From positions 186,001 to 250,000 of the forward strand of contig NZ_JAHXBN010000001.1 of NCBI RefSeq assembly GCF_019924045.1: 64,000 nucleotides of DNA, read 5' to 3'. The stretch comes from Dyadobacter fermentans. GTDB taxonomy: Bacteria; Bacteroidota; Bacteroidia; Cytophagales; Spirosomataceae. A program made the translations under genes and the position numbers. Under the pieces are notes generated by a model. The model did not search any database, had not been told where the DNA came from, and saw only the letters and a program-made list of their open reading frames with translations. Position 1 is the first letter of the stretch. Each line of letters starts with the position of its first letter. Positions 1 to 64,000 of this stretch are shown here, piece after piece.

Positions 1-917
1 AGCAACAGATAACTTTGGTCGAACATAATTATACCATTATTAGTCAGCGGCTCTACCTTGGTACGTTTCAGTCGGATCACATCCGTTCGGAGATGGCTGT
101 TATAAGGCAGGTCTTCGATCAGACCAGTGATTTCATATGGTGCGGGTTCCGAGCCGAGTGTCGGGATCTCGTAGATAATCCGGCCTATCGGGTTCTGACC
201 CGGAAATATCCTGCCTGCATACGATCGTGTGATGAGTAAACTCCAACGGTTTTCCGAAGTGCGTTCGAGGCTGCCGGCAACAAGCTTAATGTCCAACATT
301 TTATTTGCCATCGTGTCAACCGTCAGCATGTTGGTTTCTATGCCATCGTTATCCCCAGGGCTAATCTTAAAATGAGGCCGATAGGAGTCAACGGACGACC
401 AGGATTGTGCTTCCGCATACATTTTCTGTAATGCGGGCGCAAGATAGGAGGGGGATGAAATATGTCGTTCAAACAGCCCGCCGCCCATTTTATTCACCGT
501 GACAATCCTGTAAATATCATCCTTCCGGCTCCATTGCCGGTCGTACGAAAGGCTGTCGATCACCACCGTAGCCACCATCATGCACGCCCACAAGCCAATG
601 GAAAGGCCGATTAAATGGATCAGCGAATAGCCGCTGTTTTTAACCAAAACCCGCGAGCCGATTTTGAAATAATTACGCAGCATATCGCTGCTAAATGCCG
701 ATGGCGAGCCGTACGGCGACGGTTTTCGCCGCATAATAGAAGGGCGGAGCAATGCTGTTACTTCTCGGAGGAAGAAAAAATTGGCCTTGAGCGCGCCTGT
801 GCGGCGGTGGCGCAACGCGTAGCGCTCGTGCAGGTCGCCGAGTAGTTCTTCGCGCAGATGCGGGGCGCAAATGCGCGTGGCCAGCTTATCGAGCCAGCGG
901 GGAGGGAGTGGTTGCAT
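1..917 (-). CDS. ABC transporter permease, FtsX/MacB type (3' end outside window)
   Basis: The frame is open from an ATG at 917 down to the left edge, so at least 305 codons are present and the C-terminus is missing. The first 75 residues form a soluble prefix (HLREELLGDLHERY) like the permease prefix domain found on many Bacteroidota permeases. A first membrane helix (SLIHLIGLSIGLWACMMVAT) follows, then a periplasmic MacB-like segment (SLSYDRQWSRKDDIYRIVTV). The start lies 3 bp after the stop of the PadR regulator, so the two are translationally close and very likely one operon. The family exports peptides or lipids, or transmits membrane stress; the substrate cannot be read here. The family call is firm. 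Confidence 0.88.
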   Translation of the reverse strand, partial: MQPLPPRWLDKLATRICAPHLREELLGDLHERYALRHRRTGALKANFFFLREVTALLRPSIMRRKPSPYGSPSAFSSDMLRNYFKIGSRVLVKNSGYSLIHLIGLSIGLWACMMVATVVIDSLSYDRQWSRKDDIYRIVTVNKMGGGLFERHISSPSYLAPALQKMYAEAQSWSSVDSYRPHFKISPGDNDGIETNMLTVDTMANKMLDIKLVAGSLERTSENRWSLLITRSYAGRIFPGQNPIGRIIYEIPTLGSEPAPYEITGLIEDLPYNSHLRTDVIRLKRTKVEPLTNNGIIMFDQSYLL

Positions 918-920
918 GGT

Positions 921-1274
921 TCAGCTGTTTGAAAAGTCGAGGCCCATTTTGGATAATTCGGCAGGTGTAATGCGGTTCCATAGGTTGTTCCGCACGGTGC
1001 GGGCCTCGTGGAGGATCTTGCCGCCATAAGCAGTCACGGTAAACAGGCGCTTGCGGCGTCCGCCACGTTCCTGCGTCGCCTCGCCAAGGTACGAGCTGAG
1101 GTAGCCTTTCTGTTCGAGCCGCTGCAATGCGGCATGTACCGCGCCGGTGCTTACCGTCTGCCCGGTTTCGTTTTCGAGCTCTTCCGCAATGCTCACCGAG
1201 TAGGCGCCCGGCGCCAGCGCCGCCACGGCCAGTAATACGATTTCTTCAAATTCGCCCAAATCGCTTCGTCTCAT
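921..1274 (-). CDS. PadR-family transcriptional regulator
   Basis: A 117-residue protein with the PadR winged-helix domain: an N-terminal helix (LGEFEEIVLLAVAAL), a recognition region (STGAVHAALQRLEQKGYL), then a wing with a Gly-Gly-Arg-Arg-Lys-Arg stretch and YGGKIL. PadR proteins repress neighbouring genes and often respond to small molecules. It immediately precedes the ABC permease with a 3-bp gap, an arrangement common in Bacteroidota, so it probably controls its own operon. The length is normal for the short PadR class. Confidence 0.9.
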   Translation of the reverse strand: MRRSDLGEFEEIVLLAVAALAPGAYSVSIAEELENETGQTVSTGAVHAALQRLEQKGYLSSYLGEATQERGGRRKRLFTVTAYGGKILHEARTVRNNLWNRITPAELSKMGLDFSNS

Positions 1275-1371
1275 AAGAATGTGTCCGGATTTATTAGATC
1301 TATTTCTGTATGTAAAATATCTTGCCAGTTATTGAAAACCGTATTTACGTCGAAATGAGGGCAGTTTCACG

Positions 1372-1401
1372 AAAAAGCCCTGTTCGTTTTTGAACAAGGC
1401 T
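1372..1401 (-). terminator. Rho-independent terminator after the GDPD gene
   Basis: An inverted repeat, AGCCCTGTTC at 1376-1385 and GAACAAGGCT at 1392-1401, has one mismatch. Read leftward it is followed by a run of T. It lies 60 bp beyond the stop of the glycerophosphodiesterase gene and probably ends the leftward carbohydrate transcript. Confidence 0.65.
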
Positions 1402-1460
1402 CGTCCGGTGTTGTACAGGGTTGTTAATGAATTGATATTAGTTGAAATGCTCGTAGCCTG

Positions 1461-2399
1461 CTATTTCTTCCCAAAAAACTTCTGCTTCACACTCTCTTTC
1501 CGTGCATACTTCTTCACCGCTTCCGCCGCTTCAATAGGCAAATCCGATTCCAGAATGGATGCCCCGTCTTTTGCAATGGCCAGGTATGCGGCTTTGCGCT
1601 CTTCCGGAGTTTTAAGTTTGTCATACGACGAGGCCGCTGAGATCATGCACATGGTGCCTTTTTTGTTCAGCAACGCATATAATTCCTTATTTTCGGGCTT
1701 CACGTGCGGGCCTATGTAGGCGATCATCTGGGTGAAAGGCACGTTGGCCTTTTCGTAGTCCTCGTACTCTTTCATGTTCCGGATGAATGCCGAGAAGGTG
1801 TGGTTTTTGTTTTGGGATAAATAATAGGTCATTTCGGCGGCGCTGTGCACGGTGAGCATCACGAATGCGTCGGCTTTGTGCTTTTTGATCAACGCGGCAG
1901 TCATGGCTAGGGGGACGTCCTTATGGTCGAGGTTGAGGACGGTTTTGCCGCGCGCCCATTCGATCACTTCCGAAAGCGTCGGGATAGGGAAGTTGGTGAC
2001 GTTACCTTCCGCGTCTTTGAGGCGGAATTTTTTGAGCTCTTCGTAGGTGTAGTCCGACAGCTTGCCTTTGCCCGTCGTCGTGCGGTCGAGCGTGGCGTCG
2101 TGCATGAGCACCATCACGCTGTCTTTGGTCAGTCGCGGATCGATTTCGAAGAATGCGGGGGTGTGTTTCAATGTATTTTCAAAAGTAGCAATGGAGTTCT
2201 CGGGAAAGCCCTTCACCATGCCGCCGCGGTGCCCGGCGATCAGTATCGGGTCGTTGCCGGTGAATTGAAAATAGGCGTGCAGGTCCTTCGCGGTCTTGAT
2301 TTTCAGGACATTGAGCTTGCTCTGCGCATGACTGGTGGAATGGCTGCCCAAGGCGAGTAATGCGGTTAGTATGAATGGGTTAAGGAGTTTCTTTTTCAT
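1461..2399 (-). CDS. Glycerophosphodiester phosphodiesterase family protein, secreted
   Basis: A 312-residue protein with a signal peptide (residues 1-26, ending SHAQ) and a GDPD TIM-barrel. Visible active-site elements are H57-R58-G59, E67-N68, E85/D87 and H100-D101, all expected for metal-dependent hydrolysis of glycerophosphodiesters. The signal peptide implies a periplasmic or outer-surface location. It is the last gene of a leftward series, 15 bp after the histidine phosphatase. Its place among sugar kinases suggests release of a polyol or glycerol unit from a phosphodiester, but that role is inference. Confidence 0.9.
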   Translation of the reverse strand: MKKKLLNPFILTALLALGSHSTSHAQSKLNVLKIKTAKDLHAYFQFTGNDPILIAGHRGGMVKGFPENSIATFENTLKHTPAFFEIDPRLTKDSVMVLMHDATLDRTTTGKGKLSDYTYEELKKFRLKDAEGNVTNFPIPTLSEVIEWARGKTVLNLDHKDVPLAMTAALIKKHKADAFVMLTVHSAAEMTYYLSQNKNHTFSAFIRNMKEYEDYEKANVPFTQMIAYIGPHVKPENKELYALLNKKGTMCMISAASSYDKLKTPEERKAAYLAIAKDGASILESDLPIEAAEAVKKYARKESVKQKFFGKK

Positions 2400-2414
2400 G
2401 ATTTATATTAAAAA

Positions 2415-3017
2415 TTAAGAGCGGCAGTTGAGTTTTAAAAGATTGAATTCGCCCTGTGCATCCAGGCTGAACAATGTTACCGAAGAGTTCTCCTGAACGA
2501 TCTGCCGGTAGTTTTTGAGCGGCATCCCGAGTTTCCAGGCCATGTAAAACCGGTTCACGGCATTGTGCGCCACCACGAGCACGGTACCGTTGGGATGTTT
2601 TTGGAGAATGTCGTTGAAAAAATCATCGACGCGCGTCACAATCTCGATGGCCGTCTCGCCTGTCCCGCCCGCACGTGCGTAATCGGGCTCGTGCGCCCAT
2701 GCGTCCCAGAGCGCGGGGTTTTCGGCGATGAACTCGGCCCGCGTTTTTCCTTCCCATTCACCGAATGAGGCTTCGATCAGCCGTTGATCGACGACGATAC
2801 CCGGGTAGTTGCCAGAGGCAATGGTAGCGGTGTGATGGGCGCGTTGAAGCGGCGAAGTATACACCGCGTCGAATGCAATGTCTTTGAGCAATGCGGCTGC
2901 GAGATGTGCCTGTTCGAGGCCTTTTTCGGTGAGGCCGATGTCCGTCGCGCCGCAGTAGCGGTTGCCGTCGGCATTCCAGAATGTTTCTCCGTGGCGGAGC
3001 AGATATACGTGGAGCAT
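2415..3017 (-). CDS. Histidine phosphatase family protein
   Basis: A 200-residue cytoplasmic enzyme of the phosphoglycerate mutase/acid phosphatase superfamily. It carries R8-H9-G10-E11, R59, the acid E82 and the second histidine H151 (VLVVAHNAVNRF), so the catalytic set is complete. The size fits the CobC/GpmB-like phosphatase branch rather than true mutases. The ATG is 2 bp from the stop of the upstream FGGY kinase, showing tight operon coupling. It may dephosphorylate a sugar phosphate made by the neighbouring kinases; the substrate is not readable from sequence. Confidence 0.88.
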   Translation of the reverse strand: MLHVYLLRHGETFWNADGNRYCGATDIGLTEKGLEQAHLAAALLKDIAFDAVYTSPLQRAHHTATIASGNYPGIVVDQRLIEASFGEWEGKTRAEFIAENPALWDAWAHEPDYARAGGTGETAIEIVTRVDDFFNDILQKHPNGTVLVVAHNAVNRFYMAWKLGMPLKNYRQIVQENSSVTLFSLDAQGEFNLLKLNCRS

Positions 3018-3019
3018 GG

Positions 3020-4477
3020 TCAGTGAGTTATGGGCACAGGCCCGGCTATGAAACCTTTTTCGGTTAAAGTTTGGATAAAATTCCGGTATTGCTGCGCATA
3101 GGCTTCTACCAACGCCGGCTCGGGGCGGATCGTCTTCTCAATGCGCGTCATCGCCTGCGCCGCTTGCGTGAGCGTTCCGAAATGGGAGCCCGCTGCGGCC
3201 ACGATGGCGGCACCCGCTGCGCCGGTCACATTACCGCATTTGTGTACGGGCCGGTTGAGGACATTAGCCCGGATGGTAAGCCACACATCGCTGTTGCTCC
3301 CACCGCCGGCAGTGTAGACCGCATGCACTTCCTCGCCCGAAAGGCCTTCGATCATTTCATAGGCATAACGTTCCACGAATGCGACGCTTTCCATATTGGC
3401 AGCGAATGTGGCCTCGCGGCTGGCATTTTCGGGCGCAAAGCCCCGCGCCTGGGGCGCTATGAACGGGAAGCGCTCGCCTTGTTGCAGCAAAGGATAAGCG
3501 ATGAGGCCGGTAGGAATGAGGTTTACGGAAGCGTTGGTGAGTGAGGGAAGGTCGTCGGCAAAGCATGCCGAAACCCAATCGGCGCCGATGTTACCCGCTC
3601 CGCCCGGCATCCAGTAGCCTTCGGGATGGCGGTGGCTGTACAGCCGGCCTTCCGGGTCGCGTACCTCCCGGATGGTGACCCCCTTCACGACGAGCGTGGT
3701 GCCGATGGTGGTATTCCAATCGCCGGGTTGCACGGCACCGGAAGCCACCTGCGATGCGCAGCCGTCGGTCATGCCGGCGATAACCTGGATCGGCTCCAAA
3801 CCGAGTTGTTGGCTCAGCTCCGGCAGTAAGCGGCCGATTTGTGTGCCCGACGGGACGACTTTTTGCAGCCATTCTTTTCGCAGCGGAAGGTGTTCCGTCA
3901 GGTAAGCCGGCCATTCGCCCGCGCCGACGTCAAAGCCTGATTTCAATGCATTGGTATAGTCGGTTACTGAAAAATCGCCGCAGAGTTTGCCGATGATAAA
4001 ATCCGTCGCGTGGATCCAGGTGTGGATTTGCGCTGCTTTTTCGGTGAACCGGTTGGAATACCACACCATTTTCGACAACCCGCTGGACGCATTGAAACCG
4101 GTGTAGCCTTCAGGGTGAAGACGTTCGGCGATTTCCCTGCAGTACTTTCCTTCTGCGGCAGGACGGGTGTCGGAGTACATCAATGCATCGTGCAGCGGCT
4201 CGTTATGCGCGTCCAGGGGAATGACTGTGCCGGATGTGGACGTGACCGAAACCGCCCTTATGTCCTTCAAATCAATGACTTCGCGGACGGAGGCCAGCAA
4301 GTTTTGTAAACAGGTCCATACCGATTCCCACCACATCGCCGGCGTTTGCTCCTCGCGCGAACGCGGCGTGAGTGGGAAAACCTTCTCGCTGCTGCCCGTG
4401 GTGCGTCCCGTTTCATCCAGCAGTACTACACGCACGCCCTGCGTCCCCACATCGATCCCTAAAAAGTATGAATGCAT
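3020..4477 (-). CDS. FGGY-family carbohydrate kinase (xylulokinase-like)
   Basis: A 485-residue two-domain ASKHA kinase. The N-terminal phosphate loop is GIDVGTQG (residues 7-14). The central IAGMTDGCASQVASGAV and IGTTLVVKGV segments, and the C-terminal YTAGGGSNSDVWLTIRANVL and GNVTGAAGAAIVAA segments, match the FGGY nucleotide-binding pattern. The family phosphorylates sugars and polyols at the terminal hydroxyl using ATP. It is packed between a second FGGY kinase (2-bp gap) and the histidine phosphatase (2-bp gap). Sequence alone does not separate xylulose, ribulose or polyol specificity. Confidence 0.9.
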   Translation of the reverse strand: MHSYFLGIDVGTQGVRVVLLDETGRTTGSSEKVFPLTPRSREEQTPAMWWESVWTCLQNLLASVREVIDLKDIRAVSVTSTSGTVIPLDAHNEPLHDALMYSDTRPAAEGKYCREIAERLHPEGYTGFNASSGLSKMVWYSNRFTEKAAQIHTWIHATDFIIGKLCGDFSVTDYTNALKSGFDVGAGEWPAYLTEHLPLRKEWLQKVVPSGTQIGRLLPELSQQLGLEPIQVIAGMTDGCASQVASGAVQPGDWNTTIGTTLVVKGVTIREVRDPEGRLYSHRHPEGYWMPGGAGNIGADWVSACFADDLPSLTNASVNLIPTGLIAYPLLQQGERFPFIAPQARGFAPENASREATFAANMESVAFVERYAYEMIEGLSGEEVHAVYTAGGGSNSDVWLTIRANVLNRPVHKCGNVTGAAGAAIVAAAGSHFGTLTQAAQAMTRIEKTIRPEPALVEAYAQQYRNFIQTLTEKGFIAGPVPITH

Positions 4478-4479
4478 AG

Positions 4480-5925
4480 TTAATTCAGTGTTTTAAATGC
4501 CTCGCGGCTGCGTTTCCATTCGGCATACCATGCGGCGTAAACCGGATCGCTGTCCGGTTCGGTAACCTCCAGCGTCTCCGGTACATGGTTCGGAATGCCC
4601 AGTGCATCGTTGCAAATGGCCACACCTCCCGAGACGGAGGCCTGGCGGTAATTGGTCCGAATAACTACTTTTTTACCTAACAAATTGGCGATAAACTGCC
4701 GTAGCAGCTTGCTTTGTACTCCTCCGCCGCACATCCATACATAGTCCTGCTCATGGCGCGTCACTTCGCGGAGCACCTTATAATTTTCGGAAATGCTGCA
4801 AGCAATGTCCCAAAGCGTGGCCCATACGAAATGTGCCCGGCTGAGCTGGTGCGATACCGGTGTATTAAATATGAACCCGCCGCGGATCAGCGGGGACTTC
4901 TCGCCTGCGAGCAACGAGCCCAGCGCGCCCACGCAATGCGTATCACGAATGGCCGCTACCTCGGTTTCGATCAGTTCGTAGGGCTCATTGGGATAGAAAA
5001 TTTCTTTCAGGCGCTGGTAATTCAGGCCGGTTACGCCTGCATTGGCTTCGAGCAGAAAATTGGCATTGTCGGTATGCCGGTTGGTCCAGGTGCGTTCGTG
5101 AGCGTCGGTAATGTAATGGTCGGCTATTTTAATAATGGGGGTAGTAGTGCCCGAAACGATCACAATGTCTTCCACGGACGGTTCAAGGCTTGTGATCGCC
5201 AGTTGGGTATCCGAGCCGCCGACCACCACGTCAGCGGACTCCAAAATGCCGAGTTCGGCGGCAATGTCCGGTTGTATTTTACCTAAAACAGTCCCTGAAT
5301 GCACCAGCGGCGGGAGGAGCGAGACATCGAGCCGGTATTTTTCACAGAGCTGCGGCGACCATTGCCCCTTCGCGACATCGTAGAGTAACGTCTCCGACGC
5401 CTGGGAATGCTCGTATCCCTGCACGCCGCTGAACATGTATTGCGCCCAGTCGCTGATGCTGAGGAATGTCGACACCCGCTGCCAAAGCGAGGGGCGGCGC
5501 TCGCGGACACCGACGAGTTTCAATGCCGAAAAAAGTGAAGTAGGGTAACGACCAGTGAGCATGTAGATCTCGTGTTTATCCGGGCTAATGTCTTCCCATT
5601 CGCGGCCGCGGTGGTCGATATTGGGCATGCCGATAAGCGAGTTGCCTGCTTTGTCGAGCGCTACAATGCCTTCGCGCTGGCTGGTGGCCGTGATGGCCGT
5701 GATACTCACCGCTCCTGCTTGTGCCAATGCGGTTTTAGCAAGATTCCTGATCTGCTTCCACAGTGCGTCCGGGTCGAAAAAGATGGATTCCGGGTAATGC
5801 TCGTCCTTCCGGTAGTGCATATCGCCGCTCGCCACGCCGAGGATCACACCGGCGGGGTCGGCGATGGCTACACGTACATTGCCTGTGCCGATATCGGTCA
5901 CGAGGTATGCCTGTTTCAAAGTCAT
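4480..5925 (-). CDS. FGGY-family carbohydrate kinase (LsrK-like branch)
   Basis: A 481-residue FGGY kinase with phosphate loop TDIGTGNVR (residues 10-18). The segments ITATSQREGIVALD and ISDWAQYMFSG resemble the autoinducer-2 kinase LsrK more than xylulokinase. C-terminal motifs (MCGGGVQSKLLRQFIANLLG, ASVSGGVAI) are present. None of the other Lsr genes is nearby, so AI-2 phosphorylation is unlikely to be its job; it may act on a related short polyol or keto-sugar. It sits between a 2-hydroxyacid dehydrogenase (10 bp) and another FGGY kinase (2 bp). Having two divergent kinases in one operon is unusual. Confidence 0.88.
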   Translation of the reverse strand: MTLKQAYLVTDIGTGNVRVAIADPAGVILGVASGDMHYRKDEHYPESIFFDPDALWKQIRNLAKTALAQAGAVSITAITATSQREGIVALDKAGNSLIGMPNIDHRGREWEDISPDKHEIYMLTGRYPTSLFSALKLVGVRERRPSLWQRVSTFLSISDWAQYMFSGVQGYEHSQASETLLYDVAKGQWSPQLCEKYRLDVSLLPPLVHSGTVLGKIQPDIAAELGILESADVVVGGSDTQLAITSLEPSVEDIVIVSGTTTPIIKIADHYITDAHERTWTNRHTDNANFLLEANAGVTGLNYQRLKEIFYPNEPYELIETEVAAIRDTHCVGALGSLLAGEKSPLIRGGFIFNTPVSHQLSRAHFVWATLWDIACSISENYKVLREVTRHEQDYVWMCGGGVQSKLLRQFIANLLGKKVVIRTNYRQASVSGGVAICNDALGIPNHVPETLEVTEPDSDPVYAAWYAEWKRSREAFKTLN

Positions 5926-5935
5926 TGTTTTACGA

Positions 5936-6940
5936 TTAATGGGTTTTGGCAGCCAATACGTCCCGGTTCACCAACTGGCGGATGTTCCGGTTGCCTTCCG
6001 CATAAAAGCCGCGCAGGGCCTTGTTCATAATGTCGGCGTGGTGATCTTCCACTTCAAAGGTAGCCCCGGCAATGTGCGGCGTAGCGAGGACGTTTTTGTG
6101 ATGTATTAATCTATAATCCAGTGCATCAGGTGGTTCGTGGTCGAAAACGTCGAGGATAGCGCCGCGGATGGCGTTGCTTTCGATGGCCGATAGTAATGCC
6201 TCGCGCTGCACCACCACTGCCCGCGCGGTGTTCACAAAAATGGCATCTTTTTTCATTAACCCGATCAGCTCTTCTCCAATCATGCCTTCGGTTTCGCTGG
6301 TCACAGGTAAATGGATCGATACCACGTCGGAGAGACGGAAGACGTCTTCCAGGCTCACCTTTTTGTAGTGGGGGTCATCCGAGGTATAGAACGGATCATA
6401 ATACAGGATTTCGGCAGGGAAATGCCTTACCAGGTTCGCGATTGTCTGTCCCACAGCCCCGAAACCGACCATCCCGATCGTTTTTCCGGCAATCTCATTC
6501 CCTTTAAACTGCAAATAGGAAGTATGTGCACCCGCCTCCCAATGCTCGCCTTCGAGCCAGGCAACGCCTTCGAATGTGTTGCGCATCAGATTGATAAGGT
6601 TGGCGATAAACATTTCCGCCACCGCCTGCGCATTACGCGCGGGCGTGTTGAAAACCGGGATGCCCTTGGTGGTAGCGGTCGCCACAGCCACATTGGAAGG
6701 CGTCCCGCGGCACACGCCGATAAACTGTAAATCCGGGAACGCCTCGATTACCGCAGCTGTAACGTGATCGTGCTCGGTAATGAGGGCGTCGGCCCCGGTT
6801 TCAGTCAGTAATGCAATGAGTTCCCCCTCATTGTAAGCGCGCTCCTGCAATTTCCATGGCTTATAAATGATCTCTCCGAATTGCTCTTTTAGCGCCTGCT
6901 GCGCCTTGTCGTGGTAGGGGGCGGTTATTAGGATTTTCAT
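5936..6940 (-). CDS. D-isomer-specific 2-hydroxyacid dehydrogenase, NAD(P)-binding
   Basis: I chose the ATG at 6940 (MKILITAP), giving 334 residues; a longer frame upstream is not conserved in character. The Rossmann motif is GFGAVG (159-164). The catalytic triad of the family is complete: R240 in FVNTAR, E269 in FDHEP and H289 in ATPHI. The fold resembles phosphoglycerate dehydrogenase. In this operon with two kinases and a polyol-type transporter it probably interconverts a 2-keto acid and a 2-hydroxy acid derived from the sugar. The substrate is unknown. Confidence 0.9.
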   Translation of the reverse strand: MKILITAPYHDKAQQALKEQFGEIIYKPWKLQERAYNEGELIALLTETGADALITEHDHVTAAVIEAFPDLQFIGVCRGTPSNVAVATATTKGIPVFNTPARNAQAVAEMFIANLINLMRNTFEGVAWLEGEHWEAGAHTSYLQFKGNEIAGKTIGMVGFGAVGQTIANLVRHFPAEILYYDPFYTSDDPHYKKVSLEDVFRLSDVVSIHLPVTSETEGMIGEELIGLMKKDAIFVNTARAVVVQREALLSAIESNAIRGAILDVFDHEPPDALDYRLIHHKNVLATPHIAGATFEVEDHHADIMNKALRGFYAEGNRNIRQLVNRDVLAAKTH

Positions 6941-6962
6941 GTCTGGTGTCGAGTTTGTAGTG

Positions 6963-7027
6963 ACCATGGACGATGGACCATCGACCATGGATTGTTGTCG
7001 CCATGGTCGATGGTCGGCGGTCGATTG
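6963..7027. repeat. Palindromic CCATGG/CGATGG repeat cluster
   Basis: Between the dehydrogenase and transporter genes the sequence is built of CCATGG and CGATGGTC words in both orientations. CCATGGACGATGG (6964-6976) faces CCATCGACCATGG (6978-6990), and CCATGGTCGATGGTC follows at 7001-7015. The arms pair with few mismatches and could fold as a hairpin in RNA. It lies inside the presumed operon. Confidence 0.55.
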
Positions 7028-7037
7028 TCAAAAATTG

Positions 7038-8297
7038 TTAAATGTTACTATCAATAGTCAAATGCTTTTCCGCAACGCTACTTGCCTGCGGCAACGTAAT
7101 AAACCTCGTGAGCACGGCGCTGATGAAGTACAGGACTGCCAGCGTCCAGGCTACTCCTTCGCTGCCTATGGAGCCGATGAATAGCCCTACAATGGCCGGG
7201 CCGATAAAAACCGGCAGGCCGGCGCCGAGGTTCAGGATGGCCATAGCAGCGCCTTTTTCTTCTTTTACTAATGACGGCACCAATGCGGAGAGCGGCACAT
7301 ACCCGGCGAGTAATCCACCCCAGAGAATACCCGGGATGAGGATCAGCCAGAAGTTGCCGTCGAAAAGGGCTGGTGAATAGTAGAAGAGCAAAGTACTGAC
7401 CCCGCAGCCAAAGCCGCCGAACCACATAATGGTGTTTTGCCAGCCCAGGCGGTCGCCGACGAAGCCAAATATGAGGTTGAAAATGATGTTACTGGTAAAA
7501 ATAGTCCCCCATATCCACAGCCATTCCTGCGTAGACAGCCCGTGCTCGGCCATGTAAGTAGGCAGGAATACCGGGAATGCAAATTGGGCCGTGGTGTTGA
7601 TAATGCGTACAATGCCGCCGATCAGCACCTTGGGTTCTTCGCGAATAATGGTGAAGCCTTTCAATAGCTCGTTTGCCTTGCCGGCCGCCTCGCCGGTCGA
7701 GTGGAATTGATCTTTATTCAAAACCAATGCGAAGAATGCCCCGACGGAAACCCAGAAAATGGAGCTCCAAAGCGTATTCTGGTAACCGATCCGCTCGATG
7801 GCCCAGCTGGAATAATAGGCGCCGAATACATTGAGGCCGCCCGTGAATACAAACCAGAACCAGCCCACCGCGCGCCCGAGCGCATGCCCAGGTGTGCGGT
7901 AGGTGATCCATACCAGAAACGAATAGGCAAACAACGGGTAACCGAACCCTCTGACCGCATAGGTGAGCAACATGACGGGAAAATTGAGCGATTCCATGCC
8001 CAATCCTACAAAACCGACGGTGCCGATCACGTAAAGCAAAATGCCCATCAGCATGGCCTTGCGCGGGCCATACCCTTCGGCCAGGACGCCTGAAAACCAG
8101 GACGAAATGGCGATGGTAATGCCGTACACCGTGAAAAGCGATGCGGATTGCTGGATCGTCATGCCGCGGTCGAGGAGGTAGGGGCTGAGCCAGCCTTGCT
8201 CCACGCCATCGCCCATCATGAAAATCAGGATGCCCAGATACCCCCAGGCGAGGTGCCGGGGTAATCCGATGCGGTCAAAGGGTGTCGTTGGTGTCAT
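7038..8297 (-). CDS. MFS transporter, RbtT/DalT/CsbX (polyol) type
   Basis: A 419-residue, 12-helix major facilitator protein of the inner membrane. Its start (IGLPRHLAWGYLGILIFMMG), the central IVRIINT motif and the segment GAAMAILNLGAGLP closely parallel the ribitol/D-arabinitol permeases RbtT and DalT as I recall them. That makes a sugar alcohol or similar small polyol the likely substrate. It lies between the TonB receptor (outer membrane) and the cytoplasmic dehydrogenase/kinase genes, consistent with stepwise import. Specificity within the family is not certain. Confidence 0.85.
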   Translation of the reverse strand: MTPTTPFDRIGLPRHLAWGYLGILIFMMGDGVEQGWLSPYLLDRGMTIQQSASLFTVYGITIAISSWFSGVLAEGYGPRKAMLMGILLYVIGTVGFVGLGMESLNFPVMLLTYAVRGFGYPLFAYSFLVWITYRTPGHALGRAVGWFWFVFTGGLNVFGAYYSSWAIERIGYQNTLWSSIFWVSVGAFFALVLNKDQFHSTGEAAGKANELLKGFTIIREEPKVLIGGIVRIINTTAQFAFPVFLPTYMAEHGLSTQEWLWIWGTIFTSNIIFNLIFGFVGDRLGWQNTIMWFGGFGCGVSTLLFYYSPALFDGNFWLILIPGILWGGLLAGYVPLSALVPSLVKEEKGAAMAILNLGAGLPVFIGPAIVGLFIGSIGSEGVAWTLAVLYFISAVLTRFITLPQASSVAEKHLTIDSNI

Positions 8298-8327
8298 TGT
8301 GGGATTGATTTAGGAATATGAAAAAGG

Positions 8328-11300
8328 TCAGTTGAACGAATATCTCACACCCAGCTGAATGCGCCACGGCGTTCCGCCGATCGGCCGGGTGGCAATGTTC
8401 TGTACCGAATAGTTGTACTGCTGCTTCGCCTGGTCGAACCCGGTGATGTTGAGCAGGTTGGTATTGCCGCGGTTGTAGTTGCGGCCCCATTCCTTGTTCA
8501 GGATGTTCAGGAAGTTGAATGCATCGGCCGAAAATTCGAGGTTATGGCCTTTGGCAATGCTGAATGCCTTGGTCAGGCGGAGGTCAACCGTCGTGTAGAA
8601 TGGGTTGGAGCCGCCGTTCCGTTTCGCTACCTGCCCGATGTTGGAATTGATATAATCCTTCACGCTCTGGTCGGTTGCCGGATTGCTCAGCAGGTCGCTG
8701 ATACCCTTGCGGATGTTTTCGGGCGTGTTCGGACTGTTCGGGTCAAACACGTAGGCCAGGTCATTGGTTAATACAAAATCGCCATTCAAGCTTGTATTAC
8801 CACCCACCAGGAAGCTATACCGGCTGCCGCCAATGCCAATGAGCGTCGCGCCCAGCTGGAAACCTTTCCACGACGGTGCCGCGCCGTTGATGACGAGTTT
8901 GTTGCGGAACTGCTGGTCGGAATAACCGTAGTTCAGGTTGCGGGGATCGTCTTTCACAGGTAGAAATGTGGAGGTGTTGGCCACGCAACAGTTGTAGGAA
9001 GAGTTATCCTTCGCCGAGTTGATGGTGTAGCTCGCATTCACATACCCGTCATTCCCGATGCGAATGCTCGCGTCGGCCACAAATGTGAGTTGATTGGATT
9101 CGCCGGTGGAAATCAGTTCGAGTACGCGGCCCACGTCCGCGGTCTTACGCGATTGCAGCCAGTCGGTCACGCCTTTGGCCGAAATGCTCGACGCCGGCAC
9201 GAATACGCCGCGGTTATCCTCATTGGCCAGCCTGAATGCCGGGTTGTCGGCCAGGTTGCGGTCTACATACACATAGTTATGCACCGTACGGCCCACGATC
9301 GCATTCAGACCCACGCGAATGCGGTCGCCGAAGAAGTGGTTGTAATTGATATTGGCCTTGTAAGTGGTCGGTACCTGAAAGTCCTTGTTTACTGCGTTGA
9401 TCGTCGAAATGTAGTTCACGCCTTCGGGGATGCCGGGAATTGTGGAGGGGTCATTGCGATAGGCATTGAAATCCGGTTTCGGAACGGCTGCGCCGGTGAC
9501 ATCGATGGCACCTACCATGGTACCGCTGTTCTGGATATTGTTCACCTGCGCGTAGTAGTGCGGCTGTGAAGAGAACATCCCGCCGCCGATTTTAAGAATA
9601 TCTTTCTTGCGACCGCCCATATCCCAGGTTACCTGGAAACGTGGCTGGATGTTGTTCCAGTCCTGCGGTTTAATGTCCGTCCGCACGCCTAATGTCTTGT
9701 CGACGGTCGCATTGTACTCGCCATTAGTGAGGAACGCGGTGGCGTCATAGCGCACGCCGAGGACGACGTTCAGGTCACGGGTCGGGTTGTATTCGGCTTG
9801 TGCAAATGCGGAAATATCGAGTACGGTTTGTTCCACGATCGGCGCGCCTTTCAATGTCACCTCGCGGGCGTAGCGGTACGGGCGCAATGCCGCCAGGTCG
9901 TTGAGGCTATTAAAGAAGAAACGGCCGTTCTGTTCGCTGGAAAGGTAGGTTTCCATGTACGTAAGCATGTTGTCCGTACCGAATGTGAAATTGACCTTAT
10001 CGGTATTCCAGTAGGCGGTGTTGCTCAAATGCACCTGCTTCATGCGGTTTGACTCGGGGCTGAAACGCTGCCCGCCGAACTGCACCGACTTGGTTTGCGT
10101 CGCATTCGGGTTAGTCTCGGTGGGGAAGGGTGAGGTCACGTTCACGATCGCGCGCGGGATGTTCGAAAACGGCAGGTAACTCTGCGGCGTCTTCGGTTTG
10201 TAGGAGTACATATATTGTACCTTGAACTCGTTGGTCAGCCGCGGGTTAAGAGAAGAGCGTAATGCAGCCATGGCGGTGGTCGAAACGTCCTTGAAGTTGT
10301 TGTACGATTCCAGCAGGTTGATATTCGAGTTATCACCTTCGTTGAACGGCGATACGTAGCGCGTGGTATTGCTCCGGAGCGTCAACTTGTGTCTTTGGTT
10401 GATCTGCCAGTCGAGACGTACAAATGCGGTGTTGGTCGTGGTTTTGCGCGGAAACTGGCCGTATTGCTGGCCTTTTAAGCCGTACAATTCGGAGGCAATG
10501 CGGATCAGTTTATCGAGCGTGTCCTTCCGGATGCCGTAGCGCTGCTCATCGTCGGCGCTTTTAATATCGGCGATCACAAGCGGCTGGCTGGCATCCTGGC
10601 GGTCGTAGGCCACGAAGAAATGCAGCTTATCCTTGATCAATGGCCCGCCCAGGCTGAAACCCGACTGGTAGTTGCTGAAATCCTGTTCGCGCTTCACGCC
10701 GCGGATGTCGTAGCCGCTGGATAGGGTGTTGTTCCTGAAATAAAGGAATGCCGAACCTTCCAGCTTGTTGGTGCCGCTTTTGGTCACCGCGCTGATCGCC
10801 CCGCCCGATTGCCTACCCTGGGTAACGTCGTAATCATTGGTAATCACCTTGTATTCGCGGATCGCTTCGAGGGAAATGGCGTAAGGTCCTTCCGCCACGG
10901 TACCGTTAGTCCACTGGTTCTTGGCATTCATCCCGTCGATGGTCACATTGGCGCCGGTAGCACGTTGCCCGCCGAAACTGAAATTATCGCCGCCCTGCAG
11001 TGGGGAAAGGTTGTTGAGCCGCGTGAAATTGCGGCCCTCGTTGGGTAAGCTTTTGATCTGAGCGGCCGTAATGGAGGTGGATGCGCCCGCCTGCTGCACT
11101 TCTTTGGTGAATCCTTTTTCAGAAATAACTACTTCTTTCAGTGCGGTTTCCGAAGCGGAAAGGGTAATGTCGACGCTCAGTTTGTCGCCGTAGTTGAGAG
11201 AGTAACCGGTTTGTTTCACCGTTTGAAGTCCCACAAACGACGCGCTGATCGAATAGGGCTTGCCCAAAGGCAACTGGTGCAAGGCGTATTCACCTTTGGC

Positions 11301-11501
11301 ATTGGTAATGGTATGGGTTTCAAAGCCGGTGGCGTCGTTACGGATGGTAATGGTGGCACCGGGCAGCAGTTCATTGTTCGTGGCGTCTTTTACCGTGCCT
11401 GTGATGGAGGCATCGGTGGCCTGTGCAAGTCCGCTGTGCGCTCCGGCAAGCAGCGCCAGCAGCAGCGTGAAGGCTGCGAGATAAAACTTAAGGGATTTCA
11501 T
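8328..11501 (-). CDS. TonB-dependent receptor, Oar-like, with carboxypeptidase-like regulatory domain
   Basis: A 1057-residue outer-membrane protein. A signal peptide (about 1-26, ending GLAQ) is followed by a CarboxypepD_reg domain (ITGTVKDATNNELLPGATIT; about 30-120), a plug domain (SITAAQIKSLPNEGRNFTRL) and a long beta-barrel. The last strand ends WRIQLGVRYSFN, with a terminal aromatic-Xaa as expected for BAM recognition. No SusD partner is adjacent, which fits the Oar class rather than the SusC class. It is the first gene of the leftward carbohydrate operon, so it probably imports the substrate or a precursor across the outer membrane. Confidence 0.93.
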   Translation of the reverse strand: MKSLKFYLAAFTLLLALLAGAHSGLAQATDASITGTVKDATNNELLPGATITIRNDATGFETHTITNAKGEYALHQLPLGKPYSISASFVGLQTVKQTGYSLNYGDKLSVDITLSASETALKEVVISEKGFTKEVQQAGASTSITAAQIKSLPNEGRNFTRLNNLSPLQGGDNFSFGGQRATGANVTIDGMNAKNQWTNGTVAEGPYAISLEAIREYKVITNDYDVTQGRQSGGAISAVTKSGTNKLEGSAFLYFRNNTLSSGYDIRGVKREQDFSNYQSGFSLGGPLIKDKLHFFVAYDRQDASQPLVIADIKSADDEQRYGIRKDTLDKLIRIASELYGLKGQQYGQFPRKTTTNTAFVRLDWQINQRHKLTLRSNTTRYVSPFNEGDNSNINLLESYNNFKDVSTTAMAALRSSLNPRLTNEFKVQYMYSYKPKTPQSYLPFSNIPRAIVNVTSPFPTETNPNATQTKSVQFGGQRFSPESNRMKQVHLSNTAYWNTDKVNFTFGTDNMLTYMETYLSSEQNGRFFFNSLNDLAALRPYRYAREVTLKGAPIVEQTVLDISAFAQAEYNPTRDLNVVLGVRYDATAFLTNGEYNATVDKTLGVRTDIKPQDWNNIQPRFQVTWDMGGRKKDILKIGGGMFSSQPHYYAQVNNIQNSGTMVGAIDVTGAAVPKPDFNAYRNDPSTIPGIPEGVNYISTINAVNKDFQVPTTYKANINYNHFFGDRIRVGLNAIVGRTVHNYVYVDRNLADNPAFRLANEDNRGVFVPASSISAKGVTDWLQSRKTADVGRVLELISTGESNQLTFVADASIRIGNDGYVNASYTINSAKDNSSYNCCVANTSTFLPVKDDPRNLNYGYSDQQFRNKLVINGAAPSWKGFQLGATLIGIGGSRYSFLVGGNTSLNGDFVLTNDLAYVFDPNSPNTPENIRKGISDLLSNPATDQSVKDYINSNIGQVAKRNGGSNPFYTTVDLRLTKAFSIAKGHNLEFSADAFNFLNILNKEWGRNYNRGNTNLLNITGFDQAKQQYNYSVQNIATRPIGGTPWRIQLGVRYSFN

Positions 11502-11901
11502 GGGAGTTTGAGTAGATCTAAATTTTACATTTTCATAATGATGTGTTAAAATTTATTTCACTTTTCGAGCGGCTTCCGGCGCCTTGGAGGCTTTTCGAAT
11601 AGCTTTTTGGTATAATTGGCATAAAAAGCATGAAATATTATAGTCAAAGAGCAATGCAAACAAAGCGAAATTAAATTATTTAAACAAAATTAAAGTTTAT
11701 TAAAGTAAACGAAACCTTAGAGTTGGAATGTTAACAATATGATAATACCGGCCCATGGTCATCATCCGGGCGGTTTTTAGTCTTTAACTTGTATTATTTT
11801 TATTTGAAAAATAAATCTGGCGATATTTCACGCGACGGTTATGCGGGAGGGTTTCCGTGTTCGGGAAACTATGGTTATACTTGCTTTCAAAGTGTATCGA
11901 A
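11502..11901. other. Divergent intergenic region between TonB receptor and DeoR regulator
   Basis: About 400 bp, strongly AT-rich from 11600 to 11830. It should carry the promoters for the leftward carbohydrate operon and the rightward DeoR gene. I see no clear TAnnTTTG box or long palindrome and cannot place an operator. Rightward of 11857 the frame of the regulator is open but starts better at 11902. Confidence 0.5.
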
Positions 11902-12669
11902 ATGACTATTACAGAAAGGCATCAATTCATTTTGCAGGAGCTGAAAAGGGCTGGTACGGTGAGTATCGTACAGCTTTCGGAGCAAATGCAGGTTTCCGGC
12001 GTGACGATCCGGAAGGATCTGAAACTCCTCGAAGATAAAAATCTGCTGTTCAGGACGCACGGCGGAGGTTCGCTCAATAACCCTTATGCCGTGGAGCGAC
12101 CCATTAATGAGAAAGAATTTATTAACTCCGACGAGAAGCAAAGCATTGCACGTGAGGCATTAACGCTGATCCGGCAAACGGATTCGATCATGATCGGATC
12201 GGGTACGACGGTGTTTGAGCTGGCACGCTGCCTGCACCCTGCGAAGCAGATCACGGTGATTACGCCGGCTGTGAAGGTGACGTTGGAGCTTAGTAATCGG
12301 CCCAATGTGGAGGTGTTGCAGCTGGGCGGGCTGATCCGTCAGAATTCGTCGTCGGTAGCCGGTTCCTATGCTGAGTATATTCTCGACCATATTTCATGCG
12401 GCGTTCTTTTTATTGGTGTGGATGGAATCGACTTCGATTTCGGGTTGTCGATCAGTAACCTGACGGAGGCGGGCCTGAACCAAAAGATGATCAGCACCGC
12501 GCAGGTAGTGGTGGTGCTGGCCGATCATACGAAGTTTGGTAAACGGGGGATTGGAAAAATTTGCGACCTCGACCAGGTGCAGTACATCGTGACCGATGCC
12601 GGCGTGTCGGACGAGGCCGTCAAATCTCTGGAAGACCGGGGCGTAAAGGTGCTGGTCGCCGGACGGTAA
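11902..12669 (+). CDS. DeoR/GlpR-family transcriptional regulator
   Basis: A 255-residue regulator from the ATG at 11902 (MTITERHQFIL). The reading frame also begins 15 codons upstream, but this start fits the family. Residues 1-57 form the DeoR helix-turn-helix (LSEQMQVSGVTIRKDL, then RTHGGG). The C-terminal DeoRC sensor domain shows MIGSGTTVFELA, LGGLIRQNSSSVAG and VVLADHTKFGKRG. DeoR proteins usually bind a phosphorylated sugar made by the pathway they control. It is divergent from the TonB-transporter-kinase operon and is the obvious candidate repressor of it. Confidence 0.92.
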   Translation: MTITERHQFILQELKRAGTVSIVQLSEQMQVSGVTIRKDLKLLEDKNLLFRTHGGGSLNNPYAVERPINEKEFINSDEKQSIAREALTLIRQTDSIMIGSGTTVFELARCLHPAKQITVITPAVKVTLELSNRPNVEVLQLGGLIRQNSSSVAGSYAEYILDHISCGVLFIGVDGIDFDFGLSISNLTEAGLNQKMISTAQVVVVLADHTKFGKRGIGKICDLDQVQYIVTDAGVSDEAVKSLEDRGVKVLVAGR

Positions 12670-12710
12670 GGGTTTAGGAAAGTAAGGGTTTACGAAAGTA
12701 AGTCTGCTCT

Positions 12711-13931
12711 TTAATCCATTTTGTCGGCCAGTTCGAAACTCAGTTTCAGTTGTTTCCGGGTCGATGCGGTGAGCTCGCGTTTGGCCAGTGCATGGCATTC
12801 GTAAGTGGCATCGGCGAACATCATTTGTTGCGGCGGGGTCTTTTGCGTAGCTGCCGAAGGTCCCCGCAATGCGCCCACAAGCCCCATCTCGCGCGCGACG
12901 TACACATAGCGAATGGCGTCGATCACCACGCCTGCGGAGTTGGGCGAATCCTGCACCGAAAGTTGTGCATCGAGCGTCACCGGCGAGCCCATGAAGCCTT
13001 CGAGTTCGAGGCGGAAATTGGCCACTTTGTTATCTCCGTAGAATGCAATGTATTCCGATGGCCCCGCGTGCAGGAAGCTGTCGGTAGTAGAGATGCCGCG
13101 GATGTCATTTTGTGCACGTATCACATTCTCTTTCGATATTTTCTTCGATTTCAGGCGGTTTTTGTCTTCCATATTCAGGAAGTCGGTATTACCACCGACG
13201 TTGCGCTGAATGTGGGCTTTCACGTGGTGGCCGCGCTCGAAGGCCAGCTCCTGCAACATTTGGGATAATATGCTAGCCCCAAACTGGCTGCGCATGTCGT
13301 CGCCGATCAGCGGAATACCCGCATCGATAAACTTCTGCTCCCATTCCGGATCGGAGGCGATGAATACCGGAATACAGTTCACCAGCGAAATACCGAGTTC
13401 GAGGCAGATTTCGGCATAGAACTCCGTCGCCAGCTGAGAGCCTACCGGCAGATAGTTGATCAATACTTCGGCCTTGTGCGCTTGCAGTTGCGCGATGATT
13501 TCCTGGCGGATGGTGGCGGTTAATGCTTCGTTATACCGCTCGCCGCTGGTCAGCAGGTCGGTTTCTTTCAGTTCTTCTTTTACTACGAAACGGTTGTCGG
13601 CCGGGTACGCGAGCATTTGCGGGGAGACGCCGTCCAGTACCGGCGATCGGTAAACCGGCGCCTCGGTGGTAATGTCGGTATACAGTTCGATCGCGCAATT
13701 GGGTTTTGTGAAAATGGCATCTTTCAATTTCAACCCGATTTTACGCTCGTCGACCTCAAAGCCGCAGACGAACTCGATGTTTTCGGCACGGTAGCCACCG
13801 ATATTGTCGGCCATGAGTCCAGATGTTTTGTCTGCGTAGCGTGTATAATATTCAACGCCCTGTACCAACGAGCTGGCGCAGTTTCCTACCCCTACAATCG
13901 CCACTTTTATCTTTTGATCAATATTTGACAT
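12711..13931 (-). CDS. ino1: Inositol-3-phosphate synthase
   Basis: A 406-residue enzyme that converts glucose 6-phosphate to 1L-myo-inositol 1-phosphate using NAD. The Rossmann segment AIVGVGNCASSLVQG and the downstream NIGGYRAENIEFVCGFEVD and QRNVGGNTDFLNM segments are characteristic of bacterial Ino1. I place the start at the ATG at 13931; a TTG two codons upstream is less likely. In Bacteroidota the product feeds inositol lipids, but no lipid synthase gene is adjacent. A perfect LacI-type palindrome lies 122 bp upstream of the start. Confidence 0.92.
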   Translation of the reverse strand: MSNIDQKIKVAIVGVGNCASSLVQGVEYYTRYADKTSGLMADNIGGYRAENIEFVCGFEVDERKIGLKLKDAIFTKPNCAIELYTDITTEAPVYRSPVLDGVSPQMLAYPADNRFVVKEELKETDLLTSGERYNEALTATIRQEIIAQLQAHKAEVLINYLPVGSQLATEFYAEICLELGISLVNCIPVFIASDPEWEQKFIDAGIPLIGDDMRSQFGASILSQMLQELAFERGHHVKAHIQRNVGGNTDFLNMEDKNRLKSKKISKENVIRAQNDIRGISTTDSFLHAGPSEYIAFYGDNKVANFRLELEGFMGSPVTLDAQLSVQDSPNSAGVVIDAIRYVYVAREMGLVGALRGPSAATQKTPPQQMMFADATYECHALAKRELTASTRKQLKLSFELADKMD

Positions 13932-14052
13932 TTCCAATAATCTGAGTTTATGATGAAAATCTATTTTTAAAATATTTTAATTAATGTAAAATACTTGAAT
14001 TTGAGCCAAATTAAAACATTGATTGACGGAAATGCAACTGTAAGTGGATATT

Positions 14053-14070
14053 TATGCAAACGTTTGCATA
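14053..14070. promoter_or_regulatory. LacI/PurR-type operator palindrome
   Basis: TATGCAAACGTTTGCATA is a perfect 18-bp palindrome with the AACGTT centre and GCAAACGTTTGC core of LacI/GalR/PurR operators. It lies in the region upstream of ino1, which is read leftward from 13931. No LacI-family gene is present in the window, so the regulator must be encoded elsewhere if the site is used. Confidence 0.6.
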
Positions 14071-14101
14071 ACGGTTCAGGTATTTAATTTTGGAAATATT
14101 C

Positions 14102-14160
14102 TAGAACGCCTCGAAGGCACGAATATTCGCGAAGCGCATTTGTGCCTTCGAGGCATTCTA
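14102..14160. repeat. Near-perfect inverted repeat (hairpin)
   Basis: Left arm 14102-14120 and right arm 14142-14160 are 19-bp inverted copies with one mismatch (core GCCTCGAAGGCAC / GTGCCTTCGAGGC). The 21-bp middle carries its own TTCGCGAA palindrome. The 12-mer GTGCCTTCGAGG recurs at 14593-14604 inside the truncated kptA. No T-run follows on either strand, so this is not a standard terminator. Confidence 0.7.
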
Positions 14161-14262
14161 AATCCCGCAAAAAACTCCCTGCAAATACTTCTGTATATAA
14201 CGTACAAGCAACTTCGGGCATCTCCGCCGAAGCCGAAAAGGGCCAATCAGCCGATATGATAG

Positions 14263-14628
14263 TTGTTTGGCGTAAAGTTGGTCTGTCTATCAGCAAATCG
14301 CTATTTTTCGAATCAAGGTCATTCCACCGAAGTGACAATTGAATTTAGAATGATGGAACCGCCCGCGGTACTATTTCACGGAACAGCGGAACGCAATGTG
14401 GCCACTATTCTTTCCGAGGGTCTAAAAAAGATGGCCCGACACCATGTGCATTTATCTTCAGATATTGAGACGGCCAGAAAAGTGGGCGCCCGCTATGGAA
14501 AGCCGGTGATTTTCGAGGTTGATACAATCGGGATGCGGAAGGAGGGGTATGAATTTCGAGTATCTGAGAATGGCGTGTGGCTAGTGGATGTAGTGCCTTC
14601 GAGGTTTTTGCGCATTCAGTTACATTGA
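14263..14628 (+). pseudogene. Truncated RNA 2'-phosphotransferase (kptA remnant)
   Basis: The last ~100 residues match the ADP-ribosyltransferase half of KptA/Tpt1: NQGHSTEV, PPAVLFHGTAERN, RHHVHLSSDIETARKVGARY, then ENGVWLVDVVPSRFL. Full KptA is about 180 residues. The N-terminal winged-helix half that contacts RNA is not found in any frame upstream, and the spacer between the NRYFS-like segment and NQGHS is several residues short. There is no ATG before 14350, in the middle of the fold. KptA removes the 2'-phosphate left by tRNA splicing. I infer a decayed gene; a short functional ART fragment is the alternative. Confidence 0.65.
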
Positions 14629-14705
14629 AATGCATTTGAGGTGTGTTGTGGTGGCAGCACGTCTACCGCTTACAAGTTCAAGAATCCTATTTTAATAAGC
14701 AAAGA

Positions 14706-14723
14706 CCAGGCATTTATGCCTGG
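14706..14723. terminator. Short hairpin between convergent genes
   Basis: CCAGGCAT and ATGCCTGG pair as an 8-bp stem with a 2-nt loop, between the kptA remnant and the 14746 gene, which converge on it. The downstream T content is modest on both strands, so terminator activity is only suggested. Confidence 0.4.
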
Positions 14724-14745
14724 CCCGGATGGCGCATTTAAGCGT

Positions 14746-15072
14746 CTAAAACTCTTGATCGACCTTTTGTTTAAGTAGAACCAGACGCTCCGCAATTTCC
14801 AGGCATTCGCCTTTGGACATCTGGCCGATGGTGTTTTTAACTGCATTCATCATTACCCTTCCTTCGTCATCATAGGCAATGCCCGATCGGGTTACCGTAG
14901 TACAGAGATCGTCCCATTCAGGGGCAAGCTCGTCCGAAAACATTCTGGAAGGGATAATCTTGAAATAGGCGTGCAGGGACAGCAGGTCGGCCCGGCACCG
15001 GTTAGGGTCAAGGGTCAGGCCTTCGACGAATTTTGAAAGTTCGACGTAAGCAAAAAGATTGGAACGTTTCAT
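14746..15072 (-). CDS. Hypothetical protein, small helical
   Basis: A 108-residue protein that I do not recognise. It is predicted mostly helical from its composition, with no signal peptide, membrane segment or cysteine pair. The last third (SKGECLEIAERLVLLKQKV) could form an amphipathic helix. It stands alone, convergent with the kptA remnant, and starts from ATG at 15072. Codon use looks like that of its neighbours, which supports a real gene. Confidence 0.55.
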   Translation of the reverse strand: MKRSNLFAYVELSKFVEGLTLDPNRCRADLLSLHAYFKIIPSRMFSDELAPEWDDLCTTVTRSGIAYDDEGRVMMNAVKNTIGQMSKGECLEIAERLVLLKQKVDQEF

Positions 15073-15302
15073 GAATGGAGGGATGGATTTGGAAATAGCA
15101 TAACTATTGGCTGTAAATGTATCTTTTTACGCTTTACAGGGCAAACTGGGCTATTTCTCTCCAATGCGATGGTCGGAATGGCAGATCTTCTAGCGGCCTA
15201 ATTTTTAAACAATTAGGAACTAATTCTACAAAATTTTGCACGAGCTGGAATTTGATAAACTTATTTAACGGTAGCGGCAGTGGGCTATCCAATGTATCAG
15301 GG

Positions 15303-15356
15303 TACATCCGCAAAAAAGCGCCTTACAGCCATATGAGGCGCCTTTTTGCGGATGTA
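15303..15356. terminator. Long 21-bp-stem hairpin with A/T tracts on both sides of the loop
   Basis: Arms 15303-15323 and 15336-15356 are inverted copies with one mismatch (TACATCCGCAAAAA ... TTTTTGCGGATGTA) around a 12-nt loop. The inner part, GCGCC with A- and T-runs, resembles a bidirectional terminator. It closes the tRNA region on the left. From 15073 to 15302 I see nothing else definable. Confidence 0.55.
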
Positions 15357-15380
15357 ATATTGTGGTATTATACTTTCTTG

Positions 15381-15470
15381 ATAGCGACGGGAATCGAACG
15401 GCGTTGGCCGCCCGGCGATATCCGTCGCTTAGTTGGAGTCGCATTCGACAAACTCCTGTTCCATTTGGGG
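15381..15470 (-). pseudogene. Decayed tRNA-like segment with hairpin insertions
   Basis: The T-arm side (16 nt GCGACGGGAATCGAAC at 15384-15399, + strand) is identical to the intact tRNA-Arg at 15505-15576. After it comes a GC-rich insertion (GGCGTTGGCCGCCCGGCG), where the intact gene continues with the variable region. A GGAGT/ACTCC pair like the anticodon stem is present, but its loop holds another hairpin, GTCG-CATT-CGAC (15438-15449). No 5' acceptor half pairs with the 3' end. I read it as a remnant; the shared T-arm is generic, so this is tentative. Confidence 0.35.
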
Positions 15471-15474
15471 CAAC

Positions 15475-15502
15475 AAAAAAGCCAGACAAAATGCCTGGCT
15501 TT
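15475..15502 (-). terminator. Rho-independent terminator of tRNA-Arg
   Basis: Read leftward, AGCCAGGCATTTTGTCTGGCT is followed by TTTTTT. It begins 3 bp after the 3' end of the intact tRNA-Arg gene, which argues that this copy is expressed. Confidence 0.75.
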
Positions 15503-15504
15503 CG

Positions 15505-15576
15505 TGACCGCGACGGGAATCGAACCCATATCTAGAGTTTAGGAAACTCCTATTCTATCCGTTGAACTACGCAGTC
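15505..15576 (-). tRNA. tRNA-Arg (anticodon CCU)
   Basis: 72 nt. The acceptor arms GACTGCG and CGCGGTC pair with one G-U, with discriminator A. The D stem is GTTC/GAAT and the anticodon stem GGAGT/ACTCT, with loop TTCCTAA giving anticodon CCU (reads AGG). The T stem is ATGGG/CCCGT with loop TTCGATT. CCA is not encoded. A terminator follows at once. A disrupted second copy lies 33 bp upstream. Confidence 0.9.
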
Positions 15577-15609
15577 AATATTTATAAAGAACGTAACATT
15601 TCACTTTCG

Positions 15610-15712
15610 TGACCGCGACAGGAATCGGTCGAGCGCGACCCCGGACCCATATCCAGAGTTTAGGAAACTCCTATCGGGCGGCGGGCCGCTCTATCCGTTG
15701 AACTACGCAGTC
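15610..15712 (-). pseudogene. tRNA-Arg (CCU) copy carrying two GC-rich hairpin insertions
   Basis: This 103-nt segment is the 72-nt tRNA-Arg next door plus 31 nt. A 15-nt insertion (GCGGCCCGCCGCCCG, transcript sense) sits in the 3' strand of the D arm. A 17-nt block (CCGGGGTCGCGCTCGAC) replaces one base of the T loop. Each insert can form its own stem (GCGGC/GCCGC; GGTCG/CGACC). Outside them only two substitutions separate the copies, and the acceptor and anticodon stems remain intact. It could be a pseudogene or an unusual extended tRNA. Confidence 0.7.
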
Positions 15713-15715
15713 AGG

Positions 15716-15751
15716 TTTTGTACCCCAAAAAAAGGGATTTGGGGTGCAAAA
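15716..15751 (-). terminator. Hairpin after hflX
   Basis: Arms TTTTGTACCCCAAA (15716-15729) and TTTGGGGTGCAAAA (15738-15751) pair with one mismatch. It lies 30 bp past the hflX stop and just ahead of the tRNA copies, so it probably ends the hflX transcript. Confidence 0.6.
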
Positions 15752-15781
15752 CTGAGAAAAATTCGTTTGAATTACAAATGA

Positions 15782-17017
15782 TTATTCCTCTGTTTCCACT
15801 GGCGTGTAACCAAGATCCAGCCAATTCGGGTAAATAGAGAAGTGCTTTTCTTTCACCAGAGAGAACAGTGTCCGCTTCAATTCGTCGATGTTTTCCTTTT
15901 GCTGGGCCGAGATGAAAACCACATGGTCGGCTTTTTCCGAGATGTAGCTTCGTTTCAGCTGGTTGAGTACGTCCTGGGTTGATGGCGCCGGGTTTTCTTC
16001 TTCCTCCTCATCGTTGTACGATGGTTTGTACAAATCTATTTTGTTGAAAACCAATATGGAAGGTTTGTTGGCAGCACCGATTTCTTCCAGCGTTTTGTTC
16101 ACAACATCGAGATGTTCCTCAAACGAAGCATGCGAAATGTCCACGACGTGCATCAGAATATCCGCTTCGCGTACCTCGTCGAGGGTCGATTTGAAGGATT
16201 CGATGAGCGTGGTAGGCAGTTTTCGGATGAAGCCGACCGTGTCCGTGAGCAAGAAAGGGATATTCTCCATATTCACTTTCCGCACGGTTGAATCGACGGT
16301 CGCGAAGAGTTTGTTTTCGGCGAAGACGTCGGCTTTCGAGAGGTTGCGCATCAATGTAGATTTACCGACGTTGGTGTAACCCACAATAGCCACGCGCACG
16401 AGGCGATCGCGCTCTTTGCGGCGGGTAACGCTTTGCTTATCCACTTTTTCGAGCTTCTCTTTGAGGAACGCGATCCGGTCTTTCACGATCCGGCGGTCGG
16501 TTTCGAGCTCGGTTTCACCGGGACCGCGCATACCCACGCCAGCGCCCGACTGGCGGCTAAGGTGCGTCCACATGCGCGTCAACCGTGGGTACATATATTG
16601 GTACTGTGCGAGCTCCACTTGCAATTTTGCCTGGGCGGTTTGAGCGCGCATGGCAAAAATGGCGAGGATCAGCAAGCTGCGGTCGATTACCTTAATGTCC
16701 TTGAAAACGGCTTCGAGGTTTCGGACCTGGGATGGCGTAAGGTCGTCGTCGTAAATGATCATATCCACCGGATTGGCGGTGACGTAGATCAGGATCTCTT
16801 CGAGTTTTCCTTTTCCGGTGTAAGTCCGGATGTCGGTGCGTTCGAGGTTTTGAGTGAAAGTCTGGACCGTCTCCACGCCCAACGTAGTCGCCAGGAACGC
16901 AAGTTCTTCCAGGTATTCCTTCGTTTTTTCGGTGTTTTGTTTTTGGGTGCTTACAGCAACCAGAACGGCCGTTTCCTTTTTGGCAGCTGTCGAATATAAT
17001 TTCTTCTTATCAATCAT
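15782..17017 (-). CDS. hflX: GTPase HflX
   Basis: A 411-residue ribosome-associated GTPase. I chose the ATG at 17017 (MIDKKKLYS); a longer frame upstream adds an unlikely cysteine-rich leader. The N-terminal HflX domain (about 15-170) precedes GAGVGMRGPGETELETDRR and a coiled region. The G domain has G1 GYTNVGKSTL, G3 DTVGFI and G4 FNKID. HflX splits or rescues stalled 70S ribosomes under stress. The C-terminal extension is short. It is monocistronic by layout, with tRNA genes downstream. Confidence 0.95.
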   Translation of the reverse strand: MIDKKKLYSTAAKKETAVLVAVSTQKQNTEKTKEYLEELAFLATTLGVETVQTFTQNLERTDIRTYTGKGKLEEILIYVTANPVDMIIYDDDLTPSQVRNLEAVFKDIKVIDRSLLILAIFAMRAQTAQAKLQVELAQYQYMYPRLTRMWTHLSRQSGAGVGMRGPGETELETDRRIVKDRIAFLKEKLEKVDKQSVTRRKERDRLVRVAIVGYTNVGKSTLMRNLSKADVFAENKLFATVDSTVRKVNMENIPFLLTDTVGFIRKLPTTLIESFKSTLDEVREADILMHVVDISHASFEEHLDVVNKTLEEIGAANKPSILVFNKIDLYKPSYNDEEEEENPAPSTQDVLNQLKRSYISEKADHVVFISAQQKENIDELKRTLFSLVKEKHFSIYPNWLDLGYTPVETEE

Positions 17018-17173
17018 GCACTGGTGTTTTATGTCATTGTTCCGGCTCGAAATCCTGCGATAGCATACCCACATGCCGGAAAAGGGGCAGATTTGCAACG
17101 GTTTGCCGGTTGCAAAAGTTCACCGCAGGAATTTGTGAAATTACATTTACCATTTAACAAATCCATTTTTTTA

Positions 17174-17206
17174 TTTGATTGTTCGAAAAAGACTTTTGTA
17201 TCTTTG
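17174..17206 (+). promoter_or_regulatory. Bacteroidota-type promoter for the MATE gene
   Basis: TTTG at 17174-17177 and TATCTTTG at 17199-17206 match the -33/-7 boxes used by the Bacteroidota housekeeping sigma factor, with a 21-bp spacer. Transcription would begin near 17214 and leave a leader of about 140 nt before the ATG at 17354. In that leader GCCGAA (17206-17211) can pair with TTCGGC (17241-17246). I recognise no riboswitch class. The interval 17018-17353 holds nothing else. Confidence 0.6.
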
Positions 17207-17353
17207 CCGAAATTCTTAATACCTATGTTGGTGCTCATCTTCGGCTAATGCCTAGCCACAACTCAGTCTCCGCCTTTTAACAGGCACTTTTTTTACGACC
17301 CATTGCCGGTCGCACAATTTCTATTTATCCATTATTGCAAATTTTTATTATCC

Positions 17354-18739
17354 ATGAAAAAGTGGTTTACACTGCTTCGTGAGGCTATTCGTGGCTCCGA
17401 AGAAAGTTTTACCGAAGGAAGCATCAACCGTGCCATATTCTTGCTGTCAGTACCCATGATCCTCGAAATGGTGATGGAGTCGCTGTTCGCGGTAGTTGAT
17501 ATTTTCTTTGTTTCAAAAGTAAGTACCGAGGCCGTCGCGACGGTCGGACTGACCGAATCTGTGATTACGCTGGTTTACTCCCTGGCGATCGGTTTGAGTA
17601 CGGCGGCGACGGCCACCATTGCGCGGCGCACGGGTGAAGGAAACCTGGGACAGGCGCGGCATGCGGTGGGGCAGGTGATATTCATTTCACTCGCGATTTC
17701 ATCCGTGACTGCGGTGGCCGGGTATCTGTTGGCAGGGGACATTCTCCGCATGATGGGTGCTGATCATAAGGTGATCGAAACCGGGACCAACTTTGCCCGG
17801 ATCCAATTCCTGAGTAGCCCGGTGGTGGTATTACTTTACTCACTGAGCGGCGCATTGCGCGGAGCGGGTGCAGCAGCCACAGCCATGCGTTCGCTGATGA
17901 TTGCCAATGGTTTCAATATGCTTCTTGGACCGATCCTGATTTTCGGTCTGGGACCGTTCCCTGAACTCGGCGTAACAGGTGCCGCGTTGGCCACGGCCAC
18001 AGGACGTTCCATTGGGGTGGCTTATCAGCTGTTTTCACTCACCAAAGGCAGAAAAGCACTGGGTTTGCTTTGGGAAGACCTGAAGCCGAATCCTGAAACA
18101 ATCCGGGCGATCGTCAAAATTGCAACCGGCGGTACTGTTCAGTTTTTGATAGGCTCCGCTAGCTGGATTTTCCTGACACGCATTCTTTCCGAGTTCGGCA
18201 GCGACGTGGTGGCAGGTTACACCATTGCTATCCGGGTGATCATGTTCACCTTACTGCCCGCCTGGGGGCTTGCCAATGCCGCGGCGACGCTGGTTGGGCA
18301 GAACCTCGGAGCCGAAAAGCCCGAGCGCGCCGAAGCGTCGGTATGGAAATGTGCTTCGTTCAATCTGATGTTCCTGGGCGTGCTTGCAGTCGTGATGTTT
18401 GTCGGTGCGGAGGGTATTATCAGCCTGTTCAGTTCCCAGCCGCAGGTGGTCGAGACGGGGAAACTGGCATTGCGCGTGCTTTGCATGGGTTATGGGTTTT
18501 ACGCTTATGGGATGGTGGTGATCCAGTCGCTGAATGGCGCGGGTGACACCAAAACACCGACAGTCCTGAACCTGATCGCGTTCTGGGCTGTGCAAATCCC
18601 AACTGCGTATGTACTGGCCGTTATCTTCAATTTCGGGCCGGTGGGAGTTTTTGCAGCGGTACCCATTGCGGAATCCGTCCTGGCGATGCTGGGTATCTGG
18701 CGGTTCCGTCTTGGGGGATGGAAGGTCGTTAAAGTGTAA
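17354..18739 (+). CDS. MATE-family efflux transporter
   Basis: A 461-residue inner-membrane protein with about 12 helices and the two-fold repeat of the MatE family. The N-terminal half has INRAIFLLSVPMILEMVMES and SKVSTEAVATVGLTES; the second half has GYTIAIRVIMFTLLPAWGLA. I chose the ATG at 17354 (MKKWFTLL) because the longer frame begins with an implausible leader. MATE pumps export cationic drugs or metabolites using Na+ or H+. The substrate is unknown. It is monocistronic, followed by the TGAC repeat region. Confidence 0.93.
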   Translation: MKKWFTLLREAIRGSEESFTEGSINRAIFLLSVPMILEMVMESLFAVVDIFFVSKVSTEAVATVGLTESVITLVYSLAIGLSTAATATIARRTGEGNLGQARHAVGQVIFISLAISSVTAVAGYLLAGDILRMMGADHKVIETGTNFARIQFLSSPVVVLLYSLSGALRGAGAAATAMRSLMIANGFNMLLGPILIFGLGPFPELGVTGAALATATGRSIGVAYQLFSLTKGRKALGLLWEDLKPNPETIRAIVKIATGGTVQFLIGSASWIFLTRILSEFGSDVVAGYTIAIRVIMFTLLPAWGLANAAATLVGQNLGAEKPERAEASVWKCASFNLMFLGVLAVVMFVGAEGIISLFSSQPQVVETGKLALRVLCMGYGFYAYGMVVIQSLNGAGDTKTPTVLNLIAFWAVQIPTAYVLAVIFNFGPVGVFAAVPIAESVLAMLGIWRFRLGGWKVVKV

Positions 18740-18845
18740 ATATGCCTGGAATTATTCGGGGAAGTCATATAGTGTTGGGCTTGGTCAGGAGTTTTCTGAT
18801 CGTGGTGCGGTATTGCCTGGTGTTTGTAAGGCGGAGGTGAGGGCG

Positions 18846-18935
18846 GGTGTCGTTAGGTGTTGTCATTTGTGGTCAGGTGTAGTCAGGGGTAGTCATTTGC
18901 GGTCAAGCATGGTCAGGAATAGTTATTTGCTGTCT
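18846..18935 (-). repeat. Inverted (left) array of 10-bp TGAC units
   Basis: Nine consecutive 10-bp units of the pattern GGTGTAGTCA or TTTGCGGTCA can be phased from 18846 to 18935. They are degenerate reverse complements of the right array at 19029-19168. The interval 18740-19195 has no gene. Further partial units (GGTCAGGAG near 18783, GGGAATGGTC near 18980) extend the array on both sides. Confidence 0.7.
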
Positions 18936-19028
18936 GGCAATGGAAATTTGGGAACTGTCGGGAGTTACCAATTGTAGTTAGGGAATGGTCGAACAGTCTG
19001 ACTTTTTTGTTAAAAACCCGATATTTTC

Positions 19029-19168
19029 TGACTAGACCTGACCATAAATGACTATCCCTGACTACACTCGACAATCCCTGACCAAACCTGACCAAACCTG
19101 ACTACACCTGACAATACCTGACCACACCTGACTAGACCTGACCATAAATGACTATCCCTGACTACACC
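19029..19168 (+). repeat. Tandem array of fourteen 10-bp units TGAC(C/T)ANNCC
   Basis: Fourteen exact 10-bp units run without a gap: TGACTAGACC, TGACCATAAA, TGACTATCCC, TGACTACACT, and so on. Units 1-4 recur almost identically as units 11-14, a 40-bp block 100 bp apart with one change. The array ends 27 bp before the ATG of the MBL-rhodanese gene. With the left array it forms a large imperfect palindrome around a loop of about 93 bp. Confidence 0.85.
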
Positions 19169-19195
19169 GCAAATCGTTACATAACCGTAGAAAGC

Positions 19196-20587
19196 ATGAA
19201 AATAGAACAGATATATACCGGTTGCCTGGCGCAGGGCGCCTATTTTATAGTTTCAAATGGTGAAGCCGCGGTGATTGATCCGCTGCGCGAAGTAGCTCCC
19301 TACATTCAGAAAGCCGAGAAGATCGGTGCCAAAATCCGGTATGTTTTTGAAACCCATTTTCATGCGGACTTCGTTTCCGGCCATATTGATCTGGCCGAAA
19401 AAACAGGGGCAGAAATCGTGTATGGACCTGATGCGCAAACCGGCTTCAAGGCTCACATTGCGAAAGACGGGGAAGATTTCAAACTCGGTGAAGTGATCAT
19501 CCGCGCATTACACACGCCCGGGCACACGATGGAATCGACGAGCTATTTGCTGTTCGACCAATCCGGTAAGCCGGTGGCCCTGTTCAGCGGTGACACCTTA
19601 TTTATAGGGGATGTAGGCCGGCCCGACCTGGCCCAGAAAGGCGATCTGACAATGGACGATCTCGCGGGAATGCTCTACGATAGCCTCCGTTCGAAAATTA
19701 TGCCGCTGCCCGACGATGTGATCGTATACCCGGCTCACGGCGCAGGCTCTGCTTGCGGCAAGAATATGAGCAAGGAAACGTCCGACACATTGGGCAACCA
19801 GAAGCGTTTCAATTATGCATTGCGCGCGGATATGACCAAAGATGAGTTTATCGGAGAAGTTACGGCCGGCCTCACAGAGCCGCCCCAGTATTTTCCCGAA
19901 AACGTGAAAATGAACCGCGATGGCTACGAAAGCATCGACGATGTGCTCGAACGCGGACATCAGGCATTGTCACCGGAGGCGTTTGAAGCAAAAGCTAATA
20001 ATACCGGCGCTTTGATCCTCGACACCCGCAAACCAGCCGATTTCGCAGCAGGTTTTATTCCAAATTCTATCAATATCGGTATCGACGGCAGCTTTGCACC
20101 CTGGGTAGGCGCATTGATTCCCGATTTGAAACAACTGTTGCTCATTGTCACCGAGCCTGGCAGGGAAGAAGAAGTCGTAACACGCCTCGCCCGGGTGGGG
20201 TACGACTACACAATCGGCTATCTCAATGGCGGTTTCGAGAGTTGGAAGCAGGCCGGTAAAGAAATCGATACGGTCGAATCGGTCAGTGCCGAGGAATTTG
20301 CACGGCGTTTTGAATCAGGCGAACTCGAAGTAATTGATGTGCGTAAACCCGATGAGTTTGCTTCCGGGCATATCGAAGGAGCGAGAAACCTGCCTTTGGA
20401 TTACATCAACGACCTTATGCCTGAATTTCCGAAGGACCGCCAACTGCACATTCATTGCGCGGGAGGCTACCGCTCCATGGTGGCCGCCTCGATCCTGAAA
20501 TCCCGCGGCGTAGATGACGTCGTCAACATTGAAGGGGGCTATGGCGCAGTTGCGAAAACGAACGTACCCGTTTCAGTCGCGGTGTGA
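19196..20587 (+). CDS. MBL-fold hydrolase fused to two rhodanese domains (persulfide dioxygenase-like)
   Basis: 463 residues from the ATG at 19196 (MKIEQIYTG). The metallo-beta-lactamase domain (1-245) has T53-H-F-H-A-D58 with H63 and HTPGHT, the ligand set of ETHE1-type sulfur dioxygenases. Two rhodanese modules follow. The first (about 265-365) lacks a catalytic cysteine, with LLLIVTEPGR where the loop should be. The second has HIHCAGGYRS with C421. The family handles glutathione or protein persulfides. Two YeeE/YedE sulfur transporters follow, supporting a role in reduced-sulfur use or detoxification. The TGAC array lies just upstream. Confidence 0.9.
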   Translation: MKIEQIYTGCLAQGAYFIVSNGEAAVIDPLREVAPYIQKAEKIGAKIRYVFETHFHADFVSGHIDLAEKTGAEIVYGPDAQTGFKAHIAKDGEDFKLGEVIIRALHTPGHTMESTSYLLFDQSGKPVALFSGDTLFIGDVGRPDLAQKGDLTMDDLAGMLYDSLRSKIMPLPDDVIVYPAHGAGSACGKNMSKETSDTLGNQKRFNYALRADMTKDEFIGEVTAGLTEPPQYFPENVKMNRDGYESIDDVLERGHQALSPEAFEAKANNTGALILDTRKPADFAAGFIPNSINIGIDGSFAPWVGALIPDLKQLLLIVTEPGREEEVVTRLARVGYDYTIGYLNGGFESWKQAGKEIDTVESVSAEEFARRFESGELEVIDVRKPDEFASGHIEGARNLPLDYINDLMPEFPKDRQLHIHCAGGYRSMVAASILKSRGVDDVVNIEGGYGAVAKTNVPVSVAV

Positions 20588-20688
20588 TTATTTGACTGAT
20601 TATTTGTAGCTTAGGGAAAATCGCGTGAAGAGTATGAATCCGGCGTTTTTCTTGAAAGAAAATAATATACAAATCCGATATACTAACA

Positions 20689-21264
20689 ATGAATATCATC
20701 GAACTTCTCAAAAGCCCCTGGCCGTGGTATGTTGCCGGGCCGTTGATCGGGTTGACTGTGCCGGTGTTGCTGTTACTGGGGAATAAATCGTTTGGTATAT
20801 CGTCGTCGTTGCGGCATATCTGTGCGGCGGTGATTCCGGCTGGTTTGCCCTTTTTTAAATACAACTGGCGGAAGGAGGCCTGGAACTTGTTTTTTGTAGC
20901 AGGAATAGCGATTGGCGGGTTTGCAGGAAACTTTTGGCTAGGCAACCCCAAGGCCATTGTGGTGGCGGATGATACCCGGCAAACGCTGGCTGCCCTGGGT
21001 GTAACCGACTTTTCAGGGCTGATGCCGACGGATATTTTCGCGGTAAGCAACGTGTTTACATTGAAAGGACTGATATTCCTGGTGCTGGGTGGGTTTCTGG
21101 TCGGTTTTGGAACGCGGTACGCAGGAGGGTGTACGTCGGGGCATGCGATTATGGGATTATCCAACCTGCAATGGCCTTCACTCGTGGCTACGGTGAGTTT
21201 TATGATCGGCGGGTTTGCCTGTACGCATTTGCTGCTCCCTTTCTTCCTCCACCTCGTTCTATAA
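20689..21264 (+). CDS. YeeE/YedE-family protein, N-terminal half (sulfur transport)
   Basis: A 191-residue inner-membrane protein with four to five helices. The diagnostic segment GTRYAGGCTSGHAIMGLSNL (about 144-163) carries the conserved cysteine used by TsuA-type thiosulfate transporters to pass sulfur. It is followed 13 bp later by a partner with the matching C-terminal half. Full YeeE proteins are about 350 residues, so the function is split over two genes, a known arrangement in several phyla. Context with the persulfide enzyme suggests import of thiosulfate-like sulfur. Confidence 0.88.
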   Translation: MNIIELLKSPWPWYVAGPLIGLTVPVLLLLGNKSFGISSSLRHICAAVIPAGLPFFKYNWRKEAWNLFFVAGIAIGGFAGNFWLGNPKAIVVADDTRQTLAALGVTDFSGLMPTDIFAVSNVFTLKGLIFLVLGGFLVGFGTRYAGGCTSGHAIMGLSNLQWPSLVATVSFMIGGFACTHLLLPFFLHLVL

Positions 21265-21277
21265 ACCTCGGTTCATC

Positions 21278-21802
21278 ATGGAAAAGATACACCGGCATTC
21301 CCCGCTTGCTGAATCTGCCGATACAGACTTTGACAACATCAAAGTCGATGGCTGCGATGGCGCTAACCGACAGCAAACCGCCGAAAGTTTTACTGCGAAC
21401 CTCAAATACCTGCTCGTAGGCATCCTATTCGGGATCATTTTTGTGAAAGCCGAGATTGTTTCATGGTTTCGTATCCAGGAAATGTTCCGGCTCGATTCGT
21501 TTCATATGTACGGCGTGATCGGCTCAGCGGTAGCAGTGGGCTTGCTGTCCATTTGGCTGATCAAGCGGTTCAATATCAAAACAATATCCGGCGAAACGGT
21601 GAGCATTGCCGACAAGGTTTTCGACAAAGGGCAGATTTACGGCGGAGGCCTGTTCGGTATAGGCTGGGCGATTACCGGCGCTTGCCCGGGGCCGTTATTT
21701 GCGCAGATCGGTGCGGGTTACCTGGCGGTGGCTGTTACCCTGTTAAGTGCCATTGCAGGAACCTGGTTTTACGGACTAATCCGCGCAAGGCTCCCGCATT
21801 GA
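21278..21802 (+). CDS. YeeE/YedE-family protein, C-terminal half (DUF6691-like)
   Basis: 174 residues from the ATG at 21278 (MEKIHRHSP). A hydrophilic N-terminus of about 40 residues leads into four membrane helices. GGGLFGIGWAITGACPGPLF holds the second conserved cysteine of the YeeE fold (TGACPGP). It presumably forms one transporter with the preceding gene, in the same operon as the MBL-rhodanese protein. Confidence 0.87.
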   Translation: MEKIHRHSPLAESADTDFDNIKVDGCDGANRQQTAESFTANLKYLLVGILFGIIFVKAEIVSWFRIQEMFRLDSFHMYGVIGSAVAVGLLSIWLIKRFNIKTISGETVSIADKVFDKGQIYGGGLFGIGWAITGACPGPLFAQIGAGYLAVAVTLLSAIAGTWFYGLIRARLPH

Positions 21803-22546
21803 TTATTGCTTGCGGGCTACCAGGTACAACTGTTCGTCACCCAGCATGAACGGATCCGCTTCGAGGTTACTGAATGAACCTACCACAAGCAATCCGGCCA
21901 GTTCGAACATATAGGTGAGTTCGCCGAGCGTATAAATGTGCTGGCGTACACTGTGGGTCACTTTTTCGGGGCCGGAAATGAAGGTTTGCTCGGCCTCGAT
22001 GTAGCTGCCTTCGGCGTGGTACTCGTTTTCTGCCAGGTAAATAATGTCGTCCTGTACCGGCATCCAGTTGCGTGTCTGGAAATTAGGCAGAATGCTTTCG
22101 GCGAGGTTTTCGGTGTGGATAGCCAGGTGGGCGCCCGGTTTCAATGCTGCGGCGATCTGATTGATAAACTGCTGCATATCCCCTCGTGGAAAGAAGCTGA
22201 AACTGTTTCCGAAACAATATGCGGCATCAAATGCAGCTTCGGGAAGCGGGTAATTCAGCACATCCGCGCAAATGATTTCCAGCGGCAGTTGCTGCTTGCT
22301 GCTGATGCCTTGTAACTCTTCACAATACTCCTGTGAAATATCGATGCACGTCAATGTTGTGCCTTGTTCAGCCAGCGGAATGGCGTGCCTTCCGTAACCG
22401 GCAAGCACGTCGAGCACTTTGCTATCCGATTTTATTTCAAGCACATCCCGCAGGAAATCGACCTCGTAATCGGTGTATTCTTCGTCCTGATTCAGTTTCC
22501 AGGCACGTTGCGGGAGTCCTTTGAAATAGGTATGGTACCAGGCCAC
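21803..22546 (-). CDS. Class I SAM-dependent methyltransferase
   Basis: About 247 residues if a GTG at 22546 (read as MAWYHTYFKGLPQ) is used; the frame is open further upstream, but that part is basic, cysteine-rich and overlaps the neighbouring gene. Motif I is VLDVLAGYGRHAIPLAEQG. The acidic end of strand 2 (LTCIDIS), IICADVL and YCFGNSFSFF complete the Rossmann core. The substrate is unknown. It converges with the YeeE genes. Confidence 0.85.
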   Translation of the reverse strand: MAWYHTYFKGLPQRAWKLNQDEEYTDYEVDFLRDVLEIKSDSKVLDVLAGYGRHAIPLAEQGTTLTCIDISQEYCEELQGISSKQQLPLEIICADVLNYPLPEAAFDAAYCFGNSFSFFPRGDMQQFINQIAAALKPGAHLAIHTENLAESILPNFQTRNWMPVQDDIIYLAENEYHAEGSYIEAEQTFISGPEKVTHSVRQHIYTLGELTYMFELAGLLVVGSFSNLEADPFMLGDEQLYLVARKQ

Positions 22547-22595
22547 GGTAGTATTTTGGTTTAAATTAAAACCCAAAACTACTAAAAAAGCCCGC

Positions 22596-23975
22596 TTACA
22601 TACGCATGAGCGCGGGTGTAATGCGCAGGTACACCTGCCCGGAAAGCGGCGTTTTGCCATACGCTGGTTCCAATTCGCGGTGGGGTTTGTATAAACTCAT
22701 CTGTGCGCCCGCCTGCAATAGTGTATTTCCAAAAGAGGCGATCTGGCGGTTCAAACCGACAGAGAACATTGAAACAGGCAGTTTTTCGAAGCCCTGTCTG
22801 CCAAAGGTGGTGCTCAATCCCAGCTCGTCCACACTCTTCTGAACCCATTCATACCGGCCATAAACGGCCCATTTGTCGAGTTGAAGATTGGTTTCGGCCA
22901 AAACGGAATGCTCCTTATGGTGCCCGCCTGCGTCGTTAAGGCCCCACACGAGCGTCGAGGAAATCCATTGGTTTTTTCCTCCCAGATTACCCGAATGCTG
23001 TACGGAAGCAGTTGTGCGGTTCACGTCCTCGTCCGGCTCGCGTGGCTCGGGGCTTTTGATAAAACCTCTGGAAACCTGTAACGCCCAGTTGGCCGACGGG
23101 TTGAACAGCAGCCGGTAGCTGTAAGAATTGAAACGCGGCTTGTCGAAGTCAAAGCGGTTTTCGTCTGGTTCGCGGCCGGTGAATGAGGAGCCTTCGAGTT
23201 TAAATTTACCATAACGGACACCCGCCGTAACGACACCAAATGTAATATGCGTAGCATCCTGCCAGTGATGGCCGAGCACGGCATCGGGGTTGTTGAACGC
23301 CGACATCCGGTGCATAAACGCCGTAGGGCCAAGGGCAGGCTCGCCGGGATAACCGGCGTAAATCGTCAGGTCGATCTTGTCATTGATCCGCTGGGTATAG
23401 CCGACAGAAAGTTCCGAAATGAGATCGTGCGGATGCTGGCGGTCGATAAGCGGCTTGCCTTTCCAGCTCTCGCCGGACTGGAAAAGCAGCGGATAGCCTG
23501 CGCCGCCGTCGGTGAGCCGGTCGAGGGAGACCATCGCGCGGAGGCTCAGTAAACCGTTTTTACCCACTTGGCGCTGGGCCATTCCCATAAACCAGTTGGG
23601 AGCGCTAAACTTTGAGTCCGAACCTCTTTTGCCGTCGTTATTGAAATTTTGGGTGGTATACCGCAGGAAAATGCTTCCGTGCAGCATGTAATTCCATTTA
23701 CTCCCGTGCATCATGTAGACGTACATGGGTGTGGCGTCGGGCTGCCAGCCGGTGCCGGAGCCATTGCGTGTCATGGGCAGGCTCAATGAAAAGCTGTGGG
23801 TCATGTGCGATGGGGTCTCGTGACCCATTTGCGCATGATCCATGCTTTTCATATCACGCATTTCATGGCTGGTAGTGTCTTTCGCGGGCTCATGATGGTG
23901 CTCGTGCTGGGCCAATGCGGGGAGCGCGGCCGTCGCCAAGGCGACGGTCAGCGCAGTAAGTTTGTTGACAAGCAT
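22596..23975 (-). CDS. Predicted outer-membrane beta-barrel protein with His/Met-rich N-terminus
   Basis: A 459-residue protein. A signal peptide (1-22) is followed by a His/Met-rich stretch (QHEHHHEPAKDTTSHEM, then DHAQMGHE) likely to bind Cu or Zn. The rest alternates like a barrel (SFSLSLPMTRNGSG, ITFGVVTAGVRYGKFKLEGS) and ends GQVYLRITPALMRM. It is the last gene of the metal operon, 18 bp after an HMA protein. I infer an outer-membrane role in copper handling, for example efflux or sequestration. It is not a CusC-type channel. Confidence 0.75.
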   Translation of the reverse strand: MLVNKLTALTVALATAALPALAQHEHHHEPAKDTTSHEMRDMKSMDHAQMGHETPSHMTHSFSLSLPMTRNGSGTGWQPDATPMYVYMMHGSKWNYMLHGSIFLRYTTQNFNNDGKRGSDSKFSAPNWFMGMAQRQVGKNGLLSLRAMVSLDRLTDGGAGYPLLFQSGESWKGKPLIDRQHPHDLISELSVGYTQRINDKIDLTIYAGYPGEPALGPTAFMHRMSAFNNPDAVLGHHWQDATHITFGVVTAGVRYGKFKLEGSSFTGREPDENRFDFDKPRFNSYSYRLLFNPSANWALQVSRGFIKSPEPREPDEDVNRTTASVQHSGNLGGKNQWISSTLVWGLNDAGGHHKEHSVLAETNLQLDKWAVYGRYEWVQKSVDELGLSTTFGRQGFEKLPVSMFSVGLNRQIASFGNTLLQAGAQMSLYKPHRELEPAYGKTPLSGQVYLRITPALMRM

Positions 23976-23993
23976 GATGAAGTAATTTCGTGA

Positions 23994-24335
23994 CTAATGT
24001 GCTGCGGCGGTTTTGCGGCAGCAGCTCGGCAGTTTGTCGTGCGCCTTCTCGTTGGCAGGCAGCTCGTCGGCGTCGTAGCCGGTTTTGTTGATCGTCGCCT
24101 TGATGGCCTCCGCGGTGGTTTTGTCCGGGTTATATTTCACGGTAATCACCTTGTTGGAAAGATCGAGATTCGACTCTTTCACGCCTTTGGAAAGCCCCAG
24201 GTTGCGCTCGATGCGTGCCTTGCACATTTCGCAAATGGCCGAGGTTTTGATTTTGACTTCTTTGGTACCGTCGGCGTAGGCGATATTCAGGCCCAGAAAC
24301 AAGGCGGTAATAATGCTTAGAATGGTCGTTTTCAT
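23994..24335 (-). CDS. Secreted heavy-metal-associated (HMA) domain protein
   Basis: A 113-residue protein. A signal peptide (1-21, ending AYA) precedes an HMA ferredoxin-like fold with the metal site ICEMCKARIERNLG (CxxC) and the KYNPDKTTAEAI strand typical of CopZ/MerP. The tail adds a CC pair and a final histidine. This is a periplasmic metallochaperone. It lies in the copper island, 19 bp after the metal-binding lipoprotein gene. Confidence 0.9.
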   Translation of the reverse strand: MKTTILSIITALFLGLNIAYADGTKEVKIKTSAICEMCKARIERNLGLSKGVKESNLDLSNKVITVKYNPDKTTAEAIKATINKTGYDADELPANEKAHDKLPSCCRKTAAAH

Positions 24336-24354
24336 AATCTGGTCAATTTAAAAA

Positions 24355-24591
24355 TCAGTGTTGATGTGCTGTTGTATCGGTTTCTGCCAGGGCTACTTCC
24401 TGTAACTCCATTTTGCAAACCGGACATTTGCCAGCCTCGGCGTACGTCTTTTCTCCTTCGCATTTCATCGGGCATGCATACTTTTTCTCGCTCACGGCGT
24501 GTGCTTCGGTGGCGGTAGCCTCTTTTTCAGATTTGTTTCCCGAGCAGGCAACGGATAAGAACAGCAGGGAGGCAACAATGATTTTGTTCAT
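24355..24591 (-). CDS. Metal-binding lipoprotein (heavy-metal-binding domain)
   Basis: A 78-residue lipoprotein: signal and lipobox (LFLSVACSG, Cys at 16), then YACPMKCEGEKTYAEAGKCP and VCKMEL. The Cys-Pro-Met and Cys-Pro-Val-Cys-Lys-Met elements are those of the small heavy-metal-binding domain found on CusB-like proteins. It ends with TTAHQH. It probably holds Cu(I) or Ag(I) in the periplasm and passes it on. It is co-transcribed with the HMA chaperone. Confidence 0.88.
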   Translation of the reverse strand: MNKIIVASLLFLSVACSGNKSEKEATATEAHAVSEKKYACPMKCEGEKTYAEAGKCPVCKMELQEVALAETDTTAHQH

Positions 24592-24652
24592 ACAATGGAA
24601 GTTTTAATAAATTCTTGATAACGGATATTTTTGATTGAAAAGCTATCGGTTG

Positions 24653-25222
24653 TTAATGCCCCACCTGGTCGAGTGCGGTGCGTTGCAATGTGCCTTTTTT
24701 GAACTCTCCGGGCGTCATGCCGGTCACTTTTTTGAACTGGTTGCTCAAATGCGCCGTGCTGCTGTAAGAAAGCCGCCAAGCTATTTCGCTCAATGTGAGT
24801 TCATTGTAGGAAAGCCATTCCTTTACTTTCTCCACTTTCTGGGCAATGACGTATTGCTCGATCGTCTGACCGGTTTCGGAAGAAAACAAGTTGCTCAGGT
24901 ACGAATATTCATAGCCGATTTTTTCCGACAGATAATCCGAAAAATTCATCTGTGCGGGCTTGTTGCCTTTCAGGTTCTGCACCTCGTCGATCACGAGCGT
25001 TTTGATGTGCTCCACCAGCGCCAGACGACGGTCATCGAGTAATTCGAACCCGTTGGATTCCAGGACAGCCTTCACCTCCTGCAATTTATCGGCATCCACT
25101 TCCGCAACCGTATCAACCTCGCCGAGTTCTACAAATTTCAGATCAATTCCCAATCCCTTCAATTCCTCCCGCACTACCCGCTTGCAGCGGTCACACACCA
25201 TATTTTTGATATATAATTTCAT
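24653..25222 (-). CDS. AraC-family regulator with N-terminal HMA-like metal domain
   Basis: A 189-residue fusion. Residues 1-65 form an HMA-like ferredoxin fold with metal site NMVCDRCKR (C10, C13). Residues about 85-185 carry a single AraC-type double helix-turn-helix (YEYSYLSNLFSSETGQTIEQ, LSEIAWRLSYSSTAHLSNQF). The layout implies a one-component metal sensor that needs no cupin domain. It sits inside the copper operon, so it is the likely regulator. The form recurs in Bacteroidota but I know of little functional work on it. Confidence 0.9.
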   Translation of the reverse strand: MKLYIKNMVCDRCKRVVREELKGLGIDLKFVELGEVDTVAEVDADKLQEVKAVLESNGFELLDDRRLALVEHIKTLVIDEVQNLKGNKPAQMNFSDYLSEKIGYEYSYLSNLFSSETGQTIEQYVIAQKVEKVKEWLSYNELTLSEIAWRLSYSSTAHLSNQFKKVTGMTPGEFKKGTLQRTALDQVGH

Positions 25223-25306
25223 AATCGATTCAATTTAGCCTAAATCCTTCGTCCCATTCTTCCTTCCTCCCTTTCCTCCTTTTGTCTCAACAGGGGATGC
25301 CCCAAA

Positions 25307-27532
25307 TTATCGAACAATCTTATAACGCATTCCGGCGTAAATCATTCGCCCTACTACCGGCCCCCAGGCCATTCCCGCATCGAAATGCTGTCCGAATGGC
25401 TCACTAGCACCCATGATCGGGTCTTTCTGACGGAAATTAGCCAGGTTTTCGCCGCCGAGGTATATATCCCATTTTGGGAAAGTGCGCGTTATCTGGGCGT
25501 TCAGGTTGTAAAACGATGGTGCCCAGGTTGATGTCAGGTCCGTCGGAACGTGGTGGTCCGGAACGTGGCCCATGTAAGGAAGCCGTTTTTTGCCGTTCCA
25601 TTGTACCGTGGCGTCGAACTTCCATTTGTCGTATGGTAGGGCGTACCCTGCATTGAAAAGTACCCTGTCGCGGCTCACCATCATTCTTGGTTGCAAAGTG
25701 TTTTCGTCGTACACATTACGGATGGTCTGTTTCACGTCGAAGAGCCGGTATGCGAGTTTCAGTTCGAGCCGTTTAACGGGCGTCAGGTTCGCTTCGGCCT
25801 GGAAGCTGTTGGCGTAGGCCTTTCCTTCGAGGTTGTAAAAGCGAATGTAGCGAGGATCTTCCATATCTGCCACGAGTTGGTTTTCGAAATCGGTCCGGTA
25901 GAAATCCATAATGAAATTCCCGCCCATTTCGCCGATCTTAAACTCTTGGGTAACGCTGGCTCCATAGTTCCACGACACTTCGGGGCGGATGGCTTCGCGG
26001 AAAATTACATTGCGCGAGCTCACCAGGTTTCCATAATATTCCGCCAGCGGGTTTGAGACCCGGAACCCGCGGCCTGCGGATGCGCGCAGCGTGGTCTGGT
26101 CGGTAAGGTTGTATTTCAAATGCAGGCGCGGCGTCCATTGTGTGCCGTAAAGATTGTGGAAATCCACACGTCCGCCGGCTACCATCACAAATTTATCGAG
26201 GTGATTATAGGTGTATTCAAAGAATGCGCCTGGTACTGACTCATTTCGTTTCAGGCGGATATCCTTGTTAACCTCATCATAATTATCGAGCATATAGCTG
26301 AGCCCGGTCTTATAGGAGTGATTGGTGTTGCCGATAATCGATTGGTAAATCAGGTTTCCGTACAGCGTTTTCTGTGTCCCATCATAGTTATTCAAGCCAA
26401 AATAGGATTTCGAATCATGTACCGATGCATTCAGGATCAAGCCCAGACCTTTGTAGGGCCGGTCGGGAAACAACCGGGCAATCTTGGAGAAGAACTCATA
26501 GCGGTTCACTTTGGCACCGAAACCGTAAGCTTGGGTAGTACCTTTCATTTCGCGTTCGAAGTTTTTCTGGCCACCCAGGCGGTCTTCATAAAGTGCTTTT
26601 ACCCCAAATTGGGCCATTAATTTCTCGCCCTGGTACTTCCAGCGGTTCACAGCATTGTATTGGGTGTAAAGCGGCAGGTCGAGGAAGCCGTCGCCATTTT
26701 TGTCGACGCGGTTGCGCAGTGTGCTTCCATGCGTAAGGAGTCCTGTGCTCCACTTTTTGTTCAACTGGTGTGCGACGTTGAGGTTCACCTCCCCGCGGCC
26801 GAAGTTGTTGACGTAGGTATTCAGATATAGTTTTTCCTGTGTATCCGGTTTTTGAAGCTCGACATTGATCTGCCCGGTCATCGATTCATAACCGTTCACG
26901 ACCGAGCCGGCACCTTTGCCGACATCGATCGACTGGATCCACGTTCCGGGAACGAAATTGAGCCCGAATGTGGATGCCAATCCGCGGATGGAAGGAATAT
27001 TCTCGACATTGGTCTGAATGTAAGTACCATTCAGCCCGAGCATCTGGATCTGTTTGGAGCCCGTCACCGCATCGCTGTATGAGACCGAAACAGATGCATT
27101 GGTTTCAAAACTCTCGGAAAGGTTACAGCACGCTGCCTTGGCCAATGCCCGGGTTGTGATGATTTCGGTTTGGTGTGTAGAAAGCCTGTCGATGGCTGTG
27201 TTTCCGGCCCTGACTACCACTTCGTCGAGCGTCTGATCGTTTTGCAGTACAACCTGCAAGTCGCTTTCCTGGCCAATTTTGATGGTATCGTTCCGAAAAC
27301 CGACGAAGCTCACGACCAGCAGGGCCGATTGCGCCGACCGCGGAATACTGAACCGGCCGTTTTCGTCGGTGGCCGTAGCCTGTGTGGTACCCGACCAGTA
27401 CACATTGGCACCGGTGATGGGTTTCAGGTTTTTAGTTTGCGGTTCCTGCTCGTTGACCGACCCGGTTATACGTTGCGCATAAATGGAGGAAGATATCAGT
27501 AAAAGTAATCCTCCCAGAAGGTATTTGTTCAT
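25307..27532 (-). CDS. TonB-dependent receptor of the copper island
   Basis: A 741-residue outer-membrane receptor with signal peptide (1-19, ending IYAQ), carboxypeptidase-like domain (RITGSVNEQEP ... FVGFRND), plug (about 105-230) and barrel. The plug holds KAACCNLSESFETN, a Cys-Cys motif typical of receptors next to metal genes in Bacteroidota. The C-terminus is VGRMIYAGMRYKIVR. Neighbours (HYC_CC_PP protein, CopZ-like chaperone, HMA-AraC) indicate a role in copper or other metal passage, direction unknown. Confidence 0.9.
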   Translation of the reverse strand: MNKYLLGGLLLLISSSIYAQRITGSVNEQEPQTKNLKPITGANVYWSGTTQATATDENGRFSIPRSAQSALLVVSFVGFRNDTIKIGQESDLQVVLQNDQTLDEVVVRAGNTAIDRLSTHQTEIITTRALAKAACCNLSESFETNASVSVSYSDAVTGSKQIQMLGLNGTYIQTNVENIPSIRGLASTFGLNFVPGTWIQSIDVGKGAGSVVNGYESMTGQINVELQKPDTQEKLYLNTYVNNFGRGEVNLNVAHQLNKKWSTGLLTHGSTLRNRVDKNGDGFLDLPLYTQYNAVNRWKYQGEKLMAQFGVKALYEDRLGGQKNFEREMKGTTQAYGFGAKVNRYEFFSKIARLFPDRPYKGLGLILNASVHDSKSYFGLNNYDGTQKTLYGNLIYQSIIGNTNHSYKTGLSYMLDNYDEVNKDIRLKRNESVPGAFFEYTYNHLDKFVMVAGGRVDFHNLYGTQWTPRLHLKYNLTDQTTLRASAGRGFRVSNPLAEYYGNLVSSRNVIFREAIRPEVSWNYGASVTQEFKIGEMGGNFIMDFYRTDFENQLVADMEDPRYIRFYNLEGKAYANSFQAEANLTPVKRLELKLAYRLFDVKQTIRNVYDENTLQPRMMVSRDRVLFNAGYALPYDKWKFDATVQWNGKKRLPYMGHVPDHHVPTDLTSTWAPSFYNLNAQITRTFPKWDIYLGGENLANFRQKDPIMGASEPFGQHFDAGMAWGPVVGRMIYAGMRYKIVR

Positions 27533-27625
27533 GATTACATGGATTCATTGGAATAAAAGACTCATTGCCAGAACCGTCGGCAAGAATGCGGCGGTTTTGC
27601 ATTAAACGGCTGTTATTCAATGATA

Positions 27626-28090
27626 TCAAATCAGGAACGATTGGATAAATGCGAGCATACTTCTCCCATGGAGGCGGGAGGTGAAGGATATGTCGGGGGA
27701 AAAGAAGGGGGCAGGGAGTGTCCACTCGGCCTGGATGAACTGGTAACGCGTAACCGACCAGGTAACACCTGCTGCTACCGATTTGAGTAGTTTCGCGAGT
27801 AATTGCGAATCAACCGAAGCAACTTCCAGTTTTTCGAGCTTCTTACTTTCCTTGCAGCAGGCTGCTTTTTCGAAAAATGTACCCTTAGCCATTTTTAATG
27901 CCGCGCGTTTGGCACAGCAGGAAGAAGCGACTTTGGGCTTGGAGGAACTCTCTTTTGACTTGCCTATGAGCTGCACCGACTTACCCCCCATCACTGCGCA
28001 TTGGCGCTCTGTCAGCACAAACCCCGTGCTGCTCAGCAGGACCAGGAAGGCCATCAGGATGGTGATCGATTGATGCAGTTTGTTTTTCAT
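27626..28090 (-). CDS. HYC_CC_PP family small exported protein
   Basis: A 154-residue protein with an N-terminal membrane/signal segment (ITILMAFLVLLSSTGFVLT), then RQC, SSCC and ACC cysteine motifs and a late proline (WTLPAPFF). That order matches the HYC_CC_PP family, though the first motif is degenerate (RQC for HYC). These proteins are found next to TonB receptors and copper genes in Bacteroidota; their job is not established. It lies between the CopZ-like gene and the TonB receptor. Confidence 0.75.
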   Translation of the reverse strand: MKNKLHQSITILMAFLVLLSSTGFVLTERQCAVMGGKSVQLIGKSKESSSKPKVASSCCAKRAALKMAKGTFFEKAACCKESKKLEKLEVASVDSQLLAKLLKSVAAGVTWSVTRYQFIQAEWTLPAPFFSPDISFTSRLHGRSMLAFIQSFLI

Positions 28091-28162
28091 TTGAATACAG
28101 GCAAAGGTTTCAGGCTATTGAATTGGCCCGAAATTCAGATTCCGGGCCAAAAATACTAATTA

Positions 28163-28372
28163 TCAGGCGATTTCTTCGGCTACGTACCCAGCCTTTTTAA
28201 TCAACTCCTGAATTTCTTCCGGAGAATGGCTCGTTTCGACTTTCAGCACACGGTCCGGATTTTCCAGATCGACCGCCCAGGTTTCAACATTTTCGTCTCC
28301 ATTCAGGAAGGGTGTAACAGCAGCGATACATCCGCCGCATTTGATATTGGTTTTGAATTGCAAGGTTTCCAT
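28163..28372 (-). CDS. Cytoplasmic HMA-domain metallochaperone (CopZ-like)
   Basis: A 69-residue single-domain HMA protein without a signal peptide. The metal site is TNIKCGGCIAAV (CxxC), followed by strand ENPDRVLKVE and helix SPEEIQELIKKAG. It presumably delivers Cu(I) to the CopA ATPase encoded at 29576-31804 or buffers it. It is the first gene of the leftward metal operon. Confidence 0.88.
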   Translation of the reverse strand: METLQFKTNIKCGGCIAAVTPFLNGDENVETWAVDLENPDRVLKVETSHSPEEIQELIKKAGYVAEEIA

Positions 28373-28392
28373 GGTTATTAAAATCTCCCGTT

Positions 28393-28444
28393 TCCCGCGG
28401 GACAGGTTATGTGTTAAATTGTTTTACAAATATCGGCAGTGCCG
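28393..28444. promoter_or_regulatory. Two short palindromes upstream of the copZ-like gene
   Basis: TCCCGCGGGA (28393-28402) and CGGCAGTGCCG (28434-28444) lie 21-72 bp before the start of the leftward metal operon. Either could be an operator for the metal regulator. Both are short and chance is not excluded. Confidence 0.35.
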
Positions 28445-28573
28445 GTTTGGGGTTTGTTACAGAATTGTGGGGAGGTGTTACAGAGTTTTTGGGTTAAGTT
28501 AGGAGAGTTCTACAAGCTGTTACCAAACCTGTGGGATAGCGTATAAATGGTGAAACTTTAAACAAAACACCGT

Positions 28574-29557
28574 ATGACCGCAACTACCCCAGCACCGCAT
28601 GGTGAAATTCTGCTCTATCAATCAGAGGAAGGACAATTGGCCATTCAGGTACAACTTCAAAATGAAACGGTCTGGCTTACACAGATGCAAATGGCCGAGC
28701 TGTTTGGAAAGGAAAGGTCGGTTATTTCAAAGCATATTTCCAATGTGTTCAGGGAGGGAGAACTTGACGAAAACACAAATGTGCAAAAAATGCACAATTG
28801 GGATTCCATCAAACCAACCGCGTTTTACAGCCTGGATACGATCATTTCAGTAGGGTATCGCGTCAAGTCGACGCACGGTACCAAGTTCCGGATTTGGGCT
28901 AACCGGATTTTGAAAGACTACCTGATCAAAGGGTTCGCTACGCAGGAAAAGTTGAAGCTGGGTCAGCTGGAAAATCTGAAAAAGACAGTTGCCCTGCTCG
29001 CGAATGTCATTCACAACAAGGAACTGACGGCTGGTGAAGCGACCGGGCTCATTCAGGTGGTTACGGATTATGCCTATGCACTTGATATACTTGACAAATA
29101 CGATCAGCAGGCATTAGGAATTGAAAGTGTATCGGAAAAGCAGCTTTATGTAATCACTTATGAGGAGGCTATTTCGGCCATCCAGGGCTTGCGGAGCAAA
29201 TTCGAAAGCCACAGGTTTTTCGGAAATGAAAAGGATGATTCTTTCAAAAGTTCGATCATTACAATCTACCAGACATTTGATGGCGTGGAACTGTATCCGA
29301 GCATCGAAGAGAAGGCCGCGCATTTACTCTATTTTATCATCAAAAACCACTCATTTACGGATGGTAATAAGAGAATTGCAGCCCTGATTTTTGTGTGGTT
29401 TCTGGAACGAAACAATGTCCTCTACAAGCCGGACGGGTCGAAGCGGCTGGCGGATAATGCATTGGTGGCGCTTACGCTGATGATCGCTGAAAGCAGCCCG
29501 ACAGAGAAAGATATGATGGTAAAAGTGGTGGTAAGCCTGATCAATCAAAACAACTAG
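28574..29557 (+). CDS. RhuM-like protein fused to a Fic/DOC domain
   Basis: A 327-residue fusion. Residues 8-125 are a RhuM-type domain (TVWLTQMQMAELFGKERSVI, AFYSLDTIISVGYRVKSTHG). Residues about 185-325 are a Fic/DOC domain with the complete motif H259-SFTDGNK-R267. Fic enzymes transfer AMP or phosphate to proteins, and DOC-type members act as toxins. No antitoxin gene is next to it, though the RhuM part may itself be regulatory. It is oriented against both flanking copper operons and interrupts the island, so it may be a later insertion. Confidence 0.9.
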   Translation: MTATTPAPHGEILLYQSEEGQLAIQVQLQNETVWLTQMQMAELFGKERSVISKHISNVFREGELDENTNVQKMHNWDSIKPTAFYSLDTIISVGYRVKSTHGTKFRIWANRILKDYLIKGFATQEKLKLGQLENLKKTVALLANVIHNKELTAGEATGLIQVVTDYAYALDILDKYDQQALGIESVSEKQLYVITYEEAISAIQGLRSKFESHRFFGNEKDDSFKSSIITIYQTFDGVELYPSIEEKAAHLLYFIIKNHSFTDGNKRIAALIFVWFLERNNVLYKPDGSKRLADNALVALTLMIAESSPTEKDMMVKVVVSLINQNN

Positions 29558-29575
29558 CCTCACCACCACAAAACT

Positions 29576-31804
29576 TTACAACCGCGCTCCTTTTAATCTC
29601 AAACTATTCATCACCACCGAAACCGAGCTCAGGGCCATGGCGCCGCCGGCGATCATCGGATCGAGGAGGAAGCCATTAATAGGGTAGAGGACACCGGCGG
29701 CAATGGGAATACCTATCACATTGTAAATAAATGCCCAGAAGAGGTTTTGTTTGATCGTAACCACGGTCTTGTGGGATAGCCGCAAGGCTTTGGGCAATGC
29801 CAGCAGGTCCGAGGTAATAAGCGTCATTTTGGCTACGTCCATGGCAATGTCGGAACCTTTACCCATGGCTACGCTCACGTCCGCCTGCGCGAGGGCTTGG
29901 GAGTCGTTGATGCCGTCACCGACCATCGCGACGGTTTTGCCTTGCGCTTGCAACTTTTTGACAAACTGCATTTTATCGTCCGGCTTTACTTCCGCCTGGT
30001 AGCTGTCAATCCCGACTTGTGCCGCTACGGCCGCGGCGGTCTGCGTATTGTCGCCTGTAAGCATATGCACTTCAATGCCCTGAGCGTGCAGTTTTTCGAC
30101 GGCTTCGCGCGAGGTCGGTTTCAATTGGTCGGCGATGGCGACGAGCCCGGCATGTCGCCCGTCGACCGCGATTCCGATTACGGTTTTGGCTTGCGCTGTG
30201 AGGACTTCATAGGTAGGTTGAAGCTCGGAGGCAATGCGGACCTGCTCTTTTTCGAGAAATTTCAACGTGCCGATGACGTATTCGTGACCGCCTGCGGTGC
30301 CGCGTATTCCGCTGCCGGTCAGGGACTGGAAGTCAGAAACCTCCGTTTTTGAGTCGTTTTCAATGTATTGTACGATTGCTTGTGCGAGCGGGTGCTCGGA
30401 ACGTGCTTCGAGGGCTTTCACGGCTGCGAGGTGTGTGTAGGGGGCGTCAAGTGAGCCTACCCAATGCCAATCCGTTACCTGGGGGCGGCCCTCGGTGAGT
30501 GTACCTGTTTTATCAAGGATCACGGCATCCACTTTGTATGCTTTTTCCAGGCTTTCGGCATCACGGATCAGGATATTGTTTTCGGCACCTTTGCCAACTC
30601 CTACCATCATAGCCGTAGGTGTTGCCAGGCCGAGCGCACATGGGCAAGCTATAACCAGCACAGAGACCGCCGTGAGCATGGCTTGGGTAATGGCATTCTC
30701 GCCTCCCAACACCATCCACACAATGAAGGTAAGGATCGCAATACCGATCACGACTGGTACGAACACCCCGGCAATGCGATCGGCCAGGCGCTGCACGGGG
30801 GCTTTGCTGCCTTGAGCTGCCTGGACGGTTTTGATAATCTGTGCCAGGACCGTTTGTTTGCCCACTTTTTCGGCAATGAATGTGAAGCTGCCGGTTTGGT
30901 TGATTGTTCCCGCAAAGACGTTGTCGCCGGGTTTCTTTTCCGCCGGGATCGGTTCGCCGGTCATCAGGCTCTCGTCGACGAACGAGCTGCCGCTGAAAAC
31001 TTTACCGTCTACCGGGATTTTTTCACCCGACCGGATAATAATTTCGTCGCCCCGGATTACCTCGCGAGCCGGTATTTCAATTTCGGCGCCGTCGCGGTAC
31101 ACCCTCACAGTCTTAGGCTGCAAGCCGATCAGCTTCTTCAATGCATCGGAAGTATTCGACTTGGCGCGCTCTTCCATGAGCTTACCCAGCAAAATGAAGA
31201 AGATAATGACCGCAGCTGCTTCAAAATACACGTGCGGATGCAGACCGCGAGCATGCCAGAACGCAGGAAAGAATGTATTGAATGTGCTGAAAAGAAATGC
31301 AACGCCGGTACTGAGTGCGACCAGCGTGTCCATATTGGCCTTGCCGTGCTGCGCCTGTTTCCACGCATTCGCGAAGAAATCCCGCCCGAAAAGGAATAGG
31401 ACGGGGATCGTCAGGGTCAGCATGATGTAGTTGGCATATTCCCAATCCATGAGGAACATACCCAGCACTACCACTGGCGCAGTGAGTACGCCGGTATAAA
31501 TGGCCTTGTTTTTCAGTTTTTGGTAATGCTCGTGCTGAATTTTCTCCTGCTCGGCGATCGCGTCTTCCTCATTTTCCTCGATAATGAGTCCATAGCCGAT
31601 GCTTTGCAGCACCTTGTCCATATCGGGTAGGTCGACGAGGTCGGGATCGTAGGATACCGATACCGACTGATTGGCATAATTCACCGCGGCATTTGTGATC
31701 CCTTTAGTGTGGCCCAGCATGGACTCCACGCTCACTGCACATGCCGCACACGACATGCCAGTGACCGGGAGTGTCACTTTTTTTATATCTGTTGTCGTTT
31801 CCAT
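29576..31804 (-). CDS. copA: Copper-translocating P1B-type ATPase
   Basis: 742 residues. One N-terminal HMA domain (TGMSCAAC, C19/C22) is followed by eight membrane helices, the TGE loop (282-284), the metal-transport CPC (387-389), phosphorylation site D431 in [13 protein letters not shown] and the hinge [15 protein letters not shown] with a GMSCAAC domain indicates Cu(I)/Ag(I) export from the cytoplasm. It is transcribed separately from the metal operon, from a promoter region holding a 7-bp inverted repeat. Confidence 0.95.
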
Positions 31805-31824
31805 AGTCTTTCAGAATTGGTATA

Positions 31825-31856
31825 CAAAAATAAAATCCAATGCTGTCGGCAGCATT
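31825..31856 (-). promoter_or_regulatory. Candidate copA promoter/operator
   Basis: AATGCTG-TCGG-CAGCATT (31839-31856) is a perfect 7-bp inverted repeat with a 4-nt centre. On the minus strand TATTTTTG (complement of 31825-31832) matches the Bacteroidota -7 box and lies just downstream of it. The palindrome would therefore sit between the -33 and -7 elements, where MerR-type or repressor proteins bind. The -33 box is not clear. Confidence 0.45.
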
Positions 31857-31900
31857 ACACAATTCTGGCTGTGGTTTGCAAGATTCGCGGAAACGGGCCG

Positions 31901-32239
31901 CTATGCCAGCCGTGTTCCGTTCGGGACAGGGAAATCGGGGCTTGTGAGGATCACCTCGCCATCGGGCAGTACGTAGCCTGTGGTGAGTACTTCGGAACGG
32001 AAGTCGGCGATTTGTTTCGGTGGAAAATTAACCACGCAAAGCACCTGTTTGCCCAGTAGGTGCTCTTTGGTATATCGTTTTGTGATCTGGGCGGAGCTCG
32101 GTTTAATGCCGATTTCCGGGCCGAGGTCGATCAGAAGCTTGAATGCGGGCTTTCTCGCTTTCGGGAAATCGTCGACCTGAATGATCGTTCCGGCGCGCAG
32201 GTCGACCTGCTCAAATTCCTGCCAGGTAATCGTGCTCAT
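31901..32239 (-). CDS. csaA: tRNA-binding/chaperone protein CsaA
   Basis: 112 residues from the ATG at 32239 (MSTITWQEF). A single OB-fold tRNA-binding domain like the C-terminal domain of bacterial methionyl-tRNA synthetase: FEQVDLRAGTIIQVDDFPKA, SSAQITKRYTKEHLLGKQVL and FPPKQIADFRSEVLTTGYV. CsaA has protein-export chaperone activity in Bacillus. The length is normal. It is monocistronic and divergent from the lactonase gene. Confidence 0.9.
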   Translation of the reverse strand: MSTITWQEFEQVDLRAGTIIQVDDFPKARKPAFKLLIDLGPEIGIKPSSAQITKRYTKEHLLGKQVLCVVNFPPKQIADFRSEVLTTGYVLPDGEVILTSPDFPVPNGTRLA

Positions 32240-32345
32240 GGGTTTCTGGTTTGATTTTAATGACACTTATCCGGCAAAGTAACATTAAAAAAGCCTTTTG
32301 GCACCCTTTCCCAAGCATTGAAGGGATTCATTTAAAACTCATACG

Positions 32346-33449
32346 ATGAAAAAACTGCTGTTATCCGTTATGCTACTCTCGGCGGGCCTCAAAGCCTTCG
32401 CACAGGACAGAAATATTACTTTTTATGTAGGTACGCAGGATAAGGGGGCGAATTCTTCGATTACCCGCTGCGAGTTGAACCTCGCCTCCGGCCAGATTAC
32501 GCTCATCGATACCATCAATAAGTCCGTCGCGCCGGGTTATGTAGCCATTTCACCCAACAAGCGGAACCTTTACGCGATCGGGTCGGACAACAAGGTGTCG
32601 GCCTATGCCATCGAGGCCGACCGCAAGTTAACATTTTTGAACAGCCAGCCTTCGGAAGGAACGGGGCCCTGCCATGTATCGGTGCATCCGGCAGGTAAGA
32701 TGGCCTTTGTTTCAAACTATGGCGGTGGAAGTTTTTCGGCCTATAACGTAGGCGAAGGTGGAAAACTGAGTGCGCCCGTTTATAAAGAGCAATATACCGG
32801 CACGGGCCCCAACGCCAAGCGCCAGGAAAAGGCACATGCGCATTTCGCGACTGCGAGCCCGGACGGCAATTATGTGTATGTGACCGATTTGGGGAGCGAC
32901 AAAGTGATGAATTACAGCGTCGACGCTAATGCCGGAAAGCTTACGCCGAATGCAGCACAGCCGTTTTTCTCGGGAAAGCCCGGTGCCGGGCCGCGCCATT
33001 TGGTCATTCACCCTTCGGGCAAACGATTGTTCCTGCTCAACGAACTCGACGCTACCGTAACGGCCTGCTCGATCGATAAAAAAGGGGTGATTACGGCCAT
33101 CAAAACTTATCCTACGATTCCCGCGGATTATTCAGGGCCTGCGAATACGAGTGCCGCCGTGCATTTGCACCCAAACGGAAAGTTTGTTTATGTTTCCAAT
33201 CGTGGACATAATTCGATCACCGCATTCAAGATACTGGGCAATGGCGAGCTGGAAATGGTGGACCAACAAACCAAGTCCATCGCTACACCACGCGATTTCA
33301 ATATCGATCCTACGGGCAAATACCTGATCGTGGCCAATCAGGGATCGGACAACCTCGTAGTGTATGACGTAGATGCAGCAACGGGCAAATTCACGTTCAA
33401 GCACGAAAGCATTGCCGTGAAGTTGCCCATTTGCGTGGCATTCCTATAA
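32346..33449 (+). CDS. Lactonase family protein (6-phosphogluconolactonase-like beta-propeller), secreted
   Basis: 367 residues with a signal peptide (1-20, ending AFAQ) and a seven-bladed propeller built of repeats such as GPCHVSVHPAGKMAFVSNYG, GPRHLVIHPSGKRLFLLNEL and TPRDFNIDPTGKYLIVANQG. These match the Lactonase (YbhE/Pgl) family. The signal peptide places it outside the cytoplasm, so it probably acts on another lactone rather than in the pentose phosphate pathway. It stands alone. Confidence 0.9.
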   Translation: MKKLLLSVMLLSAGLKAFAQDRNITFYVGTQDKGANSSITRCELNLASGQITLIDTINKSVAPGYVAISPNKRNLYAIGSDNKVSAYAIEADRKLTFLNSQPSEGTGPCHVSVHPAGKMAFVSNYGGGSFSAYNVGEGGKLSAPVYKEQYTGTGPNAKRQEKAHAHFATASPDGNYVYVTDLGSDKVMNYSVDANAGKLTPNAAQPFFSGKPGAGPRHLVIHPSGKRLFLLNELDATVTACSIDKKGVITAIKTYPTIPADYSGPANTSAAVHLHPNGKFVYVSNRGHNSITAFKILGNGELEMVDQQTKSIATPRDFNIDPTGKYLIVANQGSDNLVVYDVDAATGKFTFKHESIAVKLPICVAFL

Positions 33450-33480
33450 TTGATTTTAAAATCGCAGCTCAACGAAATGG

Positions 33481-34887
33481 TCAGAGTTTTCTGGCCATTT
33501 TGTTTTGGTAGTAATTCAAAAAGTCCTCCAACTGTTCGACAGGCATTTTACGGGCGATGATCTTTTTGTTTTTATCCAGAATGTAGATCGTCGGCGTCGT
33601 TACCACATCAAACTTCCGGTTGAAATCGATCTGGTTCAGGGCGTCGTAGCCGTTGATAAGTTCTTCCAGGTGGTAGGTTTTTACGAAAGATTTCCATTCC
33701 TCGATATTATGCTCTGTGGAAATGGTCATTACCTTGATGCCATTCGCCTTGTTTTTGTCGTAGAATGCTTTCAGCACCGGGGAAGCCTCCTTGCAATGGC
33801 CGCAGGTAGGAGCGAAGAAGAACAACACGGTGTAATTGGCGTCAATAGTCTGGACACTTACTTTTTTGCCGGCGGGGTCGGTCAGCGTCAGGGCCGGGAA
33901 AGTTTTGTTTACCAGCAAATCCTTCATTGTTGCGACTTTTTCCGCAATACGTTTTTTTACATCGTCGCTAACGCCCATTTCGCCGGAGAGGTAGTATTTA
34001 TTGGCCATATATACCCAAACGGCCTCCGTTCCAACGGTTTTGGGGTTTTCGTACTGATTGGTAATGTAAAATACCGTCCATGCTTTCAGGTCCTTGTTGG
34101 GTGAAACCTTCTTCACCATCAGGTCGGCGTCTTTGATAATCGAATCGGGAACCTGAACCACCAGGTTTTTGAAGTAACGTTCTATTTTTGGTTCGAAAAA
34201 GGGCGTATTCACGATCCGCGGGTCGGTGAAATCGAATGCATCCCAGTAATGTGCCTTGTAGTAATTGAAAACCCACATCGAGTCGGTTTTGCCGTTGGCT
34301 AATTTCGGTGCCGTCGGAATTTCGGGGTCCGCCGACATTTTGAGCAGCTGTGAGGTGAAAGTGCCTGCGTTTTCTGTCAGCAGCTTTTTACGATAAGTGC
34401 CAAATCCTTCCTGGATCGTGCGGATACGCGCCTGAGCCTCTGGTGTCGTTTGTTTGCTAAGCGCCTCGATCTCCTTGCTGCCTTTGGCTAATTCTTTTCG
34501 ATAATTGTAGAAAAGCTCGTTTTCTTTGGAGCCTGTGATCTGGATGGAGGTATTCACATCGGCAGAGTCGGCTTCGAGGGCGATATTGTTTTCCCTACCG
34601 GAATAGATCAGCTCGATCATTTTCTGGTTGCCGGGGAAGAGGATCACGTAAAGACCGCCCGGAAGCGCTGTTTTCCCTTCGAACACGACCTTCCCGTTGG
34701 CATCTGCCTTCGCCGTGTCTTTCGGTACAAATTGTGTAGCATTCCGGTTATAATGGCCGATCACGAACGACGAATCGCGGAACCCCTTAATGGTGGCTTC
34801 TATACGGTAGCCCTGGGAGTAAGCGGAGGAAAAAAGGCCGAAAACGGCTAGCAGCAGTAAAAGGTAAGTGCGGGTATAATCTCTCAT
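33481..34887 (-). CDS. TlpA-like thiol-disulfide protein with DUF4369-type N-terminus
   Basis: 468 residues. A signal peptide (1-24) is followed by a DUF4369-like beta domain (YRIEATIKGFRDSSFVIGHY, about 27-120), a helical middle and a C-terminal thioredoxin domain. The active site is FFFAPTCGHCKEASP (CGHC) with cis-proline TTPTIYI. Periplasmic proteins of this kind are numerous in Bacteroidota and probably reduce or exchange disulfides. Specific partners are unknown. Confidence 0.88.
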   Translation of the reverse strand: MRDYTRTYLLLLLAVFGLFSSAYSQGYRIEATIKGFRDSSFVIGHYNRNATQFVPKDTAKADANGKVVFEGKTALPGGLYVILFPGNQKMIELIYSGRENNIALEADSADVNTSIQITGSKENELFYNYRKELAKGSKEIEALSKQTTPEAQARIRTIQEGFGTYRKKLLTENAGTFTSQLLKMSADPEIPTAPKLANGKTDSMWVFNYYKAHYWDAFDFTDPRIVNTPFFEPKIERYFKNLVVQVPDSIIKDADLMVKKVSPNKDLKAWTVFYITNQYENPKTVGTEAVWVYMANKYYLSGEMGVSDDVKKRIAEKVATMKDLLVNKTFPALTLTDPAGKKVSVQTIDANYTVLFFFAPTCGHCKEASPVLKAFYDKNKANGIKVMTISTEHNIEEWKSFVKTYHLEELINGYDALNQIDFNRKFDVVTTPTIYILDKNKKIIARKMPVEQLEDFLNYYQNKMARKL

Positions 34888-34992
34888 CAGGCTATGGAAA
34901 GTTTGCTTTAAAGCTGTTTATTGGATTATTTCAAAGTTTGAAGTCTGTAAAATTAACTTCAAAACGCTAACATCAGCAGGGTTCTTATTCAA

Positions 34993-35763
34993 ATGTTTTA
35001 TTTTCTCTCCAAAGCGATCGACTTTCTCATAATGCCGCTCAGCATTGTGTTTTTTATACTTATCTATTCATTTTTGACCAAAAGCAACCGGCGCCGGAAG
35101 CTGGCGTTGGGTTTTGGAATTGCGTCGCTCGCGCTGGCATCCAACTCGTACCTGGTGACAAAGGCTATCAATGCATGGGAGCCGAAATTCGTCAATCTGG
35201 CCGAGGTGAAAAAAACTTATGACGTCGGGATTTTGCTGTCGGGCGGGCTGATCACGATGAGCACGCCAAGGCAGGACCATCCGGCTATGGGCAATCATGG
35301 CGACCGGATCCTGCAAACCTACCTGCTCTACAAGCACGGCAAGATCAGAAAGATATTGATTACGGGAACGAGCGGTGAAATGCAGATGACCCGGAAGTTG
35401 GGCGAGACGCGCCAGGCGGCAGCGTTGCTCGCGAGTTGGGGAGTGCCGGCAAAAGACATCCTGTTCGAGGAAAAAGCTCGGAACACGCATGAGAACGCCG
35501 TGTACTCGGGCCGAATCCTGAATAAAATGTCTCCTTCCGGAAAATACCTGCTGATTACCTCCGCATTTCACATGCGCCGGTCGGCCGGGTGTTTCGAAAA
35601 AATGGGGATCAAAACAGACCCCTTCCCGGCCGACTTTCGTGGGGGATATAACCGGTTCTTTATCCATAAACTGGTACCGGACCCCGAGGCTTTTGCCTAC
35701 TTTTGCATGCTATGGCATGAGTTCGTAGGGTATGTAGCCTACAAAGCAGTGGGTTACTGCTAA
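34993..35763 (+). CDS. YdcF/ElyC family membrane protein (DUF218)
   Basis: 256 residues. Two N-terminal helices (LIMPLSIVFFILIYSFL and a second near 37-52) precede the DUF218 domain: DVGILLSGGLI, GDRILQTYLLYKHGKIRKIL, FEEKARNTHENAVYSGRIL and LLITSAFHMRRSAGCFEKMG. Members are linked to envelope metabolism in E. coli (ElyC, SanA); the enzymatic activity is unsettled. It converges on pfkA. Confidence 0.9.
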   Translation: MFYFLSKAIDFLIMPLSIVFFILIYSFLTKSNRRRKLALGFGIASLALASNSYLVTKAINAWEPKFVNLAEVKKTYDVGILLSGGLITMSTPRQDHPAMGNHGDRILQTYLLYKHGKIRKILITGTSGEMQMTRKLGETRQAAALLASWGVPAKDILFEEKARNTHENAVYSGRILNKMSPSGKYLLITSAFHMRRSAGCFEKMGIKTDPFPADFRGGYNRFFIHKLVPDPEAFAYFCMLWHEFVGYVAYKAVGYC

Positions 35764-35775
35764 AACTTACCTGTG

Positions 35776-36750
35776 TTATACACTCAGGATCTTCACCATT
35801 CTCAACAAATCTTCGTTGATCGGCTTAGGAAGTCTGATGGTATCTTCGAAAGGCGTGTAAACCAGCTCATTGTTGATGATACCGGCCATTACATTCTTTT
35901 GTCCTGCGATGAGACCTTCCAATGCGCCCAATCCGAGGCGGCTTGCCAGGATACGATCGTAAGCAGATGGTGTTCCTCCGCGTTGGGTATGGCCCAGTGT
36001 GGTTACACGGATATCCGCGTTCTCATCCACCTGTACCTTGATTTTGTCGGCTACTTCCTGTGCGCTGCCTTCTTCGTCGCCTTCCGCCACGATAATGATG
36101 GAAGATGATTTCGAACGGCTCCATCCCTGTTTCAGGGTTTCTACAACCTGCGAGATCGGGGTAAGGACTTCGGGAACCATTACGAGCTCTGCACCACCGG
36201 CGATACCCGACTGGATAGCAATATAGCCCGAGTCACGGCCCATTACTTCGATAAAGAAGATACGGTCGTGTGAGCTGGCGGTATCGCGGATACGGTCGAT
36301 CGCGTCCAACGCGGTGTTCACGGCGGTATCGAAGCCAATGGTATAGTCGGTTCCATATAAATCGTTGTCGATCGTTCCCGGAGCGCCTACGGTAGGGATA
36401 CCGTACTCGTTGCCAAAGATCATCGCGCCGGTGAACGTACCGTTACCGCCAATGGCGATCAGTCCTTCGATGCCGAGTGCCTGCAAGTTGTCATATGCCT
36501 TCTTGCGGCCTTCGGGGGTCATAAACTCCTTGCTTCTTGCTGATTTAAGGATGGTACCTCCTCTTTGAACTATATTGCTGACCGAGTGAGACTCCATCTT
36601 GTAGACGTCACCGGCGATCATTCCGCTATATCCTCTTCTGATTCCAAATACTTCAATACCATGGTAGCATGCTCCGCGTACTACCGCCCGGATGCAGGCG
36701 TTCATACCAGGGGCATCTCCTCCTGAGGTAAAAACTCCAATTCGTTTCAT
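35776..36750 (-). CDS. pfkA: ATP-dependent 6-phosphofructokinase
   Basis: 324 residues, the normal PfkA size. It has FTSGGDAPGMNA (ATP site), GTIDNDLYGTDYTIGFDTA with the catalytic base, EVMGRDSGYIA and GHTQRGGTPSAYDR. The nucleotide loop reads AIGGNGTFTGA, so residue 103 is Asn where most ATP-PFKs have Asp (GGDGS). The Gly at 104 still indicates ATP rather than PPi use. It catalyses the committed step of glycolysis and is monocistronic. Confidence 0.95.
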   Translation of the reverse strand: MKRIGVFTSGGDAPGMNACIRAVVRGACYHGIEVFGIRRGYSGMIAGDVYKMESHSVSNIVQRGGTILKSARSKEFMTPEGRKKAYDNLQALGIEGLIAIGGNGTFTGAMIFGNEYGIPTVGAPGTIDNDLYGTDYTIGFDTAVNTALDAIDRIRDTASSHDRIFFIEVMGRDSGYIAIQSGIAGGAELVMVPEVLTPISQVVETLKQGWSRSKSSSIIIVAEGDEEGSAQEVADKIKVQVDENADIRVTTLGHTQRGGTPSAYDRILASRLGLGALEGLIAGQKNVMAGIINNELVYTPFEDTIRLPKPINEDLLRMVKILSV

Positions 36751-36929
36751 TTAATAATTTCGGGTTACTTCTAATCTTTCTATGTACAGCTCCATATTGA
36801 ACCTTAAAGGCACAATTTCCGCAAATTTATCCGGTATTTTCTTAAAATATATGCCTTGATTCTTAATTATGTTAAAAAAATGCCAGAACAAGATTCGTTT
36901 TTAGCATCTCAAACATATACCAATACTCA

Positions 36930-36974
36930 TATATTTGCGCCGGTTAATGGAAATTTAATATCCCTCAACCGGCG
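36930..36974 (+). promoter_or_regulatory. Candidate promoter and 5' hairpin ahead of the YfhO gene
   Basis: TATATTTG (36930-36937) matches the -7 box; a -33 box is weak (T-run near 36900). The next bases form a perfect 8-bp stem, CGCCGGTT (36938-36945) with AACCGGCG (36967-36974), so a transcript from here would begin at or in a hairpin. The gap 36751-37072 is otherwise AT-rich; I see nothing else in it. Confidence 0.4.
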
Positions 36975-37072
36975 TTCATTGCTACTATTACTGTTTGAAA
37001 AGTCATATTTAGGGCGGGCCGTGTGCGGTACCGCTTTCATCCGAAATCAACCCGTAGCTTAATATTACCAAA

Positions 37073-39565
37073 ATGAAAAATCTGTTCTCCTGGCAACGTC
37101 TCTGGCCTCACCTGGTAGCTGTCATCGGTTTTATGATCTTGTCTGTCGCTTACGTTTCACCGGTGCTGCAAGGCAAGAAACTCAGCGCGACCGACGAGAT
37201 TCAGGCGCTGGGCGGTGCGCGGGAGGTAATGGATTATTATAAGCAAACCGGTGAACGGTCGTGGTGGACCAATGGCATGTTCGCCGGGATGCCGGCTTAC
37301 CTTGTTTCGGCCGACTATCCCACCAGTATCCCTACCAAAATCGGGCAGGGGGTGAACAAGCTGCTTCCGGCACCGGCCAACTATTTCCTGATCGGCATGG
37401 TGAGCGCTTATGTGCTGTTTCTGGTACTCGGGGCGGGTGGTTGGCTCGCGGCAGTAGGTGCGGTGGCATTTTCATTCTCGTGTTTCAACGTCATTAACCT
37501 GGAAGCCGGGCACATTTCGCAGGTGATCGCGATCATGTATGCGCCGGGTGTGCTTGCCGGTGTGATACTGGCGTTCCGTCGTAACTGGCTGGCGGGAGCG
37601 GCACTTACTGCATTTTTCCTCTCGCTGGAACTGTATGCCAACCACGTGCAGATTACCTACTATCTCGGAATTGGTATCATAATCCTGGTGATCATGGAAA
37701 GTATCGTCCTGATTAAAAAAGGCCTCGCAAAAGACCTGGTGATGATCCTCGGCGGACTCGCCCTGGCGGCGGTTGTCGCAATCGGTACACATACGACAAG
37801 ACTCTGGAACGCTTATGATTATACCAAAGAAACGATCCGCGGGAAATCGGAGCTGACGGCGACGGGCAAAGATGCTGCCGCTAAAAAAGGAAACGGTTTA
37901 GACAAAGAATACGCATTCACATACAGCTATGGCGTAGGTGAGTTGCTTACCCTGGTGATTCCGAATGCCTATGGAGGTGCTTCGTCCGGTCCTTTGTCGA
38001 ATACATCCGAAACTTACAAAACGCTCACAGGCCGCGGTATCGACGGTGCTACTGCTCAGAATATTGTTCAGCAGCTGCCACTTTACTGGGGTGATCAACC
38101 GATTATGGGTGGTCCCAACTACATTGGCGTTATTGTGTTTTTCCTGTTTGTGCTCGGTCTGTTTATAGTCAAGAACCCTTTGAAATACTGGGCAGCGGGT
38201 GTGATTGTGCTTTACGTGATCTGGGCTCTTGGAAAGAGCTTGGCTGGTATCAATTATCTGTTTTTTGACTATTTCCCGATGTTCAACAAGTTCCGTGCGA
38301 TGACGATGGTGATCTCACTGGCGCAGCTGCTGATGGTGCTGGTAGGTATTCTCGGCTTGTCGGTCATTGCTCAGAAGAAGATCACCGTGAAAGCGTTGCA
38401 GAAACCATTCTTGCTTTCGGTAGCCATTACCGGTGGACTCATGCTTATCATGGCATTGTTACCGGGCTTATTTTTCAGTTTTAAGGGAGCGAACGATCCG
38501 ATGGCGGCGCTTGCGCAGCAGTACGGCCAGCAGGTACAAAATCCGGAATTTGGCCAGTTAATTTTAAACTCAGTCATCCAGGACCGCGAGGGCCTCATGA
38601 AGGGCGATGCGATCCGCGGATTGATATTCATAGCATTGGCAGCAGGGCTCGTGTGGTTTTATGCCCAGGATAAACTGAAATCGCCGGTATTTTACACTGC
38701 GCTGCTCGTGCTGGTTATTTTTGATTTGTTCGGGGTGGATAAGAGATACCTCAATAACGATGATTTTGTGAGCGCTTACGTAGCTCAGGGGGTTACTACC
38801 CCGTCACCGGCCGACGAGCAGATTCTCCGCGATACCGATCCGGACTATCGGGTATACGATGTGGCTTCTCAGGGAGGGCCGTTCAACAGTGCACAGGCGT
38901 CCTATTTCCATAAATCGCTGGGCGGATATCACGCTGCCAAAATGCGCCGTTACCAGGAGCTTTTCGAGAAGCAGTTTTTTACCGAAAAGCCTAATATGGA
39001 AGTGTTGAATATGCTGAATGCCAAGTATTTCATCACGCCGGACCAGCAAGGTAACAAAGTTGCGCAGCCTAATCCGCAGGCATATGGTCACGCGTGGTTT
39101 GTGAAATCCTTTAAGCTTGTACCGAATGCGGATGCCGAAATGGCGGCGCTGGGCACGGTGAACCTGCGTACCGAAGCCGTGGTCGACCAGCGTTTTGCAT
39201 CCAAACTGGAAGGCCTTAAAGCAGGCGCCGACTCGACAGCTAAAATCAGCCTGATTTCCTATAAACCCAACGAATTGGTGTATGAAACCAGCGCCAATGC
39301 GGAAGGACTGGCAGTGTTTTCCGAGATTTATTACAATGTCCGCAATGAATGGCAAGTGACGATCGACGGCAAGCCTGCGGATATGCTGCGCGCGAATTAC
39401 GTGTTGCGTGCGCTTCGCGTACCTGCGGGCAAGCACACGATCAAGTTCCGTTTCGAGCCGGTTTCGGTGGCTGCTGGCAGCAAAATCGACCTTGTGAGCT
39501 CGTTGTTGCTCATCGGGCTGATAGCCGGAGCCCTCTTTGTTGAATCCAAAAAGAAGAGCGCATGA
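37073..39565 (+). CDS. YfhO family membrane protein
   Basis: 830 residues with about 12-14 membrane helices and a C-terminal soluble domain (about 690-800) followed by a last helix (SSLLLIGLIAGALFVESKKK). The first loop (SWWTNGMFAGMPAYLVSADY) and the middle (FMFNKFRAMTM-like PMFNKFRAMTMVISLAQLL) are typical of Bacteroidota YfhO proteins, a GT-C-like family related to glycosyltransferases that modify envelope polymers. Its stop overlaps the next start by 4 bp (ATGA), implying coupled translation with the DinB-like gene. Confidence 0.88.
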   Translation: MKNLFSWQRLWPHLVAVIGFMILSVAYVSPVLQGKKLSATDEIQALGGAREVMDYYKQTGERSWWTNGMFAGMPAYLVSADYPTSIPTKIGQGVNKLLPAPANYFLIGMVSAYVLFLVLGAGGWLAAVGAVAFSFSCFNVINLEAGHISQVIAIMYAPGVLAGVILAFRRNWLAGAALTAFFLSLELYANHVQITYYLGIGIIILVIMESIVLIKKGLAKDLVMILGGLALAAVVAIGTHTTRLWNAYDYTKETIRGKSELTATGKDAAAKKGNGLDKEYAFTYSYGVGELLTLVIPNAYGGASSGPLSNTSETYKTLTGRGIDGATAQNIVQQLPLYWGDQPIMGGPNYIGVIVFFLFVLGLFIVKNPLKYWAAGVIVLYVIWALGKSLAGINYLFFDYFPMFNKFRAMTMVISLAQLLMVLVGILGLSVIAQKKITVKALQKPFLLSVAITGGLMLIMALLPGLFFSFKGANDPMAALAQQYGQQVQNPEFGQLILNSVIQDREGLMKGDAIRGLIFIALAAGLVWFYAQDKLKSPVFYTALLVLVIFDLFGVDKRYLNNDDFVSAYVAQGVTTPSPADEQILRDTDPDYRVYDVASQGGPFNSAQASYFHKSLGGYHAAKMRRYQELFEKQFFTEKPNMEVLNMLNAKYFITPDQQGNKVAQPNPQAYGHAWFVKSFKLVPNADAEMAALGTVNLRTEAVVDQRFASKLEGLKAGADSTAKISLISYKPNELVYETSANAEGLAVFSEIYYNVRNEWQVTIDGKPADMLRANYVLRALRVPAGKHTIKFRFEPVSVAAGSKIDLVSSLLLIGLIAGALFVESKKKSA

Positions 39566-40089
39566 CGGACCGTCGTTATCCCATTGGCCCTTTTGCATTG
39601 AAAGAGATTTATTCCGACGACGAAATCCGCGAATTTATACGCGTCATCGCCGAAATCCCGGCCGAATACCGGAAACGGGTGGAGAATCTCCCGGATGCGG
39701 CCCTGTTAAAAACATATAGGGAGGGAGGCTGGAACATCCGGCAGCTCATTCACCACGTAGCCGACTTGCAATTTGTGCATTACCTGCGGATGAAAAAGGC
39801 CATTACGGAGCCGGATTATGACGAGGTAACGCTCATCGATATGAACGCCTGGGCCGCTACGCCCGATTCGCTGAATGTGCCTATTGAGGCTTCACTGGCT
39901 ATTTTCGAAGGGACACATGCCCGCTATGCCTATCTGGCCGGAACGTTGAGTGACGAACAATTCGCGCGCCGTTACTTCCATCCGCTGCGCGGGTTTTGGA
40001 TCGATCAGAAGCAAGCGCTGGCGATGTCGGTATGGCATGTGAAGCACCACCTGGCACACATTGATCTGGCATTAGGTAATATCGAATAA
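39562..40089 (+). CDS. YfiT/DinB-family putative metal-dependent hydrolase
   Basis: 175 residues, four-helix-bundle DinB superfamily. The three metal histidines are visible in NIRQLIHHVADLQFVHYLRM and WHVKHHLAHID. The N-terminal PIGPF and RKRVENLPDA segments match Bacillus YfiT. In this superfamily BstA/BshC-type members act on thiol conjugates, but the function here is unproven. The start overlaps the YfhO stop. Confidence 0.87.
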   Translation: MTDRRYPIGPFALKEIYSDDEIREFIRVIAEIPAEYRKRVENLPDAALLKTYREGGWNIRQLIHHVADLQFVHYLRMKKAITEPDYDEVTLIDMNAWAATPDSLNVPIEASLAIFEGTHARYAYLAGTLSDEQFARRYFHPLRGFWIDQKQALAMSVWHVKHHLAHIDLALGNIE

Positions 40090-40091
40090 TA

Positions 40092-40319
40092 ATGTCTCAG
40101 GTAACAGGTAAATATCTCATTATCATTGGGCTGCTGGTGGTTTTGGTCGGTGTTGCGGTATATTTTCTCAGCGATAAATTGCAATGGCTGGGTCGTCTGC
40201 CGGGAGACATCCGTGTCGAAAAGGAGAATTTCCGGTTCTATTTTCCGATTACCACTATGTTACTCCTCAGCGGGTTACTGAATCTGCTGATCTGGCTCTT
40301 CCGGAAATTCATGAATTAG
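40092..40319 (+). CDS. DUF2905 family small membrane protein
   Basis: 75 residues with two membrane helices: YLIIIGLLVVLVGVAVYFL and a second near 52-70. Between them is LQWLGRLPGDIRVEKENFRF, the conserved segment of DUF2905. It starts 2 bp after the DinB-like gene, so it is likely in the same transcript as YfhO. The function is unknown. Confidence 0.88.
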   Translation: MSQVTGKYLIIIGLLVVLVGVAVYFLSDKLQWLGRLPGDIRVEKENFRFYFPITTMLLLSGLLNLLIWLFRKFMN

Positions 40320-40423
40320 CGTGGCTGCTGGTTATCAGCTTAATAACCAGGGTTATAAATTCGTCTGAAAGTGTGAATAGGCTTGGGCGAGAACAAAATA
40401 TCATTCATCTTTAAGCCACTTGA

Positions 40424-42016
40424 ATGATTCGTTCTCTAACACACTATTTCATGGAATTTTTCGAGCAGCTCACCCGCTTTCTGGCACAATGCCAGACCGA
40501 AAACCTCAAAACCTCCCACTTCCCAGGCAAGTTGGAAGGCCTCAAAATCAAGATCAGTTTTGGAAAAGGTAATCCCGCCAGGGTGCCGTGGATCGCGTTT
40601 CTGGCTCCCGGGCAGCACATCAGCAATGGCATTTATCCATTTTATCTTTTTTATAAAAACCAGCAGCTGCTTGTGCTCGCGTTTGGCGTGAGCGAAACAC
40701 TTTCTCCCGAAATACCGTGGCGGCAGTCCGGCGCGGAAACAATCAGCAGCTATTTCAAAAGGCACGGATTAGGTAAGCCTGCCAGGTACGGCGGCTCGTT
40801 CGTATTCCGGGTTTATGAGACCGAGGATCTAGAAAAGCAGCAGGTTGAGATGGATTTGCAGGAAATGCTGGGTATTTATAAGGATACCCTGGCAGGCAGC
40901 ACAGCCGGCGAGCCGCAGTTCGACTATCGGGCGTTTCATCGCATGGCGCTGGAATGCGGCCTGCAAATCGATCCGGAGCTCGTACTTCGTTTTGCCGCAG
41001 CTCTCATTGCAAAGCCATTCGTAATCCTGACAGGCCTTTCCGGTGCCGGAAAGACACGGCTGGCGCATGCGTTTGCGCAATGGATTTGTGAAACGGAAGA
41101 TCAGGTCTGCCTGGTGCCGGTAGGGGCCGACTGGACCAACCGCGAGCCGCTTCTCGGTTTTCCGAATGCCCTCGAACCGGGACAATACGTAAAGCCGGAA
41201 ACTGGTGTAGTGGATCTGTTGATGTCGGCCGAAATCAATGCGGACAAGCCGTATTTCCTGATCCTCGACGAGATGAACCTGAGCCATGTAGAGCGGTATT
41301 TTGCCGATTTTCTGAGTGCAATGGAGTCGGGGGAGCCGATACGGCTGCACAATGGTACTGCCGGTGTGGTACCGCCGTGCATTCGGATATTATCCAATGT
41401 GTTCATGATAGGGACCGTGAATATCGATGAAACTACCTACATGTTCAGTCCCAAGGTGCTCGACCGGGCGAGTGTGATCGAGTTCAGTATTTCGAAGGAA
41501 GAAATGCACGCATTCCTGACATCCGGACGAAAACCTGACGCCGGCAGCCTCATCGGGAATGGGGCTGATGTGGCCGAAACGTTTGTGACAATGGCCCACA
41601 TCCCTGCGCCGGACAGCCCGATCCGGGCACAGCTTACCGATGAATTGCTTGCATTATTTGAAATCTTAAAACCGGCCGGGGCGGAATTCGGCTATCGGAG
41701 TGCTGCGGAAATCCTGCGGTTCGCCGGGGTGATCAGCCATCTTGGGGCCAGATGGCCGGTGCAGAAAGTGATGGACGCAGCTTTGATGCAAAAGCTTTTA
41801 CCTAAAATTTATGGCTCCCGCAGGAAACTGGAGCCGGTATTGAAAGCATTAGGCAAGCGCTGTTTGGTGAATCCCGAACTGCTCGATGACTACCTGGCCG
41901 GTAAGAAGGAACTGACCGGTCCGGACATGGTACATTACCCGGCGGCTTTGGAGAAAATCAGGCGTATTTACAGGAACCTGATCGACCATGGCTTTGCCAG
42001 TTTCGCAGAAGCCTGA
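40424..42016 (+). CDS. McrB-like AAA+ NTPase of a type IV restriction system
   Basis: 530 residues. The N-terminal domain (about 15-135) has KISFGKGNPARVPWIAFL and GIYPFYLFYK, as in the MrcB N-terminal DUF3578 that recognises target DNA. The AAA+ domain has Walker A GLSGAGKT (204-211), Walker B LILDEMN (279-285) and the sensor GTVNIDETTYMFSPKVLDRA with the McrB-type NxDE pattern. The stop overlaps the partner start (TGATG). An ATG at 40451 is an alternative start. McrB translocates on modified DNA and activates the McrC nuclease. Confidence 0.9.
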   Translation: MIRSLTHYFMEFFEQLTRFLAQCQTENLKTSHFPGKLEGLKIKISFGKGNPARVPWIAFLAPGQHISNGIYPFYLFYKNQQLLVLAFGVSETLSPEIPWRQSGAETISSYFKRHGLGKPARYGGSFVFRVYETEDLEKQQVEMDLQEMLGIYKDTLAGSTAGEPQFDYRAFHRMALECGLQIDPELVLRFAAALIAKPFVILTGLSGAGKTRLAHAFAQWICETEDQVCLVPVGADWTNREPLLGFPNALEPGQYVKPETGVVDLLMSAEINADKPYFLILDEMNLSHVERYFADFLSAMESGEPIRLHNGTAGVVPPCIRILSNVFMIGTVNIDETTYMFSPKVLDRASVIEFSISKEEMHAFLTSGRKPDAGSLIGNGADVAETFVTMAHIPAPDSPIRAQLTDELLALFEILKPAGAEFGYRSAAEILRFAGVISHLGARWPVQKVMDAALMQKLLPKIYGSRRKLEPVLKALGKRCLVNPELLDDYLAGKKELTGPDMVHYPAALEKIRRIYRNLIDHGFASFAEA

Positions 42017-44280
42017 TGGAAGGGAATGAGCTCCTGATAGTTGCCGAAACGTCCGACGGGGTCGTTTCGGTGCGCATTATTGCCGAAGAGCGCGATAAAC
42101 CGACCATTTTTGAACTAGACGAATGGGAGGCATTTGAGCACGGCGAGGCCCGTATACAACTGCTGGAAGGCTGTTATTATGAATATGAGGTGCTGGGTGA
42201 TTATGTGCTCCGGTCATCGCCGGCCGTGGTGCCTTCCCGTATTAACCCGGGGATGGGGCGTCTGACGCCCCATGTGTATGTAGGCACGCTGACGATCGAA
42301 GTGCTGCGGTTGTCGGATAATGCCGGCTGTGGGGAGATAAAAGTGGAAATTCGCTCCAAAAAGGCCGGTTACCGAACTGATTACCGCCTGATGTTGGAAG
42401 GCATCACCGAGCATTGCACCGATCTGCTGTTTTACTACAACGCGCCGGTTACCCATCCCTTCGCACCCGACTACCTGACTGACCCACAGACGTTCTATCA
42501 GCGTTTTGCATTTGTGAATGCGGTGCTCACCAGCCGGGCGTTTGAAATAGCATTCCAGAAAATAATCCGCAACCCGATCACGAAATGGGCAGGAGAGGAG
42601 GCGGAAAGGGATGTACGGAACGTAGGCCGTCTTAATCGGAGTTCCGTTGTCCAATTGAGAAAACGTAGCAATCGCATTGCTCTCCGCGACGATCATATTC
42701 TCAAAAACAGACTGGCTTCGGTACCATCGCGGATCACTGTGAGTTCGAAAACAGATTCTGCGGATACACCTGAAAACCGCTTTGTAAAGCACGCCTTGGA
42801 GGTTTTTGCTGATTTTGTGAGCCATATCAAACGCATTGCGCCGGAGCGCAGCCGCTTGCTCCGGGAGGCTGCGCTGCTGGAAAATCATTTGCACCAGATG
42901 CTCTCAGCTCCGTTGTTCAAAGAAGTGGGGAAACCGCTACGGTTCGCATTGAATGGCCCCGGCCTGGTCCGTAAAGAAGGGTATAAACAAATCCTGCGAG
43001 TGTGGCTGATGTTCGATCTGGCCGCGCGACTGGTTTGGCGTGGCGGCGAGGACGTGTATCATGCGGGGAAAAAGGATGTTGCCGTGCTGTATGAGTACTG
43101 GCTGTTTTTCGAACTGCTTGACGTTGTAAAAAGTGTATTTGCCATTGAACCGGCGCATATCAGCGACCTCGTAAAGCCAACGAAAAACGGATTGGGGCTG
43201 CAACTCAAACAGGGCCGGCATTTGCCCATCAGTGGTGTTTTCGATACCGGTTCGCGCAAGCTCAATGTGGAATTCAGTTTCAACAGATCGTTTTCAGGGC
43301 AAAACGATTATCCGCAGGCGGGCAGCTGGACCACGGGAATGCGGCCGGATTTTACATTGTCGATCTGGCCGGCCGGGGTTTCACAAGCCCAGGCCGAAAC
43401 CGAGGAACTGATCGTGCACATTCATTTTGATGCCAAATACAAGGTAGAATCGGTGGCGGGGGTATTTGGAGAAGATGAGGCAGCGCTCGCATCCGGGCAA
43501 ACCCAGTCTGACCACACCCGGGACGATCTTTTGAAAATGCATAGTTACAAGGATGCCATACGCCGGACCGCGGGCGCGTATGTGCTCTATCCGGGTGCGG
43601 ACGGGAAGGTTTACAAACGAAAGGGATTCCATGAACTGATTCCGGGCCTGGGCGCATTTGCGATAAGGCCTTCTAAAACCGATAACGGTCGTGACGAACT
43701 GAAACGCTTTTTGCTGGACGTCGTGGCGCATTTTCAGAACCGGGCTTCGCAACGTGAAAAGGTAGCCTTCCGTAGTTTTGATATTTACAACAATCAGCTA
43801 TCGACGGATATGCGGGAACTCCTGCCGGAAGCATTTGGTAAAAACCGTGATCTGATCCCCGACGATACTTTTGTGCTGGTCGGATATTACAAAAACGGAG
43901 CGCATCTGAACTGGATCCGAAAGCATAATCTGTACAATTTTCGCACGGGCGCCCAAAGCGGGTCGCTGTCGCTTGGCGTAGCCGAAGTGAATGCACGGTA
44001 TTTGTTGCTGCACGGACCGGGCCAGACGTTGTCGGGTATGCTCCTTAAGCTGCATAACAGGGCTCCCAGGTTGTTTTCTAAGCAGGATTTGGTACAAAAA
44101 GAATATCCGGACCCTTCACGGGATTTGTACCTGGTGTATACGACGGACCCGGAAGTGGAGCCCGAGTTTGCGGGAATGCGCTGGGATGTGACACGGCTTC
44201 CCGGCTACCGTGCCAATCGGGCATCCGGGCTGCCATTTTCCGTCAGCCTGACGGACCTGATGAAAGTGCTCGTAAAATGA
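42016..44280 (+). CDS. McrC-like DUF2357 protein with PD-(D/E)XK nuclease
   Basis: 754 residues, much longer than E. coli McrC (about 350). The N-terminal ~250 residues are a DUF2357 beta-rich region. A helical section holds VLYEYWLFFELL (358-369). The nuclease core has RPD (443-445) and FDAKYK (471-476), the PD-D-x-K pattern. A further ~270 residues follow, ending in LTDLMKVLVK. It overlaps the McrB-like gene by one base, so the two form one complex. This is a two-gene defence module against modified phage DNA. Confidence 0.88.
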   Translation: MEGNELLIVAETSDGVVSVRIIAEERDKPTIFELDEWEAFEHGEARIQLLEGCYYEYEVLGDYVLRSSPAVVPSRINPGMGRLTPHVYVGTLTIEVLRLSDNAGCGEIKVEIRSKKAGYRTDYRLMLEGITEHCTDLLFYYNAPVTHPFAPDYLTDPQTFYQRFAFVNAVLTSRAFEIAFQKIIRNPITKWAGEEAERDVRNVGRLNRSSVVQLRKRSNRIALRDDHILKNRLASVPSRITVSSKTDSADTPENRFVKHALEVFADFVSHIKRIAPERSRLLREAALLENHLHQMLSAPLFKEVGKPLRFALNGPGLVRKEGYKQILRVWLMFDLAARLVWRGGEDVYHAGKKDVAVLYEYWLFFELLDVVKSVFAIEPAHISDLVKPTKNGLGLQLKQGRHLPISGVFDTGSRKLNVEFSFNRSFSGQNDYPQAGSWTTGMRPDFTLSIWPAGVSQAQAETEELIVHIHFDAKYKVESVAGVFGEDEAALASGQTQSDHTRDDLLKMHSYKDAIRRTAGAYVLYPGADGKVYKRKGFHELIPGLGAFAIRPSKTDNGRDELKRFLLDVVAHFQNRASQREKVAFRSFDIYNNQLSTDMRELLPEAFGKNRDLIPDDTFVLVGYYKNGAHLNWIRKHNLYNFRTGAQSGSLSLGVAEVNARYLLLHGPGQTLSGMLLKLHNRAPRLFSKQDLVQKEYPDPSRDLYLVYTTDPEVEPEFAGMRWDVTRLPGYRANRASGLPFSVSLTDLMKVLVK

Positions 44281-44361
44281 TGGCCGTTTTTTCGGTAGTA
44301 TTTGCGGTGTAGGTCTTTTCTTAAACATTAAAAGCTAATCGCTCCCAATCCGGTACATTCA

Positions 44362-45114
44362 ATGAAAATTCAAACACTTGCTGCTGTATTTCTGCTGATT
44401 TCCTTCCAAGTTTTCTCACAGGCCAAACTGAGCATTGTCTTTATCGGCAACAGCATCACGCAGGGGAAAGGCGGAGATAACGGCTTTCCGCCGCCCACGC
44501 ACGCTGTCAACTATCTGAAAGTGCAAAAGGGCGTCGACGACGTCTTGTATGCGAACGTCGGGCGGAGCGGCTCTACCACGGTAGACTGGCTTCCGGCGAC
44601 AGGCAAGTATTTTACGCTGGCCACTATGGCAGCCGATAGTTTGTATCTCAAAAAAGATCATCAGCTGCTGTTCTCGATGAAGCTCGGGACTAACGATAGT
44701 GCAATAGAAGGTCCCAACGGGGCACCTGTTTCAAAGGAAAACTATAAAAAGAATGTGCAGACGATCGTTTCTGAACTGCTGAAACGGTATCCGGGAAGCA
44801 AAGTCATCATTCATCACCCGATCTGGTACAGCACTAACACCTATAATCGTTCGAAATACCTTGCGGAAGGGTTGGAGCGGCTTCAAACGTATGTTCCGGA
44901 GCTCGACGCGCTGATCGGTGAATACAAAACCACCGAGCCCGGACGCGTTTTCAAGGGCGACACCAAGGCATTCAAGTACTTCAAAAAACATTACCTCCAA
45001 CTCTTCAAGCCCGAAAACGGACAGCAGGGTGTGTTTTACCTGCATCCCAATGTAGAGGGCGTCGCCGTACTGGGAGAGTTTTGGGGGAAGGCGATTAAAA
45101 AGAAGGTGCTTTAA
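44362..45114 (+). CDS. SGNH/GDSL-family esterase, secreted
   Basis: 250 residues with a signal peptide (1-20, ending VFSQ). Block I is IVFIGNSITQGKGG (catalytic Ser in GNSI), block III KLGTNDSA, and block V DxxH-like YLHPNVEGVAV. The family deacetylates sugars, sialates or lipids. It follows the restriction pair by 81 bp and is probably independent. The substrate cannot be named. Confidence 0.88.
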   Translation: MKIQTLAAVFLLISFQVFSQAKLSIVFIGNSITQGKGGDNGFPPPTHAVNYLKVQKGVDDVLYANVGRSGSTTVDWLPATGKYFTLATMAADSLYLKKDHQLLFSMKLGTNDSAIEGPNGAPVSKENYKKNVQTIVSELLKRYPGSKVIIHHPIWYSTNTYNRSKYLAEGLERLQTYVPELDALIGEYKTTEPGRVFKGDTKAFKYFKKHYLQLFKPENGQQGVFYLHPNVEGVAVLGEFWGKAIKKKVL

Positions 45115-45163
45115 GTACCGGAATATGATGTGTTGGAGTGAGAAAATCGGAAAATGAACTAGG

Positions 45164-46267
45164 TTACCAAATCAATTCGTAACGGGTACTCCGGCCGCCT
45201 GAGTAAGATTTTTGGAGTATTCTTTTCTCTACCAGATCGTTGATATCCCTGGTAGCTGTGTCCTGCGAGCATTTTGTCATTTTAGCCCATTTGGAAGAAG
45301 ACAGATTGCCAAAGAATGCTTCCTGCATCCGGTTTATCATAGCTCTCTGTCTAGTATTCAAAGCGGTGGAAGCGTGCTTGTCCCAGAAATCCACCCGTTT
45401 GAGGATGGCTATGAGTGTCTCCTCCGTTGCTGTGACAGCATCCTTTAAGCACGACAGGTACCATTCGAGCCAGGCGGTAATGTCCAAATCACCTTTTTGA
45501 GTGGTTTCCAGAATATGGTAGTATTCTTTTCGCCGTTTTCGTATCTGCGAAGACATGCTGTAATACCGCTGAGAGCTGCTTTCTGCTCTTGCCAGTTGCA
45601 TATCCGCTATCGCTCGCGCAATGCGCCCGTTTCCATCATCAAAAGGGTGTATCGTGACAAACCACAGATGTGCGATACCGGATTTCAGTACAGGGTCCAG
45701 GGGCTGGTTATTGTTAAACCATTCAAGGAACAACTTCATTTCCGTTTCAAGGCGTGAAGCGTCAGGTGCTTCAAAATGGACGATTTCTCTTCCGATTGCT
45801 TCCGAGACCACCTGCATGGGGCCTTTCTCATTGTCCCGCCACTGGTTTGTAAGAATTTTGAACATCCCGCTCCTCCCGCTGGGAAACAGTGACGATTGCC
45901 ACCCAAACAATCGATCTTCGGAGAGTGGCATATGGTAGTTTTGAGTTGCATCCAACACCATTTCCACCACTCCGTCTACATTTCTGTCGGAGGGGACGAG
46001 AGCAGCGATTTCCAATCCCAGACGCCGGGCTATCGAAGAACGGACCTGGTCGGTGTTCAATATTTCGCCTTCGATTTCCGAGGATTTTACTACATCTTCG
46101 GTTAAGGCTTTTAGTGCCGCATCGGTGCGCGCGGAAAAGCCGAGGGCTTCCATTGTGCCTGAAATCTTGCCTTGAATATATCGCACCTGGCTCAATGTGG
46201 GAAGGAGTACCGCGAGGTCCCAGGTAAAGGAAGGCCAGTTATGATGTTGATGGATGTATCGAGGCAC
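45164..46267 (-). CDS. Fic-family protein AMPylator with DUF4172 domain and winged-helix tail
   Basis: 367 residues, apparently from a GTG at 46267. The N-terminal DUF4172 region holds the inhibitory helix SSEIEGE (62-68), so this is a class II Fic protein kept off by its own helix. The catalytic loop is H207-PFDDGNG-R215. The C-terminus (KWAKMTKCSQDTATRDINDL) is a winged helix for DNA binding or self-regulation. It is adjacent to the restriction pair; a stress or defence role is inference. Confidence 0.92.
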   Translation of the reverse strand: MPRYIHQHHNWPSFTWDLAVLLPTLSQVRYIQGKISGTMEALGFSARTDAALKALTEDVVKSSEIEGEILNTDQVRSSIARRLGLEIAALVPSDRNVDGVVEMVLDATQNYHMPLSEDRLFGWQSSLFPSGRSGMFKILTNQWRDNEKGPMQVVSEAIGREIVHFEAPDASRLETEMKLFLEWFNNNQPLDPVLKSGIAHLWFVTIHPFDDGNGRIARAIADMQLARAESSSQRYYSMSSQIRKRRKEYYHILETTQKGDLDITAWLEWYLSCLKDAVTATEETLIAILKRVDFWDKHASTALNTRQRAMINRMQEAFFGNLSSSKWAKMTKCSQDTATRDINDLVEKRILQKSYSGGRSTRYELIW

Positions 46268-46359
46268 AGCTGATATTTACGGTGAATATAGTAAACATTC
46301 TCCGCAAATATGCGGGGAATAATGCGACTTTTCTCCGCGTACCATTCTCCGGATTCACA

Positions 46360-46863
46360 TCAATCCTTCCTGACAGGCTTCAAGCCCCTCATTGCTTTTA
46401 GCCCGATAGCCGGGCTTTGTACCGGAATGGACAGGAGTTTTTCTTCGGTTTCGGGCTCGGTGTATTCGCGGTAGCCGGTGAGGTAGCGTTCTATGATGAA
46501 ATCTTCTTCCCGCTCGAACTGGACGGAGGGCTGGTTAACGATCGATGAAATGTTGTACAACTTTTTGTGCCACAGCAGGGCATTGAGGTTGCCGTCGAAA
46601 TGGTAATGGTTCTCAAAACCACGGTCGAATTTGAAAACGATCGGCTTACCGGCGTTGGCTAGCAGGCTTTCGGGTGTCCCGGTGAGGGTGATGGGGATGT
46701 AGGTCTTTTTGTCGTAAATAAAGCCTCCGTGGATGTTTTTGATATATTCGCGCATTTGCCGCGGCGCGTCGCCTACGAGGAGTACATCCACGAGCAGGAT
46801 GTGTTCCGTGGCATAAAACTGTCCGGGGTTCTGGATGAGCGGGAGTTGGGAAATTCGGATCAT
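46360..46863 (-). CDS. Hypothetical protein, 167 residues
   Basis: I do not recognise it. The likely start is the ATG at 46863 (MIRISQLPLI). It has no signal peptide or membrane helix. FKFDRGFENHYHFDGNLNAL and EREEDFIIERYLTGYREYTE suggest a compact alpha/beta protein with many aromatic residues; a lysine/arginine-rich tail ends it. It lies 92 bp from the Fic gene in the same direction and could share its transcript. Confidence 0.65.
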   Translation of the reverse strand: MIRISQLPLIQNPGQFYATEHILLVDVLLVGDAPRQMREYIKNIHGGFIYDKKTYIPITLTGTPESLLANAGKPIVFKFDRGFENHYHFDGNLNALLWHKKLYNISSIVNQPSVQFEREEDFIIERYLTGYREYTEPETEEKLLSIPVQSPAIGLKAMRGLKPVRKD

Positions 46864-47018
46864 GTAACAATTATTCCTTGATATGGCCGTAAAATTAGCT
46901 AACATTCCGAGTGTCACAATCATCCCCGAACAGGGTGTGGTGCGGTTGTAACAATTTTTAAACAATCGCTTGTAGCAGTAAATCCCGCGAAATATATTGA
47001 GCGGAAATAATTGTCACC

Positions 47019-47387
47019 ATGGTAAAAACATACAGGTTTATCGCCCTCCTCGGCGATGGTCGCGAGAGATATAGCGACAAGGAATTGAATGCAGAATGGC
47101 CCACTGAGCCGATCGTGATCGATGCGTTCGGGTTTTCGGACGTTTACCGGTATTCGGGAGTGGTTTTCCTGAGCGAAGAATGGTTCGGGAAATACAGCAA
47201 AAACTGGCGCAACGATACTACGGAGATCGATAAGCTACTGGTGAATTTGGTTAAATATTCGGCCAAGGAAGCGCATTCCGAGAACCTGGCAAAAATTAAA
47301 AGCTACCTGGCTTCCCCACCGGAGACGGTAGAGGAAGCCGTGGCGCTTTGGAGAACCTTTTACGATCCTTCTTTGAAAACTATTTAG
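47019..47387 (+). CDS. Hypothetical protein, 122 residues
   Basis: Not recognised. An acidic/aromatic soluble protein (FGFSDVYRYSGVVFLSEEWF) with a helical C-terminal half. It has no signal peptide. It is divergent from the 46360 gene and alone on its strand. TATATTGA about 25 bp before the start may be part of its promoter. Confidence 0.65.
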   Translation: MVKTYRFIALLGDGRERYSDKELNAEWPTEPIVIDAFGFSDVYRYSGVVFLSEEWFGKYSKNWRNDTTEIDKLLVNLVKYSAKEAHSENLAKIKSYLASPPETVEEAVALWRTFYDPSLKTI

Positions 47388-47395
47388 GGCCCTTG

Positions 47396-47471
47396 GATTG
47401 AAATCCAGAGGCCAGGGCTGTTGTGCGCCTCTGGCGCTCGTATTGCCCCGGGATTTTAACCTGGGGACTCC
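47396..47471. repeat. Hairpin cluster between convergent genes
   Basis: Two stems are seen: CCAGAGG (47405-47411) with CCTCTGG (47428-47434), and CCCCGGG (47446-47452) with CCTGGGG (47460-47466) around an ATTTTAA loop. A T-run (CAATTTTTTAATG) follows rightward. It could serve as a terminator for the 47019 gene and the aldo/keto reductase; the second stem resembles the palindrome at 60815. Confidence 0.5.
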
Positions 47472-47477
47472 AATTTT

Positions 47478-48479
47478 TTAATGATTGACCATTTTCAGGG
47501 CGCCTTCGCTGTACCTTGCTCCGGTGTCGGGGTAGCGGGCAATGAGGGCGTCGATGGTTTTCAGGTCTTCGGCTGAAAGGCTTACCCCGAGTGCGCCGGC
47601 ATTCTCTTCGAGGTATTTGCGTTTTTTGGTGCCGGGGATCGGAATAATATCGTCGCCTTGCGCTAGCACCCACGCCAGCGCGAGTTGCGCAGGCGTGCAC
47701 TGTTTGCCCGCGGCGATTTCAGCGAAGCCGCTTACAAGTCTGGCGTTGTTATCGGCCACATCTCCCTGGTAACGTGGCAACGTACGGCGGAAGTCGCTTT
47801 CTGCCAGAGTCTCCGTATTCAATGTGTTGGTGACGAGCCCTCTGGCCAATGGCGAGTAGGGGACCAGCGAAATGCCCAGCTCGCGAACCGTATCAAGGAT
47901 TGTTCCCTCCACATCACGGGTAATAACCGAATATTCGCTTTGCAACGCGGCGATCGGGTGTACGGCATGGGCTTTGCGAATGGATGCGGCGGAAGCTTCA
48001 CTCAGGCCCAGGTAACGGACTTTACCTTCCTTAACCAGGTCGGCCATGGCGCCAACCATTTCTTCCACAGGTACATTCGGGTCGACACGGTGGGCGTAAT
48101 ACAGGTCGATAGTGTCAATTTTTAATCTTTTCAGGCTGTTTTCAACGGCGATTTTCATCCAGGAGGGCGAACCGTCGAAGTAGGCGCCGGCCGAGTTGCG
48201 GGGTGTGCCGGTCTTGTCGCCGTAGCGGAACCCGAATTTGGTGGCGATGAAAATCTTGTCGCGGTTCGGTACCAGGACTTTCGATATCAGTTTTTCGTTT
48301 TCGCCATCGGCGTACATATCGGCCGTGTCCCAGAAATTGATTCCCAGGTCGAGGGCACGATGCAGCGTGGCAATGCTTTCAGTGTCGTCTGTAGGGCCGT
48401 AAGCGAAGCTCATGCCCATGCAGCCTAATCCGATGGCTGATAATTTTTCTTCTGTTTTTCCAAGGCTTCTGTATTGCAT
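47478..48479 (-). CDS. Aldo/keto reductase
   Basis: A 333-residue NADPH-dependent TIM-barrel reductase. The catalytic tetrad is visible: D52 and Y57 in [15 protein letters not shown] in FIATKFGF, and H in [15 protein letters not shown]. The cofactor segment [19 protein letters not shown] is near the C-terminus. The sequence resembles the AKR13/YajO-like subgroup acting on small aldehydes. It is next to, and read in the same direction as, an AraC regulator (125 bp upstream) that may control it. Confidence 0.93.
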
Positions 48480-48604
48480 TTGTTTGTTGGCTATCGGCTT
48501 TTGGCCGGGTGGATAATGCAGTTTTCAGGATAATTCTGATGATACAAAGCTACTCTTGAGCGGCGGGCGTCGCTTTATAGTTTTCAAACAGATCTTTATA
48601 AAAA

Positions 48605-49513
48605 TCACACAGCCTTTGTGCGCACGTTTCCAGGAGTAAGGCCTGTCTGTTTTTTAAAGAAAATATTGAAATAGGCGGGGTACTCGAAGCCCAGACTGTA
48701 AGCGATTTCCGACACGTTCCAATTGGTATGGTTGAGGAGCGCCTGCGCTTCCTTCGTAATGCGAGCCGAAATGTGTTCCGTGGTCGTCTTGCCTGTAATT
48801 TCCTTCACCGAACGGTTCAGGTGGTTGGCATGAACCGAGAGGCTTTGGGCGTAGTCATTGGCGGTTTTCAGCCGCAAGGCATTTTCGGGGGTGTCGATGG
48901 GAAATTGGCGTTCGAGCAGCTCCATAAATAATGAAGTGATCCTGGCCGAAGCATTGATTTGCCGCTCGAATGTCTCGGCCGGCTGCATCTTCATGGCTTC
49001 ATGGATGATCAGGTGCAGGTAGTTACGCAGCATGCCGTATTTATGCTGGTAGTCCGATTCGATTTCCGCCATCATCTTTTTGAAGATGAGCGAGAGTTCT
49101 TTTTGCTGTTGTTCATTGACGAAATACACCGGATTAGCCCCGATTTTGAACAGGGGCGAGTCCTGTAAGAAGTCTTTGCGCTCCGTAGGGTGGACGAAAG
49201 TTTCGGTAAATAAAGTAAACCAGCCCAGCTGGGATTCCGAGATCGCTTCCCACGAGTAGGGCACCATCGGGTTCGAAAAAAGCAATGCGGGACGGTCTAT
49301 TTCGATCCATTTGTCGGCATAATGCAAGCGGCCGGTGCCTATAATGAACGATACTTTGTAAAAATCGCGGCGGCTGTACGGCGTCTTTTTATAGCACGAA
49401 TTCCTTTCGAACACATTGAAGTGTCCCATGCCGGCATTGTTCAGCGATAAGTCCGCCGGGTTGGCCTGCGGTACACGACGGTAAAATTCCTGGATTGATT
49501 CGGTATGGCTCAT
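48605..49513 (-). CDS. AraC-family transcriptional regulator
   Basis: 302 residues: an N-terminal cupin-like sensing domain (about 20-170; IIGTGRLHYADKWIEIDRPA) and a C-terminal double helix-turn-helix (SLSVHANHLNRSVKEITGKT, WNVSEIAYSLGFEYPAYFNI, then FFKKQTGLTP). It is a typical one-component regulator of a catabolic or redox gene. The aldo/keto reductase just downstream is the likely target. Confidence 0.92.
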   Translation of the reverse strand: MSHTESIQEFYRRVPQANPADLSLNNAGMGHFNVFERNSCYKKTPYSRRDFYKVSFIIGTGRLHYADKWIEIDRPALLFSNPMVPYSWEAISESQLGWFTLFTETFVHPTERKDFLQDSPLFKIGANPVYFVNEQQQKELSLIFKKMMAEIESDYQHKYGMLRNYLHLIIHEAMKMQPAETFERQINASARITSLFMELLERQFPIDTPENALRLKTANDYAQSLSVHANHLNRSVKEITGKTTTEHISARITKEAQALLNHTNWNVSEIAYSLGFEYPAYFNIFFKKQTGLTPGNVRTKAV

Positions 49514-49676
49514 GGTGTAATATTATAAAATTCAAATAGCAGATGCGACGGTGAAAGTTTCCGGCGGGCTCGAATTAATCGCTTTTTAATTTCGAAGCGA
49601 CCGGCTTTTGACGAATATTGGACTATTCAAAATATGTTAGAATGGATCACATAGGTAGTCCGCATACGGCGTAGAT

Positions 49677-49726
49677 TTGATCGTCAGGTTTGGTCAGGCT
49701 TAGTCAAGTATTGTCATGAGTAGTCA
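49677..49726 (-). repeat. Second inverted array of 10-bp TGAC units, left arm
   Basis: Five 10-bp units (TTGATCGTCA, GGTTTGGTCA, GGCTTAGTCA, AGTATTGTCA, TGAGTAGTCA) run from 49677. They are the reverse-complement form of the units at 49759-49798 and belong to the same family as 18846-18935. The gap 49514-49827 holds no gene. Confidence 0.7.
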
Positions 49727-49758
49727 AGGCCTTGCAAAGTGTATCGTTAAGGCTCAAC

Positions 49759-49798
49759 TGACCAGACTTGACTATTCCTGACAATACCTGACCATTAC
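49759..49798 (+). repeat. Second inverted array of 10-bp TGAC units, right arm
   Basis: Four 10-bp units (TGACCAGACT, TGACTATTCC, TGACAATACC, TGACCATTAC) run to 49798, facing the left arm across 32 bp. The array ends 29 bp before the ATG at 49828, nearly the same distance as at the other locus. Confidence 0.75.
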
Positions 49799-49827
49799 GA
49801 CAAACGTTCATCAATTAAGCACCAACT

Positions 49828-50283
49828 ATGTCCCACCGCAAACCAACCAGTGAACTAACCCCAAAGGCCTTCGCGGCCGTGCGGGAACTTGAAAAGTACG
49901 TCGCATCCACCGGGCTCGACAAAGTGCATTACAAACTGATCAAAATCCGCGCCTCCCAGATTAACGGATGTGGGTTTTGCCTGGATATGCACGCACGCCA
50001 GGCCCGCGAAATGGGTATGACCGAGCAACGCATATATATGTTAAGCGCTTGGCGCGAGGCGAATATTTACACAGAAGAAGAAAAGGCGATCCTGGCACTC
50101 ACCGAGCAAGTGACGCTCATCAGCCAGGGCGGTGTGAGCGACGAGGTGTACGGCCGGGCGGTGGCGCTGCTTGGAGAGGAATATACCAAAGCCGTGGTCA
50201 TGGGCGTGGTGGCGATCAGTGCGTGGAACCGCATTATGATCACCGACCAGGTGGCGGTCAATGCGGTGGAGAGCTATGTTTAA
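49828..50283 (+). CDS. Carboxymuconolactone decarboxylase/AhpD-like protein
   Basis: 151 residues of the AhpD-like all-helical fold. The redox site INGCGFCLDMHARQA carries CxxC plus His, as in AhpD peroxidase partners, so antioxidant or peroxide-related activity is likelier than decarboxylation. Its end overlaps the next gene, suggesting one transcript with the PEP-mutase family enzyme. The TGAC repeat pair lies immediately upstream. Confidence 0.9.
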   Translation: MSHRKPTSELTPKAFAAVRELEKYVASTGLDKVHYKLIKIRASQINGCGFCLDMHARQAREMGMTEQRIYMLSAWREANIYTEEEKAILALTEQVTLISQGGVSDEVYGRAVALLGEEYTKAVVMGVVAISAWNRIMITDQVAVNAVESYV

Positions 50284-51100
50284 CAGTCGTCCTATTCAGA
50301 TGAATAGCCAGTCGGAAAGGGCCGACTTGCTCAAAAAGCTGCACCATAGCGGTAAAATGCTCGTACTGCCCAATATTTGGGATGCTGCCGGCGCCGCAAT
50401 GCTTGAACATCTGGGTTATCCGGCTGTGGCCACGGCCAGTGCCGCCATTGCACGTGCACACGGTTATGAAGACGGCGAGCGGATCCCGTTTGATTTTCTG
50501 CTAAGTATCGTGGCGCAAATCGTGAAGGCGGTGAGTGTACCGGTTACAGTGGACATCGAGGCAGGCTATGCGGTCGATAACGAGCTATTGAAGTCCAATA
50601 TCCGTCGCCTCATTGCCGCCGGGGTAGCCGGTATCAACATCGAGGATTCCGACGTGCGTACGCGTGAACTGCTGCCGGTGGGTGAGCAGGTAGAGAAGCT
50701 GAAAGTGATCGGGCGGGTGGCGGAAAGGGAGAATACCAGGCTGTTTATCAATGCCCGAACGGATGTGTTTCTCCTGAACCCCGAATTGCCCGAAGAACAA
50801 AAACTAGCGCTGGCGATCGAGCGCAGTCGCGCGTACGTGGAAGCGGGCGCCGACTGTATTTATCCAATCTTCGCCACGAAGGAGGAAACGCTCAAAACGT
50901 TGGTAAATGCGCTGAAGGTCCCTGTGAATGTAATTGCCAAATGCGATACGCCCGATCTGGATGTACTCCAAAAGCTGGGTGTGGCACGTGTGAGCTTTGG
51001 GCCGAACGTGCAACGGGCCGCATTGTTGTCAATGGAAACATTGCTGAAAGATGTGAAGGAAAGCCTCAGCCATAAACCGGTTACCAACCTGCTCATGTGA
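50276..51100 (+). CDS. Isocitrate lyase/PEP mutase superfamily enzyme
   Basis: 274 residues from ATG 50276, which overlaps the previous gene by 8 bp; an ATG at 50300 is nearly as good. It is a TIM barrel with LVLPNIWDAAGAAMLEHLGY, VTVDIEAGYAVDN (metal ligands) and GVAGINIEDSDVRT. The catalytic loop lacks the EDK-x5-NS motif of true PEP mutase and the KKCGH of isocitrate lyase. It belongs to the uncharacterised branch near oxaloacetate decarboxylase and 2-methylisocitrate lyase, so it should not be called PEP mutase despite phosphonate genes nearby. Confidence 0.87.
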   Translation: MFNSRPIQMNSQSERADLLKKLHHSGKMLVLPNIWDAAGAAMLEHLGYPAVATASAAIARAHGYEDGERIPFDFLLSIVAQIVKAVSVPVTVDIEAGYAVDNELLKSNIRRLIAAGVAGINIEDSDVRTRELLPVGEQVEKLKVIGRVAERENTRLFINARTDVFLLNPELPEEQKLALAIERSRAYVEAGADCIYPIFATKEETLKTLVNALKVPVNVIAKCDTPDLDVLQKLGVARVSFGPNVQRAALLSMETLLKDVKESLSHKPVTNLLM

Positions 51101-51130
51101 CCTGGTGGAAACTTTTTGCGTATAGTATTG

Positions 51131-51170
51131 AAATCTCCCGGAGGCCGCGGCCGGGAGATTTTCTATTTTT
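51131..51170 (+). terminator. Rho-independent terminator
   Basis: AAATCTCCCGG (51131-51141) pairs perfectly with CCGGGAGATTT (51151-51161) and is followed by TCTATTTTT. It ends the transcript of the AhpD-like and lyase genes 30 bp after the stop and separates them from the phosphonate locus. Confidence 0.85.
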
Positions 51171-51237
51171 AGATCAAAATAAGGATTTACTTTGTACCTA
51201 TATCCAACGAACTTAATCCCTTATCACGCTCAGCGCT

Positions 51238-51816
51238 ATGCAGGAGGACATTCTTTTTCAGATCAGCAATAAATTAAAGGAAGTCAGAAAGGGTAAGGGG
51301 GTTACCCTTCAGGAGATTGCCGACGAGGCGGGCGTAACGAAAAGCCTTGTGTCCCAGATCGAAAACAGCCGGACGATCCCCTCGTTGCCGGTAATGCTGG
51401 GGTTGATCAAGGCGTTGGATATTGACCTGAACGTGTTTTTCAAGGACATCATTTCAACTGCGCCGGGTGAAAGCGTGCTGGTTCGCCGGAAGGAGGAGTA
51501 CCAGCCTTTTACGAAGGAAAACGCGAAAGGGTACTTCTATCAGCGCATCTTCAGCAAGCAATTCAAGGACAACCATATCGATGTGGTGCTGCTTCGGCTC
51601 GAAAAAGACGCGAAGCGGCCGATGGTGCGTACCAATGCATTCGAATTTAAATATGTGCTTTCCGGCGCGGTGGAATACACCGTGGGGAAAAATAAATATA
51701 TCCTGAACGAGGGCGATTCTATGTTTTTCGATGCGAACGAGCTGCATAACCTTAAATGCTACGATTGCGACGAGGCGGTACTGCTCGTTATTTACTTCTT
51801 CAACGACGCTCAGTAG
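51238..51816 (+). CDS. XRE-family regulator with C-terminal cupin domain
   Basis: 192 residues. Residues 8-62 form a Cro/CI helix-turn-helix (TLQEIADEAGVTKSLVSQIE). Residues about 105-190 are a cupin (FEFKYVLSGAVEYTVGKNKY, EGDSMFFDANELHNLKC) that would bind a small ligand. Regulators of this build often govern amino-acid or aminophosphonate catabolism. It precedes the HAD/FAD/aminotransferase genes in the same direction after a 304-bp gap, so it is the likely local regulator. Confidence 0.9.
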   Translation: MQEDILFQISNKLKEVRKGKGVTLQEIADEAGVTKSLVSQIENSRTIPSLPVMLGLIKALDIDLNVFFKDIISTAPGESVLVRRKEEYQPFTKENAKGYFYQRIFSKQFKDNHIDVVLLRLEKDAKRPMVRTNAFEFKYVLSGAVEYTVGKNKYILNEGDSMFFDANELHNLKCYDCDEAVLLVIYFFNDAQ

Positions 51817-51866
51817 GCCTTTTAGGAAATTCTTCTTGTTAAATATTAATTAACATTCACTTAACC

Positions 51867-51894
51867 TTTGACTGGGTTCGGTTCACTAGTTTTG
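51867..51894 (+). promoter_or_regulatory. Candidate promoter for the phosphonate operon
   Basis: TTTG (51867-51870) and TAGTTTTG (51887-51894) resemble the -33 and -7 boxes; the 16-bp spacer is short. A start near 51900 would give a leader of about 220 nt. The gap 51817-52120 is AT-rich with no other feature that I can name. Confidence 0.4.
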
Positions 51895-52120
51895 CGGTGA
51901 TCAAGGTTTTGTTATGCTAAATTTTTAATATTAGTTAACTTTTTCTTGCGTGTTAGAAGAATTTGCAATATTTTCAGCTGTAAACCAATGTTAGCCAGGA
52001 AACGATGGAATGTGGAAGTTAAATTTTACTAAACATTTCGGCTTGAATTGTCATCCTGCCCAAAAACAGACATTGTTTACGAGAAAGTTTAGTATTAGTT
52101 CACCAATTATACCAAGTGAG

Positions 52121-52825
52121 ATGTCGATAGAACTGGTAGTTTTCGATATGGCAGGTACGACTGTCAAGGATAAAAATTTTGTAGGAATTGCATTTCAGCA
52201 GGCCATGCGGTCACAGGGATATGAGATCGCCATCGAGCATGTGAACCCGCTGATGGGTTATGAGAAGCCGCTGGCCATTAAAATGATGCTCGAAGTGCGG
52301 GAGTCCGACAAGTCGAAGATTACGGCGGAGTTGGTGGATGCCATTCACACGCACTTTGTGAACGGGATGATCGGCTTCTATCAAACGACCACCGAAATAG
52401 CGCCGCTGCCACATGTGGAAGAGACTTTCAGCGCGCTTCGCGAACAGGGAATTAAAATTGCATTGAACACCGGTTTCTCCCGGGATATTGCCGATGTGAT
52501 CGTGAGCCGGTTAGGCTGGGGGGATAAGATAGATTGCCTCGTAGCCAGCGATGAAGTGCCTTACGGGCGCCCATACCCGGATATGATCCGCAAGATCATG
52601 GCTGAACTGGGGATCGCCTCGGGTGAGCGTGTTGCCAAAGTCGGCGATACCGAAGTGGATATTAATGAAGGGATTAATGCGGGATGCAAATACGTGATCG
52701 GGGTTACTACCGGCGCATTTACGCGCGAGGCGCTGCTGCCTTACAAGCCTACGCATATCATCGATGATATCGCCGAGGTGCCGGGCATTATCTCGGCCAG
52801 TCATGAAATGGCTGTCCAGGGTTAA
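52121..52825 (+). CDS. Phosphonatase-like HAD hydrolase (PhnX-like)
   Basis: 234 residues from the ATG at 52121 (MSIELVVFD). Nucleophile D9 is in FDMAGTTV; the +2 position is Ala, as in phosphonoacetaldehyde hydrolase, not the Asp of ordinary HAD phosphatases. K49 in LMGYEK aligns with the Schiff-base lysine of PhnX (MGLLK). GRPYPDMI and VGDTEVDINEGINAG complete the pattern. It should cleave the C-P bond of phosphonoacetaldehyde or a close analogue. It heads a five-gene operon, 29 bp before the FAD enzyme. Confidence 0.88.
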   Translation: MSIELVVFDMAGTTVKDKNFVGIAFQQAMRSQGYEIAIEHVNPLMGYEKPLAIKMMLEVRESDKSKITAELVDAIHTHFVNGMIGFYQTTTEIAPLPHVEETFSALREQGIKIALNTGFSRDIADVIVSRLGWGDKIDCLVASDEVPYGRPYPDMIRKIMAELGIASGERVAKVGDTEVDINEGINAGCKYVIGVTTGAFTREALLPYKPTHIIDDIAEVPGIISASHEMAVQG

Positions 52826-52954
52826 TTCACTCACATTCATATCAGATTAAAAGCATGAGTAAATCCGCGATTGTCATCGGGGCTGGAATAGTTGGTTTGG
52901 CGACGGCAAGGGCTTTGGCCACAAGAGGTTACCAGGTAACAGTGATCGAACGTT
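52121..52954 (+). other. Start region of the aminophosphonate catabolic operon
   Basis: From here five genes run rightward to 57685 with gaps of 10-34 bp: HAD hydrolase, FAD oxidoreductase, phosphatase-superfamily enzyme, class III PLP enzyme and DUF5690 protein. The spacing supports a single transcript. Confidence 0.6.
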
Positions 52955-53982
52955 CTTCGCAAGCCGTGGGGGCATCCATCCGTAATTTCGGAATGGTGTG
53001 GCCGATCGGTCAGCCGGAGGGTACATTATATGAAAGGGCATTGCATGCCAAAAGTATCTGGAAAGAGGTGCTGGCGGGTGCGAAATGCTGGTCGCAGGAG
53101 GCGGGAAGCCTGCATATGGCCTACCAGCAGGATGAACTGGAAGTGATCCAGCAGTTTGTGGAGGTTAGCCCTTATCGTCCTGTGAGTTTCCTGAATGCAG
53201 AACAAACGGTCGCGAAATCGCCGGCTGTGAATCCCGACGGGCTGTTGGGGTCGCTGTATTCGGCGGATGAAATGATCGTCGACCCACGCGAGGCCATTGC
53301 GGCTATCCCGGGTTACCTCACGGCTGTATTGGGCGTCACATTTATCTGGAATACGGCTATTTCGAAGGTAGCTTATCCTGCGGTGTTTTCGGGTTCGAAA
53401 AGCTGGTCGGCGGATGAGATCTTCGTTTGCAGCGGCCAGGATTTTGAAACACTTTATCCCGAACAATTTTCGGCGGCGCCGCTGACCAAATGCAAGCTGC
53501 AAATGATGCGCCTCGAAGCGCAGCCCGACGACTGGCGGATTGGTCCGGCGCTATGCGGGGGATTGTCTTTCATTCACTATCACGGGTTCAAGGCGGCAGC
53601 GTCATTGCCAGGCCTGAAAGCCCGATACGAAAGCGAATATGCCGAATACCTCAAATGGGGCATCCACGTGATGGCATCGCAAAACGGTTTAGGGGAGATT
53701 ACGGTGGGTGATTCACATGAGTACGCGCTCACTTTTGATCCGTTCGACCGGGAGTTTATCAATACCATGATCCTCGACTACCTGGGGACATTTGCGCAAT
53801 TCAAATCGCCGAAAGTGTACCAGAGCTGGCACGGGATCTATCCTAAAATGACGAATGGGGCCACGGAGATTGTTTTAAAGCCCGAGAGTGGTGTGACGAT
53901 CATCAACGGCCTCGGCGGAAACGGCATGACCCTTTCGTTTGGCCTTTGCGATGAAGTAGTTGGTGGAACTTACCAGTCCTAA
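52855..53982 (+). CDS. FAD-dependent oxidoreductase (TIGR03364-type, aminophosphonate-associated)
   Basis: 375 residues of the DAO/glycine-oxidase fold: dinucleotide motif AIVIGAGIVGLATARALATR with E near 32, then GASIRNFGMVWPIGQ and a C-terminal INGLGGNGMTLSFGL. The subfamily is known from phosphonate gene clusters, where members oxidise aminoethylphosphonate or its N-methyl form to phosphonoacetaldehyde. Its place between a phosphonatase-like hydrolase and a phosphatase-superfamily enzyme fits. It could replace the missing PhnW transaminase. Confidence 0.88.
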   Translation: MSKSAIVIGAGIVGLATARALATRGYQVTVIERSSQAVGASIRNFGMVWPIGQPEGTLYERALHAKSIWKEVLAGAKCWSQEAGSLHMAYQQDELEVIQQFVEVSPYRPVSFLNAEQTVAKSPAVNPDGLLGSLYSADEMIVDPREAIAAIPGYLTAVLGVTFIWNTAISKVAYPAVFSGSKSWSADEIFVCSGQDFETLYPEQFSAAPLTKCKLQMMRLEAQPDDWRIGPALCGGLSFIHYHGFKAAASLPGLKARYESEYAEYLKWGIHVMASQNGLGEITVGDSHEYALTFDPFDREFINTMILDYLGTFAQFKSPKVYQSWHGIYPKMTNGATEIVLKPESGVTIINGLGGNGMTLSFGLCDEVVGGTYQS

Positions 53983-53992
53983 ATTCTGATAT

Positions 53993-54970
53993 ATGCTTGC
54001 AAAAGTTTCCTGTGCATTGGCGGTGGCTTCTTTGTTGCTGACCGCATCTCATTCCCGGTTTGAAGGAGCTTCGTCGGGGCAAACCGGGTTGGACGAAAAG
54101 CCTTCGGGCATCGAACATGTCATTGTGATTGGTGTCGATGGATTGAGCCCTGACGGTATCCAAAAGGCCAAAACGCCGAATATCGACCGGATGGTGGCCA
54201 ATGGTGCAGTGAAATGGAACGTGCGGACGGTGCTTACCTCTGCAAGCAGCCAGAATTGGGCGTCGATGATCATGGGCGCAGGCCCGGAACAACACGGGAT
54301 TATCAACAACGATTGGGAGTTGAACAAACACACGCTTCCACCCATTGCGCAGGAGGCCGACGGTCGTTTTCCGACGATTTTCAGCATTTTACATAAGGCA
54401 AGGCCCAATGCGGAAATCGGTACGGTGTACCATTGGGGTGGTTTTGGAAGATTATTTCAGAAGAATGCAGTGAGTTACGACAAGCATTTCTCGACGGAAG
54501 ATTCCACGGCCACTGATTTCATTCAATATATTAAAAACAAAAAGCCGGTACTGGGCTTCGTGCATTTTGACCACGTAGATCACGCCGGCCACCACGACGG
54601 GCATGGGTCGGTGCAGTATTATCAGTCCGTTACGAAGGCCGATTCGTTGGTTGGCAAAATTCTCGCAGGTATTAAAGAGGCCGGTATCGCCGAAAAAACG
54701 CTGGTAATTCTTTGGGCTGACCATGGTGGCATTGGTAAGGGGCACGGTGGTGCTACCCCGCAGGAGGCGGAAATTGCAGGTGTATTTTCCGGTGCAGGTG
54801 TAAAGAAGGGTTATTCAATACAACAGCAAGTCTATACTTACGACCTCGCTTCGACGATCGCATTTGCGCTGGGTGTCGAGCAGCCTTATGCGTGGATCGG
54901 TCGTCCGGTGAAGCCGGTTTTTAAAGGGTTTGATGAACCTAAGAACCTCTGGCTCGGCGAAAAACCTTAA
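53993..54970 (+). CDS. Alkaline phosphatase superfamily hydrolase (phosphodiesterase/phosphonoacetate hydrolase-like), exported
   Basis: 325 residues with an N-terminal signal (1-20). Metal ligands appear in VIGVDGLSPDG, HFDHVDHAGHHDG and WADHGGIGKGHGG; the nucleophile region is VLTSASSQNWASM, with Ser where Thr is usual. The fold is that of nucleotide pyrophosphatases and of phosphonoacetate hydrolase PhnA. As an exported enzyme it may free an aminophosphonate from an ester outside the cytoplasm. It starts 10 bp after the FAD gene. Confidence 0.87.
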   Translation: MLAKVSCALAVASLLLTASHSRFEGASSGQTGLDEKPSGIEHVIVIGVDGLSPDGIQKAKTPNIDRMVANGAVKWNVRTVLTSASSQNWASMIMGAGPEQHGIINNDWELNKHTLPPIAQEADGRFPTIFSILHKARPNAEIGTVYHWGGFGRLFQKNAVSYDKHFSTEDSTATDFIQYIKNKKPVLGFVHFDHVDHAGHHDGHGSVQYYQSVTKADSLVGKILAGIKEAGIAEKTLVILWADHGGIGKGHGGATPQEAEIAGVFSGAGVKKGYSIQQQVYTYDLASTIAFALGVEQPYAWIGRPVKPVFKGFDEPKNLWLGEKP

Positions 54971-55004
54971 ATTGGTTCGAAGCATTTAACCCTGAACCCT
55001 GCGA

Positions 55005-56363
55005 ATGGCAGCTGTACACAACCGAACGGAAGGCGACATCAATTTATCATCCGCGCGTCAGGATTGGTATGCGGTCATCAGCGACCCCGAAACTTCGGGC
55101 TACCTGCATGAAGATGCGGAATATTTCCTGCATCAGTCGCTTTCCACGCCCTGCCTGGACGTGCTCGCCTCATGCGAAGGCATTTACCTGACCGATGTGC
55201 AGGGCAAGCGCTACATGGATTTTCACGGGAACAATGTTCATCAGCTCGGCTATCGGCACCCTTATGTGATCGAAAAGCTGAAAGAGCAAATGGATATCCT
55301 GCCGTTTTCGCCGCGCAGATATACCAATGTGCCGGCCATTGAACTGGCTAAAAAGCTCGGCAAACTCATGCCTGGCGACCTCAATCGCGTGCTTTTCGCG
55401 CCGGGGGGCACTTCTGCGATCAGTATGGCATTGAAACTCGCCCGCATTGTGACGGGCAAACATAAGGTAGTATCGCTTTGGGATTCATTCCACGGCGCTT
55501 CGCTGGATGCGATTTCTGCCGGCGGCGAGCTTGATTTTCGTAAAGATATGGGGCCGTTAATGCCCGGTGTGGAGCGCATTCCGCCGCCGATGACCTACCG
55601 CGGACCATTTACAGCAGCGGGAAACGGCGATATTCCTTATGCGGATTATCTCGAATATGTAATTGAAAAGGAAGGTGATATCGGCGCTTTTGTGATCGAG
55701 ACTATCCGCAATACCGATGTGCAGATTCCCTCCCAGGCCTATTGGGAGCGCGTACGGGAGATTTGCACGAGGCATAAAGTACTCCTCATTCTGGATGAAA
55801 TTCCGATCGCATTCGGGCGGACGGGGAAGATGTTTGCCTTCGAACACTACGGTTTCGAGCCGGATGTTGTGTGTCTCGGCAAAGGGCTGGGCGGCGGTGT
55901 AATGCCGATGGCCGCTATCGTAGCACGCGATAGTTATAATGTGGCGCAGAGCGTTTCGCTGGGGCATTTTACGCACGAAAAAAGCCCCTTGGGCAGTGTG
56001 GCCGCATTGGCGATGCTGGATTTTATCGAGCAAAACGATCTGCTGGCCAAAGTGAATGCGGACGCGGAGTTTATGCGTGTGGAGCTGGAAAAACTGAAAG
56101 ACAAATATCCGCTCATCGGCGAGGTGCGCGGGATCGGACTGCTGTGGGGTGTGGAGCTGGTGAGAGACCGCGGGACGAAGGAAAAGGCCGTGCAGGAAGC
56201 CGAAACGGTCATGTACGAATGCCTCAAAAACGGTTTGAGCTTCAAGGTGTCACAAGGGAATGTCGTGCAGCTTTCGCCGCCGATCATTATCACCCGCGAG
56301 CAACTGAAAGAAGCATTGCAGATTCTGGAAAAAGCCATCGAAACGGCTTCGGTTTTGGTATAG
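55005..56363 (+). CDS. Class III PLP enzyme (aminotransferase family; PbfA-like candidate)
   Basis: 452 residues. Fold-type I PLP enzyme with YMDFHGNNVHQLGYRHP, APGGTSAISMALKLAR, D264 in LILDEIPIAFGRTG and the Schiff-base K293 in CLGKGLGGGVMPMAA. In phosphonate clusters such proteins include the (R)-1-hydroxy-2-aminoethylphosphonate ammonia-lyase PbfA, which yields phosphonoacetaldehyde. The operon context makes that more likely than an ordinary omega-transaminase, but I cannot tell lyase from transaminase by eye. Confidence 0.85.
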   Translation: MAAVHNRTEGDINLSSARQDWYAVISDPETSGYLHEDAEYFLHQSLSTPCLDVLASCEGIYLTDVQGKRYMDFHGNNVHQLGYRHPYVIEKLKEQMDILPFSPRRYTNVPAIELAKKLGKLMPGDLNRVLFAPGGTSAISMALKLARIVTGKHKVVSLWDSFHGASLDAISAGGELDFRKDMGPLMPGVERIPPPMTYRGPFTAAGNGDIPYADYLEYVIEKEGDIGAFVIETIRNTDVQIPSQAYWERVREICTRHKVLLILDEIPIAFGRTGKMFAFEHYGFEPDVVCLGKGLGGGVMPMAAIVARDSYNVAQSVSLGHFTHEKSPLGSVAALAMLDFIEQNDLLAKVNADAEFMRVELEKLKDKYPLIGEVRGIGLLWGVELVRDRGTKEKAVQEAETVMYECLKNGLSFKVSQGNVVQLSPPIIITREQLKEALQILEKAIETASVLV

Positions 56364-56383
56364 AAAACTCAACACTTAACCAT

Positions 56384-57685
56384 ATGCGCCTGAAAGAAGC
56401 ACTTACGCGATCGAATACGTTTTTTATCAGTTGGGCTGTTATCGCTTCGTTCGGGGCATATTTCTGCATGTATGCTTTCCGCAAGCCGTTTAATGCAGGG
56501 CTCTACCAGGGACTCGAGCTCGGTGAGGTGAGCTACAAGGCGATCCTGATCATTTCGCAAGTGGCGGGTTATACGCTTTCCAAGTTTGCGGGGATTAAAG
56601 TGATTTCTGAATTGAAACACAATGCGCGGGTCAAGCTGGTGATCGGGTTGATTCTCATTGCGGAACTTGCATTGCTGTGTTTCGGGCTGGTCCCGTATCC
56701 CTATAATTTCGTTTTTATGTTCATGAACGGCTTGCCGCTCGGGATGGTCTACGGTGTGGTATTCAGCTTTCTGGAAGGGCGCCGATTTACGGAAATGCTT
56801 GCGATGGGTTTAAATATCAGCGTGGTGGTGGCGTCCGGGATTCTTAAAACAACTTATATTGAAGTTCACGGTCTGTTTCCCGGCATCTCGGAATTCTGGA
56901 TGCCGTTTTTTATGGGTCTACTTTTCCTGCCGCTGTTTCTGATGTTCGTATGGATGCTCTCGGTAATTCCCAGGCCGACGATCGAAGACATTGCCTTGCG
57001 TACGGAGCGCTTGCCTATGACGAGTGCGGACAAGCGGCTGGTGATGCGGCAGTTTGGCTTTCCAATCGTTTGTCTGGTTATTTTCTACGCCACACTGGTG
57101 GTCGTGCGCGATTTCCGCGACAATTTCACTATTGAAATCTGGAACGAGATCGATTCGCACTGGGGGAGCGGCGTGCTCACCACTACCGAAATGATCACGG
57201 GGATTGTGGTGCTGGTGATCATCGGCGGGTTGGCATTTGTGCGGGATAACCTCACGGGTTTCAGGCTTACCTACCTCATTCTGTTCTCAGGTATCACGCT
57301 GATCGGCATAGGGACGCTGCTGTTCGAGAAGTCGGTAATCAGCGGTTTCGACTGGATGCTGATGGTCGGCTTAGGTTTGTTCCTGGCTTATACGGTACTG
57401 CAAACCGTCGTTTTCGAGCGGATGATCGCATTGTACCGGATCAAAGCCAATGCGGGGTATTTTGTGTACATCTGCGAGAGCATCGGCTATATGGGTAGCG
57501 TGGGGTTATTGCTCTACAAGGAGTTTTTTATGAAAGACCTGAGCTGGTCGCGGGTGCTGATGCAATTCTCTTACCTGCAATTCTGCCTGGGGTTGCTGCT
57601 GCTCGCTGCCAGCAATATCTTCTTCGATAAGTACCGTTCGGGACGTTCGGCTTCCAAGGTCGGTACGCCGTTTGCTGCGGCCTGA
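56384..57685 (+). CDS. DUF5690 family membrane protein (MFS-like; candidate phosphonate permease)
   Basis: 433 residues from the ATG at 56384 (MRLKEALTR); the frame is open upstream but that part overlaps the PLP enzyme. About 11-12 helices, with FGAYFCMYAFRKPFNAGLYQ and MFMNGLPLGMVYGVVFSFLE, resembling organophosphate-antiporter MFS proteins. It is the last gene of the operon, 20 bp after the PLP enzyme. No other transporter is present in the locus, so substrate uptake is the simplest role. Function is inference. Confidence 0.85.
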   Translation: MRLKEALTRSNTFFISWAVIASFGAYFCMYAFRKPFNAGLYQGLELGEVSYKAILIISQVAGYTLSKFAGIKVISELKHNARVKLVIGLILIAELALLCFGLVPYPYNFVFMFMNGLPLGMVYGVVFSFLEGRRFTEMLAMGLNISVVVASGILKTTYIEVHGLFPGISEFWMPFFMGLLFLPLFLMFVWMLSVIPRPTIEDIALRTERLPMTSADKRLVMRQFGFPIVCLVIFYATLVVVRDFRDNFTIEIWNEIDSHWGSGVLTTTEMITGIVVLVIIGGLAFVRDNLTGFRLTYLILFSGITLIGIGTLLFEKSVISGFDWMLMVGLGLFLAYTVLQTVVFERMIALYRIKANAGYFVYICESIGYMGSVGLLLYKEFFMKDLSWSRVLMQFSYLQFCLGLLLLAASNIFFDKYRSGRSASKVGTPFAAA

Positions 57686-57704
57686 TTACCTCCGGAAAGG
57701 GCAT

Positions 57705-57735
57705 AAAAAAAGGAGGTGCAAGTGCCCTCCTTTTT
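57705..57735. terminator. Bidirectional terminator
   Basis: AAAAAGGAGG (57707-57716) pairs with CCTCCTTTTT (57726-57735) around a 9-nt loop, with A/T runs on both sides. It closes the phosphonate operon from the left and the 57772 gene from the right. Confidence 0.85.
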
Positions 57736-57771
57736 AACATCTCAATTTCACCTTTCAATTTTTACTAAAAC

Positions 57772-57993
57772 CTATTTTGTCGTTTTAAGCTCCACGATGG
57801 CCGCTTTCTGAGCGGGCGTTTGTGTTGTATATGGGTTCACTTTAGTCGCTTTCGGTGGTGCCGGCGTTTCTACAACCGGGGTTGATGCTGGCAGCGTATT
57901 CTTGATAGTATTGGCTGATTTATTGTCGTTGGCAAATGCAACTGAACTGGTCAATGCGATAACGCTAACGAAGGTTGTGATCAAAGTTTTCAT
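57772..57993 (-). CDS. Small secreted hypothetical protein
   Basis: 73 residues from the ATG at 57993 (MKTLITTFV). A clear signal peptide ends near AFA (about 21). The mature part is Pro/Thr/Lys-rich (STPVVETPAPPKATKVNPYT) and low in complexity. I do not recognise it. It is monocistronic and ends at the shared terminator; the expression signals support a real gene. Confidence 0.65.
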   Translation of the reverse strand: MKTLITTFVSVIALTSSVAFANDNKSANTIKNTLPASTPVVETPAPPKATKVNPYTTQTPAQKAAIVELKTTK

Positions 57994-58262
57994 AGCTCTA
58001 TTTATTTTTGTTTCTTGTCTTTGTCTTATTTGATGATGCAAATATAAATGGGATTTTATGAATGGTTATATATTTATTCAATGAGTGATCAAACGGTTAT
58101 TTGAATGGTTTTTATTGGTGATGAGTGATTTAATGGCTTTTATCAGGTTCTTTTGTTTTGAAATATTCAAATATACTTTAACATACTTATGAGATGGTTT
58201 TTATTTGAAAAGTACAATATCTGACTTGCTTGCGATTTCCGGCTATTTGCTATATTGCCAAT

Positions 58263-59441
58263 ATGGCTAAAATCATCAACCTCAAACCCTTCAAGGAATT
58301 TGTCCAGTCGGAGTCGCTGGGCGGCGTGATACTGATCATTTGCGTGGTTATCTCGCTCATCATCGCCAACTCCCCCCTCGCGGGCGCGCTCGAAAGCCTG
58401 CTCAACACGGAGCTGGGTTTTCATAACGAAAGTATTCATTTGCGCTATCCCGCGCTTTTGTGGATCAACGATGGACTAATGGCCATTTTTTTCCTGCTGG
58501 TAGGGTTGGAGATCAAACGAGAGCTCGTAGAAGGCGAGCTATCATCATTCAAAAAAGCAGCGTTACCCATTTTCGCGGCGCTGGGAGGCGTGCTGGCCCC
58601 GGCGGCGATCTACTTTATAACCAACCAGGGTACACCCACGGCTGCCGGCTGGGGTATTCCCATGGCGACCGATATTGCCTTTGCCATCGCGATCATCACC
58701 ATGCTGGGTAACAAGGTGCCGCCCTCGCTCAAAATCTTCCTCGCGGCCCTCGCTATTGTCGACGACCTCATGGCCATTCTCGTGATTGCCATTTTCTATT
58801 CCTCGGAGCTGCATTACAATTACTTGCTTTACGCGGGGGCCATTTTCGGCGGGCTGTTGGTGATGAACCGTGCGGGCGTCAGGACTCTGGCCGCCTATCT
58901 GATTCCGGGCGCGTTTATCTGGTATTTCGTGCATCACTCTGGCGTACACGCCACCATCGCGGGCGTGCTCACAGCCTTTGCTCTACCCACCACACCCGAC
59001 GCGCAGGAGTCGCCACTCGAAAAGCTCGAACATATTCTCGTAAAGCCGGTGAACTTCGTCATTATGCCGGTTTTCGCACTAGCCAATACCAACATTACCT
59101 TCGAACAAGGGATGCTCGAAGGGCTCACCACTCCACTTGGGCTGGGAATAATCCTTGGGCTGGTAGCAGGCAAGCCGTTGGGTATCAGTTTGCTTTCATG
59201 GCTGACTGTGAAGCTGGGTATCAGCAGCATGCCGAGCCGGGCCGGTTGGGCGCATATTATCGGCGTCGGGATGCTGGGTGGCATCGGTTTTACAATGTCG
59301 GTGTTTATCGCTTTGCTTTCGTTTCCGGGCGAGCACCTGATCCTTTCGGAAGCGAAATTCTCGATCCTTACTGGTTCGATCCTCTCCGGTGTGCTGGGTT
59401 ACCTCATGCTGACCAGCGTGAGCAAAAAGTCGGCGCGGTAG
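58263..59441 (+). CDS. nhaA: Na+/H+ antiporter NhaA
   Basis: 392 residues from the ATG at 58263 (MAKIINLKPF), 11-12 helices. The family signatures are GWGIPMATDIAFAIAIITML and the ion-binding pair in ALAIVDDLMAIL (two Asp), plus GKPLGISLLSW. It expels Na+ in exchange for protons and is active at alkaline pH. The upstream 180 bp are AT-rich without a clear box. It is monocistronic, converging on the 59445 gene. Confidence 0.95.
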   Translation: MAKIINLKPFKEFVQSESLGGVILIICVVISLIIANSPLAGALESLLNTELGFHNESIHLRYPALLWINDGLMAIFFLLVGLEIKRELVEGELSSFKKAALPIFAALGGVLAPAAIYFITNQGTPTAAGWGIPMATDIAFAIAIITMLGNKVPPSLKIFLAALAIVDDLMAILVIAIFYSSELHYNYLLYAGAIFGGLLVMNRAGVRTLAAYLIPGAFIWYFVHHSGVHATIAGVLTAFALPTTPDAQESPLEKLEHILVKPVNFVIMPVFALANTNITFEQGMLEGLTTPLGLGIILGLVAGKPLGISLLSWLTVKLGISSMPSRAGWAHIIGVGMLGGIGFTMSVFIALLSFPGEHLILSEAKFSILTGSILSGVLGYLMLTSVSKKSAR

Positions 59442-59444
59442 GCG

Positions 59445-59951
59445 CTATTCGGTTTTACACTTGATAAGAATGTAGTCTACGCGGCCATTTTGAGAGAATG
59501 CGGTGATTTGAGAGTATTTCTGGTAATTGTCCCAGGTTTTTACACTTCCCTGGTCGATATTCGGCGCGATGTTTTCCGAAAGATTCAGCAATCCCAGGAT
59601 AATACGGTTTTGGAAGGCATAGTCCGAAAGCTTGTTGAGCCTGATCTGGTCCGCAATCTCATTGATATAGGTAATTTCGACTTTGCCATCGCGATAGCTT
59701 ACCCGCGGGCATTTTTCGCAGTCCGCCCGTGCATCCCTGTAATAACTTTCCAGCTGACCTTTACCGAGGATTGCCGCTACTTCCTGCTGGCTTCGCAGAG
59801 CGACTTGCGGCAGGTCGAGTTCGACGGTGACGATTCCGTTCTCGTCGTGTTCATCGAGCACGTAGAATTTGATAAAAATAGCAATGAGTATCACGACGAA
59901 CGAAATGAATTTCCAGTTCGCCCATTTGCGTCTGACGGAGGTTTGTTCCAT
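59445..59951 (-). CDS. Hypothetical membrane-anchored protein
   Basis: 168 residues with one N-terminal helix (FISFVVILIAIFIKFYVL, about 15-32) and a soluble extracytoplasmic part. The latter holds CEKCP and a final Cys-Lys-Thr-Glu. I do not recognise the family. It is divergent from endonuclease V and convergent with nhaA. Confidence 0.7.
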   Translation of the reverse strand: MEQTSVRRKWANWKFISFVVILIAIFIKFYVLDEHDENGIVTVELDLPQVALRSQQEVAAILGKGQLESYYRDARADCEKCPRVSYRDGKVEITYINEIADQIRLNKLSDYAFQNRIILGLLNLSENIAPNIDQGSVKTWDNYQKYSQITAFSQNGRVDYILIKCKTE

Positions 59952-60013
59952 GAACCTGGCGTAGTTTTTTAATATTCAAGGGGAATAACTTTCGTATACA
60001 ACCACGAAATATC

Positions 60014-60754
60014 ATGCCAGACTCACTGAACCGGATGGTTATCACCCCCGAGCTGAACTACGATCAGCTCACGATCGCCGAAGCGACGCTTATTCAGCAG
60101 CAGCTGCACGGGCATTTAAATCTGGAACCCTTTCAGAAAGACATCACGACGATCGCAGGCGCCGACATTTCTCTCGCTCTTTACAGCGAAACCGTTTACG
60201 CCGGGCTGGTGGTACTGAGTTATCCCGAACTTCAACCGATAGCTTACTCATTAGTGAAAAGCAGCACCATATTTCCCTACGTGCCCGGTTACCTCGCATT
60301 TCGTGAAATTCCGGCTATATTGAAAGCTTACGAGCAGCTTCCGGTGAAACCCGATGTAATCATGTTCGACGGAAACGGCATCCTGCATGCCCGCAGAATG
60401 GGCATTGCCTCGCATTTCGGTGTGCTTACCGGCGCTGTTACTATGGGTTGCGCTAAGAAAAAGCTCGCCGGAAAATACGACGAGCCCGGCACCTTTAAAG
60501 GCGAATACGCACCGGTGACCGACAAGGGAGAGGTGATCGGTTACGCAGTGAGAACCAAGAGTAATGTAAAGCCCGTTTTCATCTCGCCGGGCCATCAAAT
60601 GAGCCTCGAAGACAGCCTGGCCCTCGCGCTCAAATGTACAAGAATGCATCGCCTGCCCGAGCCCACGCGCTATGCACACGAGTACGTGAACAGGTTCAGG
60701 ACAGGCGCGCTCACCGAAGGCTATCACCAGACAGACCGCTGGACCCTATTTTAA
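60014..60754 (+). CDS. nfi: Endonuclease V (deoxyinosine 3'-endonuclease)
   Basis: 246 residues. It has GADISLALYSETVYAGLVVL (first catalytic Asp), FPYVPGYLAFREIPAIL, MFDGNGILHARRMGIASHFG (second Asp) and the Lys-Lys loop GCAKKKLAGKY. It cleaves one nucleotide 3' of deoxyinosine in repair. The length is slightly above E. coli Nfi (223). It is monocistronic and convergent with the chitinase-like gene. Confidence 0.93.
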   Translation: MPDSLNRMVITPELNYDQLTIAEATLIQQQLHGHLNLEPFQKDITTIAGADISLALYSETVYAGLVVLSYPELQPIAYSLVKSSTIFPYVPGYLAFREIPAILKAYEQLPVKPDVIMFDGNGILHARRMGIASHFGVLTGAVTMGCAKKKLAGKYDEPGTFKGEYAPVTDKGEVIGYAVRTKSNVKPVFISPGHQMSLEDSLALALKCTRMHRLPEPTRYAHEYVNRFRTGALTEGYHQTDRWTLF

Positions 60755-60772
60755 AACAACAGCATCAGACAT

Positions 60773-60801
60773 AAAAAAGGGCAGTGCCATCGGCACGCCC
60801 C
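60773..60801 (-). terminator. Rho-independent terminator of the GH18 gene
   Basis: Read leftward, GGGCGTGCCGATGGCACTGCCC forms a stem (one bulge) followed by TTTTTTA. It lies 50 bp past the stop of the GH18 gene. Confidence 0.75.
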
Positions 60802-60814
60802 ATATTACTGCGAA

Positions 60815-60834
60815 CCAGGGGTTTAAACCCCTGG
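60815..60834. repeat. Perfect 20-bp palindrome
   Basis: CCAGGGGTTTAAACCCCTGG is a perfect palindrome in the gap between nfi and the GH18 gene. It may be an operator-like or REP-like element; no T-run follows it. Confidence 0.7.
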
Positions 60835-60849
60835 CCAACGAGCAAGATG

Positions 60850-62016
60850 TTACTTTAACGACTTGTCAATCTCATTGAGCAAGTATTTTTTAGGATCTGA
60901 ATCATACTCCCAGAACATCACCCCGCCCAGCTTGTTGGCCAACACGTATTTGCATTTTTCCCTTACCGACTCTTCGTCGTCATAGCTCAGCACATCGCCG
61001 GTTTCCGCATTCAGCAGGTAGGGTGCTTTGGCCACAGTGTCGCGGTATTCCTTATAGCCTTTTTTGTTAACGAGGCTGTCCTTGATGTAGGAATAGCCGT
61101 CGATATATTGCTGCTTGATTTGCTTCTGTCCCAATCCCTTTTCCAGCTTGGCAACCGTGAACATCCGGCCGTAGAACGGAAGGCCTACCACGAGTTTTTC
61201 CATCGGAACGCCCGCAGCGTGGAAGCCTTTTACTGCATTATCCACCGATTTGGCTGTTTTGTAGATTTTGGAAGGGTATAGGCTTGCATGGTGAACCGCC
61301 GTGTCGCCCTGGAACAAGTCGTAGGTCATCAGGTTCACGTAATCCAGGTAACGCTGGGCTTTACCCATTTCGGTCGCATTCAGGAACTCTACCCAGCCGG
61401 CCACCGCAGTGGTGAGCAGCTTCTTTTTGCCGGTTTCTTTTTCCAGCACATCGAGCTCATTGCGGATCGCATGAAACATTTCAGTGTAGTTCTGCTTGTC
61501 TTCGGGGCGGAATACGTTACCATCTTCGCCGGGGAGGCCAGGGTATTCCCAGTCGATATCTACGCCGTCGAGATTGTATTTTTTAATAATGTCAACACTG
61601 CTTTTCGCAAATACCTTGCGGGATGAGTCGGTCAGCACCGCGTCGGAGAAGTTTTCGCTCCACGCCCAGCCACCGATCGAGATGAGGATTTTGAGGTCGG
61701 GATTATCCGCTTTAAGCAGGTTGAGCTGCCGGAAATTGGTCGTGTCGGTTTTTTCATTGCTCAAAAATGCCTTGCCGTTTTTAATATCAATGAACGCATA
61801 ATTGATATGTGTCAGCATTTTAGCCTCGATGTTGCTCGTGTTGAGCAAGCCGTGGAAGCCGCCCACGTAGCCGATTACGACGGGGCGTTTGGTGGAATCG
61901 GCATCGCCTTCGCCCTTTTTTTCGGACGAGCAGCCATTCAGCAACAGCAATGGGGCAATGAGGCATACGATCAGCAACGCCGTGCCGATGTTCTTTTGAA
62001 TAGGGATTAGGCGCAT
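60850..62016 (-). CDS. Glycoside hydrolase family 18 lipoprotein (chitinase-like)
   Basis: 388 residues from the ATG at 62016 (MRLIPIQKN). A type II signal with lipobox LLLNGC (Cys 29) anchors it to a membrane. The GH18 barrel has ILISIGGWAWSENF and the catalytic DGVDIDWEYPG (DxxDxDxE), then MTYDLF and the C-terminal GGVMFWEYDSD. It should cleave beta-1,4-N-acetylglucosamine chains. It is single-domain and monocistronic. Confidence 0.93.
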   Translation of the reverse strand: MRLIPIQKNIGTALLIVCLIAPLLLLNGCSSEKKGEGDADSTKRPVVIGYVGGFHGLLNTSNIEAKMLTHINYAFIDIKNGKAFLSNEKTDTTNFRQLNLLKADNPDLKILISIGGWAWSENFSDAVLTDSSRKVFAKSSVDIIKKYNLDGVDIDWEYPGLPGEDGNVFRPEDKQNYTEMFHAIRNELDVLEKETGKKKLLTTAVAGWVEFLNATEMGKAQRYLDYVNLMTYDLFQGDTAVHHASLYPSKIYKTAKSVDNAVKGFHAAGVPMEKLVVGLPFYGRMFTVAKLEKGLGQKQIKQQYIDGYSYIKDSLVNKKGYKEYRDTVAKAPYLLNAETGDVLSYDDEESVREKCKYVLANKLGGVMFWEYDSDPKKYLLNEIDKSLK

Positions 62017-62068
62017 GGTATTGGTTTTGGTTTGAAGGGTTAAAATAAGCACACCTTCAAATCATCTC

Positions 62069-62968
62069 CTAATCCTGCGTCGGCACCGATAGCTTTTGTA
62101 ATGCTTTGTTGAGGTTAATGCCCTTGCCCAGTACGCCCTTGAAGAGGTCGCCTTTTTGTTCCAGGCGGTCGAAGATGTTTTTGATCGTGAAATCCTTCGG
62201 ACTCAGGCCGTGTTGCACCTCGCTCCATTCCAGCGGTGCCGAAACCGTTGCGCCGGGCTTCGGGCGGGCGCTGTATGCACACGCGAGCGTCTGCCCGATG
62301 CGGTTTTGCAGGTAATCGACGTAAATCTGGTTTTTCCTGCGCTTTGATAGCGAGCGTTCGAGCGTAGTAAGCCGGGGCAGGCGCTCGGTAACCATATGCG
62401 CGAGCATTTCGGCGAAGTCGCGGGCCTGGTCGTAGTCGTACTTCCTGCCGAATGGAATGTAAACGTGCATTCCGCTGGCGCCGGAAGTTTTGCAGAAACC
62501 TTCGATTTCCATTTCGTCGAGGATCTGCTTGATGACCAATGCCACGTCGATTACGTCGTCGAACGTGTTCTTGTCCGATGGGTCGATATCCATCACCACC
62601 CAATCGGGGTTATCGATTTTGTTGATGGTCGAGTTCCACGGATTCATTTCAATGCAACCCAGATTGGCAATGTAAAGCAGGCTCTCCACGTCGTTGACCA
62701 CGTGGTAATTCACCATTTTTCCCGTCGATTCGGCGAGTATTTCAAAGGTTTTGACCCATTCCGGCACCGAATCACCGGCGTCTTTCTGAAAAAAGCCATC
62801 GTCCTTAATGCCATTGGGCTGCCGGCGCAGCGACAGCGGTCTGTTTTTCATATAAGGCAAAATATAGGGTGCGATATTCCGGTAGTAGTCGATCAGCTCA
62901 CCTTTCGTAATGTGCTCATCGGGCCAGTAAATTTTCTCCGGATGGGTGATCTCCGCTTTCTTTTTCAT
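62069..62968 (-). CDS. ligD: LigD polymerase domain protein (non-homologous end joining)
   Basis: 299 residues corresponding to the primase-polymerase module of LigD only; no ligase or phosphoesterase domain is fused. It has LSLRRQPNGIKDDGFFQKDA, the metal pair in WVVMDIDPSD, and KTSGASGMHVYIP. Its start overlaps the ku stop by 4 bp (ATGA). It would fill gaps at broken ends held by Ku; sealing needs a ligase encoded elsewhere. Confidence 0.9.
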   Translation of the reverse strand: MKKKAEITHPEKIYWPDEHITKGELIDYYRNIAPYILPYMKNRPLSLRRQPNGIKDDGFFQKDAGDSVPEWVKTFEILAESTGKMVNYHVVNDVESLLYIANLGCIEMNPWNSTINKIDNPDWVVMDIDPSDKNTFDDVIDVALVIKQILDEMEIEGFCKTSGASGMHVYIPFGRKYDYDQARDFAEMLAHMVTERLPRLTTLERSLSKRRKNQIYVDYLQNRIGQTLACAYSARPKPGATVSAPLEWSEVQHGLSPKDFTIKNIFDRLEQKGDLFKGVLGKGINLNKALQKLSVPTQD

Positions 62969-63738
62969 GATGCTTTTCTTTTAGGCGCGGCCAGACTTTC
63001 CTTCAACTGGGCCATCAGGTCACGGCTTTTCGAATGCACGACCTTCATTTTAGTAGCAGCCGGTTTCTTTCCTTTCGCTTTGGCCATGATCAGTTTCAGC
63101 AACTTTTCATTATAAGTATCCTTGTAATTGGTAATGTCGAAATCGGTGGTAAGCTGTTCGATGAGTTGCACGGCCATATTCATTTCTGCGGGTTTGATCT
63201 TTACATCGGGGATATTCAACTCGTCGGTGTCGCGTATTTCTTCGGCGAAGCGGATTTTGTTGAGGATCAACAGGTCGTTTTGGGGCTTGATGAGTACGAG
63301 GCTTTCACGGTTACGCAGTACATAAGTACCCAGTCCACATTTACCGGTTTTCTTCAACGCGTCGCGGAGCAGCGCATAAGGCTTTGCGCCCGATTTTTCG
63401 GGTTGGAGGTAATAGGGCGTTTCATAATAAATGCTGTCGATCTCCTTTTCGTCCACAAACTCGGCTATTTCAATGATTTTCGATTTTTCAGGACTCGCCT
63501 TCTCAAAATCAGACTCGTCGAGCACCACATAGTTATCCTCAACTTTATAGCCCCTGACTATGTTCTCCCATTTCACCTCGCGTCCCGTATTGGCATTGAC
63601 GCGCTGGAAATGAATGTTGGCATGGTCTTTCTTGTCGAGCATATCGAGATCGAGCTCGCTAGCCTGGACGGCGCTGAAAAGTTTAACGGGGATATTCACC
63701 AGACCGAATCCGATCGCCCCGGACCATATTGCTCTCAT
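62965..63738 (-). CDS. ku: Ku protein (non-homologous end joining)
   Basis: 257 residues from the ATG at 63738 (MRAIWSGAIGFGLVNIPVKL), the standard bacterial Ku start. It has VKWENIVRGYK, YYLQPEKSGAKPYALLRDAL and the lysine-rich C-terminal tail (KAKGKKPAATKMK). Ku binds double-strand ends as a ring homodimer and recruits LigD. It forms an overlapping two-gene operon with the LigD polymerase gene. Confidence 0.95.
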   Translation of the reverse strand: MRAIWSGAIGFGLVNIPVKLFSAVQASELDLDMLDKKDHANIHFQRVNANTGREVKWENIVRGYKVEDNYVVLDESDFEKASPEKSKIIEIAEFVDEKEIDSIYYETPYYLQPEKSGAKPYALLRDALKKTGKCGLGTYVLRNRESLVLIKPQNDLLILNKIRFAEEIRDTDELNIPDVKIKPAEMNMAVQLIEQLTTDFDITNYKDTYNEKLLKLIMAKAKGKKPAATKMKVVHSKSRDLMAQLKESLAAPKRKAS

Positions 63739-63814
63739 ATTCTTTTCGGTTTGAAAATTCGGGTAGAGCAAAATCTGTGCCTCGCTGCATTACATTACGA
63801 GTATGGAAACCGCC

Positions 63815-63837
63815 GGCTTCGGAGAAGCCTTTTTTTA
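63815..63837 (+). terminator. Hairpin with T-run upstream of ku
   Basis: GGCTTC-GGA-GAAGCC (63815-63829) followed by TTTTTTTT looks like a rightward terminator, yet no rightward gene precedes it in the window. A related GGCTTCTCCGAAGC occurs at 63965-63978. The interval 63739-64000 holds no gene that I can support. Confidence 0.5.
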
Positions 63838-64000
63838 GCAAACTGGATTAATGCATTTGTCCGGCTCCATCGCAGCCTCCTTTCGTGCCCGCAATACCGT
63901 GGTTGTATGCAGGGGACTCCGATGGAACCATTACCCGCGCCCCTGCAACGATTCTGTAAACAGTTGGCTTCTCCGAAGCGTGGTGTGCGCTGACTGAAAC

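What the first reader, a model, noticed from the sequence alone, without database searches (positions are those of the whole stretch)
51238..57685. Aminophosphonate catabolic operon without PhnW
One short transcript carries a phosphonatase-like HAD (D9, Ala+2, K49), a TIGR03364-type FAD oxidoreductase, an exported phosphatase-superfamily enzyme, a class III PLP enzyme and a DUF5690 membrane protein behind an XRE-cupin regulator. The classical 2-aminoethylphosphonate route needs PhnW, which is absent here. The FAD enzyme and a PbfA-like lyase could both deliver phosphonoacetaldehyde to the HAD, giving a route that also takes N-methyl or hydroxylated substrates. The exported enzyme may release them from esters.
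Basis: partly seen in the sequence, partly recalled or inferred. Interest (0 to 1): 0.7.

Follow-up and report, generated by a model that had tools for sequence, protein, structure and literature searches.

The report
Aminophosphonate operon with a new-family transporter
A Dyadobacter-type bacterium carries a compact operon that probably imports and breaks down aminophosphonates by a route already described elsewhere, and its gene of unknown function, DUF5690, is very likely the importer, which would give a function to a large unnamed protein family.

Summary
The operon is real. In this near-complete Dyadobacter-type genome it encodes, behind an XRE-cupin regulator, a phosphonatase-like HAD, a TIGR03364 FAD oxidase, an exported NPP-type phosphodiesterase, PbfA and DUF5690. 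PhnW, PhnA and C-P lyase (PhnJ) were not found over cut-off.

New here is DUF5690 (PF18943), found in no held paper. Among 198 genomes of the phylum it occurs in 17; all 11 with TIGR03364, all 7 with PbfA and 3 of 4 with PhnW (over cut-off) are among them. Of the 80 closest DUF5690 loci in named genomes, 77 have phosphonate-catabolism genes within 10 kb (median gap 42 bp); 0 of 22 control stretches do. Partners vary while DUF5690 stays; the next many-helix family occurs at 7 of 88 loci. Its predicted fold is MFS, nearest (narrowly) to organophosphate antiporters; residues aligning with GlpT R45, K80 and R269 are invariant in 97 of 97.

Best reading: DUF5690 imports aminophosphonates, like AepP but not recognisably AepP; the exported enzyme probably frees them from esters. 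Transport and all catalysis are inferred.

The parts
51238..51816 (+). XRE-cupin transcription regulator, probably substrate-responsive (inferred)
   Evidence: Pfam HTH_3 1.5e-12 and Cupin_2 1.2e-11; relatives at 49 of 80 DUF5690 loci
51867..51894 (+). possible Bacteroidota-type promoter, TTTG-N16-TAGTTTTG
   Evidence: pattern match: 5 in the window against 1.8 expected by shuffling (3 of 100 shuffles reach 5), so weak by itself; consensus and its usual spacer are recalled
52121..52825 (+). phosphonatase-like HAD hydrolase (likely start at 52121 rather than 52010)
   Evidence: TIGR03351 199 bits, TIGR01422 132.9; best solved relative phosphonoacetaldehyde hydrolase 1rql, E 7.5e-24, with D9 and K49 aligned; D9/A11/K49 invariant in 55 of 55
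52855..53982 (+). FAD-dependent aminophosphonate oxidase, TIGR03364/PbfD-type
   Evidence: TIGR03364 423.8 bits, cut-off 285.1
53993..54970 (+). exported NPP-type phosphodiesterase, alkaline phosphatase superfamily, short form
   Evidence: PF01663 1.3e-29; signal-like N-terminus (by eye); PDB relative NPP 2gsn E 3.6e-15; D49, S85, N106, D196, H200, D243, H244, H251 each conserved in at least 29 of 32 aligned relatives (one 1219-aa row left out); model pLDDT 86.4, NPP fold
55005..56363 (+). [quoted passage not shown]
   Evidence: NF049939 740.4 bits, cut-off 525
56384..57685 (+). DUF5690 membrane protein, proposed aminophosphonate importer (MFS)
   Evidence: PF18943 5.7e-142; genome context; model pLDDT 88.9; fold matches G6PT/SLC37A4 best, GlpT at rank 28
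57707..57735 (+). probable intrinsic terminator closing the operon
   Evidence: 12-pair hairpin, -16.1 kcal/mol, z -3.1, with a T-rich 3' arm; not listed by the simple scan

Best explanation
The operon is a self-contained aminophosphonate-use module. The exported phosphodiesterase frees an aminophosphonate from an ester (lipid or glycan) in the periplasm or outside. DUF5690, an MFS protein resembling organophosphate antiporters, carries the free aminophosphonate across the inner membrane, perhaps in exchange for phosphate. Inside, the FAD enzyme oxidises 2-aminoethylphosphonate and/or its N-methyl form to phosphonoacetaldehyde, PbfA eliminates ammonia from (R)-1-hydroxy-2-aminoethylphosphonate to give the same aldehyde, and the HAD enzyme hydrolyses it to acetaldehyde and phosphate. 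PhnW is not needed. Shown here: gene content, family assignments, conserved catalytic residues, no PhnW, PhnA or PhnJ over cut-off in the genome, and the genome-wide link of DUF5690 to phosphonate catabolism. Inferred: every enzymatic activity, transport, its direction, and phosphate exchange.
Against: No experiment. The HAD falls below both phosphonatase cut-offs. Five of 17 DUF5690 genes in the 198-genome sample, 3 of 80 in named genomes and 6 of 8 in Pseudomonadota have no core phosphonate gene over cut-off nearby (one locus, L152/L186, is in both of the last two counts), so part of the family may carry other substrates. One genome (G179) has PhnW over the cut-off without DUF5690, and 4 of 5 further genomes with sub-cut-off PhnW matches (276-353 bits) lack it. 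The profile match to GlpT is only moderate (59%); sialin, URAT1, OCT1 and a galactonate symporter match the fold almost as well; BLASTP finds no similarity of DUF5690 to GlpT, UhpT or UhpC. Five other genes scoring 107-148 bits against an organophosphate-antiporter model (cut-off 407.75), and weaker ones, exist elsewhere in this genome and could also import the substrate. The 80 loci are those most similar to this DUF5690, and the reference proteins came from loci found with it.
Confidence: 0.77

Rival explanations
1. DUF5690 does not import aminophosphonates but exports a product (phosphate, or another by-product) or has a non-transport role, and uptake runs through another MFS protein.
For: Direction cannot be read from sequence; the nearest fold matches include antiporters; other organophosphate-antiporter-like MFS genes exist in the genome.
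Against: DUF5690 is linked to routes with different enzymes (FAD+HAD; PhnY+PhnA; PhnW; PbfA), which fits a shared substrate better than one enzyme-specific by-product, though phosphate is shared too. No other many-helix membrane family is near DUF5690 in more than 7 of 88 loci.
Confidence: 0.13
2. The HAD enzyme's natural substrate is a close relative of phosphonoacetaldehyde, so the FAD enzyme acts mainly on an aminophosphonate other than AEP.
For: TIGR03351 is a hypothetical equivalog separate from classical phosphonatase; here 199 bits against 132.9 for TIGR01422. Of 10 relatives scanned, 5 pass the TIGR03351 cut-off and none passes TIGR01422.
Against: PbfD enzymes give phosphonoacetaldehyde in published work and one (PbfD1) is itself annotated TIGR03364 (PMC10590968). 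The Schiff-base Lys and D-x-Ala signature are invariant in 55 of 55.
Confidence: 0.15
3. The exported enzyme is a general phosphate-scavenging phosphodiesterase with no special link to aminophosphonates.
For: NPP-type sequence and fold are generic. No such gene is seen in 29 of 80 DUF5690 loci at the cut-offs used.
Against: AP-superfamily phosphoesterase-type genes of three types recur at 51 of 80 loci and at none of 22 control stretches. One scanned relative (L057) carries C-terminal Laminin_G_3 and DUF4983 domains, which hints at a glycan-attached substrate.
Confidence: 0.35
4. The operon is an ordinary amine or amino-acid catabolic operon unrelated to phosphonates.
For: Class III aminotransferases, DAO oxidoreductases and HAD hydrolases are large general families.
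Against: PbfA and TIGR03364 pass curated cut-offs by wide margins. Comparable loci contain PhnW, PhnY and PhnA over their cut-offs.
Confidence: 0.02

Closest known systems
PbfD2 + PhnX route without PhnW (Zangelmi et al. 2023, PMC10590968)
   Same: TIGR03364-type FAD oxidase and phosphonatase-type HAD in one cluster, no PhnW in cluster or genome
   Different: Here PbfA, an exported NPP-type enzyme and DUF5690 are in the same operon; the HAD is TIGR03351-like rather than classical PhnX; membership in the PbfD2 subgroup was not tested
PbfA clusters (described in PMC12366243 and PMC10590968)
   Same: NF049939 over the cut-off; pbfA associated with phnX in phyla other than Proteobacteria is already noted in PMC12366243
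   Different: No PhnW and no PhnY/PhnA in this operon
AepP, the 2-aminoethylphosphonate permease of Pseudomonas putida BIRD-1 (PMC8316502)
   Same: MFS protein related to organophosphate antiporters, its genes next to AEP-degrading genes; the paper says it keeps GlpT's phosphate-binding residues, and three such positions appear kept here
   Different: AepP is 27.75% identical to GlpT by the paper; DUF5690 shows no BLASTP similarity to GlpT, UhpT or UhpC, only a moderate profile match, and has its own Pfam family. AepP itself was not compared directly
Pus/PusCD phosphate-utilisation loci of Flavobacterium (PMC8115612)
   Different: The name DUF5690 is not in that paper (no held paper has it); many loci here have SusCD-like genes, but none was seen near the window operon

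Membership tests
[quoted passage not shown]
   740.4 bits against 525
[quoted passage not shown]
   Needs enzyme assay
TIGR03364 / PbfD FAD oxidases | Score over the TIGR03364 cut-off | tested here: met
   423.8 bits against 285.1
PbfD2 subgroup | Tree position with M. fucicola PbfD2 rather than A. baumannii PbfD1 | not tested
   Reference sequences were not obtained
TIGR03351 phosphonatase-like hydrolases | Score over curated cut-off 218.9 | tested here: not met
   199 bits, though it is the best family by far; 5 of 10 relatives at DUF5690 loci pass
Phosphonatase (PhnX, TIGR01422) | Score over curated cut-off 220 | tested here: not met
   132.9 bits
Phosphonatase-type HAD chemistry | Nucleophile Asp, Ala at +2 and Schiff-base Lys aligned with PhnX (roles recalled) | tested here: met
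   D9, A11, K49 aligned with 1rql; invariant in 55 of 55
DUF5690 (PF18943) | Score over Pfam gathering cut-off | tested here: met
   473.6 bits against 25
AepP / GlpT-like organophosphate:phosphate antiporters | BLASTP-level similarity to GlpT | tested here: not met
   No hit at E <= 1e-3 for GlpT, UhpT or UhpC against ORFs within 6 kb of DUF5690 at 88 loci, DUF5690 itself called at 85 of them
AepP / GlpT-like organophosphate:phosphate antiporters | MFS fold | tested here: met
   Model pLDDT 88.9; matches are MFS proteins over the full length
AepP / GlpT-like organophosphate:phosphate antiporters | Fold closer to this family than to other MFS families | tested here: inconclusive
AepP / GlpT-like organophosphate:phosphate antiporters | Conserved Arg/Lys at GlpT R45, K80, R269 (roles recalled) | tested here: inconclusive
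   Profile alignment pairs them with R33, K67, R242, invariant in 97 of 97, but the match probability is 59%
Aminophosphonate transporter | Substrate uptake | not testable with these tools
   Needs uptake assay

The most novel reading that the evidence does not exclude
DUF5690 is a previously unrecognised family of aminophosphonate:phosphate antiporters, and many Bacteroidota run PUL-like aminophosphonate utilisation loci: SusCD uptake, an exported, often lectin-bearing phosphodiesterase that cuts aminophosphonate from glycans or lipids, DUF5690 import in exchange for the phosphate released inside, and interchangeable cytoplasmic entry enzymes. In Pseudomonadota the family extends to organophosphates freed by phospholipase C, PhoX or GDPD.
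Probability: 0.4. Interest if true: 0.68.

Novelty: new variant of a known kind. Interest (0 to 1): 0.5.

Why it matters
The enzymology here is known, but the AEP importers described in the papers seen were characterised outside Bacteroidota (PMC8316502 mentions AepP in one Bacteroidetes genus; the passages of the 2023 review PMC10574752 seen, and a word count of its text, name neither Bacteroidetes nor Bacteroidota). Giving DUF5690 a function would annotate a family with 4377 homologues scored in one search and provide a marker gene for aminophosphonate use across Bacteroidota. Recurrent phosphodiesterase-type and SusCD-like genes point to polymer- or lipid-bound aminophosphonates as food, which can be tested directly.

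Tried and rejected
Idea that DUF5690 is just a bystander: rejected on the 77 of 80 against 0 of 22 contrast; raising the score cut-offs left 77 of 80.

Idea that DUF5690 is AepP under another name: not supported by BLASTP against GlpT, UhpT and UhpC, but AepP itself could not be fetched for a direct comparison.

Idea that phosphonate-linked DUF5690 forms a single clade: rejected; linked members are spread over the whole tree (6 label changes, quick method, several long branches). The eight unlinked rows are scattered, apart from one group of three.

A sequence search of solved structures with the DUF5690 alignment gave nothing at E <= 0.1, and the FAD enzyme gave none at E <= 1e-10. The FAD enzyme could not be placed against PbfD1/PbfD2 because their sequences were not obtained. 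The sigma-70 promoter scan gave no excess (7 found, 8.5 expected).

Upstream AhpD-like and PEP-mutase-fold genes (49828-51100) were not taken as part of the operon: a PEP-mutase-fold relative recurs within 6 kb of DUF5690 in only 3 of 88 loci (the window's own copy lies at about that distance).

Unlinked DUF5690 loci followed up: of the three named ones, the genome of L146 has a TIGR03351 gene over the cut-off elsewhere; those of L091 and L152 have none at E <= 1e-25. L091 is cut short by its contig end.

L152 and L186 are the same locus.
Full report
1. The observation. The window lies in an 8.0 Mb genome (173 contigs, 99.99% complete) whose closest DUF5690 relatives in named genomes are Dyadobacter (95% identity). 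Family scans give an XRE-cupin regulator; a HAD protein whose best model is TIGR03351 PhnX-like (199 bits, cut-off 218.9); a TIGR03364 FAD oxidoreductase (423.8, cut-off 285.1); a PF01663 phosphodiesterase with a signal-like N-terminus; PbfA (NF049939, 740.4 bits, cut-off 525); and DUF5690. The HAD's family match begins near the inner ATG, 52121. A hairpin with a T-rich arm follows the last gene; a Bacteroidota-like promoter motif lies before the HAD gene (weak by itself).

2. The chemistry. The HAD protein's best solved relative is phosphonoacetaldehyde hydrolase 1rql, with the nucleophile Asp and Schiff-base Lys aligned, and D9, A11 and K49 are invariant in 55 of 55 HADs from DUF5690 loci. 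PhnW and PhnA have no match over the curated cut-off in the whole genome, and PhnJ has no match. Published work (PMC10590968: abstract, sections 8 and 20, part 1 of the discussion, and passages read) shows PbfD enzymes make phosphonoacetaldehyde from N-methyl-AEP and, for PbfD2, from AEP, replacing PhnW, and notes that PbfD1 is annotated TIGR03364; PbfA makes it from (R)-HAEP (PMC12366243, passages). The by-products named for a PbfD2+PhnX route are hydrogen peroxide and acetaldehyde (PMC10590968, section 20).

3. DUF5690. No held paper contains DUF5690 or PF18943. In the 120 homologues listed, source names are DUF5690 family protein, hypothetical protein, MFS transporter or MFS family permease. 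In 198 genomes of the phylum it is in 17. Genomes with TIGR03364 over cut-off: 11, all within the 17 (hypergeometric 3.6e-14). With PbfA over cut-off: 7, all within the 17. With PhnW over cut-off: 4, of which 3 are within the 17; the exception is G179, and 4 of 5 more genomes with PhnW matches under the cut-off also lack DUF5690. The own genome is one of the 198. Together 13 of 14 genomes with any of the three over cut-off have DUF5690, against 4 of 184 others (Fisher 4e-16); these tests treat related genomes as independent. Of the 17 loci, 12 have a core phosphonate gene nearby.

With tblastn references and fixed cut-offs, 77 of 80 have at least one core gene within 10 kb; the median gap is 42 bp and 69 of 77 are within 300 bp; 63 of 80 have one on the same strand within 150 bp; stricter cut-offs leave 77. 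Of 22 control stretches of 20 kb (20 from 14 of the sampled DUF5690 genomes, 2 from the window), 0 do. Partners differ: FAD+HAD 35, FAD+HAD+PbfA 12, PhnW alone 6, FAD+PhnA+PhnY 5, and smaller classes. PhnW, PhnY, PhnA and Phn-HD pass curated cut-offs in example loci, and HpnZ is just under its own. Eight of eight nearest Dyadobacter loci keep HAD, FAD, phosphodiesterase, PbfA and DUF5690. In ORFs within 6 kb at 88 linked loci, the next family with many predicted helices (549 aa) is at 7 loci, all of the Allomuricauda/Flagellimonas group; RND-like, NhaA-like and others are at 3 or 4. Caveats: the loci are those most similar to this DUF5690, and the reference proteins came from the first set of loci; L118 appears to be the same contig as L054.

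6. The exported enzyme. It has NPP-type sequence and fold, with the expected metal-site residues and a Ser in place of the nucleophile Thr, each conserved in 29 or more of 32 (residue roles recalled). AP-superfamily phosphoesterase-type genes of three types occur at 51 of 80 loci, TonB-dependent receptors at 44 and SusD-like genes at 32, and at none of 22 controls. One scanned relative (L057) has C-terminal Laminin_G_3 and DUF4983 domains; several others are of similar length but were not scanned, and the window form is short. Release of ester-bound aminophosphonate is the best guess, with about one chance in three for a more general role.

7. Outside Bacteroidota. In 299 genomes of the phylum of L152's genome (its record names Lysobacterales) DUF5690 is in 8. 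Two of the 8 loci have core genes over the cut-offs (L183 HAD and FAD; L184 FAD and Phn-HD, with a PhnX-type HAD at 70 bits); four more have phospholipase C, PhoX, GDPD or metallophosphoesterase genes nearby (L186-L189), L185 has a putative esterase, and L190's neighbours were not scanned. This suggests a wider organophosphorus role but has no matched control.

8. Verdict. Observation confirmed; route ordinary in the light of recent work; DUF5690 as aminophosphonate importer is the new, testable claim.

Noticed in passing
window 49828-51100: An AhpD-like carboxymuconolactone decarboxylase-family gene followed by a PEP-mutase/isocitrate-lyase-fold gene lies just upstream; a relative of the latter is within 6 kb of DUF5690 in only 3 of 88 loci, so it is probably unrelated.
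   Followed up: partly
L060 8430-9275, L063 10374-11231, L121: A PHP-domain (HisJ-like) protein sits between the FAD enzyme and DUF5690 in three loci; its role in phosphonate use is unknown.
   Followed up: partly
L061 11013-11591; also L055, L060, L063, L096, L100, L121, L132: Phn-HD-type (TIGR03276 in L061) proteins accompany DUF5690 in these loci, suggesting an oxidative side branch.
   Followed up: partly
L184, L186, L187, L188, L189: In this Pseudomonadota sample DUF5690 lies near phospholipase C, PhoX, GDPD or metallophosphoesterase genes.
   Followed up: partly
L069, L126, L129: DUF5690 next to an HpnZ-type alcohol dehydrogenase (TIGR03366, 324.5 bits in L069, just under its cut-off of 328.1), a proposed phosphonate-catabolism enzyme.
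   Followed up: no
L091, L092: Two DUF5690 matches in the same locus in Ferruginibacter, possibly tandem copies.
   Followed up: no
genome G179 C1:702502-707149: PhnW over the cut-off with a sub-cut-off, partial PbfA match about 3 kb away, in a genome without DUF5690: the one exception among genomes over cut-off in the sample.
   Followed up: no
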